From: Silvibacterium dinghuense
GTDB taxonomy: Bacteria > Acidobacteriota > Terriglobia > Terriglobales > Acidobacteriaceae
DNA: 64,000 bases
Reading direction: 5' to 3'
NCBI RefSeq assembly: GCF_004123295.1
Contig: NZ_SDMK01000001.1
Span: 1,302,001 to 1,366,000 of the forward strand
Shown here: positions 1-64,000 of the stretch, piece by piece
How positions within the stretch are numbered: the stretch's first letter is position 1
How the letters are laid out: each line of letters opens with the position of its first letter
Notes under the pieces: model-generated
Told to the model about the DNA's origin: nothing
Database searches by the model: none
What the model saw: only the letters and a program-made list of their open reading frames with translations
Position numbers and translations under genes: made by a program

Positions 1-479
1 ATATCGCCCACGAAGCGTCCATATCCCGGCACGTCCACCGGCACCGCCGCGCGATAGCGCCGGCTCGGCACATTCTGCACCGTCACCGATCCATCCTCGT
101 GCAGACAGGCCAGGACCGTACCCACCGGGGTCTCAATTCTGTGCGCGCCAGGCTTGATGCGCCCCAGGTGCGCCAGCGTCGTCACCAGTCCGATCGTGCC
201 GTGTCCACACATACCCAGGTAACCCACGTCATTGAAATAGATCACCGCTGCGGTCGAGTCTGCGTGCTCAGGATCAAGCAAGAGCGCGCCCACCACCACC
301 TCAGAACCGCGCGGCTCGCAGATCACACCGGAACGAAAGCCGTCATACTCCTCGCGAAAGCGCCGCAGCCGTTCTGCGAGCGGCCCACCGCCCAAATCAG
401 GCCCCCCGTCCAGCACCACACGGGTGGGTTCGCCCTCTGTATGAGAGTCAACAACATGAACCATCTTTGGCAAAGCCAT
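1..479 (-). CDS. 4-hydroxyproline epimerase / proline racemase family protein, N-terminal part (runs off the left edge)
   Basis: The first 159 codons of a proline racemase superfamily enzyme are present; the rest lies outside the window. The N-terminus carries the family signature HTEGEPTR (about residues 13-20), and GYLGMCGHGTIG places the first catalytic cysteine at residue 91. Cys at this position fits racemases and epimerases rather than trans-3-hydroxyproline dehydratases, and the GYLGMCGHG context is most like 4-hydroxyproline 2-epimerase, which interconverts trans-4-hydroxy-L-proline and cis-4-hydroxy-D-proline. The second catalytic Cys cannot be checked here. The ATG has an AGGA about 10 bases upstream. 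It is divergent from the GH43 gene with only 72 bp between them, so the promoters share a short region. Family assignment is firm; exact substrate is inferred. Confidence 0.85.
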   Translation of the reverse strand, partial: MALPKMVHVVDSHTEGEPTRVVLDGGPDLGGGPLAERLRRFREEYDGFRSGVICEPRGSEVVVGALLLDPEHADSTAAVIYFNDVGYLGMCGHGTIGLVTTLAHLGRIKPGAHRIETPVGTVLACLHEDGSVTVQNVPSRRYRAAVPVDVPGYGRFVGD

Positions 480-551
480 ATCGAGAATCCTAACTGAAAT
501 TGTCTACGATTTTGAATACATTGTTGTGATAATTCTTCGTACCGAATATCG

Positions 552-2195
552 ATGCGCGAGATCCCACACGAAATCATGACCAGACGACCCATCCCGCTTC
601 GCCCCGCGCTGCTTCCACTGGCCCTGGCTGCAACGCTTGCCAGCCCTCTTTCCGCTACGGCTCTCGGGCAGCAGGTGCCCGCACCGCAGCCAATCGAAAG
701 CCGCGGAAACCCTATCCTTTCCGATGGCTCCTACTACTCCGCAGATCCGGCCCCGCTGGTCGCCGGCGACACGCTGTACATCCTGGCCGGCCGCGATGAG
801 GCCCCTCCAAATGTGAATGATTTCATCATGAACGAGTGGCAGATCTTCTCTACCAAAGATGTGGCATCGGGCCATTGGCTTCATTACCCCGGCATCCTCA
901 GGCCGCACGAGGTCTTCGCCTGGGCCGCGCCTGATCGCGCCTACGCCGGCCAGATCATCGAAGGGCCCGATCACCGCTTCTATCTTTATGCTCCGGTGCA
1001 AGAGGCCAACAGTACGAATGAAGACACCTTCGCCATCGGCGTCGCAGTATCGGACTCGCCGCTCGGCCCATGGAAGGATGCACATCCCTCGGGCCCCATC
1101 GTCAGCCAGTCCGTGCCCGAGCCCGATCACATCCAGAACATCGACCCGACCATCATGATCGACGACGATGGCCGCGTCTGGCTCTACTGGGGGACCTTCG
1201 GCCGCCTGCTCGGCATGGAGCTCAAGCCGGACATGATCACGCCCGCAGGCAAGGAATTCCCTGTTCATGGACTCACCGGCTTCTTCGAAGCGCCATGGAT
1301 CATGAAACGTAACCGTACCTATTACATGATCTACGCCGGCAACCAGGCAGGCCCGGATTCGCCCTGCACGCCGGCCGTCTATCACGCATGCATTGAATAC
1401 GGCACCGCGCCCGCGCCCACCGGCCCGTGGACCTGGCAGGGCGTCATCCTCGATCCCGTCTCCTCCACCACCTCGCACCCCGGCGCCATCGCCTTCAAAG
1501 GCCAGTGGTACCTCATCTATCACACGGCAGACGCCAAAGGAGGCGGCCATTTCCGCCGCAGCGTCGCCATCGACAAGATGCAGTGGGATGACACTGTCAC
1601 GCCACCACGCATCCTCAAGGTCATGCCCACGCATGCACCCTCGGCGCCGCCCGCGCCCAGCCGCAACCTCGCGCCCGCCGCGCATCCCAGCGCCTCGAAC
1701 GAACCGGTGCCGCTGCAATACTGGATCGCCGCCGTCAACGACGGCATCGTGCGCGAGAACCCGCTCCCGCCCGACATGTGGGCCACCTGGACGCCGCACA
1801 ATCCGCCGCAGCAATGGCTCCAGTACACCTGGGCCGCGCCCGTCACCCTCAACGGCAGCCGCATCGTCTTTTGGACCGATCACCCCGCCGGCGCGAACGA
1901 GGGCGTCGCTCCGCCGAAGGCCTGGCATCTCGAATACTGGCGCGATGGTGCATGGCATCCTGTTCCGCATCCCTCCGCCTACACGGCCGATCCCGGCCAC
2001 TTCGCCGCCGTCGGCTTCGATCCCGTCACCACCCGCTGCCTCCGCGCTATCTTCGATGCTTCCGGAGACGACCAGCAACACGCCGCCGTAGCGGTCGAAG
2101 AGTGGGAAGCACTGGCGCCCAAAGCAATCCCGCACAGCCAACTCCCTGCGCCGCCCACCGCTTCCGAAAGCTGCGGCAGCACCTCGAATCGCTGA
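552..2195 (+). CDS. secreted glycoside hydrolase family 43 protein with C-terminal beta-sandwich domain
   Basis: A predicted exported five-bladed beta-propeller enzyme of the GH43 (beta-xylosidase/alpha-L-arabinofuranosidase) type. A signal peptide (hydrophobic run about residues 18-36) is followed by the propeller. The expected catalytic acids are visible: Asp65 in SADPAPL (base), Asp198 in IDPTIMID (pKa modulator) and Glu246 in FEAPW (acid). After about residue 360 there is a Pro/Ala-rich linker and a roughly 170-residue domain resembling an F5/8 type C (discoidin-like) module, probably for carbohydrate binding. A second in-frame ATG at 576 gives a more conventional signal peptide; neither start has a strong ribosome site. 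A bidirectional terminator follows. The likely substrate is arabinoxylan or arabinan side chains in the periplasm or outside the cell; exact specificity cannot be read from sequence. Confidence 0.85.
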   Translation: MREIPHEIMTRRPIPLRPALLPLALAATLASPLSATALGQQVPAPQPIESRGNPILSDGSYYSADPAPLVAGDTLYILAGRDEAPPNVNDFIMNEWQIFSTKDVASGHWLHYPGILRPHEVFAWAAPDRAYAGQIIEGPDHRFYLYAPVQEANSTNEDTFAIGVAVSDSPLGPWKDAHPSGPIVSQSVPEPDHIQNIDPTIMIDDDGRVWLYWGTFGRLLGMELKPDMITPAGKEFPVHGLTGFFEAPWIMKRNRTYYMIYAGNQAGPDSPCTPAVYHACIEYGTAPAPTGPWTWQGVILDPVSSTTSHPGAIAFKGQWYLIYHTADAKGGGHFRRSVAIDKMQWDDTVTPPRILKVMPTHAPSAPPAPSRNLAPAAHPSASNEPVPLQYWIAAVNDGIVRENPLPPDMWATWTPHNPPQQWLQYTWAAPVTLNGSRIVFWTDHPAGANEGVAPPKAWHLEYWRDGAWHPVPHPSAYTADPGHFAAVGFDPVTTRCLRAIFDASGDDQQHAAVAVEEWEALAPKAIPHSQLPAPPTASESCGSTSNR

Positions 2196-2227
2196 ACACA
2201 ACAAGGAAAAGACAAGAAGTAAAAAGA

Positions 2228-2261
2228 AAGGCCGCAACCACCTTGCAGTGATTGCGGCCTT
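2228..2261. terminator. bidirectional intrinsic terminator between GH43 and TonB receptor genes
   Basis: Perfect 10-bp inverted repeat (AAGGCCGCAA / TTGCGGCCTT) with a 14-base loop. An A-rich flank on the left and T-rich flank on the right suit termination from both converging genes. Confidence 0.75.
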
Positions 2262-2276
2262 GTTACTCCCGACGCA

Positions 2277-5200
2277 TCAGAATTCGAAGTTAGCTCGAAG
2301 TTCGATGTTACGGGGATTGTTCATAGTGGTCGTGGTGCTGCCGAAGGAGGTGCTCTGGACCGCGGTGTTCATGCCGCCCCACGCCGTGTGATTGAAGGCG
2401 TTCAGGAACTCGCCCTGCATCTTGAAGGTCACGCCATGCGTCAGCGGAATCGTCTTGTTCACCGACATATCCGTGTTGATCCACTTCGGAGCATGCAGCC
2501 ACACAAACTGACCAAAGGTACCGGCCGTCTCATGCGGGCTGATGTATTCCCCATTGGCAATGCCCGACGACGCGATGTACTTCGAGTCGAACATGTTCAC
2601 CCACGGATGTCCCGTGTTGTAGCGGGGATGGATCTGGTGCTGCAGCTGCTTCACCGTCACGTTCGTGAGGTCGATACCCGAATCGCTCTGGCTATTGAAG
2701 GTGTAGGTGCCGCCGGTGAACAGGAATGGATCGCCGCCCGAATAGGTGAGGATCGTGCCCACTGTCCAGCCGCCGATAGCGCTGTTGAGCAGGCGGTTAT
2801 TGTTGAAGAACTGGCGTCCGCGACCGAATGGCAGGTCGTAGGTGCCGCTCAGGTGAAGGATGTTGCGCACATCAAAGGAGCTGGGGAAGTAGTTCAGGCT
2901 ATGGTTGCGCTCCGTGTAGTAGGCAGGTGCGCTGTTCGAGCGCCCACCGTATACACCCGGAGCTGAGCTGCCCTGGATGCTGGTACCCAGCGATTTTGCC
3001 AATGTGTAGTTGGCATCGAACTGCATGCCATGCCACGCGTTCTGGCGAAAGTCCACCTGTAGCGAGTTGTAGTTGGAGAATCCCTGCGCCTTCATCTCCA
3101 GAATCTCAGCGCCGGCGGCGAAGGGATTTTCCTGAAAGAAGTTGATCGGGTAGCTGCCGCCCGTGCTACCGCACGGGCTCCAGCTTGCACCCACCAGCGA
3201 GCAGAGGTAGGTCTCATTACCTGCCAGTGTTCCGGCAAAGGCACCCACCTGGCCCTGCTTCAGGTCTGTAATAAAGGCACTGCTGGTGAAATTTGAGCTG
3301 CCGCCCGCAGCCGCGAAAGCCTGGGTCATGATCGGCAGATTGTTCCCTGCAAAGCTGGTGCCGCCCGACGCAGCCAGGTTGGCCTGCGCCTTCTTGAACT
3401 CGGACAGAAAACCGTTTTCAAAGATGTTGGTCTCGTTGTAGTTCGAGGGCATCCACTGGCGCTTCGCCACGTTGCCCAGGTAGCGCACTTCCAGCACATT
3501 GTTATGGTTCAGCTCGCGCTGAATGCCCAGTGTCCAGGACTCCACGTATGGCTGCTGGATATGTGGATCAAAGGTGAAGTATGACGTATCGCTGAAGGCT
3601 TGATACGACATCGGAATCACCGACTGGAAGGGCGAAGGCGAAGTCGAAATCAACGACGGCAGCGTGCCACCCAGCGAAACCGTACCGGCCGTGTAATAGC
3701 CTGCAGGCTGAACACCGTTGGACGTAGGCGTGTTGCCATACGCGTAGTAATAGGTATTGAAATTCGCGCCGTTATTCGAGCCGAAGTTCCAGAAGTTCTG
3801 CGCGCCTTCTGTGTAGTTCTTGAAGGTGAAGCTGCCGCGGACCACCGTCTTGCCGTCACCCAGGAACTTGCCCAGCCAGCCATCCGAGTTCCCACGCGGG
3901 TTCCACGCAAAGCCGAAATTGGGCTCCGGATGCACATAGGTAGCTGCGTAGGCCGTCGCGTGCGGTCCTTCCACTGGATTCTGCACACCGCCCAAAGAGC
4001 CCGGATCGAAAATATCGCCCACGGCCGTCGGGCCCCAGAGGTTAGGAATGTCCGGATGCGTATAGAAACCGGTCTCATCCTTTGAAGTACCGGTCAGATC
4101 CCAGCGCAGGCCTGCATTGATCGTCAGGGTCGGCATCGCCTTCCACTGATCCTCAATAAAGAAAGCAGTCTGGTTAAGACGCTCGTGCAGGTTGAATGCC
4201 TGGCCTGTCTGAAATTGCTTGGTTTTGGCGTTCACAAACTCGCCCAGACTGTAATAGGTCATGCGACCGGTCAAAGTAGCGTACAGACCTTCCACGTCTG
4301 AGGTCGCGCCAGTCGGACCATCGCTGGCGACAAGGTTGTCTACCCCATCCTGCGCCGGATCACCGGTCACCATGCTGTCGACACCGATGTACGGAACAAA
4401 CTGCTGGTTATAGTAGTGGTCGATTTCCGTCGAAGATTCCACGCCGAAGCTGATCGAGTGTTTACCGTGAATCCAGGTCGTGTCATCCTTCACGCCAAGC
4501 ACCGGGTACAGCGAGCCGAGCCTGAGCTGGTTGAAGCCGTTCACACCTGAGGTCAGCCCGAAACCGAAGGCCAGGTCACCCTGCTCCAGCATGCTTGCTG
4601 TCGGCGTATCGATGCCCTGTGAGTTCCATGTTGTGGCCGTATAGAGGTAACCAACACGGAACGAGTTGATCATATTCGGTTTCAGCGTCCAGTCGAAGCC
4701 CGCTACAGCCTGATAGTTGCGGTTCAGATAGCTATACGCCTGGTTTGCGTAGTAGGCACCCGGATACGGCGGCGCGCCCGAATCTGTGGAGTAGTAGTTC
4801 GATTCGTTCACCGCACCGGTCAGGTGGAAGTTCTGCGTCAGGTTGTAGTCCAGACGCAGTGTCGGAAACTTTTCGACAATATTTTCTTTGTTCGCGAAGT
4901 TCACCTGGTTGTGATTCAGATCGATGTTGTTCGTCATCGTCGCGCCTGTCGCGCTCTCACTCGCCTTGATGTTGGCAAGGTCCTGTGCGATCAGCGTATT
5001 GATCGTGCCCGTGCAGGTAGAGCAGCCAGAAGAGGCGCCGCCTTCGAGCACATTGACGGTCTTCGCCGTCGTCGACTGCGAGCCGTCGGCCAAAACCGGG
5101 TAATACGAATAAAGACCTGCCGCCGCCGCATCCGTGGGAGTCTCGGTGCTGACAGTAAACTTGGACGGCTCACGGAAGTTGGCAAGGCTTACGAAGAAGA

Positions 5201-6182
5201 ACGCCTTGTCCTTGATGATGGGACCGCCGACGCTGCCACCGAAGTCGTTGATGATCTCCTTCGAGCGGTTCTGGTCGACATAGTTGTTGTACCAGCTGTT
5301 CGCATTCAGAGCGTCATTGCGGTAATCCTCGAACAGACGGCCGTGAAACTGGTTGGTGCCGCTGCGCGTGGTGAAGTTGATATTCATCGCCGCCGTGCCA
5401 CCCTGCGAGGCATCAAGCTCGCTGGTCTGCACCGTCATTTCCTGCACATCTTCAATGCGGTTCTGAATCACCGGACCATTGCCGCTGTAGCCGGCGCTCT
5501 TATCGCGGTTGGTGATAATCGAAAATCCGTTTGCGCCTGCACTAAAGGCGCCACCCGGCAGGTTATTAAAGTTCGCTCCGTCCACTGAGCCCGGAACCAT
5601 GAACGCGAACGAAGTAACATCGCGGCCCTGCAGTGGCAGGTCTTCCACCTGCTTCAGGTTCACCGTCGTAGCAATCGTATTGCTCGTCGTATCCAGCAGG
5701 GGTGTCTCATCGCTGTTCACCGAAACCGTCTGTGTCGAGGACCCGACAGCCAGCGTCACACGCAGGTTCGTTACCTGACTGGTCTGGATCGTCACCTGCG
5801 GATACTCGCTGGTCGCAAATCCGTCCCTCGAAACGCTCAGCGTGTATTGCGCTGGAGGCAGTGACGGAAGAACAGCATTGCCATCGCCCTTGGTTACCGA
5901 CCTACGCGTGTCGTTGGTGCCCAGATTGCGCAACGTCAGCTGCGCTCCGTTCACCACCGCACCCGACGCATCCTGTACCGTCACATTCAGTGCACCGGTG
6001 GCCATATCCTGCGCCCAGGCGGAAACGTCGGACAAGCAGAGACAGGCTGCCACCAGTGCCAGAATTACGAAAGGGAAACGAAACTGCCGGCGGCTTGCAT
6101 CTTCCAGCCGACAAAGAGAGACCTGCGAAGGCCGGGTAAGACCGGCTGCCGGATCTGAGGTCCGGTTATGGCTCCGGGGCAT
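2277..6182 (-). CDS. TonB-dependent receptor, Oar-like, with N-terminal carboxypeptidase-regulatory-like domain
   Basis: An outer-membrane receptor of the large acidobacterial Oar-like class (1301 aa from the chosen start). After a long basic N-region and a signal peptide ending near SAWAQ comes a carboxypeptidase-regulatory-like beta-sandwich (GALNVTVQDASGAVVNGAQ onward, roughly 100 residues), then a plug domain (PLLDTTSNT, DLPLQGRDV, VQEMTVQTSELDA) and a C-terminal barrel ending in an aromatic-tipped strand (LRANFEF). The start at 6182 is preceded by AGGAG at 9-base spacing. An in-frame ATG at 6251 also has a good site (AGGAAAGG), so the mature N-terminus is not settled, but the signal peptide lies downstream of both. 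Its ligand is unknown; a GH43 gene is convergent next door, which suggests an oligosaccharide. TonB-box and barrel strand limits were not mapped. Confidence 0.9.
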   Translation of the reverse strand: MPRSHNRTSDPAAGLTRPSQVSLCRLEDASRRQFRFPFVILALVAACLCLSDVSAWAQDMATGALNVTVQDASGAVVNGAQLTLRNLGTNDTRRSVTKGDGNAVLPSLPPAQYTLSVSRDGFATSEYPQVTIQTSQVTNLRVTLAVGSSTQTVSVNSDETPLLDTTSNTIATTVNLKQVEDLPLQGRDVTSFAFMVPGSVDGANFNNLPGGAFSAGANGFSIITNRDKSAGYSGNGPVIQNRIEDVQEMTVQTSELDASQGGTAAMNINFTTRSGTNQFHGRLFEDYRNDALNANSWYNNYVDQNRSKEIINDFGGSVGGPIIKDKAFFFVSLANFREPSKFTVSTETPTDAAAAGLYSYYPVLADGSQSTTAKTVNVLEGGASSGCSTCTGTINTLIAQDLANIKASESATGATMTNNIDLNHNQVNFANKENIVEKFPTLRLDYNLTQNFHLTGAVNESNYYSTDSGAPPYPGAYYANQAYSYLNRNYQAVAGFDWTLKPNMINSFRVGYLYTATTWNSQGIDTPTASMLEQGDLAFGFGLTSGVNGFNQLRLGSLYPVLGVKDDTTWIHGKHSISFGVESSTEIDHYYNQQFVPYIGVDSMVTGDPAQDGVDNLVASDGPTGATSDVEGLYATLTGRMTYYSLGEFVNAKTKQFQTGQAFNLHERLNQTAFFIEDQWKAMPTLTINAGLRWDLTGTSKDETGFYTHPDIPNLWGPTAVGDIFDPGSLGGVQNPVEGPHATAYAATYVHPEPNFGFAWNPRGNSDGWLGKFLGDGKTVVRGSFTFKNYTEGAQNFWNFGSNNGANFNTYYYAYGNTPTSNGVQPAGYYTAGTVSLGGTLPSLISTSPSPFQSVIPMSYQAFSDTSYFTFDPHIQQPYVESWTLGIQRELNHNNVLEVRYLGNVAKRQWMPSNYNETNIFENGFLSEFKKAQANLAASGGTSFAGNNLPIMTQAFAAAGGSSNFTSSAFITDLKQGQVGAFAGTLAGNETYLCSLVGASWSPCGSTGGSYPINFFQENPFAAGAEILEMKAQGFSNYNSLQVDFRQNAWHGMQFDANYTLAKSLGTSIQGSSAPGVYGGRSNSAPAYYTERNHSLNYFPSSFDVRNILHLSGTYDLPFGRGRQFFNNNRLLNSAIGGWTVGTILTYSGGDPFLFTGGTYTFNSQSDSGIDLTNVTVKQLQHQIHPRYNTGHPWVNMFDSKYIASSGIANGEYISPHETAGTFGQFVWLHAPKWINTDMSVNKTIPLTHGVTFKMQGEFLNAFNHTAWGGMNTAVQSTSFGSTTTTMNNPRNIELRANFEF

Positions 6183-6328
6183 AGCGTCATTCTCCTGAAT
6201 GAAGTCGTACTGCCTGCTCTGCTTGCCGTGCCTCAGGAAGATGCTGCTCATCAGAAAACCTTTCCTCAGGAGACCCAGCAATAAATACAGTTTTGGGTAC
6301 AACTACGTTTGCCCACTTTCCCAACCGG

Positions 6329-6359
6329 TGTCAACAGAAAATGAATACACAATCGTATT
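6329..6359 (-). promoter_or_regulatory. putative promoter element and upstream inverted repeat of the TonB receptor gene
   Basis: On the minus strand a perfect -35 hexamer TTGACA lies at 6334-6329, about 150 bases before the chosen receptor start. Ten bases further upstream is the inverted repeat AATAC-N6-GTATT (6344-6359). No convincing -10 hexamer is seen at 16-18 bp spacing, so the call is tentative. Confidence 0.35.
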
Positions 6360-6482
6360 TTTGTGATTTTGCACCGAAACTGCAGCGTTTCCACAGGCCC
6401 GGCCACATTCTCGCGTGTTTGATATGGTGAGCTTGGAAGACTGGCCGCGCTTTTCCCGCCCGGCCAGCCCATACGACCAGTC

Positions 6483-7028
6483 ATGGAACCAAACGAAGCG
6501 CACGAACTACAGGAAGAGCACGAACACGCCGCCCACGATCCCAGCCTCCGCCCGGTGAGCTTCACCATGAGCGTGCTGGCCGTGCTGGTCGCCATCACCA
6601 CCGTTCTCGGCCATCGCACCCATACGGAAGCGGTCCTCGAGCAGGCCCGTGCCAGCGATCAATGGAATCTCTACCAGGCCAAGAAGAACCGCCAGTACAA
6701 CACCCAGCTCACCGCCGACATGCTCTCGGCAATCACCATCCGCGACCCCGACGCGGCAAAGAAGATTGTCGATGGCTACAAGTCGCATCTTGAGAAATGG
6801 AACGACGACCTCAACGAAGAGCAGACCCAGGCTCATGAACACGAAGAGGCCGTCCATCGCCTGGAGCGTCACGCCAACCGTTTCGATCTCGGCGAGGCGC
6901 TGCTCGAGATCGGTCTGGTTGTCACCTCAATTACTCTGCTCACCCGCCAGCGCTTTTACTGGTGGATGGGCATGGCCTTCGGCATCTCGGGCATGATCAT
7001 CGCCGCCTGGGCCTTCCTGGTTCGCTGA
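6483..7028 (+). CDS. DUF4337 family membrane protein
   Basis: A 181-residue protein matching the DUF4337 pattern: an acidic, His/Glu-rich N-terminus (EHEHAAHDP), a first transmembrane helix at about residues 27-43 (VLAVLVAITTVLG), a charged central helical region with QAKKNRQYNTQ and likely coiled-coil character, and two C-terminal transmembrane helices (about 140-178). Function is unknown in the family. It is divergent from the TonB receptor and ends in a strong hairpin shared with the convergent DUF3761 gene, so it is probably monocistronic. The start is the first ATG of the frame; no clear Shine-Dalgarno sequence precedes it. Confidence 0.8.
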   Translation: MEPNEAHELQEEHEHAAHDPSLRPVSFTMSVLAVLVAITTVLGHRTHTEAVLEQARASDQWNLYQAKKNRQYNTQLTADMLSAITIRDPDAAKKIVDGYKSHLEKWNDDLNEEQTQAHEHEEAVHRLERHANRFDLGEALLEIGLVVTSITLLTRQRFYWWMGMAFGISGMIIAAWAFLVR

Positions 7029-7065
7029 AGCCCGCATACGATCTCTCCTGATAAGCAAAAACAGC

Positions 7066-7098
7066 AAGGGCGGCAGACGCATCGCATCTGCCGCCCTT
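7066..7098. terminator. bidirectional terminator hairpin
   Basis: Perfect 12-bp inverted repeat (AAGGGCGGCAGA / TCTGCCGCCCTT) with a 9-base loop between two convergent genes. It is flanked by A-rich sequence on the left and followed by a short T run a few bases downstream. Confidence 0.7.
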
Positions 7099-7150
7099 CG
7101 CAGCTTTCATCCTCTACAGAGCTGCGGGCAGTTCCCTGCCCGAATGCCGC

Positions 7151-7648
7151 CTAGTTCGCCGAGCAGGCTTTCCCGGAGGCAGGCTTGTCGCCCTCGGCCT
7201 TGGCCTGCGCCTCGGTTACATACTTGCCGGCCTTGGTCTTGCCATACCACCGGGTGCCGGAGCAGTGATAAACGTGGCTGTCGGTGTTAACCCATACCTG
7301 GCCATTACCGCCGCCCGGAGCGGGAGTGGTTCTCGCTGCAGCGCTGCTTTTCGCAGCCGCGGCAGGAGCCGGAGCCGCTGCAGCCGGAGCGGGCGTGCTG
7401 GCTGCAGCGGGCTTTGCGGCCAGGGCTGGAGTACTGGCAGGCGCAGCCGCGGTCGAAGACGTGGAGCTGGCATACCATGTGCCGATTCCTCCGTGGCCGC
7501 CGCAGGCGCCACGCTTGGTTTTATTGCTGGTGTAGGTGCCGTCCTTGCACTGGCCGGTAGATCCCGCGGGAGCCTGGGCGTGCATCAGGGCCGGAGTGGA
7601 AAACAGCGCCGCCAGCATAACTACGAGGTACATTTTCCGTTTTGTCAT
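7151..7648 (-). CDS. secreted DUF3761-type protein with Ala/Pro-rich linker
   Basis: A 165-residue exported protein. A signal peptide (MTKRKMYLVV to about Ala26) is followed by a short cysteine- and glycine-rich module, QCKDGTYTSNKTKRGACGGH, typical of DUF3761, then an Ala/Pro/Thr low-complexity linker (about residues 65-110). The C-terminal module contains VWVNTDSHVYHCSGTRWYG, a pattern seen in small secreted proteins that often accompany DUF3761. Cysteines occur in both modules and may form disulfides. An AAGG sits 7 bases before the ATG. No enzymatic motif is visible and the role is unknown; a wall- or surface-associated function is only a guess. Confidence 0.7.
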   Translation of the reverse strand: MTKRKMYLVVMLAALFSTPALMHAQAPAGSTGQCKDGTYTSNKTKRGACGGHGGIGTWYASSTSSTAAAPASTPALAAKPAAASTPAPAAAAPAPAAAAKSSAAARTTPAPGGGNGQVWVNTDSHVYHCSGTRWYGKTKAGKYVTEAQAKAEGDKPASGKACSAN

Positions 7649-7768
7649 GTAAATACCTTGTTAATCACTTTGAAGTGAAGTGCGTGCAGCAAGGGCATCG
7701 TACATTCGGCTGGACAAATTGGCGAGGAGCTTTGAGAATTTCTCTGGCGTTTCACGCCTGGAGGGCAA

Positions 7769-8194
7769 ATGGGATTTTTTGATGCACTGAAGTCCGTGAC
7801 AGAAAGCTATACCGGCAATGGCGATCACGCCGCTGTCACCAGCAGTCTTCTTGAAGTCGTGCAAAACAACGGAGGCGTGGGCTCTCTGCTGCAGACTCTC
7901 CAGCAGAACGGAGCCGGCGGGCTGGTTTCGCAGTGGGCCGGCGGCCAGACTCAGTCCGCCGATCCATCCGCGATCGAAAACAGCCTCGGCAATTCCGGCA
8001 TCATCGACACGATCGCCCAGAAGACCGGCATCGCGCCTGACACGGTGAAGTCCAGCCTGGCCACGGTCCTGCCTCTGCTGGTCCACCATGCCACCTCGAA
8101 CGGCGTGGTCACCGAAGACGGGCAGCCGGCAGCCAACAGCGGCAGCGCCGATCCCGCCGCCATGCTGCAGTCGGTCCTCGGAAAGCTGCTCTAG
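7769..8194 (+). CDS. DUF937 / YidB-like small protein
   Basis: A 141-residue soluble protein of the DUF937/YidB-like family. It opens with MGFFDALKSVTESY, has a central AGGLVSQWAGG segment, and then a helical repeat-like part containing NSGIIDTIAQKTGI and VKSSLATVLPLLVHH, followed by a Gly/Ser/Ala-rich tail and a short C-terminal helix. The family has no established enzymatic function. GGAGGG lies 5 bases before the ATG, giving a confident start. The YegP-like gene follows 64 bp downstream in the same orientation, so the two could be co-transcribed. Confidence 0.75.
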   Translation: MGFFDALKSVTESYTGNGDHAAVTSSLLEVVQNNGGVGSLLQTLQQNGAGGLVSQWAGGQTQSADPSAIENSLGNSGIIDTIAQKTGIAPDTVKSSLATVLPLLVHHATSNGVVTEDGQPAANSGSADPAAMLQSVLGKLL

Positions 8195-8258
8195 AGCCTG
8201 AAAATGTAAGCCAGGTACGCAGAACGCTGCTCCATCATTCCACTCTCAAGGAGAAGAC

Positions 8259-8591
8259 ATGGCAGGAAAGTTCGTACTGAGCAAAGCATCGGACGGAGAG
8301 TTCCGTTTCGTACTCAAGGCCGGCAACGGCGAAACCATTCTGGTCAGCGAGCTCTACAAGGCCAAGGCCAGTGCCGAAAACGGCATCGCTTCCATCAAGA
8401 AGAATGCCCACATCGACGCGCACTATGAACGCAAGGAAGACAAGAACGGCCATCCCCGCTTCAACCTGAAGGCCGGAAACGGCGAGGTCATCGGCGCCAG
8501 CCAGAGCTACCACAGCGTCGAGGCGCGCGAGCACGGCATCGAGTCGGTGAAGCATAACGCACCGGAAGCCGAAATCGAAGACCTGACCTAG
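8259..8591 (+). CDS. YegP family protein (tandem DUF1508)
   Basis: A 110-residue protein made of two copies of the DUF1508 fold. Copy one (about residues 3-50) has the pattern FVLSKASDGEFRFVLKAGNGE with KAKASAENGIASIKKNA. Copy two (about 58-106) has RFNLKAGNGEVIGASQSY and EAREHGIESVKHNAP. This is the standard length and architecture of YegP, a small protein of unknown function that is widespread in bacteria. AAGGAG precedes the ATG by 7 bases. It lies downstream of the DUF937 gene and is followed by two repeat elements before the phosphodiesterase gene. Confidence 0.85.
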   Translation: MAGKFVLSKASDGEFRFVLKAGNGETILVSELYKAKASAENGIASIKKNAHIDAHYERKEDKNGHPRFNLKAGNGEVIGASQSYHSVEAREHGIESVKHNAPEAEIEDLT

Positions 8592-8592
8592 C

Positions 8593-8645
8593 TGCTGCGC
8601 GCAGGGCAATCCGCCTTCGGCCTCCGCTCCCGCGTGATCGCGCAC
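8593..8645 (-). repeat. tail-type repeat (B), inverted
   Basis: Reverse-strand copy of the tail module: CTGCGCGCAGGGC followed by GCCTTCGGCCTCCGCTCCCG, close to copies at 17097, 28561 and 23412. Intergenic, just after the YegP-like gene. Confidence 0.6.
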
Positions 8646-8729
8646 GGTGACCACGGGTGGCCCATTCAAGCCCGCAGTTAGTTTGAGTGGGGAACAGGAA
8701 TCTCCACGGAGCCGTGAAGACCATGCCTT

Positions 8730-8833
8730 CCCACCCAAGCTTCGCTTGGGTGGGACACCCTTCTTCTTTTTCAAGCCAGGAAAGCACATCCAAATCGCGA
8801 CCAGCGGGAGCGGGAGGCCGAAGGCGATCTGCC
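8730..8833. repeat. palindromic repeat (E stem, inverted) plus tail module B
   Basis: CCCACCCAAGC-TTC-GCTTGGGTGGG is a perfect 11-bp stem with 3-base loop (8730-8754) followed by the head in reverse (ACACCC). A tail module (GCGACCAGCGGGAGCGGGAG) follows from about 8798. The 308-base gap between 8592 and 8899 holds only this and the preceding repeat. Confidence 0.7.
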
Positions 8834-8899
8834 CCACGCAGTGGCCTTTCCTCACAGGTCCCTGCCCTGTAAGCTTTTGAGGAAAGGTCGCATATCCTG

Positions 8900-10204
8900 A
8901 TGCTCTCCGCCCTTCGCCGCGCCGCGCTCGCCGCGCTCCTTTTCGTTCCACCCGCATGCCTCGCCCATGCCCAGCAGTTCGTTACTCCCGTGGTCACTGC
9001 CGATCACGGTCCTGAGGCCGAAGCTCAGCAGCAGAAGCACTATGTCGTCATGGTCTCGCTCGATGGCTTCCGCTGGGATTACGCGAAGCGCTATGGAGCC
9101 CCGCACATTCTCGAGCTGGCGAAGGAAGGCGCCAGCGCGCCCGACGGCATGATCCCGTCCTACCCCTCGCTGACCTTTCCCAATCACTACACACTGGTCA
9201 CCGGCCTCTATCCTGAGCACCACGGCATCGTCGCCAACAGCTTCTATGACCCGGCCCGCAACGCCCGCTACGCCCTCGGCAAGCAGGACGCGGTCACCGA
9301 CGGCTCCTGGTACGGCGGCGTGCCGCTCTGGTCGCTGGCAGAAAAACAGGGCATGCGCTCCGCCTGCTTCTTCTGGCCCGGTTCCGAGGCCGAAATCGCC
9401 GGCGAACGCCCCAGCTACTACCTCCACTTCGACGACCACATCGACGAGCACCAGCGCATCGACCAGATCGTGCAGTGGCTCCAGCTGCCCGCCGAGAAGC
9501 GCCCGCACTTCCTCACTCTCTACTACTCCGATGTCGACCATGCCGGCCACGAATACGGCCCTGACTCAAAGCAGGTGGCCGAGGCCGTCCACCGTGTCGA
9601 CGAACTGATCGGAGAGCTGCATCGCAAGCTCGATGCCCTGCACCTGCCCATCGATCTGATTGTCGTCTCCGATCACGGCATGACCCGCGTCCAGGGCAAC
9701 TGGATCGACCTCGACCAATACGTCTCGCTCGACGGCTTTGAGACTGCCGGCCCTCTGCTCTACGCGCCAAGCGAGGCTGAAGCCAACCGCGTCTATCAGA
9801 AACTGAAGGCCGCCGATGCCCGCTTCGAGGTCTATCGCCGCGCGAAGATGCCCGCCGGACTGCACTATGACAGCAATGCCCGCGAGGGCGACCCGGTCAT
9901 CGTGCCCAAAGGACCCTATCTCATCCGCGCCCATGCGCCTGACCCGGGACAGCCCGTGCATCCGCCCATGGCCGGCGAGCACGGCTACGATCCGGCCCAG
10001 ATGCCCGAAATGCGTGCCATCTTCTTCGCCGCCGGTCCGGACATCCGCGCTGGCGTCGCCCTCAAACCTTTTGAGAACATCAATGTGTATCCGTTCGTGA
10101 CCGCAATTCTCGGCCTCGAGAATCCGCCCATCGACGGCAGCCCCAACGTGCTCTCGGGAGCGCTCAAGAGCGACGTAGTTTCAAGCAACGAGGTTAAGCA
10201 GTAA
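8900..10204 (+). CDS. secreted type I phosphodiesterase / nucleotide pyrophosphatase (ENPP family)
   Basis: A 434-residue alkaline-phosphatase-superfamily enzyme with a signal peptide (cleavage near LAHAQ, about residue 25). The family signature is clear: VMVSLDGFRWD (metal Asp at about 56), PSLTFPNHYT with the catalytic Thr near residue 93, YYSDVDHAGHEYG (metal ligands near 213-217), VVSDHGM (about 257-262) and the late metal His in HGYDP. Such enzymes hydrolyse phosphodiester or pyrophosphate bonds of nucleotides or phospholipid head groups using two zinc ions. The stop codon is only 2 bp before the ATG of the GlcNAc kinase gene, indicating a shared transcript. Substrate is not predictable; UDP-sugar or nucleotide scavenging in the periplasm would fit the neighbour. 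Confidence 0.9.
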   Translation: MLSALRRAALAALLFVPPACLAHAQQFVTPVVTADHGPEAEAQQQKHYVVMVSLDGFRWDYAKRYGAPHILELAKEGASAPDGMIPSYPSLTFPNHYTLVTGLYPEHHGIVANSFYDPARNARYALGKQDAVTDGSWYGGVPLWSLAEKQGMRSACFFWPGSEAEIAGERPSYYLHFDDHIDEHQRIDQIVQWLQLPAEKRPHFLTLYYSDVDHAGHEYGPDSKQVAEAVHRVDELIGELHRKLDALHLPIDLIVVSDHGMTRVQGNWIDLDQYVSLDGFETAGPLLYAPSEAEANRVYQKLKAADARFEVYRRAKMPAGLHYDSNAREGDPVIVPKGPYLIRAHAPDPGQPVHPPMAGEHGYDPAQMPEMRAIFFAAGPDIRAGVALKPFENINVYPFVTAILGLENPPIDGSPNVLSGALKSDVVSSNEVKQ

Positions 10205-10206
10205 CG

Positions 10207-11133
10207 ATGGCTTTTTTTCTGGGATTCGATGCAGGCGGCACCAAGACCACCTGCGCTCTGGGCGATGACCACCGCGAGCTCCTCCGCCTTACCGGCGGCA
10301 GCATCAAGCCCCTCCGCGTAACCTTCGAGGAAGCCGCGGAAAACATGCGCGCCCTTCTGGCAGAGATCGCCGCGCAGTCCGGCGTCGATCTGCGTCAGGT
10401 CACCGCGTCCTGCATCGGCACCGCAGGCGTTCGCCTGCCCCAGACCCAGCAGTGGATGCGCGACATTCTCCAGCCTCACGCCGGCGGCGAGATCACCATC
10501 GTCGGCGACGAAGAAGTCGCGCTCGACGGCGTCTTCCCCGGCCAGGCAGGCGTGCTCATGATCGCCGGCACCGGCTCGAACACTCTCGGCCGGACCTCCA
10601 CCGGCGAGCTGATCCATGTCGGCGGCTGGGGCCCGGCCCTCGGCGATCAGGGGTCTGGCCACTGGATCGGCCACCAGGCTCTCCGCGCCGCCTTTCACGC
10701 CCTCGACTTCAGCCAGCCGACGCTGCTGCTCGACCGCGTCCGCGCATTCTGGGGAGCGGCTACCGTCGGCGACGTCGTGAATATCGCCAACGCCACACCG
10801 CCGCCTGATTTTTCCAAGCTCGCTCCGATCGTGCTCGCCTGCGCGCTCGAAGGAGATGCCGTCGCAGCCCGCATCCTCGCCGAAGGCGGACGCCTCCTGG
10901 GCGAAGATGCGCTTGAGGCGCACCGCCGCGTCCGCGCTCTCGAGCCCAAGGCGAAAGAGCCCGGCATTGCCTTCATCGGCAGCATCTTCGAGCGCATCGC
11001 GCCGATGCGAGAAAGCGTAATCGCCACCATCCGCCGCGAGCTGCCCACCGCACCCATTGCGAATGAAGTCTCCGACGCCATCCGCGGAGCTCTATGGCGC
11101 GCCCGCCAGCTTGCGGTCGCTCCGGCGGTCTAA
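10207..11133 (+). CDS. N-acetylglucosamine kinase, BadF/BadG/BcrA/BcrD ATPase family
   Basis: A 308-residue sugar kinase of the ASKHA fold. It begins with FFLGFDAGGTKTTCALGD (phosphate-1 loop), has a second phosphate motif MIAGTGSNTLGR and the adenosine-side GGWGPALGDQGSGHWIG, the arrangement of eukaryote-like GlcNAc kinases that phosphorylate GlcNAc at O6. It starts 2 bp after the phosphodiesterase stop. nagA lies 2.6 kb away on the other strand, so the window encodes both GlcNAc phosphorylation and the following deacetylation. A small hairpin (GCCTCCG / CGGAGGC, 11183-11208) follows. GlcNAc is the inferred substrate; related kinases act on glucosamine or muramic acid derivatives. Confidence 0.8.
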   Translation: MAFFLGFDAGGTKTTCALGDDHRELLRLTGGSIKPLRVTFEEAAENMRALLAEIAAQSGVDLRQVTASCIGTAGVRLPQTQQWMRDILQPHAGGEITIVGDEEVALDGVFPGQAGVLMIAGTGSNTLGRTSTGELIHVGGWGPALGDQGSGHWIGHQALRAAFHALDFSQPTLLLDRVRAFWGAATVGDVVNIANATPPPDFSKLAPIVLACALEGDAVAARILAEGGRLLGEDALEAHRRVRALEPKAKEPGIAFIGSIFERIAPMRESVIATIRRELPTAPIANEVSDAIRGALWRARQLAVAPAV

Positions 11134-11290
11134 AAGTGGACTCTGGCAATCAGCAGGAGCCGTCGCACCTCTCCACGAAGGCGCCTCCGGAAAGAGGACT
11201 TCGGAGGCAGTCCTGCAGCGGAGCAAGAGAACAGGCACCATAGAAAAACTGGTCATCGACAGCGCGACCCTGCCGGAGGAGAACTGATCC

Positions 11291-11620
11291 ATGCCCCGTG
11301 ATCCTGGACTCGAAGAACTCATCCACAGCGTTCTCGGCGAACCACCCGGCCTTACCGAGAAGGCCATGTTCGGCGGATGGGCGTACCTGCTTCACGGCAA
11401 TCTTCTCTGCGGAGCCCGCACCGGCAGCCTGATGCTGCGCATCGGCCGCGACAATGAGGCCTGGGCGCTTGCCCTTCCCGGAGTGGCGCCCATGGTCTCG
11501 CGCGGACGGCGCATGTCCGGCTACGTGCGCGCCCTGCCGGAGGCCTACGCCGACGACGCAACCTTCCAGCGACTCATGGAAGCGGCCATCGCCTTCACCC
11601 GCACCCTGCCCAAGAAGTAA
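11291..11620 (+). CDS. TfoX N-terminal domain protein
   Basis: A 109-residue protein consisting only of a TfoX_N domain: EELIHSVLGEPP, TEKAMFGGWAYLLHGNLLCG and a C-terminal helix with YADDATFQRLMEAAIAF. Full-length TfoX/Sxy proteins regulate competence in gamma-proteobacteria, but stand-alone TfoX_N proteins are common in other phyla with no known regulatory role, so competence should not be assumed. GGAGGAG lies about 10 bases before the ATG. It is preceded by a 157-bp gap containing a hairpin and ends in a large terminator-like stem shared with the convergent M19 gene. Confidence 0.8.
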   Translation: MPRDPGLEELIHSVLGEPPGLTEKAMFGGWAYLLHGNLLCGARTGSLMLRIGRDNEAWALALPGVAPMVSRGRRMSGYVRALPEAYADDATFQRLMEAAIAFTRTLPKK

Positions 11621-11624
11621 TTCT

Positions 11625-11681
11625 CCGAAGAGCGCAAGCCGGAGAGACCGGCATGCCATGGAAGCATGCCGGCTCTCTTCG
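11625..11681. terminator. long hairpin between convergent tfoX-like and M19 genes
   Basis: An outer stem CCGAAGAG / CTCTTCGG encloses an inner stem CCGGCATGC / GCATGCCGG with a short loop around 11660. There is no long T run, but the position between convergent stops supports termination from both sides. Confidence 0.6.
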
Positions 11682-11685
11682 GGAT

Positions 11686-12873
11686 CTACTCTCCAACCAC
11701 GGCGCTGAAAATGCGCAGATAATTCCCGCTGCCAATCTTGCCAATCTCGTCTGTCGCGAATCCGACCTTCAGCATCGCGTCGACGACGGCATAGTAGAAG
11801 CCGGTCTTCTGATCCGCCCAGGCAAGGTTCGTACGCTGCCCAACCTGCGACGGACCACCAGGAGGACCACCAGCATGCGGGCCATCCGGATGAGGAGTAC
11901 CCGGCGGAGGACCGCCATGCCATGGGGTGGGCGGCGTGAGCTTCGTATCCGTGCCGATGCACACGTGATCGACGCCGATCACATCGGCCAGGGCGTGCAG
12001 GTTCTTCGCATAGTCTAGCGGGGTATCGGCAAGATGCGTCCACACACCGACCGCGCCTCCGGCACTCGCAACAGCCTTGGCCTGTTCCTTGCTGATGAGC
12101 CGCGGCCGCATCATCTGCGCCATGCGTGGATCGTTGCCCAGCCGCCAGTCAGGTCCGGTGTGCGAGATGACCATGGGCTTCGTCGAGATCTTGAGCGCAT
12201 CCTGCGTCGTCTTCATGTCGGCATGGGCCAAGTCAATGAGCATGCCCAGCCGGTTGCATTCCCGGACGACATCGACACCGAACGGCGTCAAACCGCCGTA
12301 TTGCGGGGGCCTCGTGTAGACATCTCCCAGCGGCGGCGTAGCGTCGCTGTCATGCAGCAGCCCGAAGTGACGCAGCCCGCGATGATAGGCCTCTTCCACC
12401 CGATCCAGGTGCCCTTCGAGAAAGTGTGCGCCCTCGACCGACTGAATCACGGTCGGCTGATGCTTCCTGTGCGCGGCATGAACGTCGTCCGGAGTGAGAG
12501 ACCGCTTCATGCCATTGCGCTCCAGCTGGCGATCCATCGAAGCCATGGCATTCTTGAAGCGCTCATAGGCATTGCCCTGCTGATAGTCGGTCGCAAAGGT
12601 CATGCAGATGGCCGTAAGCCCTGACCGCTTCATCTCACCGGAGAGATCGATATCCGGGCCGGGCACCTCGTCCGCAGTCATGGGCACATCGATGTGGTTG
12701 TGCGTATCGATACCGAGGGTCTTCGCGACAGTCCTGCTCACCCGCGGGTCAACCCCCTCGCCGGCCGCATCCGCAGCCCAGGCCCAACGCTGGCCGAGCG
12801 TCATCGCAGCTCCGGCGGTCATGGCCACGGTAGAGAGAAACTGCCGCCGGGAGCGGCCAGAGCGTGCTGTCAT
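11686..12873 (-). CDS. Tat-exported membrane dipeptidase, peptidase family M19
   Basis: A 395-residue metallopeptidase of the renal-dipeptidase type. The N-terminus has a twin-arginine signal (GRSRRQFLSTVAM). Motifs include GIDTHNHIDVP for the first zinc ligands (about residues 54-60), VEGAHFLEG for the bridging Glu, and the His-containing DLAHAD and VISHTGPDW segments. A Pro/Gly/His-rich stretch (about residues 330-365, PPTPWHGGPPPG and similar) near the C-terminus is unusual for the family. M19 enzymes cleave dipeptides, including D-amino-acid-containing ones from peptidoglycan, which would fit GlcNAc kinase, NagA and PgeF nearby. The start is the first ATG of the frame and places the twin arginines correctly. 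Confidence 0.88.
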   Translation of the reverse strand: MTARSGRSRRQFLSTVAMTAGAAMTLGQRWAWAADAAGEGVDPRVSRTVAKTLGIDTHNHIDVPMTADEVPGPDIDLSGEMKRSGLTAICMTFATDYQQGNAYERFKNAMASMDRQLERNGMKRSLTPDDVHAAHRKHQPTVIQSVEGAHFLEGHLDRVEEAYHRGLRHFGLLHDSDATPPLGDVYTRPPQYGGLTPFGVDVVRECNRLGMLIDLAHADMKTTQDALKISTKPMVISHTGPDWRLGNDPRMAQMMRPRLISKEQAKAVASAGGAVGVWTHLADTPLDYAKNLHALADVIGVDHVCIGTDTKLTPPTPWHGGPPPGTPHPDGPHAGGPPGGPSQVGQRTNLAWADQKTGFYYAVVDAMLKVGFATDEIGKIGSGNYLRIFSAVVGE

Positions 12874-12969
12874 CGAAATCTCTTCCTTCCGAACAATTCG
12901 GAATGCGCCGGAATGGGTCCGTGCTCTTTCATCCGCCGCCCAGATTCGACAGCAGTCTGAAGATGGACG

Positions 12970-13611
12970 TCAAAACTCCGGCCGAAGTCTCCACACCGCT
13001 TCCATTGCCGGGCATTTTCCCTTCAGACCACCCGCAACCTCCTGCCGTTCGAGCAGCCGCTGCTCGGCAGCCGCCGGATAAAGCCGCCGCACCTCTGTCT
13101 CGTCTACGGAGAAGGGAGGCCCGTCGTCGCAAACCTGGTCGTACTCGAAGCAGATGAGCAGTTGCGGAGCCGAGTCCGTCAGTCGCAGCAGGTGCGGTAC
13201 ATAGCGGTCGCGCATCTCTTCGGGAAAAGCCACCAGAGCGGCGCGGTCATAGACCATATCCACCGGGCCCAGCATCTCCGGAGTCAGGTCGAAGATGCTG
13301 CCCTGGAAGATGGAGACGCCTTCCGCGTCATAACGCTGCAAGGAACCCATGGCCGTGACACGCGGCTCACGCCCAAGCTCCTCAAAGAACTGCGCTACGG
13401 CGATCGGGCTCAGCTCCGCGCCGGCCACGCGATGGCCCTGGCTCAGCAGCCAGTGCATGTCCAGGCTCTTGCCGCACAGCGGGATAAAGACACGCGCAGG
13501 CGCCGGCATCTGGAGCTGTCCAAAATGCCGCACCAGCAACGGATTTGCCTGTGGGGTATGGAACCCGATCTGGTTGTTCTTCCACCGGTCCTGCCAGAAT
13601 GCTTCCTGCAT
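12970..13611 (-). CDS. thiopurine S-methyltransferase-like SAM-dependent methyltransferase
   Basis: A 213-residue class I methyltransferase of the TPMT family. It begins with the family-typical FWQDRWKNNQIGFHTPQANP, and the SAM-binding loop RVFIPLCGKSLDMHWLL follows, then GAELSPIAVAQFF and GPVDMVYDRAALVAFP. Length matches bacterial TPMTs (about 215 aa). In bacteria these enzymes methylate thiopurines, selenium or tellurium compounds; the natural substrate here is unknown. A purine-rich GGGGGAAC precedes the ATG. The gene is transcribed towards the M19 gene in the same direction with about 96 bp between them. Confidence 0.85.
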   Translation of the reverse strand: MQEAFWQDRWKNNQIGFHTPQANPLLVRHFGQLQMPAPARVFIPLCGKSLDMHWLLSQGHRVAGAELSPIAVAQFFEELGREPRVTAMGSLQRYDAEGVSIFQGSIFDLTPEMLGPVDMVYDRAALVAFPEEMRDRYVPHLLRLTDSAPQLLICFEYDQVCDDGPPFSVDETEVRRLYPAAAEQRLLERQEVAGGLKGKCPAMEAVWRLRPEF

Positions 13612-13702
13612 GTCTCTGTTCCCCCACCCAGCCCCTTCGTTGTCAGTCCCCAGTTGTCAGTTTTCAGTCACTGGGGACTGGGGACTCACACCTGGCAACT
13701 CC

Positions 13703-13734
13703 GGGCGCCCCATGTCTCGATGATGAGACGTGGG
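13703..13734 (+). repeat. palindromic repeat, A stem
   Basis: Head GGGCGCCCCA followed by a stem CATGTCTC / GAGACGTG. It lies just after the nagA stop on the opposite strand. An unrelated inverted repeat with GTCAGTCCCCAG and CTGGGGACTGGGGACT precedes it (about 13653-13685). Confidence 0.65.
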
Positions 13735-13743
13735 ATAACACGC

Positions 13744-14895
13744 TTACCCTCGCACCTGCCCGCGCAGAATCGTCCCCACCACTTCGTTCTTCGCGTTCAG
13801 CACCGTCATATCCGCGCTGCGGCCTGCGGCCAGCGTGCCTACCTGATCGGCGAAGCCCGTCATGCGCGCCGGGTTGCGGCTGGCCAGCTTGGCTACCTCC
13901 GTCAGCGGAGCTCCGGTGAACGCGGCAAAGTTTCTGACCGCGTGATCGAGCGTAAGCGTGCTGCCGGCGAGGGTGTTTTCTCCGATGAGGCAGACGCCGT
14001 CCTTCACCCGCACATCGAGCTCGCCCAGCTTGTAGTTGCCGTCGGGCATGCCGGTGGCCGCCATCGCATCGGTGATGAGAATCGCCTTCTCCGGCCCCTT
14101 GCACTTCCAGTAGATCTTCACTGCCTGCGGCGCCACGTGCAGACCGTCGCAGATCAGCTCGCCGTAGAGATGATCGTTGGACAGCACCTCGCCCAGCAGC
14201 CCCGGGCTGCGATGATCGAAGGCGCGCATCGCGTTGTAAGTGTGCGTCGCAGAGACCGCGCCCGCGGCCGTGCCCTTCGCCGCCTGCTCGGAATTGGCAT
14301 CGCTGTGCCCCATGCTGATGCGTACGCCCAGCTTCGTCGCGTGCTCGATGACCTCGAGCGCGCCGGGCAACTCCGGAGCGATGGTCATGAGGCGAATATG
14401 CCCCTCGGCCGCCTGCCAGAAGCGGTCGAACATCGTCACCGTCGGCTCCAGCAACTGGTGCGCCGCGTGCGCACCCTTCTTGTGCGGCGAGAGAAACGGC
14501 CCTTCCAGGTGGATGCCCAGAGGCTTCGCGCCATACTCGGTCGAGCCCATGAACTTCACCAGCCCTTCGAGCGAGCGCAGCGTCGTATCGAGCGGCGCGG
14601 TCACCGTTGTCGGCAGGTAGCTGGTCACGCCGCGCGCGGCGAGGAAGCTGCCGATCTTCCCGAATGCCTCCGGCGTCGCCTCCATGATGTCGTGCCCCAC
14701 GCTGCCATGGATATGGACATCGAAGAGCCCTGGCGCCAGGGTACAGCCGGCAAAGTCCACATGCTCGCCTTCCGGCAGCGCTGCCTCACCGCGCGTGGCA
14801 ATCCGAGTCACGACACCGTCTTCCACCACGACAACCGGGTTCTCAATCACCTCTTCCGCGGCAATCAGCCGCGAGGCCGTAATCACTGTCTGCAT
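13744..14895 (-). CDS. nagA: N-acetylglucosamine-6-phosphate deacetylase
   Basis: A 383-residue amidohydrolase that converts GlcNAc-6-phosphate to glucosamine-6-phosphate and acetate. Motifs match NagA: FDVHIHGSVGHD for the first metal/His site (about residues 58-68), HLEGPFLSPHKKGAH for the Glu ligand (about 130), MGHSDANSEQA and SATHTYNAM for the two His ligands, and LITDAMAATG for the catalytic Asp. GGAGAG lies before the ATG with about 9-base spacing. It is divergent from endonuclease IV. Together with the GlcNAc kinase at 10.2 kb it forms a non-PTS route for GlcNAc use or cell-wall recycling; glucosamine-6-phosphate deaminase is not in the window. Confidence 0.92.
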   Translation of the reverse strand: MQTVITASRLIAAEEVIENPVVVVEDGVVTRIATRGEAALPEGEHVDFAGCTLAPGLFDVHIHGSVGHDIMEATPEAFGKIGSFLAARGVTSYLPTTVTAPLDTTLRSLEGLVKFMGSTEYGAKPLGIHLEGPFLSPHKKGAHAAHQLLEPTVTMFDRFWQAAEGHIRLMTIAPELPGALEVIEHATKLGVRISMGHSDANSEQAAKGTAAGAVSATHTYNAMRAFDHRSPGLLGEVLSNDHLYGELICDGLHVAPQAVKIYWKCKGPEKAILITDAMAATGMPDGNYKLGELDVRVKDGVCLIGENTLAGSTLTLDHAVRNFAAFTGAPLTEVAKLASRNPARMTGFADQVGTLAAGRSADMTVLNAKNEVVGTILRGQVRG

Positions 14896-14992
14896 GCTTC
14901 ATCTCTCCGGAGCCAGAGCGCTCCCAGCTATCGCACCGGCGCTGCAAGGCGCCGGAAAAATCGCGTCTTAAAAAACCTTACACTGCTAGGAG

Positions 14993-15850
14993 ATGAAGTC
15001 TCGTCGTATCGGCATCCACCTCTCCACTTCCGGCGGCGTTTTCAAGGCCGCCGAGCGCGCCCATGAGATCGGCGCAAACACTTTTCAGATTTTCTCATCC
15101 AGCCCGCGGATGTGGCGCCCCACCCGCATCGCGCCAAAAGATTGTGAAGAGATGCACCGCCTCTGCGCGCTCTACGACTGCGCGCCGCTGGTCATCCACA
15201 CCAGCTACCTCGTCAATCTCTGCAGCCAGTCCGACGAAACCCGCCAGAAATCCATCGCCGCCTTTCGCGGCGAGGTCGAGCGGGCGCTCGCGCTCGGCGC
15301 CGAGTATCTTGTTCTCCATCCCGGCTCCTGGCGCGGCCTCACCCGCGACCAGGGCCTGGAGCTGGCCGCCGAATCCATTGCCGCGGCCACCGAGGGCATC
15401 GCCTTCGACAGCTCCAACTTCCGCATCCTCATTGAAAACACGGCTGGAGCCGAGTTTTCGCTCGGCGGCAGCTTCGAGCAGGTCGCCGAGCTCATCGCCC
15501 GGCTCAAAAAGGTCGTCCCCGTCGGCGCCTGCCTCGATACCTGCCACTCGCACGTCGCCGGCTACGATCTGGTCAGCGAAGGCGGCTACGCCGAGACCAT
15601 GGGCCTGATCGGGAACACCATTGGCTTCGACAACGTCCGCGTCTGGCACATGAATGACGCCAAGGCCGCGCTGGGCTCGAAGCTCGACCGCCACGAAAAT
15701 ATCGGCCAGGGCACCATGGGCCTCGAGCCCTTCCGCCGCCTGCTCAACGAGAAGCGCTTCGCCCACGCCGCCTTCATCGCCGAAACCCCGGTCGACGAGC
15801 CGGATGACGACCGAAAGAACCTCGATGCTCTGAAGGCGCTGGTGGAGTAG
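14993..15850 (+). CDS. nfo: endonuclease IV (deoxyribonuclease IV)
   Basis: A 285-residue AP endonuclease of the Nfo/AP_endonuc_2 TIM-barrel family, which cuts DNA 5' of abasic sites during base-excision repair. Characteristic segments are GIHLSTSGGVFKAAERA, the zinc-binding VLHPGSWRG, ILIENTAGAE, GACLDTCHSHVAGYD and VWHMNDAKAALGSKLDRHENIG; length equals the family norm. The only plausible ATG has GGAG directly abutting it, too close for normal use, while TACACT lies 8 bases upstream; initiation on a leaderless or very short leader is possible. The gene is divergent from nagA. Confidence 0.92.
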   Translation: MKSRRIGIHLSTSGGVFKAAERAHEIGANTFQIFSSSPRMWRPTRIAPKDCEEMHRLCALYDCAPLVIHTSYLVNLCSQSDETRQKSIAAFRGEVERALALGAEYLVLHPGSWRGLTRDQGLELAAESIAAATEGIAFDSSNFRILIENTAGAEFSLGGSFEQVAELIARLKKVVPVGACLDTCHSHVAGYDLVSEGGYAETMGLIGNTIGFDNVRVWHMNDAKAALGSKLDRHENIGQGTMGLEPFRRLLNEKRFAHAAFIAETPVDEPDDDRKNLDALKALVE

Positions 15851-15885
15851 CAGGGCTCAGGGGGATAGAAGTATCGAGTGATGCG

Positions 15886-15976
15886 GGTGCCCCGTCCAAG
15901 CTCTGCTTGGACGGGAAGGTACCCACCCCGACGGTGGCGCACCCAGGCTTCTGTTGCTTGGGTGGACCACCCGGCC
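15886..15976 (+). repeat. palindromic repeats, E stem plus a degenerate second copy
   Basis: Head GGGTGCC with perfect stem CCCGTCCAAGC-TCT-GCTTGGACGGG (15891-15915), followed by a degenerate E-like stem around 15945-15972 (CACCCAGGCTTCTGTTGCTT). Confidence 0.65.
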
Positions 15977-16068
15977 TTGCGGAGGAGTATGAGCCTTTCA
16001 CGCGGCGATACTACCCAATTGGGATAAGATGGGAGCGCTTCGTCGGGCTCCATCTCCGGAGGTGCGCT

Positions 16069-16863
16069 ATGCGCATGGCAGTTCGCCGCCTGCTGTTCGT
16101 TCTCCTTCTTCTTCCGACCCCTGGCGAGCTGCGCGCGCAAGTCCAAATCAATCAGACGCTCAGTGCCTTCGGCAGCGGCGCGGCACCCGCCGGCCCGCGC
16201 CAGCCCTACACCGCCGAGATCAAAATGACGCGGGTCCAGACACTGCCCGATGGCACAACGATCACCCACGTCACCCATGAGACTTTGGCGATCGACTCCC
16301 GCAGCCGCTCCTACACCGCGGTCGATACAGGGCTGCCGGGCGGTCTCGCGATCACTGCCTACCACGTCAGCGACCCCGCAGCGGGGACGACTCTTACCTG
16401 GAGTTCGGACAAGAAGGTCGTCACGCTCCTGCATGAGCCGCAGCAGGATCAGCGTCACGGATGCTGGGCGACAGAAACGGGACGAATACGCTGGGACTTC
16501 GAAGGGAAGGTGCCTCCCACGCCGCGAGCGACCGTTCTTGCCTCGGCGGGCGCACCCCAGCCGCGAGAGGATCTTGGCATCAAGACCATGGATGGCGTCG
16601 AAGCTACGGGGGTCCGATTTACGCGGATCATCCCGGCGGAAGCGGACGGCAACGATAAGCCCCTGGTCATTCATACGGAGAGCTGGACGGCGAAGAACCT
16701 TAACCTGCCCCTCAAATCCGTCACCGAAGACCCACGCTCCGGAACCTCGACCCGGGAGGTCACCAATTTGAAGCTCGGCGATCCGGATCCGGCTCTGTTT
16801 CAGCCGCCCGCGGATTACGAGATCAAGACCGAGGTGCTCCACCCGGTTTCGTGCCCGGAGTAG
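16069..16863 (+). CDS. secreted protein of unknown function
   Basis: A 264-residue protein with a signal peptide (RRLLFVLLLLPTP, cleavage near LRAQ). The body is beta-rich with the recurring ending EDLGIKTMDGVEATGVRF ... TESWTAKNLNLPLKSV ... DPALFQPPADYEI. I recognise this layout from uncharacterised acidobacterial secreted proteins, but no enzymatic motif is visible. The start at 16069 is chosen because GGAGG lies 6 bases before it and the signal peptide begins there; an upstream in-frame extension to 15907 would run through a repeat. The gene is isolated between two repeat-bearing gaps. Confidence 0.65.
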   Translation: MRMAVRRLLFVLLLLPTPGELRAQVQINQTLSAFGSGAAPAGPRQPYTAEIKMTRVQTLPDGTTITHVTHETLAIDSRSRSYTAVDTGLPGGLAITAYHVSDPAAGTTLTWSSDKKVVTLLHEPQQDQRHGCWATETGRIRWDFEGKVPPTPRATVLASAGAPQPREDLGIKTMDGVEATGVRFTRIIPAEADGNDKPLVIHTESWTAKNLNLPLKSVTEDPRSGTSTREVTNLKLGDPDPALFQPPADYEIKTEVLHPVSCPE

Positions 16864-16904
16864 TTTGGGCGGTCCACCGCTCAGACGCTAGAGGCACTTC
16901 GTGC

Positions 16905-17145
16905 TGTCTTTTGCCTTCGCCTTCCGCTCCCTTTGGTCGCGATCCTTCATTCTGCGAACCCACATCTCGAACGGAACGAGATGTGGGGCACCCGGTTTGG
17001 TGGCTTTCTTTCGGATTCTTGTGAGACCCACCCATGACAATGAGGCCGTCCTGGATGGGGCACCCGGGTTCGTCTCCACCACAAAGGACCCAATTTGCGA
17101 CCAGCGGGAGCAGTGGCCGAAGGCGATTCGCCCTGCGCGCAGCAG
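16905..17145. repeat. composite repeat cluster (tail B, A stem, degenerate D stem, tail B)
   Basis: From left to right: an inverted tail module (about 16905-16943), an inverted A stem CCCACATCTCG / CGAGATGTGGG (16959-16987) with reversed head GGGGCACCC, a degenerate inverted D-type head and stem (17022-17065), and a forward tail module from about 17097 to 17145. This fills the 298-base gap between the secreted protein and leuS. Confidence 0.65.
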
Positions 17146-17161
17146 TACAATCAGACCTGAC

Positions 17162-19795
17162 ATGTCTGACATCGGAAACACCCCGGAAACCGCCCCCCAG
17201 GCGGAGGAAACCAGCCGCGAAACCCGCTATAACCCTGCCGAGATCGAGCCTCGCTGGCAGGAGCGCTGGGCCGCAGATACCGAACTCTATGCCATTGAGC
17301 CCGCCGCCAGCGGCAAGCCCAAGTACTACGTGCTCGAGATGCTGCCCTACCCTTCGGGCAAGCTGCACATGGGCCACGTCCGCAACTACTCCATCGGCGA
17401 CGCGCTGGCCCGCTACCAGTGGATGAACGGCTACAACGTCCTGCATCCCATGGGCTGGGACGCCTTCGGCCTGCCGGCCGAGAACGCCGCCATCAAGAAC
17501 AACACCCCGCCGCGCGAGTGGACGCTCTCGAACATCGCCGCCATGAAGGAGCAGATGGCGCGCCTCGGCCTGAGCTATGACTGGCAGAACGAAGTCACCA
17601 CCTGCCTGCCCGATTACTATCGCTGGAACCAGTGGTTCTTCCTGCGCATGTATGAGAAGGGCCTGGCCTATCGCAAGCAGAGCAAGGTGAACTGGTGCCC
17701 GCAGTGCGCGACGGTGCTCGCCAATGAGCAGGTCATCAACGGCTATTGCTGGCGGCACGAGGACCAGCTGGTCGAGCAGCGCGACCTCGAGCAGTGGTTC
17801 TTCCGCATCACCAACTACGCGCAGGAGCTCGTCGACGGCCTCGACCAGCTCGAAGGCTGGCCCGAGAAGGTGCGCACCATGCAGCGCAACTGGATCGGCC
17901 GCAGCGAAGGCGCGGAGGTCGAGTTCGGCATCGAGGACGCATCGAGCGCGCCCGGTGATGAACCGCGCAAAGGCACGTCCGTGCTGCCTGCGCTCGAAGG
18001 CGTGAAGCTGCTCCAGGAAAAAATCACCGTCTTCACCACGCGCATCGACACCATCTACGGCGCCACCAGCGTACAGCTCGCGCCCGAGCACCCGGTTGCG
18101 AAGCAGTTCGCCGCCGCGGACGCCGAGCTCGCCGCGTCGGTCGAGAACCTCATCGCGCAGCAGGCGCTGGCCCGCGAGGTCGGCGACATCGGCAATATCG
18201 AGAAGCACGGCGTCTTCACCGGCCACTACGCGGTGAACCCCTTCAGCGGCGAGCGCCTGCCCATCTGGGTAGCCAACTACATCCTGGCCGACTACGGCAC
18301 CGGCGCCATCATGTCCGTGCCCGCGCACGACGAGCGCGATTACGAGTTCGCGCAGAAGTACGGCCTCGAAGTCCGCATCGTCATCCTGCCGCGCCGGGTG
18401 ACTGATCCGAGCACCGGCAAAGAAGAGGAGCCCATGCTCCCCTACACCGCCGAGGACAGCCTGCTCATCAACTCCGGCGAGTTCAACACCCTGGGCAACG
18501 AAGAAGCGCAGCACAAGATGGCCGCCTTCGCCGACGAGCATGGATTCGGCCGCGCCAAGGTCACCTTCCGCCTCAAGGACTGGGGCGTCAGCCGCCAGCG
18601 CTACTGGGGCACGCCCATCCCGATGATCTACTGCGCGAAGGACGGGATTGTTCCTGTTCCTGACGATCAGCTCCCCGTGCTGCTGCCCGAGAACATCGCC
18701 ATCACCCAGCAGAACGGCTCGCCGCTCAGCCACGTACCCGAGTTCCTGAACACCACCTGCCCGAAGTGCGGCGGCCCGGCCCGGCGCGAGACCGACACCA
18801 TGGACACCTTCGTCGACTCGAGCTGGTACTTCTACCGCTACACCAGCGCGAAGGACGCGACAGCGCCCTTCGATTCGAACGCGGTCGACTACTGGTTTCC
18901 CATCGACCAGTACATCGGCGGCGTCGAGCACGCCATCCTGCACCTGATCTACTCGCGCTTCTGGACCAAAGTGATGCGCGACCTCGGCCTCATCAAAAAC
19001 AGCGAGCCCGCCGAGCGACTCTTCACCCAGGGCATGGTCATCAAGGACGGCGCGAAGATGTCGAAGTCCAAGGGCAACGTCATCTCGCCCGACGAGATGA
19101 TCGGCCGCTACGGCGCCGATGCCACGCGCGCCTACGCGCTCTTCGCCGCGCCTCCCGACCGCGATCTCGACTGGCAGGAGAACGGCGTAGCCGGCGTCAG
19201 CCGCTTCCTGGGCCGCGTCTATCGCCTGGTGATGCAGTATGCCGAGCGCGCCCGCGCCGCCCGCGGAGGCGACGCAACGGCCACCACGCCCGCCGCGCAG
19301 GCCATCCAGCGCAAGCTGCACCAGACCATTCGCAAGATCACCGAGGACTTCGCCGGCCGCTGGCACTTCAACACCTGCATCGCCGCCATCATGGAGCTGG
19401 TCAACGCCCTCTACGCAGCCGAACCGGCGATTGCCGCAGGCGAAGTGTCCGATGCCGTGCTTCGCGACGCGCTCGAAAAGCTGGTCCTGCTGCTCGCGCC
19501 CTTCGCCCCTTATCTCGCCTGCGAGCTCTGGGAGCAGCTGGGCGAGAGCGGAGCGATCCTGCGCGTGAGCTGGCCTAAGTACGACGAAGCGCTGGCCCGC
19601 GAAGATGAAGCCGAGATCCCCGTCCAGATCAACGGCAAGCTGCGCTCGGTGATCCGCGTAGCCGCCGGAGCCTCGCAGGAAACCCTGCGCGATGTCGCCC
19701 TGGCCGATGAAAAGGTGCAGGCCTCGCTCGCCGGACGCACGGTAGCCAAGGTCATCATCGTTCCCAATAAGATGGTGAACCTGGTCGTTAAGTAA
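17162..19795 (+). CDS. leuS: leucyl-tRNA synthetase
   Basis: A class I aminoacyl-tRNA synthetase of 877 residues, the normal bacterial length. The HIGH-type signature is HMGH at about residues 69-72 in YPSGKLHMGHVRNYSIGD. The CP1 editing domain spans roughly 230-430 and includes TRIDTIYGATSVQLAPEHP and MSVPAHDERDYEFA. The KMSKS loop is KMSKSKGNV at about 632-640, followed by the anticodon-binding helical domain and a C-terminal domain (VQINGKLRSVIRV). The start MSDIGN at 17162 is chosen because the upstream in-frame extension is repeat sequence. It has its own transcription unit between two repeat-filled gaps. An 847-residue antisense frame is a GC-rich shadow. Confidence 0.97.
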   Translation: MSDIGNTPETAPQAEETSRETRYNPAEIEPRWQERWAADTELYAIEPAASGKPKYYVLEMLPYPSGKLHMGHVRNYSIGDALARYQWMNGYNVLHPMGWDAFGLPAENAAIKNNTPPREWTLSNIAAMKEQMARLGLSYDWQNEVTTCLPDYYRWNQWFFLRMYEKGLAYRKQSKVNWCPQCATVLANEQVINGYCWRHEDQLVEQRDLEQWFFRITNYAQELVDGLDQLEGWPEKVRTMQRNWIGRSEGAEVEFGIEDASSAPGDEPRKGTSVLPALEGVKLLQEKITVFTTRIDTIYGATSVQLAPEHPVAKQFAAADAELAASVENLIAQQALAREVGDIGNIEKHGVFTGHYAVNPFSGERLPIWVANYILADYGTGAIMSVPAHDERDYEFAQKYGLEVRIVILPRRVTDPSTGKEEEPMLPYTAEDSLLINSGEFNTLGNEEAQHKMAAFADEHGFGRAKVTFRLKDWGVSRQRYWGTPIPMIYCAKDGIVPVPDDQLPVLLPENIAITQQNGSPLSHVPEFLNTTCPKCGGPARRETDTMDTFVDSSWYFYRYTSAKDATAPFDSNAVDYWFPIDQYIGGVEHAILHLIYSRFWTKVMRDLGLIKNSEPAERLFTQGMVIKDGAKMSKSKGNVISPDEMIGRYGADATRAYALFAAPPDRDLDWQENGVAGVSRFLGRVYRLVMQYAERARAARGGDATATTPAAQAIQRKLHQTIRKITEDFAGRWHFNTCIAAIMELVNALYAAEPAIAAGEVSDAVLRDALEKLVLLLAPFAPYLACELWEQLGESGAILRVSWPKYDEALAREDEAEIPVQINGKLRSVIRVAAGASQETLRDVALADEKVQASLAGRTVAKVIIVPNKMVNLVVK

Positions 19796-19836
19796 GCAAG
19801 GGTGCAGGGTGTAGTTCCCTCACCCCTCCCGCATGG

Positions 19837-20254
19837 TGTCATCCCGACCGAAGCGGAGGGACCTGCAGTTCCCTCCGCAAGCGAAGATGCGGGTGCCCCA
19901 CGTCTCGATGTTGAGACGTGGGCTTGCAGGACGCAACGGTGGCCCATGCAAGTCTGGTTCTGGCGTGAGTGGGGCAAGTAAAATCCGGGTGCCCCACCCA
20001 TGACGCGCAGTCGGTCATGGGTGGGTCTCCGAAAACCCTTGAAGTGAGCCGTGATCGAGCGTTTCCGAACCTCTACACGTATCCCCGGTTCGCGCGAAGA
20101 ACGCCAAGTTCCGCGAAGATCGCAAAGTTATTTCAGATAAGAAGCCCGGATGCCCACCTCTCGTTCTGTTTGAGATGTGGGTTTGCAGGATAAGAAAGCG
20201 AATTGGCTGAGATAATGACTCCGGGTGCCCCACGTCTCTCTTTTGAGACGTGGG
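19837..20254. repeat. repeat cluster: C element, two full and one degenerate A stems, one D stem
   Basis: Contents of the 537-base gap after leuS: a C-type repeat (TGTCATCCCGACC..., 19837-19873), an A stem (19891-19922), a D stem CCCACCCATGAC / GTCATGGGTGGG with tail GTCTCCGAA (19987-20034), a fragment with CGCGAAGAACGCCAAG (about 20093-20130), a degenerate A stem (20146-20187) and a further A stem (20223-20254). No gene is supported in the gap. Confidence 0.7.
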
Positions 20255-20332
20255 ATCACCGTATGTCTCCGAAAAGGCGGTTCCGCGATCCCCGTCCAGA
20301 GCGCAGTCCGAGGCACGCAATCCTTTGTTCAC

Positions 20333-21208
20333 GTGCTCGGGGAGTGCCGCCGCCGGCCCTCTCTCCTCTTGCTCGAGCTGCTCTGGCGATGGAGTTTCGG
20401 CCTGCCGCTCACCCTGATCCTCGGCTGGGAGGCCTGGCGCATCTACCGCGTCGCATCCACGCAGATCGCCGCAGGCCTCAGCGACTTCACCCTTACTGAC
20501 CCCACGCAGGCCGCGACCATCGCGGCGAACCTCTACGCCGCCGTCGCCCCGCCCATCGTCCAGTTCCTCGGCTGGTTTGCACCGCTGGCCATGGCCGCCT
20601 GGGCCGTTGCCTCGGGGATCGGACGCAATGCCGTCCTGCGCCGCTACGATCCCACCCTGCCGAATCGCTGGGAAACGCTCGCCGCGCTGCAACTGCTCCG
20701 CGCGGCCGCGCTGGCTGTCTCAGTCTGGATCTGGTTCGCCGGCATTCACTGGGCCGCATCCGCCACGCTTAACGTCCCGACAGACGGCGAGCCGAACATC
20801 GTCGGCTACTTCGCGCTGGTGGTCTGCCTCTCACTGGGAGTTTTTGTCGCCTGGGCGCTGGCCAGCTGGGTCTTTTCGATTGCGCCACTTCTGGTGTTGC
20901 TCGAGGACCGCGGCATTACCGCCGCCCTCAAGCGCAGCCTGCGCCTGGGCCCGCTCAAGGGCAAGCTGGTCGAGGTCAACTTCATCATGGGCATCGTCAA
21001 GGTGATCCTCGTGGTGCTGGCCACGGTCTTCTCCGCCACTCCTCTGCCCTTTTCCTCGGATATGACCGGCCCGGCGCTCTGGATATGGTGGGCCGCCGTC
21101 ACCCTCGCCTACTGCGTCGCCGCGGATTTCTTCCAGGTGGCGCGGCTGGTGGCGTTTCTGGAGCTTTGGCGGGTGTTTACCGTTCCGGACTCCACGCCGC
21201 GGAGCTGA
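20333..21208 (+). CDS. integral membrane protein of unknown function
   Basis: A 291-residue protein with about six predicted transmembrane segments, for example LLELLWRWSFGLPLTLIL, APPIVQFLGWFAPLAMAA, AALAVSVWIWFAGIHWA, YFALVVCLSLGVFVAWALA and a C-terminal ALWIWWAAVTLAYCVAADFF. Just before the last pair is the segment EDRGITAALKRSLRLGPLKGK, reminiscent of DUF4013/glycerophosphoryl-diester-like membrane domains but not diagnostic. The open frame extends back to 20225 through a palindromic repeat, so I place the start at the GTG at 20333, just before ECRRRPSLLLLELLWR; this is uncertain. No function is assigned. Confidence 0.6.
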   Translation: MLGECRRRPSLLLLELLWRWSFGLPLTLILGWEAWRIYRVASTQIAAGLSDFTLTDPTQAATIAANLYAAVAPPIVQFLGWFAPLAMAAWAVASGIGRNAVLRRYDPTLPNRWETLAALQLLRAAALAVSVWIWFAGIHWAASATLNVPTDGEPNIVGYFALVVCLSLGVFVAWALASWVFSIAPLLVLLEDRGITAALKRSLRLGPLKGKLVEVNFIMGIVKVILVVLATVFSATPLPFSSDMTGPALWIWWAAVTLAYCVAADFFQVARLVAFLELWRVFTVPDSTPRS

Positions 21209-21232
21209 ACGCCCCGCGACAAAGCAAAACTG

Positions 21233-21262
21233 CAGGCTCCCCCACTGCGCGGCCGGAATGAC
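21233..21262 (-). repeat. C-type repeat, inverted and truncated
   Basis: Reverse-strand C element (CCCCCACTGCGCGGCCGGAATGACA) facing the forward copy at 21301, giving a head-to-head pair 38 bases apart, like paired REP units. Confidence 0.6.
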
Positions 21263-21300
21263 AGATCTTGTTCAGACAGTGGGATTCCCGATGAAAACCC

Positions 21301-21764
21301 TGTCATTCCGACCGGAGCGAAGCGAAGTGGAGGAACCTGCAGTGCCCTTCAAGTCGGCATATCACCTTCGTAACTGGCGAAGCGAGTATGGTTTCAGTAG
21401 AAGATGCCATATCGAGGATAGCCAGTGATGAGCCGTTGCTATTTCGTCTACCTCATCGCAAGCCGAACGCGGGTACTCTATTGCGGAGTCACAGGCAATC
21501 TTGAAAAAAGAACCTACGAACATCAGAACGGGATTTTCGAAGGTTTTAGTTCTAAATACCACTGCACCAGACTCGTCTGGTTTGAAGCCTTTGAGGACGT
21601 CCGCAATGCCATCGACCGCGAAACACAAATTAAGCGCTGGCGAAGAGAGAAAAAACTGGCATTGATTACTCGAATGAACCCTTCGTGGACCGATCTCAGT
21701 GAATCGTGGCAGAGATAGAGCACTGCGGGTTCCTCCACTGCGCTACGCTCCGATCGGAATGACA
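21301..21764. mobile_element. candidate mobile cassette: GIY-YIG gene between 44-bp inverted C repeats
   Basis: Left arm 21301-21344 and right arm 21721-21764 are inverted copies matching at 40 of 44 positions. The 376 bp between them contain a single gene, the GIY-YIG ORF, whose stop codon lies 2 bp before the right arm. Other C copies in the window (19837, 21233, 23503) carry no gene. No clear target-site duplication was found. Confidence 0.55.
21428..21718 (+). CDS. small GIY-YIG nuclease domain protein
   Basis: A 96-residue protein that is almost entirely a GIY-YIG domain: FVYLIASRTRVLYCGVTG provides the two signature tyrosines (GIY and YIG equivalents), KRTYEH the catalytic Arg at about residue 28, and IDRETQIKRW the metal-binding Glu near 67. 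The ending NPSWTDLSESW is typical of the UPF0213/YhbQ-like stand-alone group, which has no settled function. GAGG lies upstream, and GTG at 21425 is an alternative start. The gene is enclosed by near-perfect inverted repeats, suggesting that it may be cargo or the enzyme of a small mobile unit. Confidence 0.85.
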   Translation: MSRCYFVYLIASRTRVLYCGVTGNLEKRTYEHQNGIFEGFSSKYHCTRLVWFEAFEDVRNAIDRETQIKRWRREKKLALITRMNPSWTDLSESWQR

Positions 21765-21841
21765 AAGTAAAAGATGAACGCTCGGGAAACGAAATTCTCG
21801 ATCCCCGAGTCACTAAAAGCGATGACAAAGTAAACTGAAGA

Positions 21842-23395
<1,554 letters not shown>

Positions 23396-23411
23396 CTTGC
23401 CGTCACGAGCG

Positions 23412-23450
23412 TTGGGCCTTCGGCCTCTGCTCCCGCTGGTCGCAAGCCGG
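23412..23450 (-). repeat. tail-type repeat (B), inverted
   Basis: Reverse copy of the tail module (GGCCTTCGGCCTCTGCTCCC then GCTGGTCGC), immediately after guaA. Confidence 0.55.
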
Positions 23451-23467
23451 CATCCTCGCTGCATAAG

Positions 23468-23497
23468 AAAGGCGCGCTTCGGCGCGCCTTTCCATTT
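23468..23497 (+). terminator. guaA intrinsic terminator with UUCG tetraloop
   Basis: Perfect 10-bp stem AAAGGCGCGC / GCGCGCCTTT closed by the stable TTCG loop (23468-23491), followed by CCATTTCC. It lies 73 bases after the guaA stop. Confidence 0.75.
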
Positions 23498-23502
23498 CCG
23501 AT

Positions 23503-23558
23503 TGTCATCCCGACCGAAGCGAACGACGTGAGAGCAGTGGAGGAACCTGCAATTCTGC
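23503..23558 (+). repeat. C-type repeat with internal insertion
   Basis: TGTCATCCCGACCGAAGCGAA, an additional 12-15 bases, then GTGGAGGAACCTGCA; same family as the inverted arms at 21301 and 21721. Confidence 0.6.
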
Positions 23559-23637
23559 GATCTCCACAGAACAAGAGTAAGGATCCAAGCCAACACAGCT
23601 CGAGTGAATCACCACCTCATCGAATCTCTGCACCTGA

Positions 23638-24114
23638 TCAATACAAGAGATACTGCTTCCACTCTTCTCCTTCAGCTACTTTCTTCAGAACAGCGTTCCG
23701 CTCACGCAAGAACCGCGCAAGATAAGGCCGCAGAAAGATCTCGGCCATACTGCCCGCAATCGCAAAAGGGACTTCGAACCGGAGGACGTCCGTCATCATG
23801 GTGGCGCCCAAATTTTCCTGCTGGAAATAATGGTCGTGCTGGAAAGAGCGAAACGCTCCGCGCAGCATCGTGTCCTGAAAGTAGTCAGGACGCTCATACT
23901 GCGTAATCTTGCTGGTCAACTCCTGCCAGACTCCGAAATGCCGGGCACGCCACGTCACCTGCTCTCCAAGGTTAATTAGCCCTGAAGTAATTCCAGCAAC
24001 CGCCGCTTCTCCAGAGCCTTCCGCACTGCGCACATGCACGTCGATGCTCCTGGAAAGGTCAAAACACCGCTCAACCGGTGCATGAATTAGCGTGCTCTGC
24101 TCTATCGTGACCAT
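23638..24114 (-). CDS. SRPBCC family protein (START-like, ligand-binding or cyclase/dehydrase type)
   Basis: A 158-residue protein with the SRPBCC/polyketide-cyclase fold: it starts MVTIEQSTLIHAPVERCFDLSRSIDVH, has the central GEQVTWRARHFGVWQELTSKIT strand pair and RFEVPFAIAGSMAEIFLRPYLARFL as the long C-terminal helix. Similar small proteins bind hydrophobic ligands; no catalytic function is evident. The start is placed at 24114 because the SRPBCC fold begins there, although the open frame runs to 24324 and would overlap the start of the M14 gene on the other strand. No clear ribosome site is present. Confidence 0.75.
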   Translation of the reverse strand: MVTIEQSTLIHAPVERCFDLSRSIDVHVRSAEGSGEAAVAGITSGLINLGEQVTWRARHFGVWQELTSKITQYERPDYFQDTMLRGAFRSFQHDHYFQQENLGATMMTDVLRFEVPFAIAGSMAEIFLRPYLARFLRERNAVLKKVAEGEEWKQYLLY

Positions 24115-24211
24115 ACACAAGCAAAGGATACGCCGCTTCTCGCAAGATCCTTTGTTATCCTTCCTCAAACCCGCATCACCCACGAAATCCCGATCATGAA
24201 GGATGCTTGAG

Positions 24212-27196
24212 ATGTCCCGCTTAAGATCGCTTCTCCCTTTGTGTCTCTCTTTCGCCTGTACCGGCGCGCTTTTCGGCCAGACCAACATCGCCTCCGAGCT
24301 CAAACCCGACCTGAGCCAGCCCATCGACCAGGGCTACACGGCGAAGATCAAGCAGTACACGACCGATCCCTCCTTCAACTCGCCGCTGACGAGCTATCTA
24401 CCCGCATCAAAGACCGTCCCCACGCCAGACAAGGTGCTCGGCGACGTATCCGGCGCGCCCAACATGCTGCCTTACGCCGAGGATGTCTACAAGTACTTCC
24501 GCCTGCTCGAGAAGAGCACGCCGCGCGTGAAGGTCTTCAGCATCGGCCACACCGAAGAAGGCCGCGAGATGATCGCCGCCGCCATCGGCGACGAATCGCT
24601 GATCACAAAGATGCAGGAGAACGATGCGCGGCTTGCCAAGCTTGCCGACCCGCGTACCATCGGCATGGATGACGCCAAGGCTGCTGAACTTGTGAAGCAA
24701 TCCTTTCCCATCTACTACATCACCGGCACCATCCACTCGCCCGAGACCGGCGCGCCCACCGCACTGATGGAGCTGGCCTACCGCCTCGCCGTCGACAACT
24801 CACCCTATATTCAGTACATCCGCACGCACATGATCGTGCTCATCACCCCGGTCGTCGAAGTCGATGGGCGCGACCGCATGGTCGATATCTACAAGTGGCA
24901 CGTCGCACACCCGAACGAGCAATGGCCCCACCTCGTTTACTGGGGCCACTACGTCGCGCATGACAACAATCGCGATGCCATGGGCATGACGCTCGACCTC
25001 ACCCGCAACGTCGAGAACACTTACATCAACTTTCACGCGCAGGTGCTGCACGATCTGCATGAGTCCGTGCCCTTCCTCTATGACAACACTGTCGGCGACG
25101 GCCCCTACAACGCATGGATCGATCCGCTGCTCAACGGCGAGTGGCAGATGCTGGGCTGGAACAACATCCAGTCGATGACCGCCTTCAAGATGCCCGGCGT
25201 CTTCACCCACGGCGACTTCGACACCTGGTCACCCGGCTACCTGATGTTCATCGCCGCGATGCACAATGGCATCAGCCGCCTGTATGAAACCTTCGGCAAC
25301 GGCGGCGCGGACACCGAGAAGCGCATCCTTTCTCCCGACGAATACGCACGCACCTGGTACAAGCCCAACCCGCCACTGCCGCAGGTGGTGTGGTCGCAGC
25401 GCGATAACAACAACTACGAGCAGACCGCGCTGCTCTCGACCATCTCCTTCTTTGCGCAGAATGGCCAGCAGTTCCTCTCGAACTACTACACCAAGAGCAA
25501 GCGCTCCATCGAGAAGCCCGAGAATGCAGGCCCCGCGGCCTACGTGATCGACGAGCCCATGTCCAGCCGCGAAGCGCAGATGCTGCGCACCCTCGCACTG
25601 CAGCATGTCGAGATCAGCAGGCTCGATGCCTCGACGACGGTGAATGTGCCTGCGCCTGCTAAGCCCGAGTCGAAGGATGGCAAGGACGACAAGGACAGCA
25701 AGCCCAAGACCGAGACCTTCGCCGCCGGCCGCTATGTCATCCGCATGGATCAGCCCTACTCGCGTATCGCCGACGCGCTGCTCGACCGCCAGTATTGGGC
25801 TCCGGACGATCCGCAGAAGACGCCCTACGATGACACCGGCTGGAGCTTCCCCGATCTCTTCCACGTGAAGGTCGCGCGCGTCACCGATCCCGCCATCCTG
25901 AAGGTGAATCTTTCACCTGTGAAGGATCTTGAAGCCGAGATCGACACCACCTCTGGCTCGGGCAGCATCTATGCCGTGAACAACAACTCCGAAGTCACGC
26001 TCCTCGGCCTGCGCTACACCTTCAAGGACGCGACCATCTCCGTGGCCGATGCGGCCTTCGATGCGGGCGGCCATCACTTCGCTGCCGGCTCGCTGCTGAT
26101 CGAGAACGCCGACGGCGCGAAGGTGAAGGATGCCGTGCACGAGGCGGGCCTCGAAGCTGTCGGCCTCAGCGCCATGCCCGAAGTCGCGCATCACAACGCG
26201 CCCGCGCCGCGCATCGCATTCATGCATACGTGGATCGCGACGCAGACGGAAGGCTGGTGGCGCGAGGCCTTCGATCGCGCGCACGTACCCTTCGACTACA
26301 TCAGCACGCAGACCGTAGCAAAAGAAGAGGACCTGCGCGCGAAGTATGACGTGATCGTCTTCGCGCCCGTGGGCCGCTCCTCCACGCAGTCCATCATCAA
26401 CGGCATGCCCATGTATGGGAACCCCATCCCGTGGGAGAAGACCGAGCTCACTCCTAACCTCGGCCGCATCGACTCGACGCCCGACATGCGTCCGGGCCTC
26501 ACCTGGGCCGGCGTGCAGCACCTGCAGGACTTCATCAGCAAGGGCGGTCTGCTCATCACCTCCGAAGACACGGCGCAGTTCGCCATCGAGATGGGCTTCG
26601 CGCCCGGTGTCAGCGTCTCGCGTGGTGGCAACGTGCGCGTCGTCGGCACCATCCTCAACGCGGCCTTCGTCGATAAGAACGGCCCCATCACCAACGGCTA
26701 TGACACTGCGGCCGATCTCGGCGTCTACAGCGCCGACGGTCTTGCCTTCCAGATCTCGAACACCATCGGCGGAGGCGGACGCCGCCATCTCGGCTCGGGT
26801 GTAGAGCGGCCCACCGGCCGCGGCGGACCCGATGAGCAGGACTCACCCGAGGACCGCGCCTTCGTTGCGCCCGAGACCACACCGCACGTGAAGCCGTGGG
26901 AGGCCATGCCGCTCAACGAGGATCAGGCCCGCGACAACATCAACCTCATTCCCGAAGCCTACCGCCCGCAGGTCATCCTGCGCTTCGGCTCAGGAAAGGG
27001 CTTCCTGCTTGATGGCCTGCTCGACAACGGCAACTCGATTGAAGAGAAGCCTATCGTCGTCGATGCCCATCTGGGCGAAGGCAACGTGCTGCTCTTTGCC
27101 AATAACCCTGTCTATCGCGGCGAAACGCTGGGGACGTATGCCCTGGTCTTCAACGCGATCCAGAACTTCGACCGGCTAGGCAAGGCGGCGAAGTAA
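24212..27196 (+). CDS. secreted M14 family zinc carboxypeptidase with long C-terminal region
   Basis: A 994-residue exported metallopeptidase. A signal peptide (LLPLCLSFACTGALFG) is followed by the M14 catalytic domain: GHTEEGREM, the zinc motif HSPE in TGTIHSPETGAPT (about residues 174-180), and the third ligand His in LHDLHESVPF. The remaining roughly 550 residues are a beta-rich linker and a class-I-glutamine-amidotransferase-like region (IAFMHTWIATQTEGWWREAF ... ISKGGLLITSEDTAQFAI), a layout often seen in bacteroidete and acidobacterial M14 proteins. The ATG at 24212 is preferred to 24203 because AAGG sits 9 bases upstream. It probably trims peptides in the periplasm or outside. It is divergent from the SRPBCC gene and followed by three palindromic repeats. 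Confidence 0.88.
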   Translation: MSRLRSLLPLCLSFACTGALFGQTNIASELKPDLSQPIDQGYTAKIKQYTTDPSFNSPLTSYLPASKTVPTPDKVLGDVSGAPNMLPYAEDVYKYFRLLEKSTPRVKVFSIGHTEEGREMIAAAIGDESLITKMQENDARLAKLADPRTIGMDDAKAAELVKQSFPIYYITGTIHSPETGAPTALMELAYRLAVDNSPYIQYIRTHMIVLITPVVEVDGRDRMVDIYKWHVAHPNEQWPHLVYWGHYVAHDNNRDAMGMTLDLTRNVENTYINFHAQVLHDLHESVPFLYDNTVGDGPYNAWIDPLLNGEWQMLGWNNIQSMTAFKMPGVFTHGDFDTWSPGYLMFIAAMHNGISRLYETFGNGGADTEKRILSPDEYARTWYKPNPPLPQVVWSQRDNNNYEQTALLSTISFFAQNGQQFLSNYYTKSKRSIEKPENAGPAAYVIDEPMSSREAQMLRTLALQHVEISRLDASTTVNVPAPAKPESKDGKDDKDSKPKTETFAAGRYVIRMDQPYSRIADALLDRQYWAPDDPQKTPYDDTGWSFPDLFHVKVARVTDPAILKVNLSPVKDLEAEIDTTSGSGSIYAVNNNSEVTLLGLRYTFKDATISVADAAFDAGGHHFAAGSLLIENADGAKVKDAVHEAGLEAVGLSAMPEVAHHNAPAPRIAFMHTWIATQTEGWWREAFDRAHVPFDYISTQTVAKEEDLRAKYDVIVFAPVGRSSTQSIINGMPMYGNPIPWEKTELTPNLGRIDSTPDMRPGLTWAGVQHLQDFISKGGLLITSEDTAQFAIEMGFAPGVSVSRGGNVRVVGTILNAAFVDKNGPITNGYDTAADLGVYSADGLAFQISNTIGGGGRRHLGSGVERPTGRGGPDEQDSPEDRAFVAPETTPHVKPWEAMPLNEDQARDNINLIPEAYRPQVILRFGSGKGFLLDGLLDNGNSIEEKPIVVDAHLGEGNVLLFANNPVYRGETLGTYALVFNAIQNFDRLGKAAK

Positions 27197-27222
27197 GTAC
27201 TTCACACGTAAAGCAAATGGCC

Positions 27223-27367
27223 GGGTGCCCCACATCTCGATTCTGAGATGTGGGGGAGCACGAACTCCAAGAACTCATCCCATGTCTCAAATGCGAGACA
27301 TGGGGCACCCGGGATTCTCGCAGTGAAAACGAACATGGGTGCCCCACCCAAGCTCCGCTTGGGTGGG
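27223..27367. repeat. three palindromic repeats: A forward, A inverted, E forward
   Basis: A stem at 27223-27253, an inverted A stem at 27279-27310 and an E stem at 27337-27367, all with the GGGTGCCCCA head (reversed for the middle one). They fill the gap between the convergent M14 and serine-hydrolase genes. Confidence 0.75.
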
Positions 27368-27380
27368 AAGGCACGAACCC

Positions 27381-28586
27381 TCACCGCCGCGCCAGCTCCC
27401 CATCCACCGCAGCCTCAACCCCTCGCCAAAATGCAACGCGCGCCGCGCTATGATCCGCGCCCGTAGCCTGCGCCCAATCGCCCACGGTCACGATCACCAA
27501 CTTCCGCCTCGGGTCGATGAGCATCGACTGCCCGAAGATGCCGAGCGCCGCGAACGATCCGTCATACGCGCCCGCTGCATTCTTCTGCGGCCACCAGCCG
27601 TAGCCATAGGCGGCCTTGCCTGCCTCGACCTGCGCGCGTGTCGCCTCCGTCATCCAGTCAGGATCGAGCGCGCCCTTGCCCCCGTCGAGAAACCACAGCC
27701 CCAGCCGTCCCCAATCGCGCAGCGAGGCAGACAGGCCCGAGCCTCCGAACTCCTCGCCCTCCGCATCCTTCGCGGTCGCAATCCACGTCGCATCCTGCTC
27801 CATGCCCGCATGCTGCCAGATGGCCGAAGACAATTGCTCGGCAAGCGACTCGCCCGTAGCGCGCCGCAGCAACACACCCAGCAGATCAGTCTCGCCAGTG
27901 TTGTAGTTCCATACCGAACCGGGCATAGCTGCCCGCTGCAAGGTGCGCATATAAGCGACGGTACTGTTCTCGCCCGGCTGTGGCTGCTGTTGATAGAGCC
28001 GCACGTTGTCCGCATCGGCGGTGGTGTAATCCTCATGCCAACGGACGCCGGTGGTCATGGTCATCACCTGCCGCACGGTCACGCCGTCATAGGCGCTGCC
28101 GCGCAACTCGGGCAGATAGCGCGTCACCGGATCGCTTAACGAGTGAATCTTTCCGGCGTGCAGCGCCGCGCCCACCAGCGTGTCAGTCACCGATTTCGTC
28201 ATCGAGAAGCCGGTCCAACGCGTGGCCGCATCGGCCCCCAGCGCATAGCGCTCCAGGCGGATGCGCCCGTCTTCGATTACGAGTACACCTGCTACATGCT
28301 CGCCCACCATATAGCGATCGAGCGCTCCAGCGGGGAGTTTCAGTTCAGCACCCCGTAGCAGGGACCGCACCGCCGTGCCGCGATGTACGATGTGCACCGG
28401 GAAGACTTCATTCATGTGCCCGAAGCGATGGTCGCGCTCGGCCTGCATCCAAGTCAGGTCGGCAGCAAGCTTCTGGCCCACGGACGCGAGTGCTGTCTGC
28501 CCCGCCGCACTTATCGATATGCAGAGCAGGCAGGCTATCACTACAAAAAATAACCGTACCTCGCAACCAACGGGAGTGGGAACCAA
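27381..28586 (-). CDS. beta-lactamase-fold serine hydrolase (class C / esterase type), exported
   Basis: A roughly 400-residue member of the beta-lactamase/transpeptidase-like superfamily. The nucleophile motif SxxK is SMTK in GFSMTKSVTDTLVG, and the YxN motif is YNT in WNYNTGETDLLG. The KTG-equivalent is replaced (FAALGIFGQSM), as in esterase-type relatives. A hydrophobic export signal (VRLFFVVIACLLCISISAAG) is present, but no ATG precedes it outside a repeat: the open frame reaches 28679 through an A-stem/tail repeat. I place the start at a TTG at 28586, itself within a tail-repeat copy, so the N-terminus is uncertain. Likely a periplasmic esterase, D-amino-acid peptidase or penicillin-binding-like enzyme; it should not be read as antibiotic resistance. 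Confidence 0.75.
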   Translation of the reverse strand: MVPTPVGCEVRLFFVVIACLLCISISAAGQTALASVGQKLAADLTWMQAERDHRFGHMNEVFPVHIVHRGTAVRSLLRGAELKLPAGALDRYMVGEHVAGVLVIEDGRIRLERYALGADAATRWTGFSMTKSVTDTLVGAALHAGKIHSLSDPVTRYLPELRGSAYDGVTVRQVMTMTTGVRWHEDYTTADADNVRLYQQQPQPGENSTVAYMRTLQRAAMPGSVWNYNTGETDLLGVLLRRATGESLAEQLSSAIWQHAGMEQDATWIATAKDAEGEEFGGSGLSASLRDWGRLGLWFLDGGKGALDPDWMTEATRAQVEAGKAAYGYGWWPQKNAAGAYDGSFAALGIFGQSMLIDPRRKLVIVTVGDWAQATGADHSAARVAFWRGVEAAVDGELARR

Positions 28587-28739
28587 AGGCGTACCGCCCT
28601 GCGCGCAGCAGCCCCACGTCTCGCAGTTGAGACGTGGGATCTCTTCCTTGATGGAGCGATGCTTCCGATATACATCCACTCCAACAGGCTACCTGAGCGC
28701 ATCGCCTCCCATCTCTCAGAAGCGAGACATGGGGCACCC
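28561..28739. repeat. tail B plus A stem, then an inverted A stem
   Basis: Tail module with CCGCCCTGCGCGCAGCAG (28561-28611), A stem CCCACGTCTC / GAGACGTGGG (28613-28638), and inverted A stem with reversed head GGGGCACCC (28708-28739). Part of this block is read into the serine hydrolase frame. Confidence 0.7.
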
Positions 28740-28753
28740 GGACCGCGCAGCAG

Positions 28754-29779
28754 TCATGCGCCGATCACGATCTTGCCGTCCGCCGTCTTCGAAAACGAGT
28801 GCAGCACGCGCCCCTGCGGATCGATATGCCGGAAGATCATCGTCTCGCGCGTCACGGCAAGATGGCTAAAGCCGTACACCTTCTGCGCGAACGGCCCGCG
28901 TGCCGACTGCTCGATCTTCAGGTTGTAGAGGTCCGCGCCGCCGCCGCCCGAAAGGAAATGGCTCGTCGGATGCCCTTCGAACTCCAGGTGCTGCAGGTCG
29001 TGGTCGTGCCCGGCCAGATAGATCGGCACCTTGTACTTCTCGAACAGCGGCGCCCAGTCGCGTGTCAGCACCGGATGGTCGCCATGCGGCCCGTCGGAGT
29101 AGACCGGGTGGTGCCCCATCACGATCAGGTGCGGCGTCGCGCGCGGCTTCTTCAACTCACCCTCGAACCACTCCAGCTGCTGCTCGTGCTCGGCCTGCGT
29201 CAAGGTAAAGTTCGGCGCCTTCGCCTGCCCATCAGGATGCGGCACATTGCTGTCGAGCGCAATGAAGGTCACGAGCGGCTGCTTCTCCGGGAAGATGAAG
29301 CTGTACCACCGCGACGGCATGGTGAAGCGCGAGCGGCCGCTCGCCGCATAGGCCAGCTCGGCCTCGACCTTGTTCACGTCCTTTGGCATCACCTGGTAAT
29401 CGTGGTTGCCGAGGATGGCATAGGCCTTGCCAGGAAAAGCGCTCGCCGGATACAGGTCCTCGAACTGCGTCTTCCACCGCGGCGAGTCGACCCCGCCCGG
29501 CAGGTCGCCGTACCAGTTGTCGCCCAGGAAGAGCAGCGCCTCGGGACGCAGCTGGTTCTTTGCCGCGTACGCCCGCATCGCATCGGCTACCGCGGTCTGC
29601 CCCTTGTGGTCGTCGAGATAACCCCAATCGCCGATCATCAAAAGGTCGGCCATACCACGCGCGCCGCTCCCAGGCAGCACCTGCGCGAGCGACTCGAACG
29701 AGCCCAGCGAGGCCAGCGCGCTGAAGGCAAAACTCTGGCGGAGAAAACGGCGGCGGGAAGGCGAAGCAGCGGAATCCAT
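28754..29779 (-). CDS. Tat-exported metallophosphoesterase (purple acid phosphatase-like)
   Basis: A 341-residue calcineurin-like phosphoesterase. A twin-arginine signal (SPSRRRFLRQSFAFSAL) precedes the catalytic domain with the dimetal motifs LLMIGDWGY (GDxG), FLGDNWYGD (GDN, where Tyr follows as in purple acid phosphatases), ILGNHDYQV (GNHD), VMGHHPVYS and YLAGHDHDLQHLEF (GHDHxL). This set fits secreted acid phosphatases of the ACP5 type. The start at 29779 gives a compact Tat signal; a GTG at 29797 is an alternative. Likely role: phosphate release from organic phosphates outside the cytoplasm. It lies 66 bp downstream of pgeF's end on the same strand, with a tail repeat between them. Confidence 0.88.
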   Translation of the reverse strand: MDSAASPSRRRFLRQSFAFSALASLGSFESLAQVLPGSGARGMADLLMIGDWGYLDDHKGQTAVADAMRAYAAKNQLRPEALLFLGDNWYGDLPGGVDSPRWKTQFEDLYPASAFPGKAYAILGNHDYQVMPKDVNKVEAELAYAASGRSRFTMPSRWYSFIFPEKQPLVTFIALDSNVPHPDGQAKAPNFTLTQAEHEQQLEWFEGELKKPRATPHLIVMGHHPVYSDGPHGDHPVLTRDWAPLFEKYKVPIYLAGHDHDLQHLEFEGHPTSHFLSGGGGADLYNLKIEQSARGPFAQKVYGFSHLAVTRETMIFRHIDPQGRVLHSFSKTADGKIVIGA

Positions 29780-29845
29780 ATCCGAGTGTTCTACCACCCT
29801 GTCGATGAAAGTTTCACCAACAGGTCATGCGCTCCTTCCCCACAC

Positions 29846-30715
29846 TCATCTCAGCTCGCGACCAAAGGGAGCGGAGGCCGAAGGCAAAAGGCCTGGACGG
29901 CGAGTCCCGATCACCGAGAACATCCTCCCCGTATGGCCGTTCTCCTTGCGGTAGGAAAAATACCGGTCTACCTGGCAGCTCGTGCACTCGCCCGCCACCC
30001 AGATGGCTTCCGGACGCAATCCTGCCGCGAGCAGCTGACGCCGGTTCGCTTCCCATAAGTCGAGATGCAGCGCCCCGTCTTCCTTGGCCGTAAACAGATC
30101 CGGGGCATAGTCAAAGCGTTCGCCGAAACGCTCGCGCACCTCATCACCCACCGTGTAGCAGCACGGTCCAATTCCCGGCCCGATGGCCGCCACCAGGTCC
30201 TCCGGACGGCTGCCGTATTCTTCGCGTATCTGCGCCACGCCCTGCTCCACAATCGCCGCCACGGTTCCGCGCCAGCCTGCATGGAAGCCGGCCACCACGC
30301 GCAGGCGCGTATCAGCCACCAGCACCGGGATGCAGTCCGCCGTCTGCACCGCCAACAGCACGCCTGGCTCAGACGTCATCATGCCATCGGCCTCGACCAG
30401 GGCTCGCGGCGGCGCATCGCATGCGCTCACCCGCACCGTCCTCGCCGAATGCACCTGCTTCAGCGTGGCAAAGGGAGTTGCCTCATCGCCGCTCACCGCC
30501 ATCGCCAGCCGCCGCCGGTTCTCGGCCACATGCGCTTTCTCGTCGGACGCCGTCCAGCCCAGATTGCAATCGCCTTCCCGGCCATACACGGACGACACCC
30601 CGCCCAGCCGGGTACTGAAGCCATGCATCAGCCATGGCAGCGAAGCCAGCAGCGGCGAAGTGACAGCCGGCACAGCCAACACCGGGCCACGCAACGAAGA
30701 AGAAGTCGCAGTCAT
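29846..30715 (-). CDS. pgeF: peptidoglycan editing factor PgeF (YfiH/CNF1-like, formerly 'laccase domain' protein)
   Basis: A 289-residue protein of the YfiH/PgeF family, which removes mis-incorporated residues from peptidoglycan precursor peptides; the same fold was earlier called polyphenol oxidase. Motifs: LMHGFSTRLGGVS, LKQVHSA, the Cys site in QTADCIPVLVAD, HAGWRGTVAAI and IGPGIGPCCYTVGDEV. The start at 30715 fits the family N-terminus; upstream frame to 30898 looks non-coding. TATAAT lies 8 bases before the ATG, so initiation may be leaderless. The final residues derive from a tail repeat. Together with the M19 dipeptidase, NagA and GlcNAc kinase it adds to a cell-wall-recycling theme. 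Confidence 0.88.
   Translation of the reverse strand: MTATSSSLRGPVLAVPAVTSPLLASLPWLMHGFSTRLGGVSSVYGREGDCNLGWTASDEKAHVAENRRRLAMAVSGDEATPFATLKQVHSARTVRVSACDAPPRALVEADGMMTSEPGVLLAVQTADCIPVLVADTRLRVVAGFHAGWRGTVAAIVEQGVAQIREEYGSRPEDLVAAIGPGIGPCCYTVGDEVRERFGERFDYAPDLFTAKEDGALHLDLWEANRRQLLAAGLRPEAIWVAGECTSCQVDRYFSYRKENGHTGRMFSVIGTRRPGLLPSASAPFGRELR
29851..29910 (+). repeat. tail-type repeat (B), overlapping the end of pgeF
   Basis: CTCGCGACCAAAGGGAGCGG, GGCCGAAGGC and the distal part CCTGGACGGCGAGTCCC. It provides the 3' end and stop of the pgeF frame on the opposite strand, so the last ~20 codons of pgeF are repeat-derived. Confidence 0.6.
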
Positions 30716-30741
30716 GGGTGGATTATAGGAGGGGAGCTGGT

Positions 30742-30763
30742 GGGCCCGCTTTCCAGCGGGCCC
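30742..30763. other. strong hairpin upstream of pgeF
   Basis: GGGCCCGCT-TTCC-AGCGGGCCC, a perfect 9-bp GC-rich stem with 4-base loop, 27 bases upstream of the pgeF start. The rest of the 447-base gap (30716-31162) holds another inverted repeat, GCCTGGCC / GGCCAGGC (30991-31020), and nothing else I can recognise as a gene or known RNA. Confidence 0.5.
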
Positions 30764-31162
30764 GCTCAAGAGGCGCGAGGGAGGAGAGAAGGTAGGATCG
30801 AGAGGAAGAGACGTAAATCGCGGGAAGGTACAACAACGAAATCGGAAGGAGTGACTTGCCTGAGGTTGCCTCTTATTTCTTACCCATATCGGAAGCAATC
30901 AGCCTGCCAAAAGATGCCTCGCCTCGAAACATTTTTTGCGTCTCCAGCGTGCAAGTTTCCCTGATGGTTGTCCGCACCTTTCCCCGCAGCGCCTGGCCGG
31001 AAGGGCCACAGCGGCCAGGCACATTACTTTAGGCATGTAGAACGTGGGCGCAGCCCCTCCGCAAGTACAGCCCAATTCCCGGCGGTTGCCCACGAAGCGT
31101 CAGATGAGGTAATTTTCACCAGAGTTTCGGCAATCTCGGCCTGGAACCGCCTCTTCGGCGCT

Positions 31163-32557
31163 CTATTTCAGGCTGTAGAGCACCGAGGCATGCGGCCCGA
31201 GTTCAACATGGAAGGACTTCTGCGCCCCAATCTCTTTTTTTTCCCATAGATCGCGCAGCCGCCAGGACTTCTCCGCCAGCCCCAGGTCTTTCCATGAGTA
31301 CGCAAGCTCCACCGGCGACGCCGAGAGGTTCACTGCCGCCAGCGCCTTCCGCCCGCCGGGCAGCTCCGCCAGCCACACCGCACGCTCCTTCGTCGCCACC
31401 ACGGGATGGTTTCCCGTCGAGTGCTGGTCGACGGCAATCGCCTCGTCATCCGTCAGCAGCGCTTCGAGCGACGGGTCAATTTTCGTCAGATTCGCGCCCA
31501 GCACCAGCGGAGACCGCGCAATCGACCACAATGTCAGCAAAGTACGCGTTTCATCCGGGGTAAACCGCGACGCACGCGCTTCGCCCCAGCCCGGCCGTGG
31601 TCCCAGGTAGCCAATCGGCAGCATGTCCGCATCCGGCCAGTGCCCGCGCTCGATATGAGGCGCCCAGTCCGCCAGGAGCCCCGCCTGCGCCGAGAGCGAC
31701 TGCGGAAAATCACCCGGCTTCTCATCCGCCTTCGACCACACATCCCACACGTCGTTCGAGATGCGCCACATCTGCGCATACTGCCGCACATCGTCAGCCT
31801 CGGAGAGCGGCGTCGGCCCCGGCGACAGGCTCAGCACGATCGGGCGCCCGGTCTTCTTCAGCGCTGCCGCCATGCGATGAATCTCCGCCGCATGGTAGGG
31901 CTTCGAGATGCAGTCCACCTTCAGAAAATCCACGCCCCACGAGGCATAGAGCTTCGCAATCGAGTCGTAGTACGCCTGCGCGGCCTCGTTGTCCTTGAGG
32001 CCGTAGTTATCCCCATTCCACTCACACTTATCCGCGGTATTCGCCGCATCAGCCGCATGGAAGGTCGAGTCCGCAATCGGCAGATTGCGGTCCACGGCCT
32101 GCCGCGGAATCCCGCGGATGATGTGAATACCGAACTTCAGCCCCAGCGAATGCGCATAGTCGGCCAGCATCTTCAGACCATCGCCCGGCTGTGCCGAAGG
32201 AAACCGTCCCGCTGCCGGCAGATAGCGTCCATCCGGCGAGACGTTGAAGCCCTGCGCCGCGCCCTCCGCGCCCGGATGATCGAGATACCACCCCTCGTCC
32301 ACCACCACGTACTGCCAGCCATGCAGCTGCAGGTGCGCATGCAGCCAGTCCACGTTCGCCTTGAACTCATCGGCCGTCACCGTGAGCCCATACGAATCCC
32401 AGCTGTTCCAACCCATCGGCGGAGTCGCCGCCAGCAACTGCTGCGCGCGCAGCGGAAGAGAGAGGGACACAAGACTCAGCAGCAGACCAGCCAGCACCCA
32501 GCAAGAACGCGAAGTAAAGGTTTTCACAGTGCGGCCAGTGTAAACGACAACCTCCAT
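31163..32557 (-). CDS. secreted glycoside hydrolase family 27 protein (alpha-galactosidase-like)
   Basis: A 464-residue enzyme with a signal peptide (CWVLAGLLLSLVSLSLPLRAQ) and a GH27 (beta/alpha)8 barrel. Diagnostic segments are ATPPMGWNSWDSYG at the barrel start, YVVVDEGWY, KFGIHIIRGIPRQA, and the nucleophile Asp in DFLKVDCISKPYH; the acid/base Asp is likely in WRISNDVWDVW. The C-terminal beta-sandwich ends with ELGPHASVLYSLK. The start at 32557 is chosen because the frame upstream to 32626 is repeat sequence. The DFLKVDC variant, instead of the more common LKYDNC, suggests a divergent subgroup, so alpha-galactosidase activity is probable rather than certain. Confidence 0.82.
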   Translation of the reverse strand: MEVVVYTGRTVKTFTSRSCWVLAGLLLSLVSLSLPLRAQQLLAATPPMGWNSWDSYGLTVTADEFKANVDWLHAHLQLHGWQYVVVDEGWYLDHPGAEGAAQGFNVSPDGRYLPAAGRFPSAQPGDGLKMLADYAHSLGLKFGIHIIRGIPRQAVDRNLPIADSTFHAADAANTADKCEWNGDNYGLKDNEAAQAYYDSIAKLYASWGVDFLKVDCISKPYHAAEIHRMAAALKKTGRPIVLSLSPGPTPLSEADDVRQYAQMWRISNDVWDVWSKADEKPGDFPQSLSAQAGLLADWAPHIERGHWPDADMLPIGYLGPRPGWGEARASRFTPDETRTLLTLWSIARSPLVLGANLTKIDPSLEALLTDDEAIAVDQHSTGNHPVVATKERAVWLAELPGGRKALAAVNLSASPVELAYSWKDLGLAEKSWRLRDLWEKKEIGAQKSFHVELGPHASVLYSLK

Positions 32558-32587
32558 GGCTGTGCAGCGGCTCATCCGCAAAACCCC

Positions 32588-32668
32588 GGGCGTCTCATGT
32601 CTCGATTCTGAGACATGGGAGAGCACAAACCCCGACGGTCCCCCCCCAAGCCGGTGTTGCTCGGGGGC
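32588..32668 (+). repeat. A stem plus degenerate E stem
   Basis: GGGCGTCTCATGTCTCGATT with GAGACATGGG (32588-32619), followed by CCCCCCCAAGCCGGTGTTGC (32642 onward), a decayed E-type stem. Confidence 0.55.
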
Positions 32669-32680
32669 ATAGAAAATTCA

Positions 32681-32822
32681 CCACAGAGAGCACAGAGAGG
32701 TCCATGCCGCTACAGGCTTCCCTTCCGCGCCAAGACGCAAAGAAGAGCCGCAAAGGTCTGCCTAAGAGAAATAGCATGCTTGGCGTCTCTTTGCGGGCTC
32801 TGCGCGAACGTTCTCCCCCCGG
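32681..32822. repeat. CACAGAG-type intergenic repeat
   Basis: CACCACAGAGAGCACAGAGA (32679-32698) followed by CGCCAAGACGCAAAGAAGAG and a near-inverted CTTGGCGTCTCTTTGCGGGC about 50 bases later. Related fragments occur at 20093-20130 and 59039-59060. No gene is supported here. Confidence 0.55.
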
Positions 32823-33689
32823 TCAGTCAAACTTCGCCGGCTCGCGACCAGAGGGAGCGGGGAGCGAAGGCCCCGGACGGCCATTTCTCGCTCCGGGGAC
32901 AGCCGCGGATGTCCCATACTCCCGCGGCGATGCCCCCAGTATCCGCTTGAAGAGCGCGGTAAATGCGGCCGGATTCTCATATCCCAGCTCCAGTGCCGTA
33001 TGCGTGACCGAGGCCCCAGCGGCCAGCATCGGCAGCGCCGCCAGGATGCAGGCCTGCTGCCGCCACGCCACGAAACTCAGTCCCGTCTCGCGGCGGAACA
33101 GGCGCGTGAAAGTGCGGCGGCTCAGATAGAGCGAGCGCGCCCAGTCGTCGATGCTGTACGTCGCCGCAGGCCGCAGCAGAAACCGACGGCAGAGCCGCGC
33201 AAGAGCCTTGTCCGCAGGCAAAGGCAGCGCCAGCGGCAGTGCCGGAAGCCTCTGCACCTCGTACTGAATCAGGCGCATGAGCGCTCCGGATCGCCCCTCG
33301 CGGTCATAGCGCACCGGCAGTGCCACGGCTTCCGTCATCAGGCTGCGCATCAGAGAAGAGATGCCCACCACCTGGCACTGCTCCGGCATGCCGGCAAGCA
33401 CGCTGACATCGAAGTAGAGGCTCTGCATCTCCACCACGCCCTGCATGCGCAGCTCATGCCGCACGCCCGCCGGAATCCATAGCCCGCGCCGGGCCGGCAC
33501 CGCCCACGCGCCCTGCGAAGTCGAGGCCAGGACCACGCCCGACAGCGGGCAAAACAGCTGGCCGCGCGAATGGCGATGCAGGCGCACATGATGCGATGCC
33601 GGATACATGCCGCCCAGAGCAAGCACCGGGCGCGAGGTATCGGCAAAGTGTTTCTCGATCTTTGCGCTGAGTCGATAACCCATTTGCAT
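32823..33689 (-). CDS. AraC family transcriptional regulator
   Basis: A 288-residue regulator with an N-terminal cupin sensor (about residues 20-110: HHVRLHRHSRGQLFCPLSGVV, a typical AraC_N metal-like loop) and a C-terminal double helix-turn-helix (about 165-270: DWARSLYLSRRTFTRLFRRETG, then ALELGYENPAAFTALFKRILG). It is divergent from the MFS transporter gene with 114 bp between starts, so it probably controls that gene. The C-terminal end overlaps a tail repeat: the last residues PGARNGRPGPSLPAPSGREP are encoded within it. ATG at 33683 is an alternative start. Confidence 0.87.
   Translation of the reverse strand: MQMGYRLSAKIEKHFADTSRPVLALGGMYPASHHVRLHRHSRGQLFCPLSGVVLASTSQGAWAVPARRGLWIPAGVRHELRMQGVVEMQSLYFDVSVLAGMPEQCQVVGISSLMRSLMTEAVALPVRYDREGRSGALMRLIQYEVQRLPALPLALPLPADKALARLCRRFLLRPAATYSIDDWARSLYLSRRTFTRLFRRETGLSFVAWRQQACILAALPMLAAGASVTHTALELGYENPAAFTALFKRILGASPREYGTSAAVPGARNGRPGPSLPAPSGREPAKFD
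32838..32893 (+). repeat. tail-type repeat (B) at the 3' end of the araC-type gene
   Basis: GGCTCGCGACCAGAGGGAGC, GCGAAGGC and CCCGGACGGCC, matching the module at 35165 and 45096. It supplies the C-terminal codons of the AraC regulator on the opposite strand. Confidence 0.6.
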
Positions 33690-33803
33690 AAAATTTATGG
33701 CCCAATGAAGTAACTATTTGTCCCACCCAAGGTGGTGGGCCGATTTCCGGAAATTGTATCGTTCGAGATAGAGCCGTCAAGACAGAAGCGTGCAAACCAA
33801 GCC

Positions 33804-35081
33804 ATGAGCGAAGCCTTACAGCAGACCGATCAGCCGACGAAAGAAAACTCCGCAAGCTACAGTGTCCTGGGAACAGCGGGCCTGTGCCACATGCTGAACG
33901 ACACGCTGCAGTCGCTCTTTGTCGCCTCGTATCCCATCTTCAAAGGGAACTTTCATCTCTCGTTCAGCCAGATCGGCGCGCTCACCCTGGTCTTCCAGAT
34001 CACGGCCTCGCTGCTGCAGCCGCTGGTCGGACTCTATACCGATCGCAAACCGAAGCCGTATTCGCTGCCCTTCGGCATGGCCATCTCCATGAGCGGACTG
34101 CTGGTGCTGGCCTTCGCACAGCATTACTCCATGCTGCTGCTCGGCGGTGCGCTGCTCGGCGTCGGCTCGTCGATCTTCCATCCCGAGTCCTCGCGCCTGG
34201 CGCGGCTGGCCTCGGGCGGCGCGCACGGCATGGCACAGTCCATCTTCCAGGTCGGAGGCAACCTTGGATCATCCATCGGCCCGCTGCTGATCGCCTTCTT
34301 TGTCCTTCCCCGCGGACAGCACAGCCTGGCCTGGTTTTCGCTCGCCGCGCTCTTCGGCATCACGCTGCTCACCGGCCTCGGCCACTGGTACAAACAGCAT
34401 GGTCACGCCATCCAGAAGAAGCATGCCAAGAAGAGCACGTTGCAATTGAGCCGGAAGCAGGTCGGCGGCGCGCTCACCGTACTCATCCTGCTCACGCTGT
34501 CGAAGTATTTCTATCTCGCCAGCATCACCAGCTACTACGTCTTCTACCTGATGCAGCACTTCCACACCGCGCAGCGCAATGCGCAGCTCTACCTCTTCTT
34601 CTTCCTCGCCGCAGTAGCCGCAGGCACCATCATCGGCGGCCCGGTCGGCGACCGCATCGGACGCCGGAAAGTCATCTGGGTTTCGATCCTCGGCGTGCTG
34701 CCGCTCACTCTGCTGCTGCCCTACGCCTCACTGCCTGTAACCATCGCTCTCAGCATTCTGATCGGGCTCATCCTCGCCTCGGCCTTCTCTGCGATCCTCG
34801 TATACGCACAGGAGTTGTTGCCCGGGCGCGTGGGCATGGTCTCAGGACTGTTCTTCGGACTCGCCTTCGGACTCGGCGGCCTTGGCGCAGCCATACTTGG
34901 CACGCTCGCGGACCACACCAGCATCGACTTTGTCTATAAGGTCTGCTCGTTCCTGCCCGCGCTCGGCCTGCTCACCGGCTTCCTGCCCGACACCCGCAGC
35001 TTCGACACCGACAGCCAAGCTGGATCGAATACACCGGTCGAGACCATTCCACGGCTCGGCTCCGACGAGCAGCCGGCCTGA
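33804..35081 (+). CDS. MFS transporter, fosmidomycin-resistance (Fsr) type
   Basis: A 425-residue, 12-helix major facilitator with the Fsr-family opening AGLCHMLNDTLQSLFVASYP, the motif-A loop GLYTDRKPKPY between helices 2 and 3, the characteristic SIFHPESSRLARLASGG segment, and a second motif-A-like GPVGDRIGRRK. Members export diverse small molecules; the substrate is not predictable. The start at 33804 (MSEALQQ) is chosen because the upstream frame to 33732 overlaps the divergent promoter region. The divergent AraC-type gene is the likely regulator. A composite palindromic repeat follows 39 bases after the stop. Confidence 0.88.
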   Translation: MSEALQQTDQPTKENSASYSVLGTAGLCHMLNDTLQSLFVASYPIFKGNFHLSFSQIGALTLVFQITASLLQPLVGLYTDRKPKPYSLPFGMAISMSGLLVLAFAQHYSMLLLGGALLGVGSSIFHPESSRLARLASGGAHGMAQSIFQVGGNLGSSIGPLLIAFFVLPRGQHSLAWFSLAALFGITLLTGLGHWYKQHGHAIQKKHAKKSTLQLSRKQVGGALTVLILLTLSKYFYLASITSYYVFYLMQHFHTAQRNAQLYLFFFLAAVAAGTIIGGPVGDRIGRRKVIWVSILGVLPLTLLLPYASLPVTIALSILIGLILASAFSAILVYAQELLPGRVGMVSGLFFGLAFGLGGLGAAILGTLADHTSIDFVYKVCSFLPALGLLTGFLPDTRSFDTDSQAGSNTPVETIPRLGSDEQPA

Positions 35082-35120
35082 TCCTATGCAGAACATTCTG
35101 CAGCAGGAGGCACAAACCCC

Positions 35121-35230
35121 GGGTGCCCCATGTCTCGATTTTGAGACGTGGGTTCGCAGAACCATCGGATCGCGACCAGAGGGAGCAGCACGCGAAGCAG
35201 AAGCCCGGACGGCCAGTCCCGCGTAGCAGG
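35121..35230 (+). repeat. complete composite repeat: head, A stem and tail B
   Basis: GGGTGCCCCATGTCTCG with GAGACGTGGG (35121-35152), the linker TTCGCAG, then ATCGCGACCAGAGGGAGCAG and the distal CCCGGACGGCCAGTCCC (to about 35221). This is the clearest example of the full-length unit in the window. Confidence 0.75.
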
Positions 35231-35231
35231 A

Positions 35232-35627
35232 CTACGCCGTCTGCTTCGCCGCGCGCGCCCGGTTGGCCATGATCTTCCCCAGGTTCTTTTCGATAAACTC
35301 CGTCAGAACGAGCATCCGCTCCGCCATCTCGCGGCCCAGCGGCGTCAGGCTGTATTCCACGCGCGGCGGCTTGGTGGCATGCACGGTGCGCAACACGAAT
35401 CCATCCTGTTCGAGCGCCCGCAGCGTCTGCGCCAGCATCTTCTCGCTCACTCCGCCGATCCGGTAGGCCAGCTCGCTGAAGCGATAGCTGCTCTCCAGCA
35501 GCAGCACCAGCACCAGCGATCCCCATCGCGAGGTCACATCGTCCAGAATGATCCGTGTCGGACAATCCGAGGCAAAGAGATTTCCCTTCGGGACGCGCAC
35601 CGTCTTCGTACTCTTCGGCCAGGCCAT
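35232..35627 (-). CDS. HxlR family transcriptional regulator (YtfH/QorR-like)
   Basis: A 131-residue winged-helix regulator. Core segments are DCPTRIILDDVTSRWGSLVLVLLL, RFSELAYRIGGVSEKMLAQTLRALEQDGF and the wing PPRVEYSLTPLGREMAE. A single Cys near the N-terminus (in ASDCPTRI) is in the position used for redox sensing by HxlR regulators such as QorR and YodB. It is divergent from a quinone-reductase gene, the same pairing as ytfH/ytfG in E. coli, so thiol- or quinone-responsive repression is likely. The start 35627 (MAWPKS) is preferred to 35645 because it leaves room for the operator at 35649-35683; neither has a good ribosome site. Confidence 0.85.
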   Translation of the reverse strand: MAWPKSTKTVRVPKGNLFASDCPTRIILDDVTSRWGSLVLVLLLESSYRFSELAYRIGGVSEKMLAQTLRALEQDGFVLRTVHATKPPRVEYSLTPLGREMAERMLVLTEFIEKNLGKIMANRARAAKQTA

Positions 35628-35648
35628 GCATCCAGCATACTCCATGGC

Positions 35649-35683
35649 GCTTACTTTTAGGTACGTACTTACGAAAAGTAAGC
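35649..35683. promoter_or_regulatory. probable HxlR operator between divergent genes
   Basis: Perfect 10-bp inverted repeat GCTTACTTTT / AAAAGTAAGC separated by 15 bases that themselves contain GTACGTAC and GTACTTAC. It lies between the HxlR gene and the quinone-reductase gene; arms of the TACTT/AAGTA type resemble known HxlR-family sites. Confidence 0.7.
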
Positions 35684-35735
35684 TTGTAGCGCTAGTCTGG
35701 ATGACGTAGAACACCTCACCCGAAGGAGAAGTATC

Positions 35736-36593
35736 ATGATCGTCGTCACCGGAGCCACCGGCCAACTTGGAAAACTCGTCATCGAAGCACTGCTCGGCAA
35801 AGTTCCGGTCGGCCAGATTGTTGCCGCTGTCCGCAATCCCGCAAAGGCCGCCGACCTCGCCGCGAAGGGCGTGCAGGTCCGCGAGGCCGACTACGCGCGT
35901 CCCGAAACTCTCGCCACAGCCTTCGCCGGCGCGACCAGAGTCCTGCTCATCTCAGGCAGCGAGATCGGTCAGCGCATTCCGCAGCACAAGGCTGTGATCG
36001 ATGCCGCCAAAGCCGCAGGCGCAGGATTGCTCGCCTACACCAGCATCCTCCACGCCGACACATCCCCACTGCTGCTGGCAGCCGAGCACCTCGCCACCGA
36101 GCAGTATCTTGTGGCCAGCGGCCTGCCCTACGCGCTGCTGCGCAATGGCTGGTACACCGAGAACTACACCGTCGGCCTCCAGAACACGCTGCAGCATGGC
36201 GTCATCTTCGGCGCTTCCGGAGAAGGCCGTATCGCCACGGCCGCGCGTGCCGACTACGCCGTCGCGGCAGCGGCCGTGCTCACCGGCAGCGGCCATGAAA
36301 ACCAGACCTACGAACTCGCAGGCGATTCGGCCTTCACCCTCACCGGGTTCGCGGCCGAACTCAGCCGCCAGAGCGGCCAGTCCATCCGCTACCAGAACCT
36401 CACCGAAGCCGAATTTGAGAAGATCCTTACCGGCTTCCTACCGCCACCCATCGCGCATCTTCTCGCCGACTCAAGTGCACGCGCTGCAGGCAATGCCCTC
36501 GATGACAGCTCGCATACGCTGAGCCGGATCATCGGCCATCCCACCACGCCGATCTCCGAGACCCTCGCCGCTGCGCTGGCCGCAATACGCTAG
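35736..36593 (+). CDS. NAD(P)H:quinone oxidoreductase, NmrA-like SDR (QorB/YtfG type)
   Basis: A 285-residue atypical short-chain dehydrogenase. The N-terminus MIVVTGATGQLGKLVIEALL is the NADP-binding glycine loop (GATGQLG, as in QorB), followed by AAVRNPAKAADLAAKG and LLAYTSILHAD, GLPYALLRNGWYTENY in the middle. These segments closely follow E. coli QorB (YtfG), which reduces quinones with NADPH. AAGGAG lies before the ATG. The divergent HxlR-type regulator and the palindrome between them suggest induction by quinones, diamide-like electrophiles or oxidants. The gene is followed by a palindromic repeat 21 bases after the stop. Confidence 0.9.
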   Translation: MIVVTGATGQLGKLVIEALLGKVPVGQIVAAVRNPAKAADLAAKGVQVREADYARPETLATAFAGATRVLLISGSEIGQRIPQHKAVIDAAKAAGAGLLAYTSILHADTSPLLLAAEHLATEQYLVASGLPYALLRNGWYTENYTVGLQNTLQHGVIFGASGEGRIATAARADYAVAAAAVLTGSGHENQTYELAGDSAFTLTGFAAELSRQSGQSIRYQNLTEAEFEKILTGFLPPPIAHLLADSSARAAGNALDDSSHTLSRIIGHPTTPISETLAAALAAIR

Positions 36594-36614
36594 AGCAGCA
36601 CAGGACAATACCCC

Positions 36615-36652
36615 GGGTGCCCCACGTCTCGCTCTTGAGACGTGGGTTCGCA
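36615..36652 (+). repeat. palindromic repeat, A stem
   Basis: GGGTGCCCCACGTCTC / GAGACGTGGG with TTCGCAG linker, between two convergent genes where it could double as a transcription terminator. Confidence 0.7.
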
Positions 36653-36729
36653 GCCATCTTCCGTCGAGGTACCCACATGGCAAAAGCGGCATGCATGGCG
36701 CCCTGCCGCTTCCATCTTGATCGCCTTCG

Positions 36730-36990
36730 TCAGGGCTGCTTGCGCGGCGACACAAAGGTGCCGCGTCCCTTGTCGCGCGTCACGTGGCCTTCGAGGCGTA
36801 ATTCATAGAATGCCTGCCGCACCGTCGCGCGGCTCACGTCGAGGCTTCGCGAAAAATCCACCTCGGACGGAATGCCGTCACCCTCCGCAAACTGCCCAGC
36901 CTCAATCTTGTACAGCAGCCAGTTCTTGATCTGCTGATAGAGCGGCATAAAGCTGTCGCGATTCAACCGGCAGTCAATTAAGTCCGGCAT
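36730..36990 (-). CDS. stand-alone GntR-type DNA-binding domain protein (no effector domain)
   Basis: An 86-residue protein that is only the GntR winged helix: SFMPLYQQIKNWLLYKIEAG, IPSEVDFSRSLDVSRATVRQ and a wing ending GRGTFVSPRKQP, where the frame stops. Full-length HutC-type regulators continue for about 150 residues with a UTRA domain; none is found downstream, which is only 137 bp of repeat-bearing sequence. AAGGGG precedes the ATG at 36990. A longer start at 37041 would overlap the permease stop in an ATGA arrangement, implying translational coupling. It is the third gene of a padR-permease-gntR unit, so two regulators flank one permease. It may be a natural short regulator or a truncation product. 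Confidence 0.75.
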   Translation of the reverse strand: MPDLIDCRLNRDSFMPLYQQIKNWLLYKIEAGQFAEGDGIPSEVDFSRSLDVSRATVRQAFYELRLEGHVTRDKGRGTFVSPRKQP

Positions 36991-37037
36991 CGATTCCCCT
37001 TTCCCCGGCAGCACTGCTGCTTCTCTCTCACGCATGC

Positions 37038-39755
37038 TCATTCGCTGCGCACCGCCAGCAACGGATCGACCAGAGCAGCCCGCTTCGCCGGAAGCGCCGA
37101 AGCAAGAAAAGCAACCGACAGCATCCCCAGAGCGGAAAGCCCCAGCACCAGCGGATCGAATGGGCTCACACCAAACAGAAACGAGCGCAGCAGTTGCGAT
37201 GCAGCCGCTGCACCCAATACACCCAGTGCGCACCCCGCCAGGGCCACCTTGAGGCCGGAAGTCAATACCAGCCGCAGGATGCGCGTACGCCTGCAGCCTA
37301 GAGCCACGCGAATGGCCAGCTCCTGCCGTCTGGCCGCCACGGAAAAGGCAATCACGCTATAAATCCCCAGCACGCTCAACAACAGCGCCGCAAGCGCGAA
37401 GCTCGTGATCAGCGTGGTATTGAACCGTCGCGGCGCTTCGCTCTCTGCCACCACATCCTGCAGCGCCTGCATCTGGTAAAGCGGCAACTGGGGATCGATG
37501 CGCTGCACCACGCTGCGCAGCGCATCCTCCATCTGCCGCGGCGGTACCGCGGAGCGCACCACGATCCACCCATCGTCGGCATCCAGCTCTCCAGCCGAGG
37601 CCAGCGCACCTTCTGACGCCACCAGCTGTGTTGCCGGCTGATAGAACTGTTCCATCGTCTTATCGTCGGCAGCTCCCAGCTTCACATCGTCCACCTCACC
37701 CACCACCGTCATCCACGGCGAAACCGTCTCCGGCATCCCGCGCCGTATCCGCTTGCCGACCGGATCCTGTCCCGGCCAGTAGTGCTCAGCGAATTTGTGA
37801 TTCACGATAGCCACCAGCGGCGCGCCGGCCTTGTCCGCATCGGTAAACGCGCGGCCGCGCAACATGCGAATCCCCAGCGCAGCGAACGGATCGCCCAGCA
37901 CCATCGAGGGCGCCACCATGTGCAGCCCCTCCGACTTCGCCGAAACATAGCCATCCGGAATCACCGAGACCCCTATCGAGTTCCCAGCAGACGGCAGCAT
38001 GGAGCTGATTCCCACGGCCTTTACCGCCGGCAGCGCACGCAACTGCTCGAGAAGCTGATCGTTGAAGCGATCGATTCCATCCTGGGTGGCGTAATGCATC
38101 AGCGGCAGCACATACAACGCCGCCAGCGTGTGATCCGGCTGAAAGCCCGGATCTACCTCGCGCATCTTCTCGAAGCTGCGCAGCAGCAGCCCCGACGCGG
38201 TGAGCAGCACCATCGCCACCGCGATCTCACCCACTACGAGGATGGTCCGCAGACGCGTATGGCCTCCCCCCGCCGTGCCCGTGCGTCCGCCCTGCTTCAG
38301 CGTCTCGTTCACGCTGGTGCGGATAGCCGCGAACGCAGGAGCAAGGCCGCAGACAAACCCTGTGAGCACCGCGACCGCCAGAGCAAAGATGGCCACCTGC
38401 CAGTCAAGGCCAATCTCCTGCAGACGCGGCAATGTTTCCGGCAGCAGACTCACCCCCACGCGCAGCGCCATCCATGCCAGCATCAGGCCAAGAACTCCGC
38501 CGGCCAGGCTCAACAGCATGCTCTCCACCACGGCCTGCCGCAATAGCGCGCCGGCACGCGCGCCCAACGCCATGCGCACGGCGATTTCGCGCCTGCGGCC
38601 GATCGAACGAACCAGCAGCAGTCCCGCCAGGTTCGCGCAGGCAATCAGCTGCACCACCACCACGGCAAAGAACAATGTGCGCAGCAATGGCCGCGCGCCG
38701 TTCACCGTGTCCTCGCGCAGCGGCTTCACCACAGCTCGAATTCTTAAGCTGCTCATGAACGCCGGATAATCCCGCATCGTCGCCTGCGCCACGCGCTCTG
38801 CATCCTGCTGCGCCTGCTCCGGCGTTACACCCGGCGCCAGCCGTCCCACCATGCGCATGCGCCAGGAGGCAGCAGATCCCGCGGCAAACTCCCACGGCTC
38901 AGGACTCATCGGCACCCATAACTGGCTCTGATCCAGGCGTCCCTGGATCAAAGGAAATGCGAAGTCGCGCGGCATCACACCGATCACCGTGTATGGCTTG
39001 CGGGCGAGAAGAATTTTCTTTCCCAGCACGCCCGCATCCCCGTGAAAGCGCGTCTGCCACAGGCCATAGCTCAACACCGCGAGTGGCGCGTTCTGATCGT
39101 CCTCGGCCTGCGTAAACACGCGTCCCAGAAGCGGCTGCGTGCCCAGCGCGGCAAAGGTCTCTCCGCTCATGCGCGCCGCATCGATTGCCAGCGGTTCACC
39201 ATTGCCGGAGAGTTCGTACGCTACTTCCTGATATCCGCCCAGGTGCGTGAAACTGTGCGAGTCGCGCATGTAGTTGCGGACATCTGTCGCCGTCACCCGT
39301 GGCTGACTGCAGAAGGCGCAGTTGGATCCCTCCAGCACATCGCCCAGCATCATCAGCCGGCCGGGCTCAGGAAAAGGCAGCGGCCGCAACAGCACGCCTT
39401 CCACGATCGAGAAGATCGTCGTCGTCGCGCCGATGCCAAGCGCCAGCATCAGCACAGCCATCAGCGCAAAGCCCGGCGACTGCCGCAATTGCCGCCAGGC
39501 ATAGCGCAGATCCATCGTCAGCCGCGCCATGCCCTGGAACGCACGCTCCTCGCGATGCATCTGCTTCACCTGATCGACCCCTCCATACGCCCGGCGCGCA
39601 GCCAGCCGCGCATCCTCTGCGCTCATCCCCTGGCTTCTGAATTCGTCTTCGAGAAACGAAAGATGCCCGGCAATCTCGCGCTCCAGCTCCGCCTCCTGCC
39701 TCTCATTCGTAAAGAGGCTACGCATGCGGATCACAAGGCGCCGTATCGCACGCAT
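37038..39755 (-). CDS. ABC transporter permease, acidobacterial duplicated orphan permease (ADOP) type
   Basis: A 905-residue MacB/FtsX-like permease. A soluble N-terminal helix region (residues 1-70, ELEREIAGHLSFLEDEFRSQGM ... AARRAYGG) is typical of the ADOP class. Then follow MacB_PCD (about 80-330; LALGIGATTTIFSIVEGVLLRPLPFP), FtsX (about 370-490; LACANLAGLLLVRSIGRRREIA), a second periplasmic domain (about 520-770) and a C-terminal FtsX domain (LLSVLGIYSVIAFSVAARRQELAIR). No ATPase gene is nearby, as expected for 'orphan' permeases. GAGGAG lies 7 bases before the ATG, and the padR stop ends just 2 bases upstream, so the two are translationally linked. Substrate unknown; macrolide or lipoprotein export by analogy only. 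Confidence 0.92.
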   Translation of the reverse strand: MRAIRRLVIRMRSLFTNERQEAELEREIAGHLSFLEDEFRSQGMSAEDARLAARRAYGGVDQVKQMHREERAFQGMARLTMDLRYAWRQLRQSPGFALMAVLMLALGIGATTTIFSIVEGVLLRPLPFPEPGRLMMLGDVLEGSNCAFCSQPRVTATDVRNYMRDSHSFTHLGGYQEVAYELSGNGEPLAIDAARMSGETFAALGTQPLLGRVFTQAEDDQNAPLAVLSYGLWQTRFHGDAGVLGKKILLARKPYTVIGVMPRDFAFPLIQGRLDQSQLWVPMSPEPWEFAAGSAASWRMRMVGRLAPGVTPEQAQQDAERVAQATMRDYPAFMSSLRIRAVVKPLREDTVNGARPLLRTLFFAVVVVQLIACANLAGLLLVRSIGRRREIAVRMALGARAGALLRQAVVESMLLSLAGGVLGLMLAWMALRVGVSLLPETLPRLQEIGLDWQVAIFALAVAVLTGFVCGLAPAFAAIRTSVNETLKQGGRTGTAGGGHTRLRTILVVGEIAVAMVLLTASGLLLRSFEKMREVDPGFQPDHTLAALYVLPLMHYATQDGIDRFNDQLLEQLRALPAVKAVGISSMLPSAGNSIGVSVIPDGYVSAKSEGLHMVAPSMVLGDPFAALGIRMLRGRAFTDADKAGAPLVAIVNHKFAEHYWPGQDPVGKRIRRGMPETVSPWMTVVGEVDDVKLGAADDKTMEQFYQPATQLVASEGALASAGELDADDGWIVVRSAVPPRQMEDALRSVVQRIDPQLPLYQMQALQDVVAESEAPRRFNTTLITSFALAALLLSVLGIYSVIAFSVAARRQELAIRVALGCRRTRILRLVLTSGLKVALAGCALGVLGAAAASQLLRSFLFGVSPFDPLVLGLSALGMLSVAFLASALPAKRAALVDPLLAVRSE

Positions 39756-39757
39756 GA

Positions 39758-40105
39758 TCAGTGCTCCTCGAGCAGCACGCGTTCCACCAGCCCGGCCATC
39801 TGTCTCCACCGCGCTTTCTCTTCAGCCAGCGCCTTCTCGCCCGCCTTCGTGATCGCATAAAACTTCGCCTCACGGTTGTTCTCCGTCATCCCCCAGCTGC
39901 CCTTGATCCAGCCATACTGCTCGAGCCGCACCAGCGCGGGGTAAAGCGTCCCCTGGTTCAACTGCAGAAGACTATCGGAAACCTGCTGCAGCCGCGTCGA
40001 GATCTGGTACGCATGTCGCGGACCCATCGCCGAAAGCGTGCGCAGGATGATCAGGTCCAGCGTCCCCTGGAGCAGCTGCATCGAGTTTTTATCTTTACTA
40101 GGCAT
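39758..40105 (-). CDS. PadR family transcriptional regulator
   Basis: A 115-residue winged-helix repressor: QLLQGTLDLIILRTLSAMGPRHAYQI, LNQGTLYPALVRLEQYGWIKGSW and the wing AKFYAITKAGEKALAEE, with a C-terminal dimerisation helix. This is the small PadR subtype that almost always precedes an ADOP permease in acidobacteria. The start 40105 (MPSKDK) is chosen because it lies just downstream of a promoter-like sequence, whereas the open frame extends to 40168 upstream of it. It overlaps no other gene and is followed 2 bases later by the permease, so it most likely represses its own operon. Confidence 0.88.
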   Translation of the reverse strand: MPSKDKNSMQLLQGTLDLIILRTLSAMGPRHAYQISTRLQQVSDSLLQLNQGTLYPALVRLEQYGWIKGSWGMTENNREAKFYAITKAGEKALAEEKARWRQMAGLVERVLLEEH

Positions 40106-40123
40106 CCAAGTGATCTCACCCGC

Positions 40124-40152
40124 AGCATCCTCCACCTTCACTGGAATGTCAA
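40124..40152 (-). promoter_or_regulatory. putative sigma-70-type promoter of the padR-permease operon
   Basis: Minus strand: consensus -35 TTGACA at 40152-40147, 17-base spacer, then a weak -10 GATGCT at 40129-40124, about 19 bases before the padR start. Confidence 0.45.
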
Positions 40153-40207
40153 GTGGAACCTGCCGCAAAGTGTTCTCAAGGGTGCAGATTCTGACAGATA
40201 GCCCCGG

Positions 40208-41113
40208 CTAGAGATCCGCGCAAATCTCCCGCACCTGTTCGCGAAACCATGCATGGAGCGGCTCCTGCTCCAGCCGCGGGTGCCAGCTCATCGCGTAGGA
40301 AAAGCCGCGGATCTCCTTCGGCGGTTCGATGGTCCTCACCCGCGCATGCCGCGCCGCCAGCGTGGCCAGCCGCCGTGGCACAGTAAGCACCAGCCGCGTG
40401 CCCTCCAGCGCCAGCGCGCCCGACACAAAGAATGGCACCTGCAACACGCTCCTGCGATGATGCCCGGCCTCGGCCAGTGGCCGGTCCACCAGGGTCTGCC
40501 GACCATTCTCTGTATCGATCACGATGTGCCCCTGCGCCAGATATTCCCGCAGTCCGAACTGCTTCCCGGCAAAGGGATGCGCCTTCGCCACCAGGCATAC
40601 AAAATCCTCTTCGAAGAGCACCTCCACACGCAACGCCGAGGGCGCAGCAAGCGGACTGAAGATGAAATCCACCCGTCCTGCACTCGCATCCTCAAAACTC
40701 CCTTCGCGAGGCGGCGCGACTTCAATCCTCAGACCAGGCGCACGCTCCGCCAGCACCAGCATCAGCCGCGGCAGCAGTAATGACGCTGCAAAATCCGTCA
40801 TCGAAAGCCTTACCCGCTCCATGCTGTGCCTGGGCGAAAACCTCTCTCCTGCCCACAGCCGCTCCAGCCGCGGAAGCAGCAGCTCCAATTCGCGCAACAG
40901 CGTGCTGCCACGCGCCGTCAGCTCATAACGCCCGCGCCGGCCCACCAGCAGCTCGTCTCCCAGCACTTCACGCAGCCGCTCGAAGGCACGGCTCATGGCC
41001 GGCTGGCTTAGATTTACCTGCTGTGCTGCCCGCGTTACGCTGCGCTCTTTCAACAGCGCGTACAACGGCATCAGCAGGTTCAGATCGAGATTCCGAAGAT
41101 GCACTGGACGCAT
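40208..41113 (-). CDS. LysR family transcriptional regulator
   Basis: A 301-residue LysR-type regulator. The N-terminal helix-turn-helix is NLDLNLLMPLYALLKERSVT and RAAQQVNLSQPAMSRAFERLR, followed by VGRRGRYELTARG; the substrate-binding domain (about 95-295) is of the PnbR/NodD-like PBP2 type (LVAKAHPFAGKQFGLREYL). It is divergent from an SDR gene 73 bp away, the classical LysR arrangement, so it probably activates that gene. The start MRPVHL at 41113 fits the family; three codons further upstream is an alternative ATG. The direct repeat CATGAT (41110-41115 and about 41132-41137) lies at the start and in the intergenic region. Confidence 0.88.
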   Translation of the reverse strand: MRPVHLRNLDLNLLMPLYALLKERSVTRAAQQVNLSQPAMSRAFERLREVLGDELLVGRRGRYELTARGSTLLRELELLLPRLERLWAGERFSPRHSMERVRLSMTDFAASLLLPRLMLVLAERAPGLRIEVAPPREGSFEDASAGRVDFIFSPLAAPSALRVEVLFEEDFVCLVAKAHPFAGKQFGLREYLAQGHIVIDTENGRQTLVDRPLAEAGHHRRSVLQVPFFVSGALALEGTRLVLTVPRRLATLAARHARVRTIEPPKEIRGFSYAMSWHPRLEQEPLHAWFREQVREICADL

Positions 41114-41186
41114 GATACGCATGCTAACAATGCATGATCCCTTCGTCACTCCTCCCGCCTCTAACGCAGTGAAAGGATCTGAAACC

Positions 41187-41930
41187 ATGAGCAAGCTTCT
41201 TGAGAATAAGGTCGCCATCATCACCGGAGCCGGACGCGGCATCGGCGCCGCCATCGCCCGCCGCTTCGCCGCAGAAAGCGCGAGCGTCGTCGTCAACTAT
41301 GCACGCAGCCAGGCTGAAGCCGAGGCCGTCGTCGCCTCCATCCAGCAATCCGGCGGCCGCGCCATTGCCGTGCAGGGAGATGTCAGCACCCGCGAGGGCG
41401 CGCTCGCCAGCTTCGATGCGGCAGAATCGAACTTCGGACGTCCGGACATTCTCATCAACAATGCCGGCCTCATCCTTTACAAGCCTGTCGCCGCAGTCAG
41501 CGAGGAAGAGTACGACCGCCTCTTTGCCGTCAATGTGAAAGGGACATTCCTCTCCAGCCAGCTCGCCGCCACGCGCCTCAACGACGGCGGCTCCATCATC
41601 AACTTTTCCTCGTCGACCACCGCTCTCATGCTGCCGACCTATGCCATTTACGTTGCCACCAAGGGCGCCGTCGAGCAGTTCAGTCATGTCCTCGCCAAGG
41701 AGCTCGGCCCGCGCAAAATCCGCGTGAACGTTGTATCGCCGGGACCGGTGGACACCGAGCTCTTTAACCAGGGCAAGACCGAAGAGGACCGGAAACGCAT
41801 GGCATCCCTGGCCGCCTTCAACCGCCTTGGCACCACGGAGGACATCGCCAATGTCGTCACCTGGCTGGCTTCCGAGGAAGCCGCATGGGTCTCCGGGCAG
41901 AACATCCGCGCCAACGGCGGCCTGATCTAA
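41187..41930 (+). CDS. short-chain dehydrogenase/reductase (SDR), 3-oxoacyl-ACP reductase-like
   Basis: A classical SDR of 247 residues. The cofactor loop is AIITGAGRGIGAAIARRF (TGxxxGIG), NNAG is present as ILINNAGLILYKP, the catalytic Ser is in IINFSSSTT, and the Tyr-Lys pair in YAIYVATKGAVEQFSH (YxxxK). The C-terminus WVSGQNIRANGGLI is typical of FabG-like SDRs. The NYARSQAEA segment after the second strand suggests NADP preference. AAAGGA precedes the ATG. The frame extends to 40995 but that part is antisense to lysR. Substrate unknown; regulation by the divergent LysR protein is likely. Confidence 0.9.
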   Translation: MSKLLENKVAIITGAGRGIGAAIARRFAAESASVVVNYARSQAEAEAVVASIQQSGGRAIAVQGDVSTREGALASFDAAESNFGRPDILINNAGLILYKPVAAVSEEEYDRLFAVNVKGTFLSSQLAATRLNDGGSIINFSSSTTALMLPTYAIYVATKGAVEQFSHVLAKELGPRKIRVNVVSPGPVDTELFNQGKTEEDRKRMASLAAFNRLGTTEDIANVVTWLASEEAAWVSGQNIRANGGLI

Positions 41931-41937
41931 ACCCAGG

Positions 41938-41985
41938 CAGAAGAACGGGCACAGCACGTAGCCGCTGTGCCCGCTGCCCTTCTGT
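41938..41985. terminator. bidirectional terminator between SDR and GH95-like genes
   Basis: Perfect inner stem CGGGCACAGC / GCTGTGCCCG (41946-41973) with a partial outer stem CAGAAG / CTTCTG and following TATTTGG. Confidence 0.7.
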
Positions 41986-42009
41986 ATTTGGAACTGCTTC
42001 TGCTACAAA

Positions 42010-44397
42010 TCAGTTTCCCGCAGCCAGCCCCAGCATCACCTTGCCGAGATGCTTCGGAGCCGTTGCCGGCGAACCACTCACAGCGGCGAATTCCTCCATC
42101 GAGGCATGTTCCGGCGTCAAAACATAGTCCTTACCCGCCTCGGCATGCAGCGTGAGCTTCTTGCCTGAAACCTGTATGGCATGGTTCCCGTGCTCGCTGT
42201 GCTCGGTCACCTGAAGCGTCTCACCCGGCCACGGATTCTCAATCATCAGCGGCCCATTCGTCCCGGCCTCGATCACCACCGTACTGACTGCGCCATGGTG
42301 AGTCTCTACATCCACCTTCGTACGGCCGCGCACCCACACGCTGCCTGCAAAATCCCACCCTGGCGGAATCGCCGACGCCACGCGGATCGTACCATCCACG
42401 TCCTGCACCAGCGCCTCATTGAGCGCCGTTGTGACTACGCCGATCTGCTCGATGTAGAACTCACCACCCTCACCACCCCAGTTCGCAAAGCCATTCGGAT
42501 ACTGCTGATACTCCTCGGTCAGCGCCACCAGCGTCAAAGCCATATCCTTACCTAGCCCCAGCCGCGCGGCCTGGATCGGATCGAAGCTCCAATCCTCCTT
42601 CACCGGATACGGCCGCTGCTCAAAGGTCCGCCGCTCCACCGCAAACAGAGGCGAATCCGGCGTGACGAGACTCCACGGCCATACCGGCTCCAGGCCGAGA
42701 TTCTCCACATTATGATTCTCCGCAGCAGGATCATACGAATCTGCAATCACCGCTTCGCTATTATCTGCCGCAAGCAGGCTCTCTGCCTTGCCCGCCTGTG
42801 TCAAAGGCAGCCCAGGAATCTTCTTCAGCGCCACCTCAAGCGTCGGCACCAGCGCCGCGTCCGTGTGCAGCAACTGCGCAGCCTCCAGCGTCTCCCGGTA
42901 AAGAGTCATCCGTGCGCACAAGTCCAGAATCGAGTCCTTCACATCCCACTGCGTCTCATGCGCATTCGTTGGACTGGTGTGGTTCAGCCCATCCGCTCCC
43001 GGCTTTTCATAGCTCAGCAGAAAACGCGCAGCAGCAGCCATCACCGGATAGTTTTCCTCGAGAAACTTCCGGTCGCCCGTAGCAAGATACTGCTGCCAGA
43101 TCCAGTAGCCGACCTCGGCGCCCGTCGAGATCGTCCGCGCGTTGTAATACGGCTGCGAACCGGCATCGCAGTTCAGCCCAATCACACCCTTGCCGCCCTT
43201 ATCCATCCCCCACGTTTCGAACTCGTAGCCCGGCCCGTTGAAGCGCATCGTCTCCGGCACGCAGATGCCTTCACGCCCGCCCATATGCGCCTTCGTCCAC
43301 GCTTCGATATTCGAAAGATTCTCACGATATAGCCGGAAATATGGCTCATTCAGCTCCGGAAGACCAGCGCCCAGGTTCGCAGCAACCTGCATGCGCAGGT
43401 TCCAGTGCCAGTACGCGCCCGGGTCCCAGTTATGGTTGTCGCGCACCGACGAAAACATATCCGCAAGCCCCGCCTGCGAGCCCGGAAACTCGCTCCCGCT
43501 CTGCGCTGCCGACGTAAATAGAAACAAAGTGCGCAGGCTCTCCATGTATTCACCTGAGCCATCTGCGGAAGTCACCTTGATCAGCCCCGCCCGGCTCCAG
43601 AAGCGATGCCACCACGCCGCATGCGCCTCCGGACTCACCGGGACAAGCGCCTTCGCCGCAATCTCCCGCGCATCGCCCTCGCCCTTGTAGCCCGGCGCAG
43701 CCACGCGCAGCGTGAAGTGCCCGGCCGCATCCGGCAGAAATGCCAGCTTCACCGATCGCTCATCCTTACCGGACGAGATCATCTTCAGCCCCGCCGTGCT
43801 CACCGCCGCCAGCGATCCGAACTGCTTACCTGTCGCGCCGGGCTCCGTGTTGTCTATCCACGTCTCTGCCAGAGTGCCCAACCCATCGCGCAGCTCTACC
43901 TGCGGCGCGCGCGGAGGCCACAACGCCAGCACCGCAGTCTGCGCAGCATGCGGATCGAGCCCCGTCACATCCACTACCAACGCGTCCGTCTCCGCTTCCA
44001 CCCATGCCTTCAGGTGAATGCCCGCACCCTGCTCCTCGAATGTGCCGTTATAAAGATCGAGCCTCGCCGAATAATCCTTCGCCGAAGTCAGCGCCGCCAG
44101 CGACGGAATCGATATCTGCCCCGGTGAGAGCCGCCGCGGCAGCGTGTCCGCCCGATTCAACTGCGCCGTAAAGCCATCCGCCGACCACACCGCGACACCC
44201 AGCCGGCCATTGCCGAGCGGAAGCGCCGCACGCGGCAGCAGGTTCGGCCTGTGCAGAATAATGTCTGAACGGCCAACGACACCGGGCACATCGACAGCAA
44301 ATTCCTTGCCCGACCACGCCGTGGTTGCGGCAGAAAGCGAGGCAGAGGCAGACAGCGCAAGACAGGCAGCAACGAAACAGCGAGGAATCAATTTCAC
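42010..44397 (-). CDS. exported (alpha/alpha)6-barrel glycoside hydrolase, GH95-like
   Basis: A 795-residue protein with a signal peptide (CFVAACLALSASASLSA). An N-terminal beta-sandwich (LPLGNGRLGVAVWSADGFTA; about 35-260) is followed by an alpha-helical barrel with RDNHNWDPGAYWHWNLRMQV, GAEVGYWIWQQYLATGDRKF and SPTNAHETQWDVKDSILDL, and a C-terminal beta domain. LPLGNGRLG and the order of domains resemble GH95 alpha-L-fucosidases/galactosidases, but the match is imperfect and a DUF5703-type N-terminus is possible. Translation likely starts at a GTG. It is convergent with the SDR gene and divergent from the KdsC-type gene. The substrate is probably a fucosylated or galactosylated glycan, by analogy only. 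Confidence 0.7.
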   Translation of the reverse strand: MKLIPRCFVAACLALSASASLSAATTAWSGKEFAVDVPGVVGRSDIILHRPNLLPRAALPLGNGRLGVAVWSADGFTAQLNRADTLPRRLSPGQISIPSLAALTSAKDYSARLDLYNGTFEEQGAGIHLKAWVEAETDALVVDVTGLDPHAAQTAVLALWPPRAPQVELRDGLGTLAETWIDNTEPGATGKQFGSLAAVSTAGLKMISSGKDERSVKLAFLPDAAGHFTLRVAAPGYKGEGDAREIAAKALVPVSPEAHAAWWHRFWSRAGLIKVTSADGSGEYMESLRTLFLFTSAAQSGSEFPGSQAGLADMFSSVRDNHNWDPGAYWHWNLRMQVAANLGAGLPELNEPYFRLYRENLSNIEAWTKAHMGGREGICVPETMRFNGPGYEFETWGMDKGGKGVIGLNCDAGSQPYYNARTISTGAEVGYWIWQQYLATGDRKFLEENYPVMAAAARFLLSYEKPGADGLNHTSPTNAHETQWDVKDSILDLCARMTLYRETLEAAQLLHTDAALVPTLEVALKKIPGLPLTQAGKAESLLAADNSEAVIADSYDPAAENHNVENLGLEPVWPWSLVTPDSPLFAVERRTFEQRPYPVKEDWSFDPIQAARLGLGKDMALTLVALTEEYQQYPNGFANWGGEGGEFYIEQIGVVTTALNEALVQDVDGTIRVASAIPPGWDFAGSVWVRGRTKVDVETHHGAVSTVVIEAGTNGPLMIENPWPGETLQVTEHSEHGNHAIQVSGKKLTLHAEAGKDYVLTPEHASMEEFAAVSGSPATAPKHLGKVMLGLAAGN

Positions 44398-44474
44398 AGT
44401 GTCATCTTTCGTGATGGATTCAGGACAAAGCAGGAGTCCACAAAATCATACGCGCCACGCACTATCATGAAGGC

Positions 44475-45032
44475 ATGACCGATACTGTGATCGATCCGGC
44501 GCTTCACGAGCGCGCGCGACGCATCAAGCTCTTCCTCATGGACGTCGACGGCACGCTTACCGATGGCGGTGTCTGCCTCATCGCTCACCCGGATGGCACC
44601 GGCCTCGCCGAAATGAAAGTCTTCAACTCCGCGGACGGCGCCGGTCTCAAACTCGCCCATATCATGGGCATCAAGACCGGCTTCATCACCGGCCGCAAAT
44701 CTCCTGCCGTGCAACAAAGGGCCAAGGAGCTGCTCGTCAGTTACGTCTATCTCGGACAGGCCACCAAGACCCAGGCCTTCGAAGAGTGCATGGCAGATGC
44801 AGGCGTGACTGCGGATGAGGTCGCATACATGGGCGACGACCTGCCCGATCTCCCCGTCATGCAGCGCGTCGGCCTGGCTGTTGCAGTCTCGAACGCTGTT
44901 CCCGAGGTCAAGGCCGCAGCCCACTACATCACCGGACTTGGCGGCGGCAAAGGCTCAGCCCGCGAAGTTATCGAGCTTATCCTAAAGTCCCAGGGCCGCT
45001 GGGAAGAAGCCATCCCCAAAGCCCTCGCATAG
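44475..45032 (+). CDS. KdsC-type HAD phosphatase (3-deoxy-D-manno-octulosonate-8-phosphate phosphatase-like)
   Basis: A 185-residue HAD-superfamily class C0 (tetrameric) phosphatase. Motif I is FLMDVDGTLTDGG (nucleophile Asp23, acid/base Asp25), motif II is GFITGRKS, the Lys is in QATKTQAF and motif IV is YMGDDLPDLPVM. This small cap-less form matches KdsC, which releases phosphate from KDO-8-phosphate in lipopolysaccharide synthesis; related enzymes act on other 2-keto-3-deoxy sugars. The other kds genes are not in the window. It starts 78 bp from the divergent GH95-like gene. A composite repeat begins 11 bases after its stop and may act as terminator. Confidence 0.85.
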   Translation: MTDTVIDPALHERARRIKLFLMDVDGTLTDGGVCLIAHPDGTGLAEMKVFNSADGAGLKLAHIMGIKTGFITGRKSPAVQQRAKELLVSYVYLGQATKTQAFEECMADAGVTADEVAYMGDDLPDLPVMQRVGLAVAVSNAVPEVKAAAHYITGLGGGKGSAREVIELILKSQGRWEEAIPKALA

Positions 45033-45042
45033 TAACGAATCC

Positions 45043-45180
45043 GGGTGCCCCACCCATGACAGGCATTCGGTCATGGGTGGGTCTCCGAAGCGCTCAGATC
45101 GCAGCCAAAGGGAGCGGGTGCCGAAGGCGCATCGCTCGGCGCGAACCAGCCGAAGGCGGAGGGCCTGGACGGTCAGTCCC
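45043..45180 (+). repeat. composite repeat: head, D stem and tail B
   Basis: GGGTGCCCCACCCATGAC / GTCATGGGTGGG with GTCTCCGAAG (45043-45092), then ATCGCAGCCAAAGGGAGCGG and the distal CCTGGACGGTCAGTCCC (to about 45180). Same tail as the A-stem unit at 35121, showing that head and tail are constant while the stem is exchanged. The last bases overlap the GH31 stop region. Confidence 0.75.
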
Positions 45181-47536
45181 CGACCACCTCGACGCTCCCC
45201 AGTTCCACCTTCGATCCCGACTGCCGCAGCTTCTTCGCCGCATCATCCCAGCGCAACTCGGTAACGCTGTCCTTCCCTTTGAGATACGCCTCGGTCGTGC
45301 CGTCATCGTCGTAGAGCGTGAACGTCGCATCCGCGCCCGGATACACCTTCACTCCTGCAATGGCCTGCTTCTGCGCCGTGCTCAGGATCGGTGCGCCCAG
45401 CGGCAGAATCGAACCTGCGCGCACAAACAGCGGAATCGTATCGATCGGCGCCTGCACCGTCACCGTCTGCCCGCCGTGCAGTTTCTCGTTCGTCCAGTAG
45501 TTGTACCAGTCCGTGCCCGCAGGCAGATAGACCTCGCGGCTCGTCGCGCCCTGGTCGGTCACAGGAGCCACAAGAAATGCCGGTCCCAGCATGTACTCGT
45601 CCGTGATCTCGGCGGCCTTCGCATCCTTCGGGAAGTCCATAAACAGCGCCCGCATGGAAGGAGCGCCGGTTTGGTACACATGGTAAGCAGTGGAGTAGAT
45701 ATACGGCATCAGCGTGTAGCGCAGCTTCAGGTACTTCTCGAGAATCGGCTCTGCCTCATGCCCATACGACCATACCTCGTTGAAGTTCCTGCTGCCATGT
45801 GTGCGAAAGATGGGCAGAAACGTCGCGTACTCAAACCAGCGCGTGTAGAGTTCCGGATAATCGTCGTAACCGCCCACGTTGTCACGCGCATCCGATGGAT
45901 CGAGCAGCGGCTTGTGCGCAGGATGATGCTCGCCTGGCAGATACTGCCAGCCTCCCGTGTCGTTGCTCCAGTTCGCAATGCCCGAGGCCGTCATATCGAG
46001 CCCTGTCGGCACCTGCCGCTTCAGCGTGTCCCACGTCGGAAAAATATCCGACGACCACACGATTACGCCGTTCTTCTGGATGCCCGTGAACGCGTCGCGC
46101 GAAAGAATCAGAGGCCGTTCATTCGTGTCGCGGCGGAAGCCGTCCGCGATCGCTGCGGTGTGAAACAGCGGATACGGATTGTAGAATTCCGTGCCCGGCC
46201 CGATGAAGAAGTAGCTGCCCTGCGGCGGAAGATCCGGCTCCGTCTCATCGGCCCAGATCGAGCTGAATCCCTTGCTCAGGATGTTGTCCTTGATCGCGTT
46301 CCAGTACCACTTCGCCGCAGCCGGATTCGTCGTATCGATATCCGAGCCCGCCTTGTCATAGGGCAGCCCATCGGTCGGCGTGCCGTCCGCCTTGTGCTCG
46401 AACCATCCGTTCTTCAGCAGCAGAGGATAGTAGCGTGAATCGGGCACATAGCGCGGCCACACGCTGATCATCGTCGAGATGCCCATCGCGTGCAGCTCGT
46501 CGTTCATCGCCTTCGGGTCCGGCCACAGTGTCGGATCGAAGTCCATCTGCCCCATCTTCGTGTAGTAGAACCAGTCCACGACGATGGTATCGAGCGGCAG
46601 CCCGCGGTCGCGATAACCCTTCGCCACGGCCATCACCTCGGCCTGCGAGCGATAGCGCTGCTTGCACTGGATATACCCATACGCCGACTTCGGCAGCAGC
46701 GGCGTCGCGCCGGTCAGCAGGCGGTAGCCCTCGTAAATCTCGTCCGTCGTCTTACCCGCAATCACGAAGAAGCTCACGCGGTCGCCCACCTGCGACATCC
46801 ACCGTGTCTGCTCGTTGAAGCCAGGCATGATCGTCGTCTGCGACGGGTTGTCCCACAGGATGCCATAGCCCTTATTGGTAACCAGGAACGGCACACAAGA
46901 GCTCGGCCCCGCCGGCGCGTTGTAGTCCTGCCAGCAGCGGACAACATGGCCGCGATGATCGAGGAAGCCCTCCTGGTTCTCACCCAGCCCGTAATAGTGC
47001 TCGTCTTCGGGCGAGACAAAGCTCGCGCCCACCGCAAAGAACGGATCGTCCGTCGGCCGCCGCTGGTTCAGAATCTCGGCATTGCCATCCTTCGGATTCG
47101 GCACCGATTGCTGCCAGCCCTGCATATGCGTCAACTCGCGGCCATCCGCCGTGCGGAAATCGATGTCCGCGCCCGGCGTCGAGCCGCCGAAGAACTTTCC
47201 GATATCGATCTGCGTCTGCACCGGCTTCCAGGGATGATCGCCGGCCAGCGTCACCGTCATGCGCTGCGAAGCATACACCGTGTTACCGTCGCGATGCTCT
47301 ATCTTCCAATCTGCATCATCGGGCTTCGCCGTGATGCCGTATCCCGGAGCGGCCTCTGCCTTGTCCTTCAGCAGGCTCAGGGTCACACGCACAATGTTCG
47401 GCGCATACGGCTCAAAGACAATGGTGCTGTTGCCCTTGGTCACCACGACGCGATCATGCGTCGCCGGAGACTGGGCAGCGGCAAACGAAACAGGCAGCAG
47501 AACGGAGAGGGCGGCAGAGAAAACAAAACGCTTCAT
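45173..47536 (-). CDS. secreted glycoside hydrolase family 31 protein (alpha-xylosidase/alpha-glucosidase-like)
   Basis: A 787-residue exported GH31 enzyme. After a signal peptide (VLLPVSFAAAQ) come a beta-sandwich N-domain (about 25-230), the (beta/alpha)8 barrel with LLTGATPLLPKSAYGYIQCK, the nucleophile Asp in SSIWADETEPD, the acid/base Asp in VIVWSSDIFPTWD, and C-terminal beta domains with IPLFVRAGSILPLG. The absence of the GW(L/M)D motif in favour of IWADETEPD and the ADE spacing fit the alpha-xylosidase (YicI/XylS-like) branch. The gene is transcribed towards the KdsC-type gene, and its 3' end touches a tail repeat. Probable role: removing alpha-xylosyl residues from xyloglucan fragments. 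Confidence 0.87.
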   Translation of the reverse strand: MKRFVFSAALSVLLPVSFAAAQSPATHDRVVVTKGNSTIVFEPYAPNIVRVTLSLLKDKAEAAPGYGITAKPDDADWKIEHRDGNTVYASQRMTVTLAGDHPWKPVQTQIDIGKFFGGSTPGADIDFRTADGRELTHMQGWQQSVPNPKDGNAEILNQRRPTDDPFFAVGASFVSPEDEHYYGLGENQEGFLDHRGHVVRCWQDYNAPAGPSSCVPFLVTNKGYGILWDNPSQTTIMPGFNEQTRWMSQVGDRVSFFVIAGKTTDEIYEGYRLLTGATPLLPKSAYGYIQCKQRYRSQAEVMAVAKGYRDRGLPLDTIVVDWFYYTKMGQMDFDPTLWPDPKAMNDELHAMGISTMISVWPRYVPDSRYYPLLLKNGWFEHKADGTPTDGLPYDKAGSDIDTTNPAAAKWYWNAIKDNILSKGFSSIWADETEPDLPPQGSYFFIGPGTEFYNPYPLFHTAAIADGFRRDTNERPLILSRDAFTGIQKNGVIVWSSDIFPTWDTLKRQVPTGLDMTASGIANWSNDTGGWQYLPGEHHPAHKPLLDPSDARDNVGGYDDYPELYTRWFEYATFLPIFRTHGSRNFNEVWSYGHEAEPILEKYLKLRYTLMPYIYSTAYHVYQTGAPSMRALFMDFPKDAKAAEITDEYMLGPAFLVAPVTDQGATSREVYLPAGTDWYNYWTNEKLHGGQTVTVQAPIDTIPLFVRAGSILPLGAPILSTAQKQAIAGVKVYPGADATFTLYDDDGTTEAYLKGKDSVTELRWDDAAKKLRQSGSKVELGSVEVVGD

Positions 47537-47590
47537 TCGGAACTCCGGAAACCTTCACCCGAAAACTATCACAATACGAGCAAAAAGGTT

Positions 47591-50074
47591 TTAGTTGAGG
47601 GATTTTCCAGATTTTGACTGCCATTTCTTGCGCGGCGCGGCAGCCGGAGACAACGCCTCTGTGGCGGACGAAGTCTCCTGAGCAGTGCCCGTAGAACTCT
47701 CCGTCACTGCACCTTTGCTCGCATCCACTGAGGACTCTACCGCCGGCTTCTCAACTTCTCTCGCCGTTGCCGGATTCCATTTCTTACGCGGAGCCACAGG
47801 CACTTCCGGCTCGGCCACCGTTGGCGCTGCCGTCGTCCCTGCAGACGCAGCCGTCCTGGCCTCATCCACGGGCGGCGATGGTTTTCCGGCAGGCGACCAC
47901 TTCTTACGCGGAGCAGCCATTTCCACGGGCTTCGGCTCTTCGATCGCCACGAACGAAGCAGGCACAGCGGCCGCCTCTTCCACCACCGCCACGACCGCGG
48001 GCGCGGGCACAACTGCGGCATCCTCAACCGCCGCCGGAACTGCAGCGATCATGCCCGACCCCTTTTCCACCGCCTCGAGCAGCAATTCGGCGATGTCCTT
48101 CACCACAACCGTCTCCGCACCGCCCGGCGCACTTGAAAGCATGCTCTTGCAGAATGGGCACCCCACCGCGAGCACTCCACCTGGCGAGCCCGCCAGCGTC
48201 TCCTTCGCCTCGCGCATACGGTTCGTCGCGATGCGCTCAGTGCCCGGCTCTTCTTCCTTCCAGAACTGAGCCCCGCCCGCGCCACAGCAGAAGGAGTTCT
48301 CCCTCGCCCGCGGCATTTCCGCAACCTTGCCGATCTGATGAAGCACCTCGCGCGGCGCCTCGTACACGCCGTTGTGGCGCCCCAGGTAGCACGGGTCGTG
48401 ATACGCGATGTCGACGCCCGTCGCCTGCGGCTTCAGCCGTCCCTGCGCTACCAGAGAAGCCAGCAACTCGCTGTGATGCACCGTCTGATACTCGCCTCCG
48501 AGCTGCCGATACTCATGCCCGATCGCATTCAGGCAGTGCGGACAGCTCGCGACAATCGTCTTTGATCGAAAATTATTTAACGTCGCAACATTCTTCTCCG
48601 CCAGCGACCGGTACAGCACCTCGTTGCCCGCGCGCCGCGCGCTGTCACCGGTGCAGCACTCGCGCTTGCCCAGCACCGCGAAGCTCACTCCCGCCTCGCC
48701 CATCAGCTTCACCAGCGCCCGGGCGGTGCGTTGGGCCTGCGGATCATAGCTGGCCGCACAGCCCACCCAGTACAGCACCTCGGCCTCAGGGTTCTCCTCG
48801 ACCGTCGGCACCCGCAGCCCCTCGGCCCACTGCATGCGCTGCTCGTGGTTGATGCCCCATGGATTCTGCGTGCGCTCCATGCCACGAAAGGCCGTCTGCA
48901 GCTGCGCGGGAAATTCACCGGCCATCATCACCTGCTGCCGCCGCACCTCCACAATGTCCAGCATCGGCGAGTCTTCCACCGGGCACACCGCCACGCATGC
49001 GCCGCAGGTCGTGCACGCCCACGCCGCCTCCGGCGTCAGCGCAAACTCGAGCAACGTCCGCGGACTCGCCTCGCCCTTATCGAATCCAGTCCCTGCAAGG
49101 CGATTCAGCTCCATACGCTTGTTGATCTCGATCGCGGAAGGACTCAGCGACTTGCCCGTCGCCGTCGCCGGGCATGCCTGCTGGCACCGATTGCACTGGA
49201 TGCACGCATACGCATCGAGCAGCCGCGGCCAGCCCAGCTCTTCGAGCCGCTCCGCGCCAATCTGGAAGCCCTCCTCCGCTTCGAGATTGACCTCCACAGG
49301 AGGCAGCACACCCGAGCCAGCCTCACGCTTCAGCAGCGAATTCACCGGAGCCAGGAATAGGTGCAGGTGCTTCGAATACGGAAAATATGCGAGGAAGACC
49401 AGCACGCTGCCCAGCGCGCCCCAGTAGCCGAACTCGCGCCATGCCTCGGCGCTCTGCGCTGGAATCAGCCCCGCAATCATGCTTGCAAACGGCTCCCAGG
49501 GATCGGGGCCATCCACCGCCAGTCGCGCCCCCGCGCCCATCGCACGGCTGCCCACATGAAAGAGGATGAACGCCGAGACAATCAGCGAATCCCGCGCAAT
49601 TTTCCCTTTGCGAACATCGTTCTGTAACAGCGTCTGATCATTAAAGAGAAAATCCCGCCGCGCAGGCAGTAGAAACCGCCGCGCCACCAGCGCCACCACT
49701 CCCACCAGTACCAGCGCACTCAGCACATCGGCGAAGAGCTGATACGCTGCACCCCACGCGCTCGCTGACGAGATGCGCAGGGGAACAAAGCCCTCGATCG
49801 CATCCACAAAGTTGACGAGGATATAGAAGACGAACCCATAAAAGATAAATGCGTGAAAGAAGCTGACCCACGGCCTCCGGCGAAAGGTCCGCGACTGCGT
49901 CAGCGTCGTCATCAGCGCGTAGATCACGCGCCGTGGCAGATCGTCCCCGTGCGGTTCCACCTCGGCGCGCCCGCGCCGGATGCGCCGATACACGCCATAA
50001 AAGCCGCGCGCGCCGGCCACGAGCGTGATGAACGCAAAGACTGCGAAGGCGTATCTCTGGCCGAGTGGGAGCAT
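47591..50074 (-). CDS. membrane Fe-S ETF:quinone oxidoreductase (EMO-like, HdrD/GlpC-type) with unusual C-terminal tail
   Basis: An 827-residue protein directly downstream of etfA (12-bp gap). The N-terminal ~245 residues are a NarI-like membrane domain with five or six helices. Two 4Fe-4S motifs follow (CIQCNRCQQACP, 291-302; CTTCGACVAVCP, about 354-364), then two CCG cysteine-rich domains (CCTGDSARRAGN and CPHCLNAIGHEY; DPCYLGRHNG, CCGAGGAQFW and CPFCKSML). This layout matches the ETF-dependent membrane oxidoreductases (EMO/FeS oxidoreductase) that pass electrons from EtfAB to menaquinone. Residues from about 665 onward form an Ala/Pro/Glu-rich tail with three copies of APRKKW (721, 761 and 813), which I do not know from this family. 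Confidence 0.88.
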   Translation of the reverse strand: MLPLGQRYAFAVFAFITLVAGARGFYGVYRRIRRGRAEVEPHGDDLPRRVIYALMTTLTQSRTFRRRPWVSFFHAFIFYGFVFYILVNFVDAIEGFVPLRISSASAWGAAYQLFADVLSALVLVGVVALVARRFLLPARRDFLFNDQTLLQNDVRKGKIARDSLIVSAFILFHVGSRAMGAGARLAVDGPDPWEPFASMIAGLIPAQSAEAWREFGYWGALGSVLVFLAYFPYSKHLHLFLAPVNSLLKREAGSGVLPPVEVNLEAEEGFQIGAERLEELGWPRLLDAYACIQCNRCQQACPATATGKSLSPSAIEINKRMELNRLAGTGFDKGEASPRTLLEFALTPEAAWACTTCGACVAVCPVEDSPMLDIVEVRRQQVMMAGEFPAQLQTAFRGMERTQNPWGINHEQRMQWAEGLRVPTVEENPEAEVLYWVGCAASYDPQAQRTARALVKLMGEAGVSFAVLGKRECCTGDSARRAGNEVLYRSLAEKNVATLNNFRSKTIVASCPHCLNAIGHEYRQLGGEYQTVHHSELLASLVAQGRLKPQATGVDIAYHDPCYLGRHNGVYEAPREVLHQIGKVAEMPRARENSFCCGAGGAQFWKEEEPGTERIATNRMREAKETLAGSPGGVLAVGCPFCKSMLSSAPGGAETVVVKDIAELLLEAVEKGSGMIAAVPAAVEDAAVVPAPAVVAVVEEAAAVPASFVAIEEPKPVEMAAPRKKWSPAGKPSPPVDEARTAASAGTTAAPTVAEPEVPVAPRKKWNPATAREVEKPAVESSVDASKGAVTESSTGTAQETSSATEALSPAAAPRKKWQSKSGKSLN

Positions 50075-50086
50075 TGCGCCTCGCTG

Positions 50087-51049
50087 TTACTGCTTCAGCC
50101 TCTCGATCAGCGCGGGCACCACCTGCTGCACATCGCCCACGATGCCGTAATCGGCGATCTTGAAGATCGGCGCCTCGCCATCCTTGTTGATCGCCACGAT
50201 GGTGCGGCTCTTGCTCATGCCGGAAAGATGCTGCACCGCCCCCGAGATGCCCACCGCGATGTAGAGCTTTGGCTGCACGGTCTTACCCGTCTGCCCCACC
50301 TGCTCCGCATAGGGACGCCATCCGGCATCGACCACCGCGCGTGTCGCGCCTACAGCCGCGCCCAGCCTGTCGGCAAGCCCCTCCACCAGCGCGGTAAAGC
50401 CCTCAGCCGTGCCCACGCCGCGCCCGCCGGAGACGACGATCTCCGCCTCGGCCAGCGAAACACGCGACAACTTCTCGGCCGAACGTCCCGTCACCTCCAC
50501 GCGCCGCTGCGGCAGATCCAGATCCACATCGAACTGCTCACCCGCGCTGCTCAACGCCGCCGAATCAAATGGGGCCGGATCGAATGCCCCCGGCTTTACG
50601 CTCGCCACCACCACTGCAGCCTCGGCCCGCACTGTCTCGGTCACGCGCGCCAGATACGTGAAGCGCGTTGCCACGTATCCGCTGTCCTCATAGCGCAGCG
50701 AGGTCACATCTTCGAGCAGTGGAGCCTCCAGCTTCACGGCCACGCGCGGACTCCACGCCCGCCCGCCGCGCCCGGCGCTCACCAGCACGGTGTGCGCATC
50801 GCCTTCTTTCGCAATCTGCGCTACCGCCGCAGCCCACAGCTCGGCATCGTGCACAGCCAGATGGTCGCTGTCCGCCACCAGTACTTGTTCTGCAAGCTGC
50901 GCCGCCTCATTCGCGACTGCGGCCACGCCCTTGCCCAGCACCAGGATCGCGATGGACGCCTCGCGTCCCAACCCACGCGCGCAGTTCACCATCTCGCGCG
51001 TCACCCGGGCCAGCTTGCCGTTGCTGTGCTCCGCCACAATCAGGATCAC
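50087..51049 (-). CDS. etfA: electron transfer flavoprotein, alpha subunit
   Basis: A 320-residue ETF alpha subunit. The N-terminal half ([21 protein letters not shown]) is the ETF domain; the FAD-binding C-terminal half carries [60 protein letters not shown] and [20 protein letters not shown], the canonical FAD motifs. It starts with GTG overlapping the etfB stop by 4 bases (GTGA), indicating translational coupling. With EtfB it collects electrons from acyl-CoA or other flavin dehydrogenases and hands them to the membrane Fe-S protein encoded 12 bp downstream. Confidence 0.95.
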
Positions 51050-51804
51050 GCGATCACCCTCGCTTCCTCGCGCAGCAGATGCACGAGCTCCGTCGCTGCC
51101 GCAGCCGCATCCTTGCCGTCCAGCATCTTCCGCCGCCGCTCCTTCACCTGGATCTCCTCGCTCACCCGTCGCACCAGCGGCCGCACGCCGAAGCGCTCCA
51201 GCATCTCCTCGCGCAGTTCCTTCTTCTTTGCCTTCATGATGTTCGGCAGCGTCGGATAGCGCGGCTCATTCAGCCCCTGCTGCGTGGTGATCACCACCGG
51301 AAGCGCTACGCGGAAGCTTTCACTCCCCTCATCCACATCATGCCGGCCCGTCAATACCCCGCCCTCGACCTCGAGCGCGCTGGTCCACGTCACCTGCGGC
51401 CATCCCAGCCGTTCGGCTGTCGCCGCCCCCAGCGCCTGGCTGTCCCAATCCGTCTCCTGCCCGCCACACAGGATGAGTTCCGCCTGCTCTTCCTTTGCGA
51501 GCATCGCCATCACCCGGCTCAGAGCAATCGGATCGAGCGCCACATCCGTCGTCACATGGATCGCACGATCCGCGCCCATGGCGAGCGCCGTGCGCAGCGC
51601 CTCGCGCATCCGCGCCGGCCCCACACCCACCGCCACCACCTCGCCATCGCCGGTTTTCTCACGAAGCCGCAACCCTTCTTCGAGCCCGTATTCGTCCATG
51701 GTGTCCATCACCAGCTTGCTGTTTGCCAGATCCACCGCGCCATCCCGGATGCGTACACTCTCCTCACCATCCGGGACCTGGCGGATCAACGCCATCACTC
51801 GCAT
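51046..51804 (-). CDS. etfB: electron transfer flavoprotein, beta subunit
   Basis: A 252-residue ETF beta subunit: [17 protein letters not shown] at the N-terminus, [35 protein letters not shown] and [30 protein letters not shown], then [17 protein letters not shown], the conserved AMP-side segment. The start MRVMALIRQ at 51804 has GGAG 10 bases upstream; the longer frame to 51885 is dismissed because the family begins here. First gene of the operon etfB-etfA-EMO, all on the minus strand with overlaps or a 12-bp gap. No dehydrogenase gene is linked, so the electron donors are unknown. Confidence 0.93.
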
Positions 51805-52051
51805 CGTTATTCCGCTCCAAAGGCCAACCGAGAATACTAGCTGCAATCCCGCTCTACCGTACAGCGCACCCCGCAGTGCAGACAAAAAACGCGTGCGCTA
51901 AGTTCTCCGCGCACCACCATGATCACCCCCATCGCTTGACAGCTCTCCGCGATACGGCGTATCAGCTTGAACCCGGAAGGCGTTAGCGCTTTCGGCTGAC
52001 GCTTCGCACATTCCGCTCCACCTGCACTCTTATCTATTTCCGGAGACCTTC

Positions 52052-55000
52052 ATGCCTGAAACCCTGCCCCCCACAGGCCAGCGCAGGCAATGGAACACCG
52101 CGCTGCTTACGCTTTTCGCCCTCACCCTTGGCTTACTCTTCGTTACGCCTCGCCTCCACGCGCAAGCGGTTACCGCCACTCTTCTCGGTACGGTTACCGA
52201 CAACACCGGCGCCGCCGTCCCCAATGCATCCATCCAGATCACCGAAAGCGCCACCGGCATCCAGCACAACGGCGTCACCAACGAGAGCGGCAACTACACC
52301 TTTCCGAATCTGCCGCCAGGCACCTACACCGTCAGCTCCACCGCCAAGGGCTTCAAGAAAGAGAGCCGCCAGAACGTCGACGTGCAGGTCAACACCACCA
52401 CCCGCGTCGATCTCGCTCTCCAGCCCGGCAGCGTGAGCGAAACCGTCGTCGTCACCAGCGCGCCGGCCATCATGCAGACCGACCGTGCCGACGTCAGCAT
52501 GAACATCGAGTCGCACGTCGTCGGCAATATGCCGCTCTCCGTCAATCAGAACTTCCAGAGCCTGCTCACGCTGGTGCCCGGCGTCGGACCGCCCGTCTTC
52601 CAGCACTCGCAGTTCTTCAACGCCGCCAGCTCCATCCAGACCGAGGTGAACGGCCAGCCCCGCATGGGCAACAGCTACCAGATCGAAGGCATTGACGATG
52701 ACGAGCGCACCGGCCTGCTGCAGATCCTCATCCCGCCACAGCAATCCATCCAGACCGTAGACGTCTCAACCAGCAACTTCGAGGCCGAACTGGGCCGCGC
52801 CATCGGCACCGTGGCCAACGTCATCATCAAATCCGGCAGCAATGAGTTCCACGGCATGGCCACGGAATACGTGCAAAATAGCGTTTTCGATGCCCGAGCC
52901 TACTTCAACACCAGCGTCGGCCATCTGGCCTACAACTACTTCGGCGGTGGTCTCGGCGGACCCATTCTCAAGGACAAGCTCTTCTTCTACGGCGACTACT
53001 TCCGCTCGCCCGATCACGAAGCTAACTCCAACATCCTCACCATTCCGTCTCCGCAGTGGTACACACCCAACGCAGCCGGCTACATCGACCTGAGCGGCCC
53101 GCTCACCTCCACCGGCAAGGGCCAGATCTATGACCCCGCCACCGGCAACGCCGACGGCAGCGGCCGCACGCCTTTCGCCAATAATCAGATTCCCTACTCT
53201 CGCGTGAATCCCGTCTCCATCGCGCTGATGAAGCTGCTCCCCGCGCCCAACACCAACGTCGCCACCAGCACCACCTCGCCGACCAACAACTACTCCATCA
53301 ACCTGCCTTTCCAGAAAACCACCACCCGCTATGACGCGAAGATCGATTACCAGATCACGCCCAAGGACCACCTCAGCGGCCGCTACAATGCGCAGAACGT
53401 GAACATCTACCAGGCTCCGGCCTTCGGCGACGCCGGCGGCGGTCCCGCGCAGAGTGGTTTCGCCGGCACCGGCAAGCAGAACACCTACAGCACCGGCCTC
53501 AACTACGACCGCGCCTTCTCCGGCACGCTGCTCACCGAGGCCCGCATCGGCGTCGCACACTACGGCAACAGCGCCACCCCCTCCGGCTACGGCACCGACT
53601 ACGCCACGCAGACCGGCATCCCCGGCGTGAACATCAGCCAGTTCACCAGCGGACAGGTCGGCATCTTCCTCGGCGATTTCTCCAGCAATCCGCTCATCGG
53701 CTACTCGGCCTCACTCCCCTGGGTGCGCACCGAGACCAACATCGACGCCGTCAATCACTGGACCAAGATCATCCGCAATCACACCGTCAAATTCGGTGTC
53801 GATGTTCGCCGTATCCACGACGATCTCCTCCAGGACCAGACCTTCAGCCCCCGCGGAGCCATTACCTTCAGCGAAGACAACACCTCCGAGCCCGGTGCTT
53901 CCACCAACATCGCCAACGAAATGGCCAGCCTCCTGCTCGATGTCCCCTCGCAGGAAGGCCGCGACCTCAACACCTACTTCCCGGCCTATCGCCAATGGTG
54001 GTTCTTCGCCTTCGCCGGCGATAAGTGGCAGGTCACGCCGAAGCTCACCGCCGACATCGGCGTGCGCTGGGAACTCTATCCGCCGGCGACGCCGAAGGAA
54101 TCAGGCGGCTTCTCGAACTACGATCCCTCGAACAACACGCTGGTCATCGCCGGTATCGGTAACAACCCTTCGAATCTCGGCATGAAGACCCGCTACAACT
54201 ACTTCGCGCCGCGCGTCGGCTTCGCCTATCGCGCCACCGAGCAGACCGTCGTCCGCGGCGGTTTCGGCATCAGCTACACGCCGTTTGAAGACGACACCTA
54301 CGCCTATAACTATCCGGTCCGCGCCAACAACAGCTACCAGCAGCTCAACTCCTACCAGCCGGCGCTGCTGAGCAGCGGTGCCACGGCCACCTTCCAGGCC
54401 GGATTTCCTGCGCCCGCGGCCATCACCATTCCTGCGAACGGCATTCTCTCCGCCCCCATCAGCCAGTCCTACGTCGTCATCCCCAAGGACTTCTACAACC
54501 CCTACGTCGAATCGTGGAATGTCGCCGTGCAGCAGTCGCTGCCCGCGCAGTTCACCTTCACTCTCTCCTACGTAGCCAATCACGGCGTGCACATCGGTTC
54601 GTCGCAGAACATCAACCTGCCGCCCGCACTCGGCCTCGGCACCGCCGGCGAACCCGAATACATCGCCTATGGCCGCAGCGCCGCCACCACCGTCTACTTT
54701 CTCGGCTATTCGTCGAACTACCAGTCGCTCCAGGCGCAGCTCAACCGCCGCTTCGCCAACTCGCTTGGCGTGATCACTTCCTTCACCTGGGGCAAGGGCC
54801 TCGGTTATCAGACCAGCGACGACGGCGGCCTGCTCTTCTGGCTCGATCAGCGCCACAACTACGCGCCAAATGACTTCGATCACCGCCTCAACTTCGAGGA
54901 GAGCCTCACCTACGATCTACCCTGGGGCCCGAACAAGCGCTGGCTCAATCACGGTGTGGCCGCATCCGTCATTGGCGGATGGAAGCTCTCGGCCATCATC

Positions 55001-55480
55001 TCCATCTACTCCGGCCTGCCCTTCGACGTCGAAGCCAACGGCGGCACGATCAATACGCCCGGCCAGCAACAGATGGCGAACCTGGTGAAACCCTTCCACA
55101 AGCTCAAGGGCATCGGCACCGCGAGCGCGTGGTTTGATACCAGTTCCTTCGCACAGCCCGCCGGCTGCCCCACCACCGGCAGTTGCCAGCTCGTCTACGG
55201 CAGTACCATGGGCAACGTGGGCCGCAACGCCTACTACGGCCCTGGATACATCCAGGACAATGTCTCGCTCTTCAAGACCTTCAAAATCTGGGAGGATGTC
55301 TCGCTCGAAACCCGCGCCGACGCCTTCCAGCTCAGCAACACGCCGCAGTTCAACAGCCCTTCGAGCTCCATCACCAGCACCACTTTCGGTCACGTAACCA
55401 GCACCGTCGGCAGCGGCACCGGCATCAACGGCATCGGCGGCGGACGCGCCCTGCAGTTCGCCGGCACGCTCCGCTTCTAA
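52052..55480 (+). CDS. TonB-dependent receptor, Oar-like, with N-terminal carboxypeptidase-regulatory-like domain
   Basis: A 1142-residue outer-membrane receptor. A signal peptide (ALLTLFALTLGLLFVTPRLHAQ) is followed by the regulatory-like domain (TATLLGTVTDNTGAAVPNAS to about residue 125), a plug with ETVVVTSAPAIMQTDRADV, NMPLSVNQNFQSLLTLVPGV and VDVSTSNFEAELGRAIGTV, and a barrel ending GRALQFAGTLRF. GGAG lies 7 bases before the ATG. Downstream on the opposite strand are three Tat-exported sugar-modifying enzymes, so an oligosaccharide or glycoside ligand is a reasonable guess. It is distinct from the other receptor (2277-6182) in plug and barrel. Confidence 0.93.
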   Translation: MPETLPPTGQRRQWNTALLTLFALTLGLLFVTPRLHAQAVTATLLGTVTDNTGAAVPNASIQITESATGIQHNGVTNESGNYTFPNLPPGTYTVSSTAKGFKKESRQNVDVQVNTTTRVDLALQPGSVSETVVVTSAPAIMQTDRADVSMNIESHVVGNMPLSVNQNFQSLLTLVPGVGPPVFQHSQFFNAASSIQTEVNGQPRMGNSYQIEGIDDDERTGLLQILIPPQQSIQTVDVSTSNFEAELGRAIGTVANVIIKSGSNEFHGMATEYVQNSVFDARAYFNTSVGHLAYNYFGGGLGGPILKDKLFFYGDYFRSPDHEANSNILTIPSPQWYTPNAAGYIDLSGPLTSTGKGQIYDPATGNADGSGRTPFANNQIPYSRVNPVSIALMKLLPAPNTNVATSTTSPTNNYSINLPFQKTTTRYDAKIDYQITPKDHLSGRYNAQNVNIYQAPAFGDAGGGPAQSGFAGTGKQNTYSTGLNYDRAFSGTLLTEARIGVAHYGNSATPSGYGTDYATQTGIPGVNISQFTSGQVGIFLGDFSSNPLIGYSASLPWVRTETNIDAVNHWTKIIRNHTVKFGVDVRRIHDDLLQDQTFSPRGAITFSEDNTSEPGASTNIANEMASLLLDVPSQEGRDLNTYFPAYRQWWFFAFAGDKWQVTPKLTADIGVRWELYPPATPKESGGFSNYDPSNNTLVIAGIGNNPSNLGMKTRYNYFAPRVGFAYRATEQTVVRGGFGISYTPFEDDTYAYNYPVRANNSYQQLNSYQPALLSSGATATFQAGFPAPAAITIPANGILSAPISQSYVVIPKDFYNPYVESWNVAVQQSLPAQFTFTLSYVANHGVHIGSSQNINLPPALGLGTAGEPEYIAYGRSAATTVYFLGYSSNYQSLQAQLNRRFANSLGVITSFTWGKGLGYQTSDDGGLLFWLDQRHNYAPNDFDHRLNFEESLTYDLPWGPNKRWLNHGVAASVIGGWKLSAIISIYSGLPFDVEANGGTINTPGQQQMANLVKPFHKLKGIGTASAWFDTSSFAQPAGCPTTGSCQLVYGSTMGNVGRNAYYGPGYIQDNVSLFKTFKIWEDVSLETRADAFQLSNTPQFNSPSSSITSTTFGHVTSTVGSGTGINGIGGGRALQFAGTLRF

Positions 55481-55515
55481 TTTCGTAATAGTCACAGATA
55501 CAAAACACAACCCCT

Positions 55516-55552
55516 GGGTGCCCCACGTCTCGATTCTGAGACGTGGGTTCGC
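55516..55552 (+). repeat. palindromic repeat, A stem
   Basis: GGGTGCCCCACGTCTCG with GAGACGTGGG and TTCGCA; located between two convergent genes where it could act as a terminator. Confidence 0.7.
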
Positions 55553-55568
55553 AAGACTTTTCTACACC

Positions 55569-56453
55569 CTATGCTCTCCAGCGATACCCCATCCCTGCCA
55601 GCACGCCGCGCATGTAGGAGAAGCTCGCGATCACGCCCGGCATCGGGTCGTCGCCATGCACTTCATACTCAAGGTCCACATACCCCGCATACTTTGTCTT
55701 GATCAGCGCGGCAAAGATCTCGCGCACCGGCATCTTGCCGTCGCCGACCGCAACCTGGCTCTCCTTGCTCGAGAAATCCGTCAGGTCCTTCATGTGCATG
55801 TTGAAGAGGCGCGGCCCGGCGGCGTGAATAGCCTCCACCACGTCCGTGCCCGCGCGCACGCAGTGCCCTACGTCGATGCAACAACCCATGCGCGGGTCCA
55901 TCCCCTTCACCGCCTTCAGCACATCCAGCGGCGATTTCCAGATCTTGTCCTCGGGTCCGTGATTGTGAATCGCAAGACGAATGTCATACTGCTTCACGAA
56001 CTTCTCGATGCGCGGCAGTGTCTCCGGTGTCGGGTCGCCGGCCACGATCACCGACACGCCGGCCCGCTTCGCATACTCGAACTTCGTGCGGATATCGTCG
56101 TCTTCATCCTTGGGGAAATACACTGCGCCCACAGCGTGCAGCATGATCCCGTTGGCCTTGTAGTCGGCCAGCGCCGCGTCTTCACCGGCCGCATCCATCG
56201 GCAGATGATCCTTCGCATCCTTCGCATTCAGCGCGTCAATGCTGAGCTGTTTCAGATAGCCGATCATCTGCGTCCGCGTGAATTCGCGGAAGGTATAGCT
56301 CGTCATGCCCAGCTTCAGCGGCGAAGGCGCACCTCCTGCAGCCATCGGCTCAGCCAATGCGCTCCCCACAGCCAGACCCGGCATCGCCATCGCCCCGGCA
56401 GCCAACGCACCCGCGCCCAGGAATCCGCGGCGGCTCAAACGTCCTGCATCCAT
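55569..56453 (-). CDS. Tat-exported sugar phosphate isomerase/epimerase-fold protein (AP_endonuc_2 TIM barrel)
   Basis: A 294-residue protein with a twin-arginine signal (GRLSRRGFLGAGALAAGAMA). The TIM barrel has LGMTSYTFREF, GVSVIVAGDP, LAIHNHGPEDK, CCIDVGHCVRAGTD, LFNMHMKDL and YVDLEYEVHGDDP, giving the Asp/His/Glu metal ligands of the xylose-isomerase-like fold; the usual first Glu is replaced by the HNH segment. Export by Tat suggests that a metal-loaded protein acts in the periplasm, where phosphorylated sugars are unlikely substrates. AAGGAG precedes the ATG at 56453. It is transcribed after the Gfo/Idh/MocA gene (57-bp gap) and probably shares its transcript. Isomerase, epimerase or lyase activity cannot be distinguished. 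Confidence 0.85.
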   Translation of the reverse strand: MDAGRLSRRGFLGAGALAAGAMAMPGLAVGSALAEPMAAGGAPSPLKLGMTSYTFREFTRTQMIGYLKQLSIDALNAKDAKDHLPMDAAGEDAALADYKANGIMLHAVGAVYFPKDEDDDIRTKFEYAKRAGVSVIVAGDPTPETLPRIEKFVKQYDIRLAIHNHGPEDKIWKSPLDVLKAVKGMDPRMGCCIDVGHCVRAGTDVVEAIHAAGPRLFNMHMKDLTDFSSKESQVAVGDGKMPVREIFAALIKTKYAGYVDLEYEVHGDDPMPGVIASFSYMRGVLAGMGYRWRA

Positions 56454-56510
56454 AGCCTTTCTCCTTGTCCCAAGATCCAAGTCCCAAAATCCAATTTGTA
56501 TCTCTATCGA

Positions 56511-57830
56511 TTACAGATGCGGCGCCCAGCCCTTTTCGTACTCGCGATCCCAGTACTTCATCGCCTCCGCGTCGTTCAGGATATGAGCATCCGTCGGGTC
56601 GGTGCGCAGCTCGCGATTCACGAACCAGGCAATATTCGAGAGCTGCATCGAGGTCACCGAGACATTCCCCACCGCGATTGGCGCATTCAGCTTCTCGCCC
56701 TTCTGGATACCGGCGATGAAGTTCGCAAAGTGCGCATCCGTCATCGAGTCGGCGCCCACCAGATCGGAAGAGGATTCCTGCGAAGCCGCCTTCTTCTCGT
56801 CCGTCTTATTGCCTTTCAGGTCGTAGATCTCGTACCCGCCGCGATCCACCACCACCGATCCCGTCTCGCCCATAATGGCCGAGCCGCGGTCGCGCCCGTA
56901 GAACCGCATCCCGTTGCAGCACTTGCCTTCCCAGCTGATCGTCTTGTCGCCGTAATCGAGGCTCGTATTCAGCGTGTCGTAGAACTGCCAGTCATCCTTG
57001 TACGCATAGCGCCCGCCGGCGGCAGTCACGCGCTCCGGATACTGCACATCCAGCGCCCAGCGGCATACATCGATCTCGTGCGTGCCGTTGTTCAGCGTCT
57101 CGCCCGTGCCCCAGATACGGAACCAGTGCCAGTTATACGGCTGCACGTTGTCGCGATACGCCTGCCGCGGCGCCGGCCCCTGCCACAGATCCCAGTCGAG
57201 GGTCGCCGGCACCGGAGCTTCCTTGCCGTGTCCGATCGACTTGCGCGTGTTGCTGTACCAGGCCTTCGCGTAATACGCGCGGCCGATCAGTCCGTTATGA
57301 ATCTTGTCGACGATCTCGATGGTGTGCTGCGACGAACGCTGCTGCGTACCCATCTGCACCAGCTTGCCGTACTTCTGCTGCGCCTTCACCAGCAGCGCGC
57401 CCTCGCCCGGATTGTGGCTGCACGGCTTCTCTACATAGACGTGCTTCCCCGCCTGGAGGCCACGGATCGCCATCGGCGCGTGCCAGTGGTCGGGCGTCGC
57501 AATGGTGATCGCGTCCACGTCCTTCTTCGCCAGCACCTCGCGGAAATCCTTCACCGCTACCGGCTTCTCACCCATCGCCGCTTCGGTCTTGCCTGCGAAC
57601 TTCGCCAGGATATTCGACTCCACATCGCACACGTAGGCAATGCGCGCATGCGCCTTGTTCGCCTGCAGCGAAGAGAGATGCGCATAGGCGCGGCTGTTCA
57701 ACCCGATCACGGCAAAATTCAGCCGGTCGTTCGCGCCCATGATCTGTGCATAGCTCTTGGCTGTTGTGCTCACCGCCAATCCGGCCGCACCCACAGCCAG
57801 CGTGTCCAGAAACTCCCTGCGAGTCACCAT
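56511..57830 (-). CDS. Tat-exported Gfo/Idh/MocA family oxidoreductase
   Basis: A 439-residue NAD(P)-dependent dehydrogenase. A Tat signal (MVTRREFLDTLAVGAAGLAV) precedes a Rossmann domain: LNFAVIGLNSRAYAHLSSL, DVDAITIATPDHWHAP, then the conserved EKPCSHNPGE (EKP motif) and a C-terminal alpha/beta dimerisation domain with NNGTHEIDVCRWAL. Exported Gfo/Idh/MocA enzymes carry tightly bound cofactor and may act as glycoside or sugar oxidoreductases in the periplasm. The ATG lacks an obvious ribosome site in the repeat-free leader. Neighbouring genes on the same strand encode two AP_endonuc_2-fold proteins; a terminator separates it from the upstream one. Confidence 0.88.
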   Translation of the reverse strand: MVTRREFLDTLAVGAAGLAVSTTAKSYAQIMGANDRLNFAVIGLNSRAYAHLSSLQANKAHARIAYVCDVESNILAKFAGKTEAAMGEKPVAVKDFREVLAKKDVDAITIATPDHWHAPMAIRGLQAGKHVYVEKPCSHNPGEGALLVKAQQKYGKLVQMGTQQRSSQHTIEIVDKIHNGLIGRAYYAKAWYSNTRKSIGHGKEAPVPATLDWDLWQGPAPRQAYRDNVQPYNWHWFRIWGTGETLNNGTHEIDVCRWALDVQYPERVTAAGGRYAYKDDWQFYDTLNTSLDYGDKTISWEGKCCNGMRFYGRDRGSAIMGETGSVVVDRGGYEIYDLKGNKTDEKKAASQESSSDLVGADSMTDAHFANFIAGIQKGEKLNAPIAVGNVSVTSMQLSNIAWFVNRELRTDPTDAHILNDAEAMKYWDREYEKGWAPHL

Positions 57831-57859
57831 CGTTGTCCCCTTTGTTCACGCAAAAGAAT

Positions 57860-57885
57860 TCGCCCTCCCGCATGAGGGAGGGCGA
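57860..57885 (-). terminator. intrinsic terminator after the first sugar isomerase-like gene
   Basis: Perfect 10-bp stem TCGCCCTCCC / GGGAGGGCGA with 6-base loop. Read on the minus strand it is followed by ATTCTTTTG, placing it just after the stop of the 57891-58880 gene. Confidence 0.7.
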
Positions 57886-57890
57886 GCCGT

Positions 57891-58880
57891 TTAGCAGCGA
57901 AGTCCAGCCTTCGCCAGCGCCTTCTTCAGTCCGTCCATGCTGATGCGCGTCGACGCCTCGGGTGTGCCCGCGCCGCGCCAGTGCGTTTCGAGGCTCACCG
58001 CATAGTGGAAGCCATCGCGCGCCAGCGCCTGGAACTGGCCCACCCAATCGACGATGCCGCCGCCCACCGGAGCCCAGTCATACTTGCCGTCCGGCTTGCG
58101 CACCACATCCTTTGAGTGGCAGTGCCCGATGCGCTTCTTCGGCAGCAGATCATAGCCGTTGGGATACGGCGTCGAGCCCAGCGCCGCCGCATTGCCCGGG
58201 TCCCAGTTCAGCATGAAGTTCGGATTCTTCACCTCGGCCAGCACCGCCGCGCTCTCTTCGCCCGTCGCTGTATTGCACGACATTTCGTTCTCGAGCAGCA
58301 GAATCAGCTTGTCCTTCGCACAGCGCTCTGCGGCCTCGCTCAGCTTGGCGTTGATCGCCGCGCGATAGGGCTTCTGGTCGTCGAGGCGCCAGAAGTCGAA
58401 GCAGCGGATACGGTCTGTGTCGAAGGCATGCGCCAGCGTGATGCAACGCTCCAGCAGCTTCTCCTGCGCCTTGGCGTCGAAGTCCGCATGGAACTGGTCC
58501 CGATGCTCGCTCTGCTTCGAGAGCGGCGCGCCCGGCCAGTCGGTCTTGAAGAGCGGGCTTGCAATGTCTGTCACCCGCAGCTTGTACTGCGCGAGAATCT
58601 TCTTCGCGTCCGCGACCTGCTGATCGCTCAACTCGGTGACGTTCTTGTTCCACATGCCGCGGATCTCGATCCAGTGCAGACCGAAGTCTTCGGCCGCCAC
58701 CTTGCAGCTGTGTTCGAAGTCCTGCGAAATTTCATCGTTGATCACCGACAGCCGGAAAGGACAGGCACCATCCCCTGCTCCCGCCATCGCCGCATCGGCC
58801 TTTTTCACCCATGACGGCAAGCTTGCCGCCACTCCTGCCGCACCTAGTCCTGCGAGCACATCGCGCCGCGAAAACGCCAT
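57891..58880 (-). CDS. Tat-exported sugar phosphate isomerase/epimerase-fold protein (second paralogue)
   Basis: A 329-residue TIM-barrel protein with a twin-arginine signal (MAFSRRDVLAGLGAAGVAA). The barrel has LSVINDEISQDFEHSCKVA, IEIRGMW, LILLLENEMSCNT (Glu ligand), FMLNWDPGNAA (Asp), IGHCHSKDV (His) and YAVSLETHW (Glu), a complete set of metal ligands for the xylose-isomerase-like fold, unlike the other paralogue. AGGAG lies 9 bases before the ATG at 58880; the frame upstream to 58916 is disregarded. Possible periplasmic isomerisation, epimerisation or elimination on oxidised sugars. Confidence 0.85.
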   Translation of the reverse strand: MAFSRRDVLAGLGAAGVAASLPSWVKKADAAMAGAGDGACPFRLSVINDEISQDFEHSCKVAAEDFGLHWIEIRGMWNKNVTELSDQQVADAKKILAQYKLRVTDIASPLFKTDWPGAPLSKQSEHRDQFHADFDAKAQEKLLERCITLAHAFDTDRIRCFDFWRLDDQKPYRAAINAKLSEAAERCAKDKLILLLENEMSCNTATGEESAAVLAEVKNPNFMLNWDPGNAAALGSTPYPNGYDLLPKKRIGHCHSKDVVRKPDGKYDWAPVGGGIVDWVGQFQALARDGFHYAVSLETHWRGAGTPEASTRISMDGLKKALAKAGLRC

Positions 58881-59038
58881 CCTGCTGCTCTCCTCTGTTT
58901 CCCGCTGACTGCGCACCCTTATGGCACGCGGTCACCATCATCCCCTTTTGCGCGATGATCTGTCACGGGTGGAGCACAGATTTTTTGGATGAAAACACCG
59001 GTCTTCGCATGAAAACGTCGGGCGGCGCAAACTCTTTT

Positions 59039-59204
59039 CATCACAGAGGACACAGAGAAATCCGCACCACCGCAAACATACCGGGTGCCCCACGTCTCGT
59101 TTTGAGACGTGGGTTCGCAGTACATCGAATCGCGGCCAGAGGGAGAGGGCCGAAGGCGACCGCCCTGCCGGGTGCCCCGTCCAAGCTCCGCTTGGGCGGG
59201 AAGC
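59039..59204 (+). repeat. CACAGAG repeat, composite A stem + tail B, and E stem
   Basis: TCACAGAGGACACAGAGAA (59040-59058), A unit (59083-59113) with TTCGCAG, tail module (about 59128-59168) and E stem GGGTGCCCCGTCCAAGC / GCTTGGGCGGG (59170-59200). These fill most of the 356-base gap between 58881 and 59236. Confidence 0.7.
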
Positions 59205-59236
59205 ACGAACCTGCGCTACACCCTATCCCTTGCGTT

Positions 59237-59635
59237 TCAGGCCCGTTTGCCGCCGACAAACATCCAGGCCAGCGAACAGAGCGTGATCAGCGCGATGATG
59301 CCCTGCGAGGTTACGCAGTAAAGGCACCACACTTCGAGCTTGTGCGCTTCGATGTTGGTCAAATAAAGCGCGTATCCCAGCCCGACGACCGAGGCCAGCA
59401 GCGTAGCGCCGCGCCGCCGTGCCAGCGCCACGATCGCCAGGGCCAGGTAGCCCGCGATGCCGATCGCCGCAACCGGCACCGGCCCGATCATGGCGTAGCG
59501 GCTGTGATTCACAATGCCGCAGTCCCAGTGCGCGTTGATGTCGCAGGGCTGCACATCGTTCGTATAGTGGACGTGCAGGGCAAGGCTCGAGACAATCACG
59601 CCAGCCAGGGCAAGAACAGCAATCAGATACCGCAT
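59237..59635 (-). CDS. vitamin K epoxide reductase (VKOR) family protein
   Basis: A 132-residue four-helix membrane protein. The first loop carries Cys31 and Cys39 (QPCDINAHWDCG), and the active site is CLYC (Cys104/Cys107) in WCLYCVTS at the last helix. Ser/Thr and the luminal helix NHSRYAMIGPVPVAAIGI fit bacterial VKOR. It re-oxidises a DsbA-like partner and passes electrons to quinone, replacing DsbB. AAGGAG lies upstream of the ATG with 11-base spacing. It is divergent from a DsbA-like gene at 59739, the expected partner, with 103 bp between starts. Confidence 0.9.
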   Translation of the reverse strand: MRYLIAVLALAGVIVSSLALHVHYTNDVQPCDINAHWDCGIVNHSRYAMIGPVPVAAIGIAGYLALAIVALARRRGATLLASVVGLGYALYLTNIEAHKLEVWCLYCVTSQGIIALITLCSLAWMFVGGKRA

Positions 59636-59738
59636 CCGGCAACTTTCTCCTTCTTGCAGCGTCCCTTATAGGAAGAGGCGGCCGCCGTGCGCCGCTCGCG
59701 GGACCCCGCTCCTAGGAGATAAGATTAAATCACCAGCT

Positions 59739-60350
59739 ATGAAGCGTATTCTTTCTGCCGCCTTCGCCGTCGCCGCTCTCTTTGCCGCTGCCTCGCCTCT
59801 CAGCCACGCGCAGAACGCGCTCAAGCCGCCGGCGGGCTCGCACGTCGCCATCGTTGAGTTCGCCGACCTCGAGTGCCCCATGTGCGGACACGAGAATCCC
59901 GTGCTCATGGATGCCGTCGCCAAGTACCACGTGCCCTGGGTGCGTCACGACTTCCCGCTGCAGATGCACGTGTGGAGCTTCCAGGCCGCAGTCAACGCCC
60001 GCTGGTTCGACACCCAGAACAAGAAGCTGGGCGATGACTACCGCAACGCAGTCTTTGCCAACCAGAACAATATCGAAACCAAGGACGACCTCGCCGGCTT
60101 CACGCAGAAGTTCGCCCAGCAGCACGGTACCGCGCTGCCCTTCGTGGTCGATCCCCAGGGCAAGCTGACCGCCGAGGTCAAGGCCGATTACAACCTCGGC
60201 ATGCAGCTTGGCGTCCACCAGACGCCCACCGCATGGGTCGTCACCGACGGCACCGGCGGAGCCGCCCCGCACACCGAGGTCAAGGACTTCAACAAGCTCT
60301 ACACCATGCTCGACGAAGCCATCGCCCAGACCAGCCACGGCCACAAGTAG
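59739..60350 (+). CDS. DsbA-like thiol:disulfide oxidoreductase
   Basis: A 203-residue periplasmic thioredoxin-fold protein of the DsbA_4/thioredoxin_4 type. A signal peptide (FAVAALFAAASPLSHAQ) precedes VEFADLECPMCGHENPV, in which Cys46-Pro-Met-Cys49 is the redox centre. The inserted helical domain (DFPLQMHVWSFQAAVNARWF) and the cis-Pro loop HQTPTAWV (about residue 163) are typical. It probably oxidises secreted proteins and is regenerated by the VKOR protein encoded divergently. A terminator and palindromic repeat follow. Confidence 0.9.
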   Translation: MKRILSAAFAVAALFAAASPLSHAQNALKPPAGSHVAIVEFADLECPMCGHENPVLMDAVAKYHVPWVRHDFPLQMHVWSFQAAVNARWFDTQNKKLGDDYRNAVFANQNNIETKDDLAGFTQKFAQQHGTALPFVVDPQGKLTAEVKADYNLGMQLGVHQTPTAWVVTDGTGGAAPHTEVKDFNKLYTMLDEAIAQTSHGHK

Positions 60351-60570
60351 GGGATAGGGTGTAGGGGGTAGGGTATAGTTTTGCCGCTGCCCTATGTCTC
60401 CGTGAAATCCGGGTGCCCACCCATGACAAGCAGTTGGTCATGGGTGGGTCTCCGAAGAATTCAACGAGCAGGAACGAGAATTCTGCTAACCCTGGACGGC
60501 CAGCCCCTAACAAGGCTGGCCGTCGGCTTTTCTACACCCTATCCCCTATCCCCTATCCCCTACACCCTTC
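60350..60570. repeat. GGGGATA/CCCTATCC tracts around a D-stem repeat
   Basis: GGGGATAGGGTGTAGGGGGT (60350-60378 tract) and an inverted tract CTACACCCTATCCCCTATCC (60532-60570) enclose a D-stem unit GGGTGCCCACCCATGAC (60411-60448, followed by GTCTCCGAAG) and a terminator. Similar tracts occur at 19800, 55563, 59214, 62590 and 62678. Confidence 0.65.
60495..60530 (+). terminator. intrinsic terminator after the DsbA-like gene
   Basis: Perfect 11-bp stem GACGGCCAGCC / GGCTGGCCGTC with 8-base loop followed by GGCTTTTC. Confidence 0.7.
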
Positions 60571-60588
60571 GTTATGATTGAGGCCGAT

Positions 60589-61782
60589 ATGTCCTTCGCA
60601 GCGAATCTCGACGCAATGCAGGCCGCGCTCCGTGAAGCCGGTCTCGACGGCTGGCTCTTCTACGATCACCACCACCGCGACCCCATCTCTTACCGCATTC
60701 TCGGCCTGCCGGAGAACGCGCACGTCACCCGTCGCTGGTACTACCTCATCCCCGCCGTGGGCGAGCCGCGCAAGCTCGTGCATCGCATTGAAGCCGGCCG
60801 CCTCGACACGCTGCCCGGCACCAAGGGCGTCTACTCCTCCTGGCAGGAGCTCGAGTCAGGCCTCGCGACCATGCTGCGGCCCTTCACCAAGCTCGCCATG
60901 CAGTATTCGCCGCGCAACGCCATCATGTACGTCTCTATGGTCGACGCCGGCACCGTCGAGTTCCTCCACGAGCTGGGCAAGACCATCGTCAGTTCCGCCG
61001 ACCTCGTCAGCCAGTTCGAAGCCGTGCTCTCCACCGCCGCCATCACCAGCCACTTCGAGGCCCAGGCCGCCATTGACTCAATCCTCGCCGAAGGCTTCCG
61101 TGAGATCGGCCGCCGCGTACGCCCGGCCTCCGGCGCACCCGTTCGCACCACCGAGTACGACATCGTGCAGTGGCTCTCCGAGGCCATGCGCCGCGAAGGC
61201 CTCACCTGGGAGAACGGTCCCAACGTCTCGGTGAACGAGAACAGCTCGGACTCGCACTACGAGCCCACCGCGGAAGGTTCGAAGGAGATCAAGGACGGCG
61301 ACTTCGTCCTCATCGACATCTGGGGCCGCAAGAACCGTCCCGAGACCTGCTATTACGACATCACCTGGACCGGCGTCGTCGGCCGCGAGCCCTCGGCCGA
61401 GGAACAGAAGGTCTTCTCCACCGTCATCGCCGCTCGCGACGCCGCCATCCAGGCCGTCACCGATGCCTACGCCGCCCACCGTCCCATCGCCGGATGGCAG
61501 GCTGACGACGCCTGCCGCAAGGTGATCGCCGACGCCGGCTATGGCGAGTGGTTCACCCACCGCACCGGACACAATATCGGCTTCGAAATCCACGGCTCGG
61601 GCGCGCACCTCGACAACCTCGAGACCCACGACGAGCGCCTGCTGCTGCCCCACACCTGCTTCTCGGTCGAGCCCGGCATCTACCTGCCCAGCTTCGGCGT
61701 GCGCAGCGAGATCGACATGATCACCAGCAACGACAAGGCAGTAGTCACCGGCCGCATCCAGACCGAGCTGGTGAGAATCTAG
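60589..61782 (+). CDS. M24 family metallopeptidase (Xaa-Pro aminopeptidase/creatinase-like)
   Basis: A 397-residue creatinase-fold peptidase. The N-terminal domain (about 1-150) is followed by the M24 catalytic domain with dimetal ligands: Asp in GDFVLIDIWGRK and TCYYDITWTG, His in FTHRTGHNIGFEIHG, Glu in CFSVEPGIYLP and Glu in VRSEIDM. The His/Glu spacing fits Xaa-Pro dipeptidase or aminopeptidase P activity. GAGG lies 6 bases before the ATG at 60589, which is preferred to 60574. It is a single gene flanked by repeats, and cytoplasmic (no signal). Confidence 0.88.
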   Translation: MSFAANLDAMQAALREAGLDGWLFYDHHHRDPISYRILGLPENAHVTRRWYYLIPAVGEPRKLVHRIEAGRLDTLPGTKGVYSSWQELESGLATMLRPFTKLAMQYSPRNAIMYVSMVDAGTVEFLHELGKTIVSSADLVSQFEAVLSTAAITSHFEAQAAIDSILAEGFREIGRRVRPASGAPVRTTEYDIVQWLSEAMRREGLTWENGPNVSVNENSSDSHYEPTAEGSKEIKDGDFVLIDIWGRKNRPETCYYDITWTGVVGREPSAEEQKVFSTVIAARDAAIQAVTDAYAAHRPIAGWQADDACRKVIADAGYGEWFTHRTGHNIGFEIHGSGAHLDNLETHDERLLLPHTCFSVEPGIYLPSFGVRSEIDMITSNDKAVVTGRIQTELVRI

Positions 61783-61784
61783 CC

Positions 61785-61830
61785 GGGTGCCCCATCCATG
61801 GCAAGCAGTTGGTCATGGGTGGGTCGGACA
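61785..61830 (+). repeat. palindromic repeat, D stem
   Basis: GGGTGCCCCATCCATGGC with GGTCATGGGTGGGTC, a slightly decayed D unit placed 3 bases after the M24 stop. Confidence 0.6.
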
Positions 61831-62000
61831 TAAAAGCGAGTAGAGCGAACAGGAGTCATTCATGACCCAACCGGGCAGGTGGCCATACAAGCCCGCTGTT
61901 GACTTGTGTGGGCCACCTGCACCCACTGGCCGCTTTCCCACTGGCCGTCTTTGCGACTGATCACTGGCCACTGAGTCTCTCACGCTGCTGTATATTCAAA

Positions 62001-62408
62001 ATGATGGCCTCGAAGGTGCAAGTTCCCGCAAAACCGGAAATCAAGGGTTTTGTCTACTCCGCGCTCCTCGCGGGATGGCTGATCCCCGGCGCGGGCCACC
62101 TGCTTGTCGGCAAGTGGGGACGCGCCCTGCTGCTCTTCGCCTCGATCACCGCCATGTTCTGGCTGGGCATCGCCATGCAGGGCAAGCTCTACCAGCCCAA
62201 CACCGGCGACGTGCTCGACATGCTCGGCTTCGCGGGCGACCTCGGCAACGGTCTCTATTACATCCTCGGCCGCATCTTCGACCTCGGCCACAGTGCCGTG
62301 CAGATCGCCACCGCCGACTACGGCACCAAGTTCGTCGTCGTCGCCGGCCTGCTGAACTTCATCTCCGCGGTCGACGCGCACAATCTGCGCATCGGGAGGA
62401 AGCTCTAA
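62001..62408 (+). CDS. small membrane protein, DUF6677-like
   Basis: A 135-residue protein with three or four transmembrane helices: YSALLAGWLIPGAGHLLVGKW, ALLLFASITAMFWLGIAM and FVVVAGLLNFISAVDAHNLRIG. The opening AGWLIPGAGHLLVGKW is typical of small acidobacterial membrane proteins annotated DUF6677; function unknown. Paired ATGs at 62001 and 62004 are possible starts, and TATATT lies 5 bases before, so a leaderless start is possible. The stop overlaps the next gene's start by one base (TAATG). Confidence 0.75.
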   Translation: MMASKVQVPAKPEIKGFVYSALLAGWLIPGAGHLLVGKWGRALLLFASITAMFWLGIAMQGKLYQPNTGDVLDMLGFAGDLGNGLYYILGRIFDLGHSAVQIATADYGTKFVVVAGLLNFISAVDAHNLRIGRKL

Positions 62409-62587
62409 TGTTCGCCCCCTCGCACTTCACCGCGGTGCTGCTCTTCGCCACCTTCGCCTCCGTGGTCTTCGGTATCACGCAGCGCTCCACCCCGCGCGCC
62501 ATGGTGCGCTACGGCCTCTTCTGCTGGGTCTGCTTCGTCGGAGTGGTCATCGCCGCCAGCTGGCTGATGTTTTTCATCCGCCGGTAA
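62408..62587 (+). CDS. very small membrane protein (59 aa)
   Basis: A 59-residue protein with two predicted transmembrane helices (HFTAVLLFATFASVVFGI and YGLFCWVCFVGVVIAASWLMF) and short basic termini (ITQRSTPRAMVRYG, FFIRR). Its ATG overlaps the stop of the preceding membrane protein by one base (TAATG), implying translational coupling and a joint function, perhaps one complex. It is hidden in a longer alternative frame that starts upstream at 62075. No homology-based function can be given. Confidence 0.65.
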   Translation: MFAPSHFTAVLLFATFASVVFGITQRSTPRAMVRYGLFCWVCFVGVVIAASWLMFFIRR

Positions 62588-62589
62588 AA

Positions 62590-62700
62590 CAGGGGATAGG
62601 GTTTAGTTTTCCGGGTGCCCCCATCCAAGCTCCGCTTGAGTGGGAGGCACAACCCCTCACCCGGCCACGCCTTTCCTACACCCCACCCCCTATACCCTGT
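62590..62700 (+). repeat. GGGGATAGGG tract, E stem and CTACACCCC tract
   Basis: AGGGGATAGGGTTTAG, then GGGTGCCCCCATCCAAGC with GCTTGAGTGGG (62613-62644, decayed E stem), then CTACACCCCACCCCCTATAC (from 62678). Between two convergent genes. Confidence 0.6.
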
Positions 62701-63682
62701 CTTTCCGCTCCCACAGCATGGCATCGAACGTATGCATCGGACGGAAACCCGTCTGCTCATAGAGCGCAACCGCGCCGCGATTAGCCTTGGTCACGGTCAG
62801 CGTCAGTGCCCGGAAGCCACGCTCCCGCACATTGGCCACGCAGGCATCGAGCAGCGCGCGCCCCAGTCCCAGCCCGCGCAGCGAGGGCGCCACGCACAGC
62901 TGCGTCACATGCGCCACATCCTCCCGCACGCGGGAACAGAGCAGCAGGCCGGCCAGGTTATATCCGCCGCCATGTCCACCCGGATAGGTCAGTACCCGCG
63001 AAGCCTCGGCATCGAAGAAGCCGCAGCCCGGAAAGCGCACGATGTTATGCAGAAAGCGCAGTGACCCGGCCACCGTGCGGTACTGGTCATTGATATGGCT
63101 GTCCAGATGCCCGGAATATGCCTCCGAAATCAGGCGCGAGGCAGGGTGAAAATCCTCATCCCGCCACGGCCGCATGGCAATGCCGGCCGGAAATGCCTTG
63201 GGGCGTATCGGGTGCTTCTCTTCGAGGTCCAGCCGCAGAAAGAGCCGTTCCGCAATCTCGAAGCCCGTACGCTCGAAGACCTCCGAATGCGCACCATGAG
63301 GATGCAGCAATAGCTGCGACTCGATCCGGTCCACACCCGGCGAGTGCTCCAGCAGTTCGACCAGGCTTTCCAGCAGCCGGCTCTCGATCTCCTCACGGCT
63401 GGTCGCCGAACCCGGCGGTGGCGCCGCAAAGACATCGCCGATCACCGCCTTGTTCTCTTCATACACGCAGAAGACATAACCGGCGATGCGTCCGCCCTCG
63501 ATGGCCACATACCCGGGCAACACACGCGAATCCAGGTACTGCAGCAACAGGTTCGCAGACGCGCGGTAATCCCACTGCAGCCGCTCGCTCCACACGCGCG
63601 CCTCCGCATCCAGCAGCGGACGCAGGCTCGCTGCCGAAAAATGCCGGAGATCGAGAATCTCGAGATGCAGTGCTGGAGTCAT
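62690..63682 (-). CDS. GNAT family N-acetyltransferase with two tandem GNAT-like domains
   Basis: A 330-residue protein. The N-terminal half (about 1-150) has GNAT-like strands (YVAIEGGRIAGYVFCVYEEN and ERTGFEIAERLFLRLDL) but a weak acetyl-CoA loop. The C-terminal half carries the full motif A, VTQLCVAPSLRGLGLGRALL (R/QxxGxG/A), and ALYEQTGFRPMHTFD. Such tandem GNATs resemble mycothiol synthase-like or Eis-like architectures, but substrate cannot be predicted. The start at 63682 has no strong ribosome site. The MITE-like element begins 7 bases upstream, so its insertion may have altered the promoter. Confidence 0.8.
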   Translation of the reverse strand: MTPALHLEILDLRHFSAASLRPLLDAEARVWSERLQWDYRASANLLLQYLDSRVLPGYVAIEGGRIAGYVFCVYEENKAVIGDVFAAPPPGSATSREEIESRLLESLVELLEHSPGVDRIESQLLLHPHGAHSEVFERTGFEIAERLFLRLDLEEKHPIRPKAFPAGIAMRPWRDEDFHPASRLISEAYSGHLDSHINDQYRTVAGSLRFLHNIVRFPGCGFFDAEASRVLTYPGGHGGGYNLAGLLLCSRVREDVAHVTQLCVAPSLRGLGLGRALLDACVANVRERGFRALTLTVTKANRGAVALYEQTGFRPMHTFDAMLWERKDRV

Positions 63683-63688
63683 GGCGTA

Positions 63689-63961
63689 CTAGAGCCTGTT
63701 ATGAACTTTCCCGCGGCGGACGCTGGGAGCCAATTTTTACGAGATCGAGGAGCGAGTTGCGACGGATATTGGGCCATATCCTAGCAGCGAGCGACGAAGA
63801 GGTCGGGAAAATTAGCCCCAGCCCTTCGGGTTGCGGGGAAAATCGGCCCATACTTCGTTGTCGTCCTCGCCTTGGAATCGCCAATGTCTCCGTCCTCCGT
63901 CTCGTCTGGGCCGATTTTCCCGCGCAACGCCGCTTGCGCGAAAGTTCATAACAGGCTCTAG
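63689..63961. mobile_element. MITE-like element with 22-bp terminal inverted repeats
   Basis: Perfect 22-bp inverted ends (CTAGAGCCTGTTATGAACTT plus TC at 63689-63710 and its complement at 63940-63961). The ends include CTAG/TA, compatible with a TA or CTAG target duplication as in IS5- or IS630-type elements. The 229-bp interior has no transposase and contains a second perfect 15-bp inverted repeat (63836-63850 and 63907-63921) with the core GGGAAAATCGGCCCA. The remaining ~40 bases to the right edge hold nothing I recognise. Confidence 0.7.
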
Positions 63962-64000
63962 ATTGTGAAAGAGTATCTCGTCTTGATACACGAATCCGGC

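Follow-up and report, generated by a model that had tools for sequence, protein, structure and literature searches.

The window, that is, the whole 64,000-nucleotide stretch of Silvibacterium dinghuense DNA analysed here, holds a unit in which a small GIY-YIG nuclease gene is boxed by two inverted hairpin repeats, and the association of this gene with such repeats, which recurs in the same genome, in its family and in other phyla, is almost certain. The pairing itself, its orientation, its spread over phyla, the covariation of the hairpin, the excess of gene-less tag-out dimers in genomes with the gene, and sites that carry the unit in one relative but not in another were all observed directly. 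The unit is interpreted, with moderate confidence, as a minimal mobile element composed of a stand-alone GIY-YIG nuclease gene and two hairpin repeats of the CGTC plan with their tags facing outward, its spread being inferred. REPs are common bacterial repeats, and RIME and NIME are names given to repeats. For GTAG REPs a dedicated enzyme is known, and none was apparent for the CGTC class in the available part of a 2013 survey (PMC3733652); the present data suggest that the GIY-YIG enzyme is the missing partner that spreads CGTC-class repeats.

An earlier note on this DNA had claimed near-perfect inverted arms, a GIY-YIG reading frame between them, further copies of the repeat without a gene, a head-to-head pair of repeats and a position close to guaA, and all of these features were confirmed (Table 1). 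The arms are identical at 40 of 44 positions (21301-21344 against 21721-21764) and can be extended to the 48-bp versions of the table; the stop codon of the GIY-YIG gene ends 2 bp before position 21721, and its last two bases are overlapped by the inner end of the 48-bp right arm. The gene guaA starts at 21842, just beyond the element, and an 88-aa ORF on the opposite strand (21362-21628) overlaps the GIY-YIG ORF. The start of the repeat, TGTCATTCCGACCGGAGCG, is matched four times in the window at up to three mismatches, compared with 0.03 matches expected from shuffles. A second palindromic repeat, CCCACGTCTC-n6-GAGACGTGGG, is also found near the element at 19897-19922 and 20229-20254, and copies resembling it occur near the GIY-YIG paralogue in locus L003.

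Table 1. Features of the repeat-boxed GIY-YIG unit and its surroundings (positions within the window)
Feature	Position	Strand	Basis or remark
Entire unit (both arms and the GIY-YIG gene)	21301..21764	+	Genome carries two more units of this kind
Left arm, tag TGTC at outer (left) end	21301..21348	+	Inverted repeat, 43/48 match
Right arm, tag at outer (right) end	21717..21764	-	Inverted repeat, 43/48 match
Gene for the 97-aa GIY-YIG nuclease, starting with GTG (ATG at 21428)	21425..21718	+	PF01541, E 2.9e-14; conserved residues
Degraded extra repeat copy, tag-to-tag with left arm	21229..21263	-	Repeat comparison
Solitary gene-less repeat copy	19837..19874	+	Direct match to repeat
Solitary gene-less repeat copy downstream of guaA	23503..23558	+	Direct match to repeat
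ORF-to-guaA gap holding the element	21209..21841	not applicable	Gap too short in 6/6 congeners with guaA found

The genome of S. dinghuense (5.1 Mb, 9 contigs) contains three members of the GIY-YIG family, namely the window copy and two others at 78% and 73% identity, all three boxed by inward-pointing repeats with the tags outside. At up to three mismatches, the repeat occurs 309 times genome-wide (153 + 156), compared with 5 (3 + 2) for the same pattern read backward. On contig C4, for example, 56 repeat sites lie within 240 kb, and neighbours less than 700 bp apart comprise 10 tag-out pairs, 2 tag-to-tag pairs and 7 pairs in the same direction; the ten tag-out pairs include seven gene-less ones of 105-133 bp, two of 206 and 250 bp, and one gene-bearing pair of 469 bp. 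Some gene-less dimers of this contig (G000, C4: 133525, 236984 and 319292) resemble one another over a short distance beyond the tags (AGTAAAAGGC and GATAAGGGTA-like), as though more than the dimer had at times been amplified.

In a survey of 150 genomes of the Acidobacteriaceae family, the gene, called at E 1e-6 or better, was found in 93 genomes, with 222 copies in total and 1-9 copies per carrier. The flanks were checked at 32 loci, made up of the three S. dinghuense copies and the best match from each of 29 other genomes. The tag motif points inward on both sides within 300 bp at 28 of the 32, and 24 are boxed inward by the hairpin rule ([CT]GTC-AT-NNN-loop-NNN'-A[TC] within 300 bp of the gene), against 3 of 364 control windows. 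The earlier note had further predicted that the number of repeats would track the gene, which proved to be the case: the median is 51 repeats per genome with the gene (n = 93) versus 10 without it (n = 57; p 1.4e-10), repeat number rises with gene copy number (Spearman 0.58), and at least one tag-out dimer is present in 45 of 93 genomes with the gene versus 9 of 57 without. Among genomes that are at least 90% complete, 299 tag-out dimers were counted in the 73 with the gene versus 8 in the 39 without; none of these comparisons carries a phylogenetic correction. Six family copies of the gene, among the matches listed, contain an in-frame stop.

The occurrence of the repeats in large numbers without the gene, which the same note had put forward as a refutation, was met in part, since at least 40 repeats were counted in 11 of the 57 genomes without the gene. 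A profile re-search of 8 of these 11 genomes gave a partial match in one, the other seven remaining gene-less. The gene-less genome G032, which is 100% complete, carries 156 repeats, with no tag-out pairs less than 200 bp apart among the 100 sites listed, and genome G079, which is 76% complete and in which no gene was found, has 22 dimers. Because of the repeat-rich gene-less genomes and the dimers of G079, it is concluded that persistence or spread of the repeats is possible in the absence of the gene. The 17 sites of G032 that were read (L215-L228) are solitary hairpins, in which the inner stems differ greatly in sequence and length and the tag and outer stem are near-constant.

Beyond the family, running the family alignment against 84,980 species genomes yielded at least 560 confirmed relatives, of which the best 80 were kept, representing 25 named phyla together with five rows without a phylum; usable flanks were available for 77. 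By the strict motif of the hairpin rule, inward repeats are present on both sides at 44 of the 77 loci and at none of 2159 control windows, the remaining 33 loci failing the rule, and at least one hairpin repeat lies nearby at 75 of the 77 compared with 238 of the 2159. Within the same best 80 of at least 560 relatives, 34 of 59 loci outside Acidobacteriota are boxed inward, and 21 of the 25 named phyla sampled have at least one such locus. A previous, still stricter version of the rule, demanding four paired bases after CAT, had retained only 4 of the 77 loci; it was replaced by the looser AT plus 3 bp because it left out arms plainly seen in a motif-free comparison. As a result of this switch, the rule was fixed after the arms had been seen, the controls being scored by the same rule. 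In the motif-free comparison itself, the inverted-repeat score of 35 of 78 scored loci (again from the best 80 of at least 560) exceeds the maximum of 1640 controls, as counted by hand. Elsewhere in the multi-phylum contigs, repeats of this plan also exceed chance expectation (114 versus 39.8 in resampled sequence), whole-genome repeat counts having been made in the window's family only. That most copies would lie between inverted repeats, as the earlier note expected, is therefore seen in the genome itself, the family and the multi-phylum set, and its description of the layout as REP/RAYT-like with a GIY-YIG gene in place of Y1 is supported. Exceptions are found in a plasmid collection: one of seven loci read, that of Rhizobium tumorigenes (L154), has no such repeat within 300 bp on the left side of the gene, and at the N. 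gonorrhoeae locus the repeat adjoining the right end points the opposite way.

The arms share one plan, a (C/T)GTC tag followed by a hairpin and a tail, in which the stems covary: across the best 80 of at least 560 relatives, stem letters vary between loci but pair within a locus. An inward tag lies within 250 bp in 130 of the 160 flanks of this set, and 116 of the 130 tags are followed by a matching 3' stem, compared with 26.9 +- 4.5 (maximum 41) after stems were randomly reassigned between loci 1000 times. The two arms of a locus have the same stem in 22 of 52 cases, where 6.5 are expected. When five arms from other genera were folded, four did better than shuffled sequences and the fifth did not. 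The DNA of the window repeat, with its short TTCC/GGAA stem containing mismatches, showed no advantage over shuffled sequence when folded. On the protein tree, stem types are clustered (35 changes versus 49.2 shuffled, minimum 41). The idea that stem type and protein clade have evolved together across phyla was considered and rejected, the cross-phylum pairs being not significant (148 of 500 shuffles as high, or 11 of 500 when GC-stratified).

This plan is that of the CGTC superfamily of REPs, described as high-copy and intergenic (Di Nocera et al. 2013, PMC3733652). According to the part of that survey available, its members have an unpaired CGTC, TGTC or CCTC tag at one end, an 8-9 bp stem starting with AT, a loop of 4-5 nt and a short tail, mostly CCA, and occur predominantly as dimers; the hosts include A. 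lipoferum, S. meliloti, Neisseriae and Bradyrhizobium, and dRS3 is named (PMC3733652). A GIY-YIG gene was located near CGTC-type repeats in members of all four of these groups. The units described here resemble the superfamily in their unpaired (C/T)GTC tag, AT-starting stem, high copy number, intergenic position and paired copies, and differ from it in that a GIY-YIG gene is boxed by the repeats, no transposase being reported for CGTC REPs in what is available of the survey. The tag is TGTC in the window arm, CGTC or TGTC in the arms of other phyla and CCTC in S. meliloti. The high copy number is met (the 309 versus 5 sites given above, assessed in the window's family only), and the stem and loop sizes are met by the arms of A. 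lipoferum and Nitrospirae but not by the window repeat, whose stem is shorter and imperfect. Similarly, a CCA tail is present in A. lipoferum and at loci L142 and L131, whereas that of the window repeat is CTGCAG. By strict criteria, the window's repeat is a variant, and not a full member, of the CGTC superfamily.

Empty sites in relatives, which the earlier note had named as support, were found in six congeners and also in Azospirillum, Sinorhizobium and Sphingobium. A DNA search for guaA in eight other congeners matched six, and in all six only 42-141 bp separate guaA from the end of the aligned ORF upstream of it, versus 671 bp in the window, which leaves too little room for the 464-bp unit. 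In Azospirillum lipoferum, the GIY-YIG gene lies between sufB and sufC, a place from which it is absent in four other Azospirillum records that were read; Shinella carries a GIY-YIG unit with near-perfect arms in the same gap, apparently an independent insertion relative to that of A. lipoferum. Sinorhizobium C101 has a unit near purQ where S. meliloti Ak57 has none, at 96% flank identity, and among six Sphingobium strains read the unit is present in three and absent in three. With regard to insertion boundaries at strain level, the strict rule recognised no such repeats, presumed chance matches aside, in 50 kb of pSymB from S. meliloti 1021 or in 50 kb of three A. brasilense plasmids and one A. 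argentinense plasmid. Although no movement has been shown, mobility of the repeat-gene-repeat unit is considered very likely. Some boxed copies seem to decay in place, since the boxed gene of Sphingobium TYG73 (L238) is one base shorter than that of its relatives and is unannotated.

The conserved GIY-YIG Tyr, Tyr, Arg and Glu are present in the protein and are assumed here to play catalytic roles. Residues Y8, Y18, G20, R28, H32, E65 and N84 (ATG numbering) are conserved, each in 77 to 81 of the 81 sequences, with the caveat that residues 61-69 are biased by the scan pattern. The dN/dS ratio is 0.06 for one pair of paralogues, the other two pairs being synonymously saturated, and this single value points to purifying selection on the gene. 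The predicted structure consists of a single domain (pLDDT 93.9), for which a fold search gave UPF0213 as the nearest match (E 3.6e-4, the only one at E 0.001 or better) and, more weakly (E 0.015), Slx1, a GIY-YIG enzyme that processes branched DNA. UPF0213 (BH0048, PDB 1zg2) is likewise a stand-alone GIY-YIG domain of about 95 aa and is the best PDB match by both sequence and fold; however, identity in the structural alignment is 22%, and none of the 30 UPF0213 loci read, of 57 matches listed, is boxed. PADLOC returned no match. A phage origin was rejected, as a search of a phage collection with one alphaproteobacterial member gave no match and the best PHROG match reached only E 0.067.

The favoured mechanism, which is inferred, begins with the nuclease recognising, in single-stranded or cruciform form, the tag and hairpin of the repeat that boxes its gene, in the way that Slx1 handles branched DNA; it would then nick or cut there, and repair of the break from another copy would spread either a gene-bearing unit or a gene-less dimer. 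The route could be homing-like repair, single-strand transfer, or cutting and rejoining. That the nuclease acts on its own hairpin is inferred to be likely, without cleavage having been shown, and a homing-like route is no more than a tentative inference. The element probably spreads by hairpin cleavage and repair, and to call the unit self-mobilising is likewise an inference, given that neither cleavage nor movement has been shown. By analogy, the GIY-YIG nuclease would serve CGTC repeats as RAYT is thought to serve GTAG REPs. In the RAYT/REPtron system, as described in the available part of PMC3733652, a Y1 transposase is paired with GTAG REPs; in both systems REPs flank one small endonuclease gene and are also found in large numbers away from it, frequently as inverted pairs, but the RAYT enzyme is of the HUH/Y1 type, whereas the present one is an unrelated GIY-YIG protein (PF01541), and the REPs belong to a different superfamily. 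Because the enzyme is unrelated, the element is RAYT/REP-like yet not a member of that system. No link between GIY-YIG proteins and REPs appeared in titles or beginnings of abstracts among the matches listed from the open-licence literature, which leaves out preprints and most subscription papers; as far as PMC9465073 and PMC10928387 were available, they mention the proteins without linking them to repeats.

The alternative that survives best, although it is judged unlikely, is that a homing endonuclease invades existing palindromic repeats spread by something else, a double-tag palindrome being opened and then repaired from a gene-bearing copy. The empty site of Sphingobium TYG64 holds just such a palindrome, whose sequence is exactly what the outer halves of both arms in occupied strains would give when joined; those of TYG74 and S. 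meliloti Ak57 hold diverged palindromes of the same double-tag form, and that of TYG72 a different one. The abundance of solitary hairpins in a gene-less genome is also in keeping with repeats that spread by other means. A double-tag palindrome at an empty site may be either an excision footprint or an insertion target, and the two cannot be told apart here; in the window's family such palindromes are uncommon, with 9 spread over 7 of the 150 genomes, and none was seen at the empty Azospirillum and window sites. The invasion of existing repeats is weakened, too, by the gene-less tag-out dimers, which track the presence of the gene as the gene's own units do. GIY-YIG homing endonucleases join the same catalytic fold to a separate DNA-binding domain, have a defined empty target allele and reside in an intron or intein host. 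The present protein shares that fold, and mobile behaviour is plausible for it, but its 97 aa include no separate DNA-binding domain, no intron or intein hosts it, and its gene sits between inverted repeats; with regard to homing-type features, the model has a single domain, and empty alleles with a double-tag palindrome were seen in two genera only.

A selfish or useful passenger gene that merely tends toward repeat-rich intergenic DNA is improbable, even though the repeats near the gene are often extra copies in both orientations. Orientation is indeed not exclusive, outward repeats being found on both sides at 21 of the 77 loci (best 80 of at least 560) versus 4 of the 2159 controls, and control windows lying mostly in coding DNA understate the chance level for intergenic sites. 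Other genes of at least 100 aa in the same contigs were added as a control for this reason, and only 3 of 167 proved to be boxed inward (1 of 63 far from the GIY-YIG gene and 2 of 104 nearer to it). The unboxed UPF0213 genes point the same way, though their loci are poorer in repeats (0.12 versus 0.37 per kb).

Much less credible is the possibility that the repeats are the ends of a transposon moved in trans by a DDE or Y1 transposase, with the GIY-YIG gene as cargo. A Y1 transposase gene does exist in the genome (L172, G000:C1:2075683-2076006), the only one found, but no copy of the window repeat lies within 1.5 kb of it (3.3 kb read), and it was rejected as the mover; DDE enzymes lay outside the search. 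This Y1 gene bears inverted repeats of its own, TATCAGGGCACGGCTTCAGCCGTGCC, unrelated to the window repeat. Moreover, the summed direct-repeat length at 14 dimers (16 versus 12.7 +- 4.6 with shuffled partners) gives no sign of a target-site duplication, leaving the MITE/TIR criterion unmet, and CGTC repeats are stated, in the part of the survey available, not to be associated with transposase genes, a dedicated transposase being apparently absent (PMC3733652). Domestication, in which the repeats would be regulatory RNA or DNA hairpins such as terminators and the nuclease would have a cellular repair role, can draw on the intergenic position of the repeats and the weak fold resemblance to Slx1, but is scarcely tenable given the patchy distribution of the gene over the family genomes, its varying copy number where present, its presence or absence at orthologous sites, and the lack of any Rfam family at the gathering cut-off in 19500-24500 of the window.

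If the reading as a minimal mobile element is true, there would be a bacterial mobile element with a GIY-YIG nuclease as its only enzyme, and the spread of the repeats would become directly testable; a specific, small and testable candidate enzyme, boxed at one or more loci in 21 of the 25 named phyla sampled (best 80 of at least 560 relatives), would close the gap left by the CGTC class. A wider proposition, which is equally open to being right or wrong, combines two ideas: that CGTC-type REPs, including the rhizobial ones and the dRS3 of Neisseria, are non-autonomous products of one ancient class of hairpin-cutting GIY-YIG elements, and that, as a wider rule, several small nucleases of unrelated kinds (Y1, GIY-YIG and possibly DUF559) each have a palindromic repeat class of their own.

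With respect to DUF559 genes, which are restriction-endonuclease-like, four loci were read out of 43 records matched (L161:1630-2040, L243:583-921, L244:439-975 and L245:565-903, from two Sphingomonas, an Azospirillum and a Deinococcus), and all four carry inverted palindromes of the CCCCTCTCCC-GCAA-GGGGAGAGGGG type, placed either at the gene ends or a little way inside them, with inverted-repeat scores of 41-53 and no control. These may possibly represent a further pairing of nuclease and repeat, about which a search of the open-licence literature returned nothing relevant. The gap between sufB and sufC (L152, L160 and L161) is occupied by a GIY-YIG unit in both Azospirillum lipoferum and Shinella, and by a DUF559 unit in Sphingomonas, and it is possibly a shared landing place.
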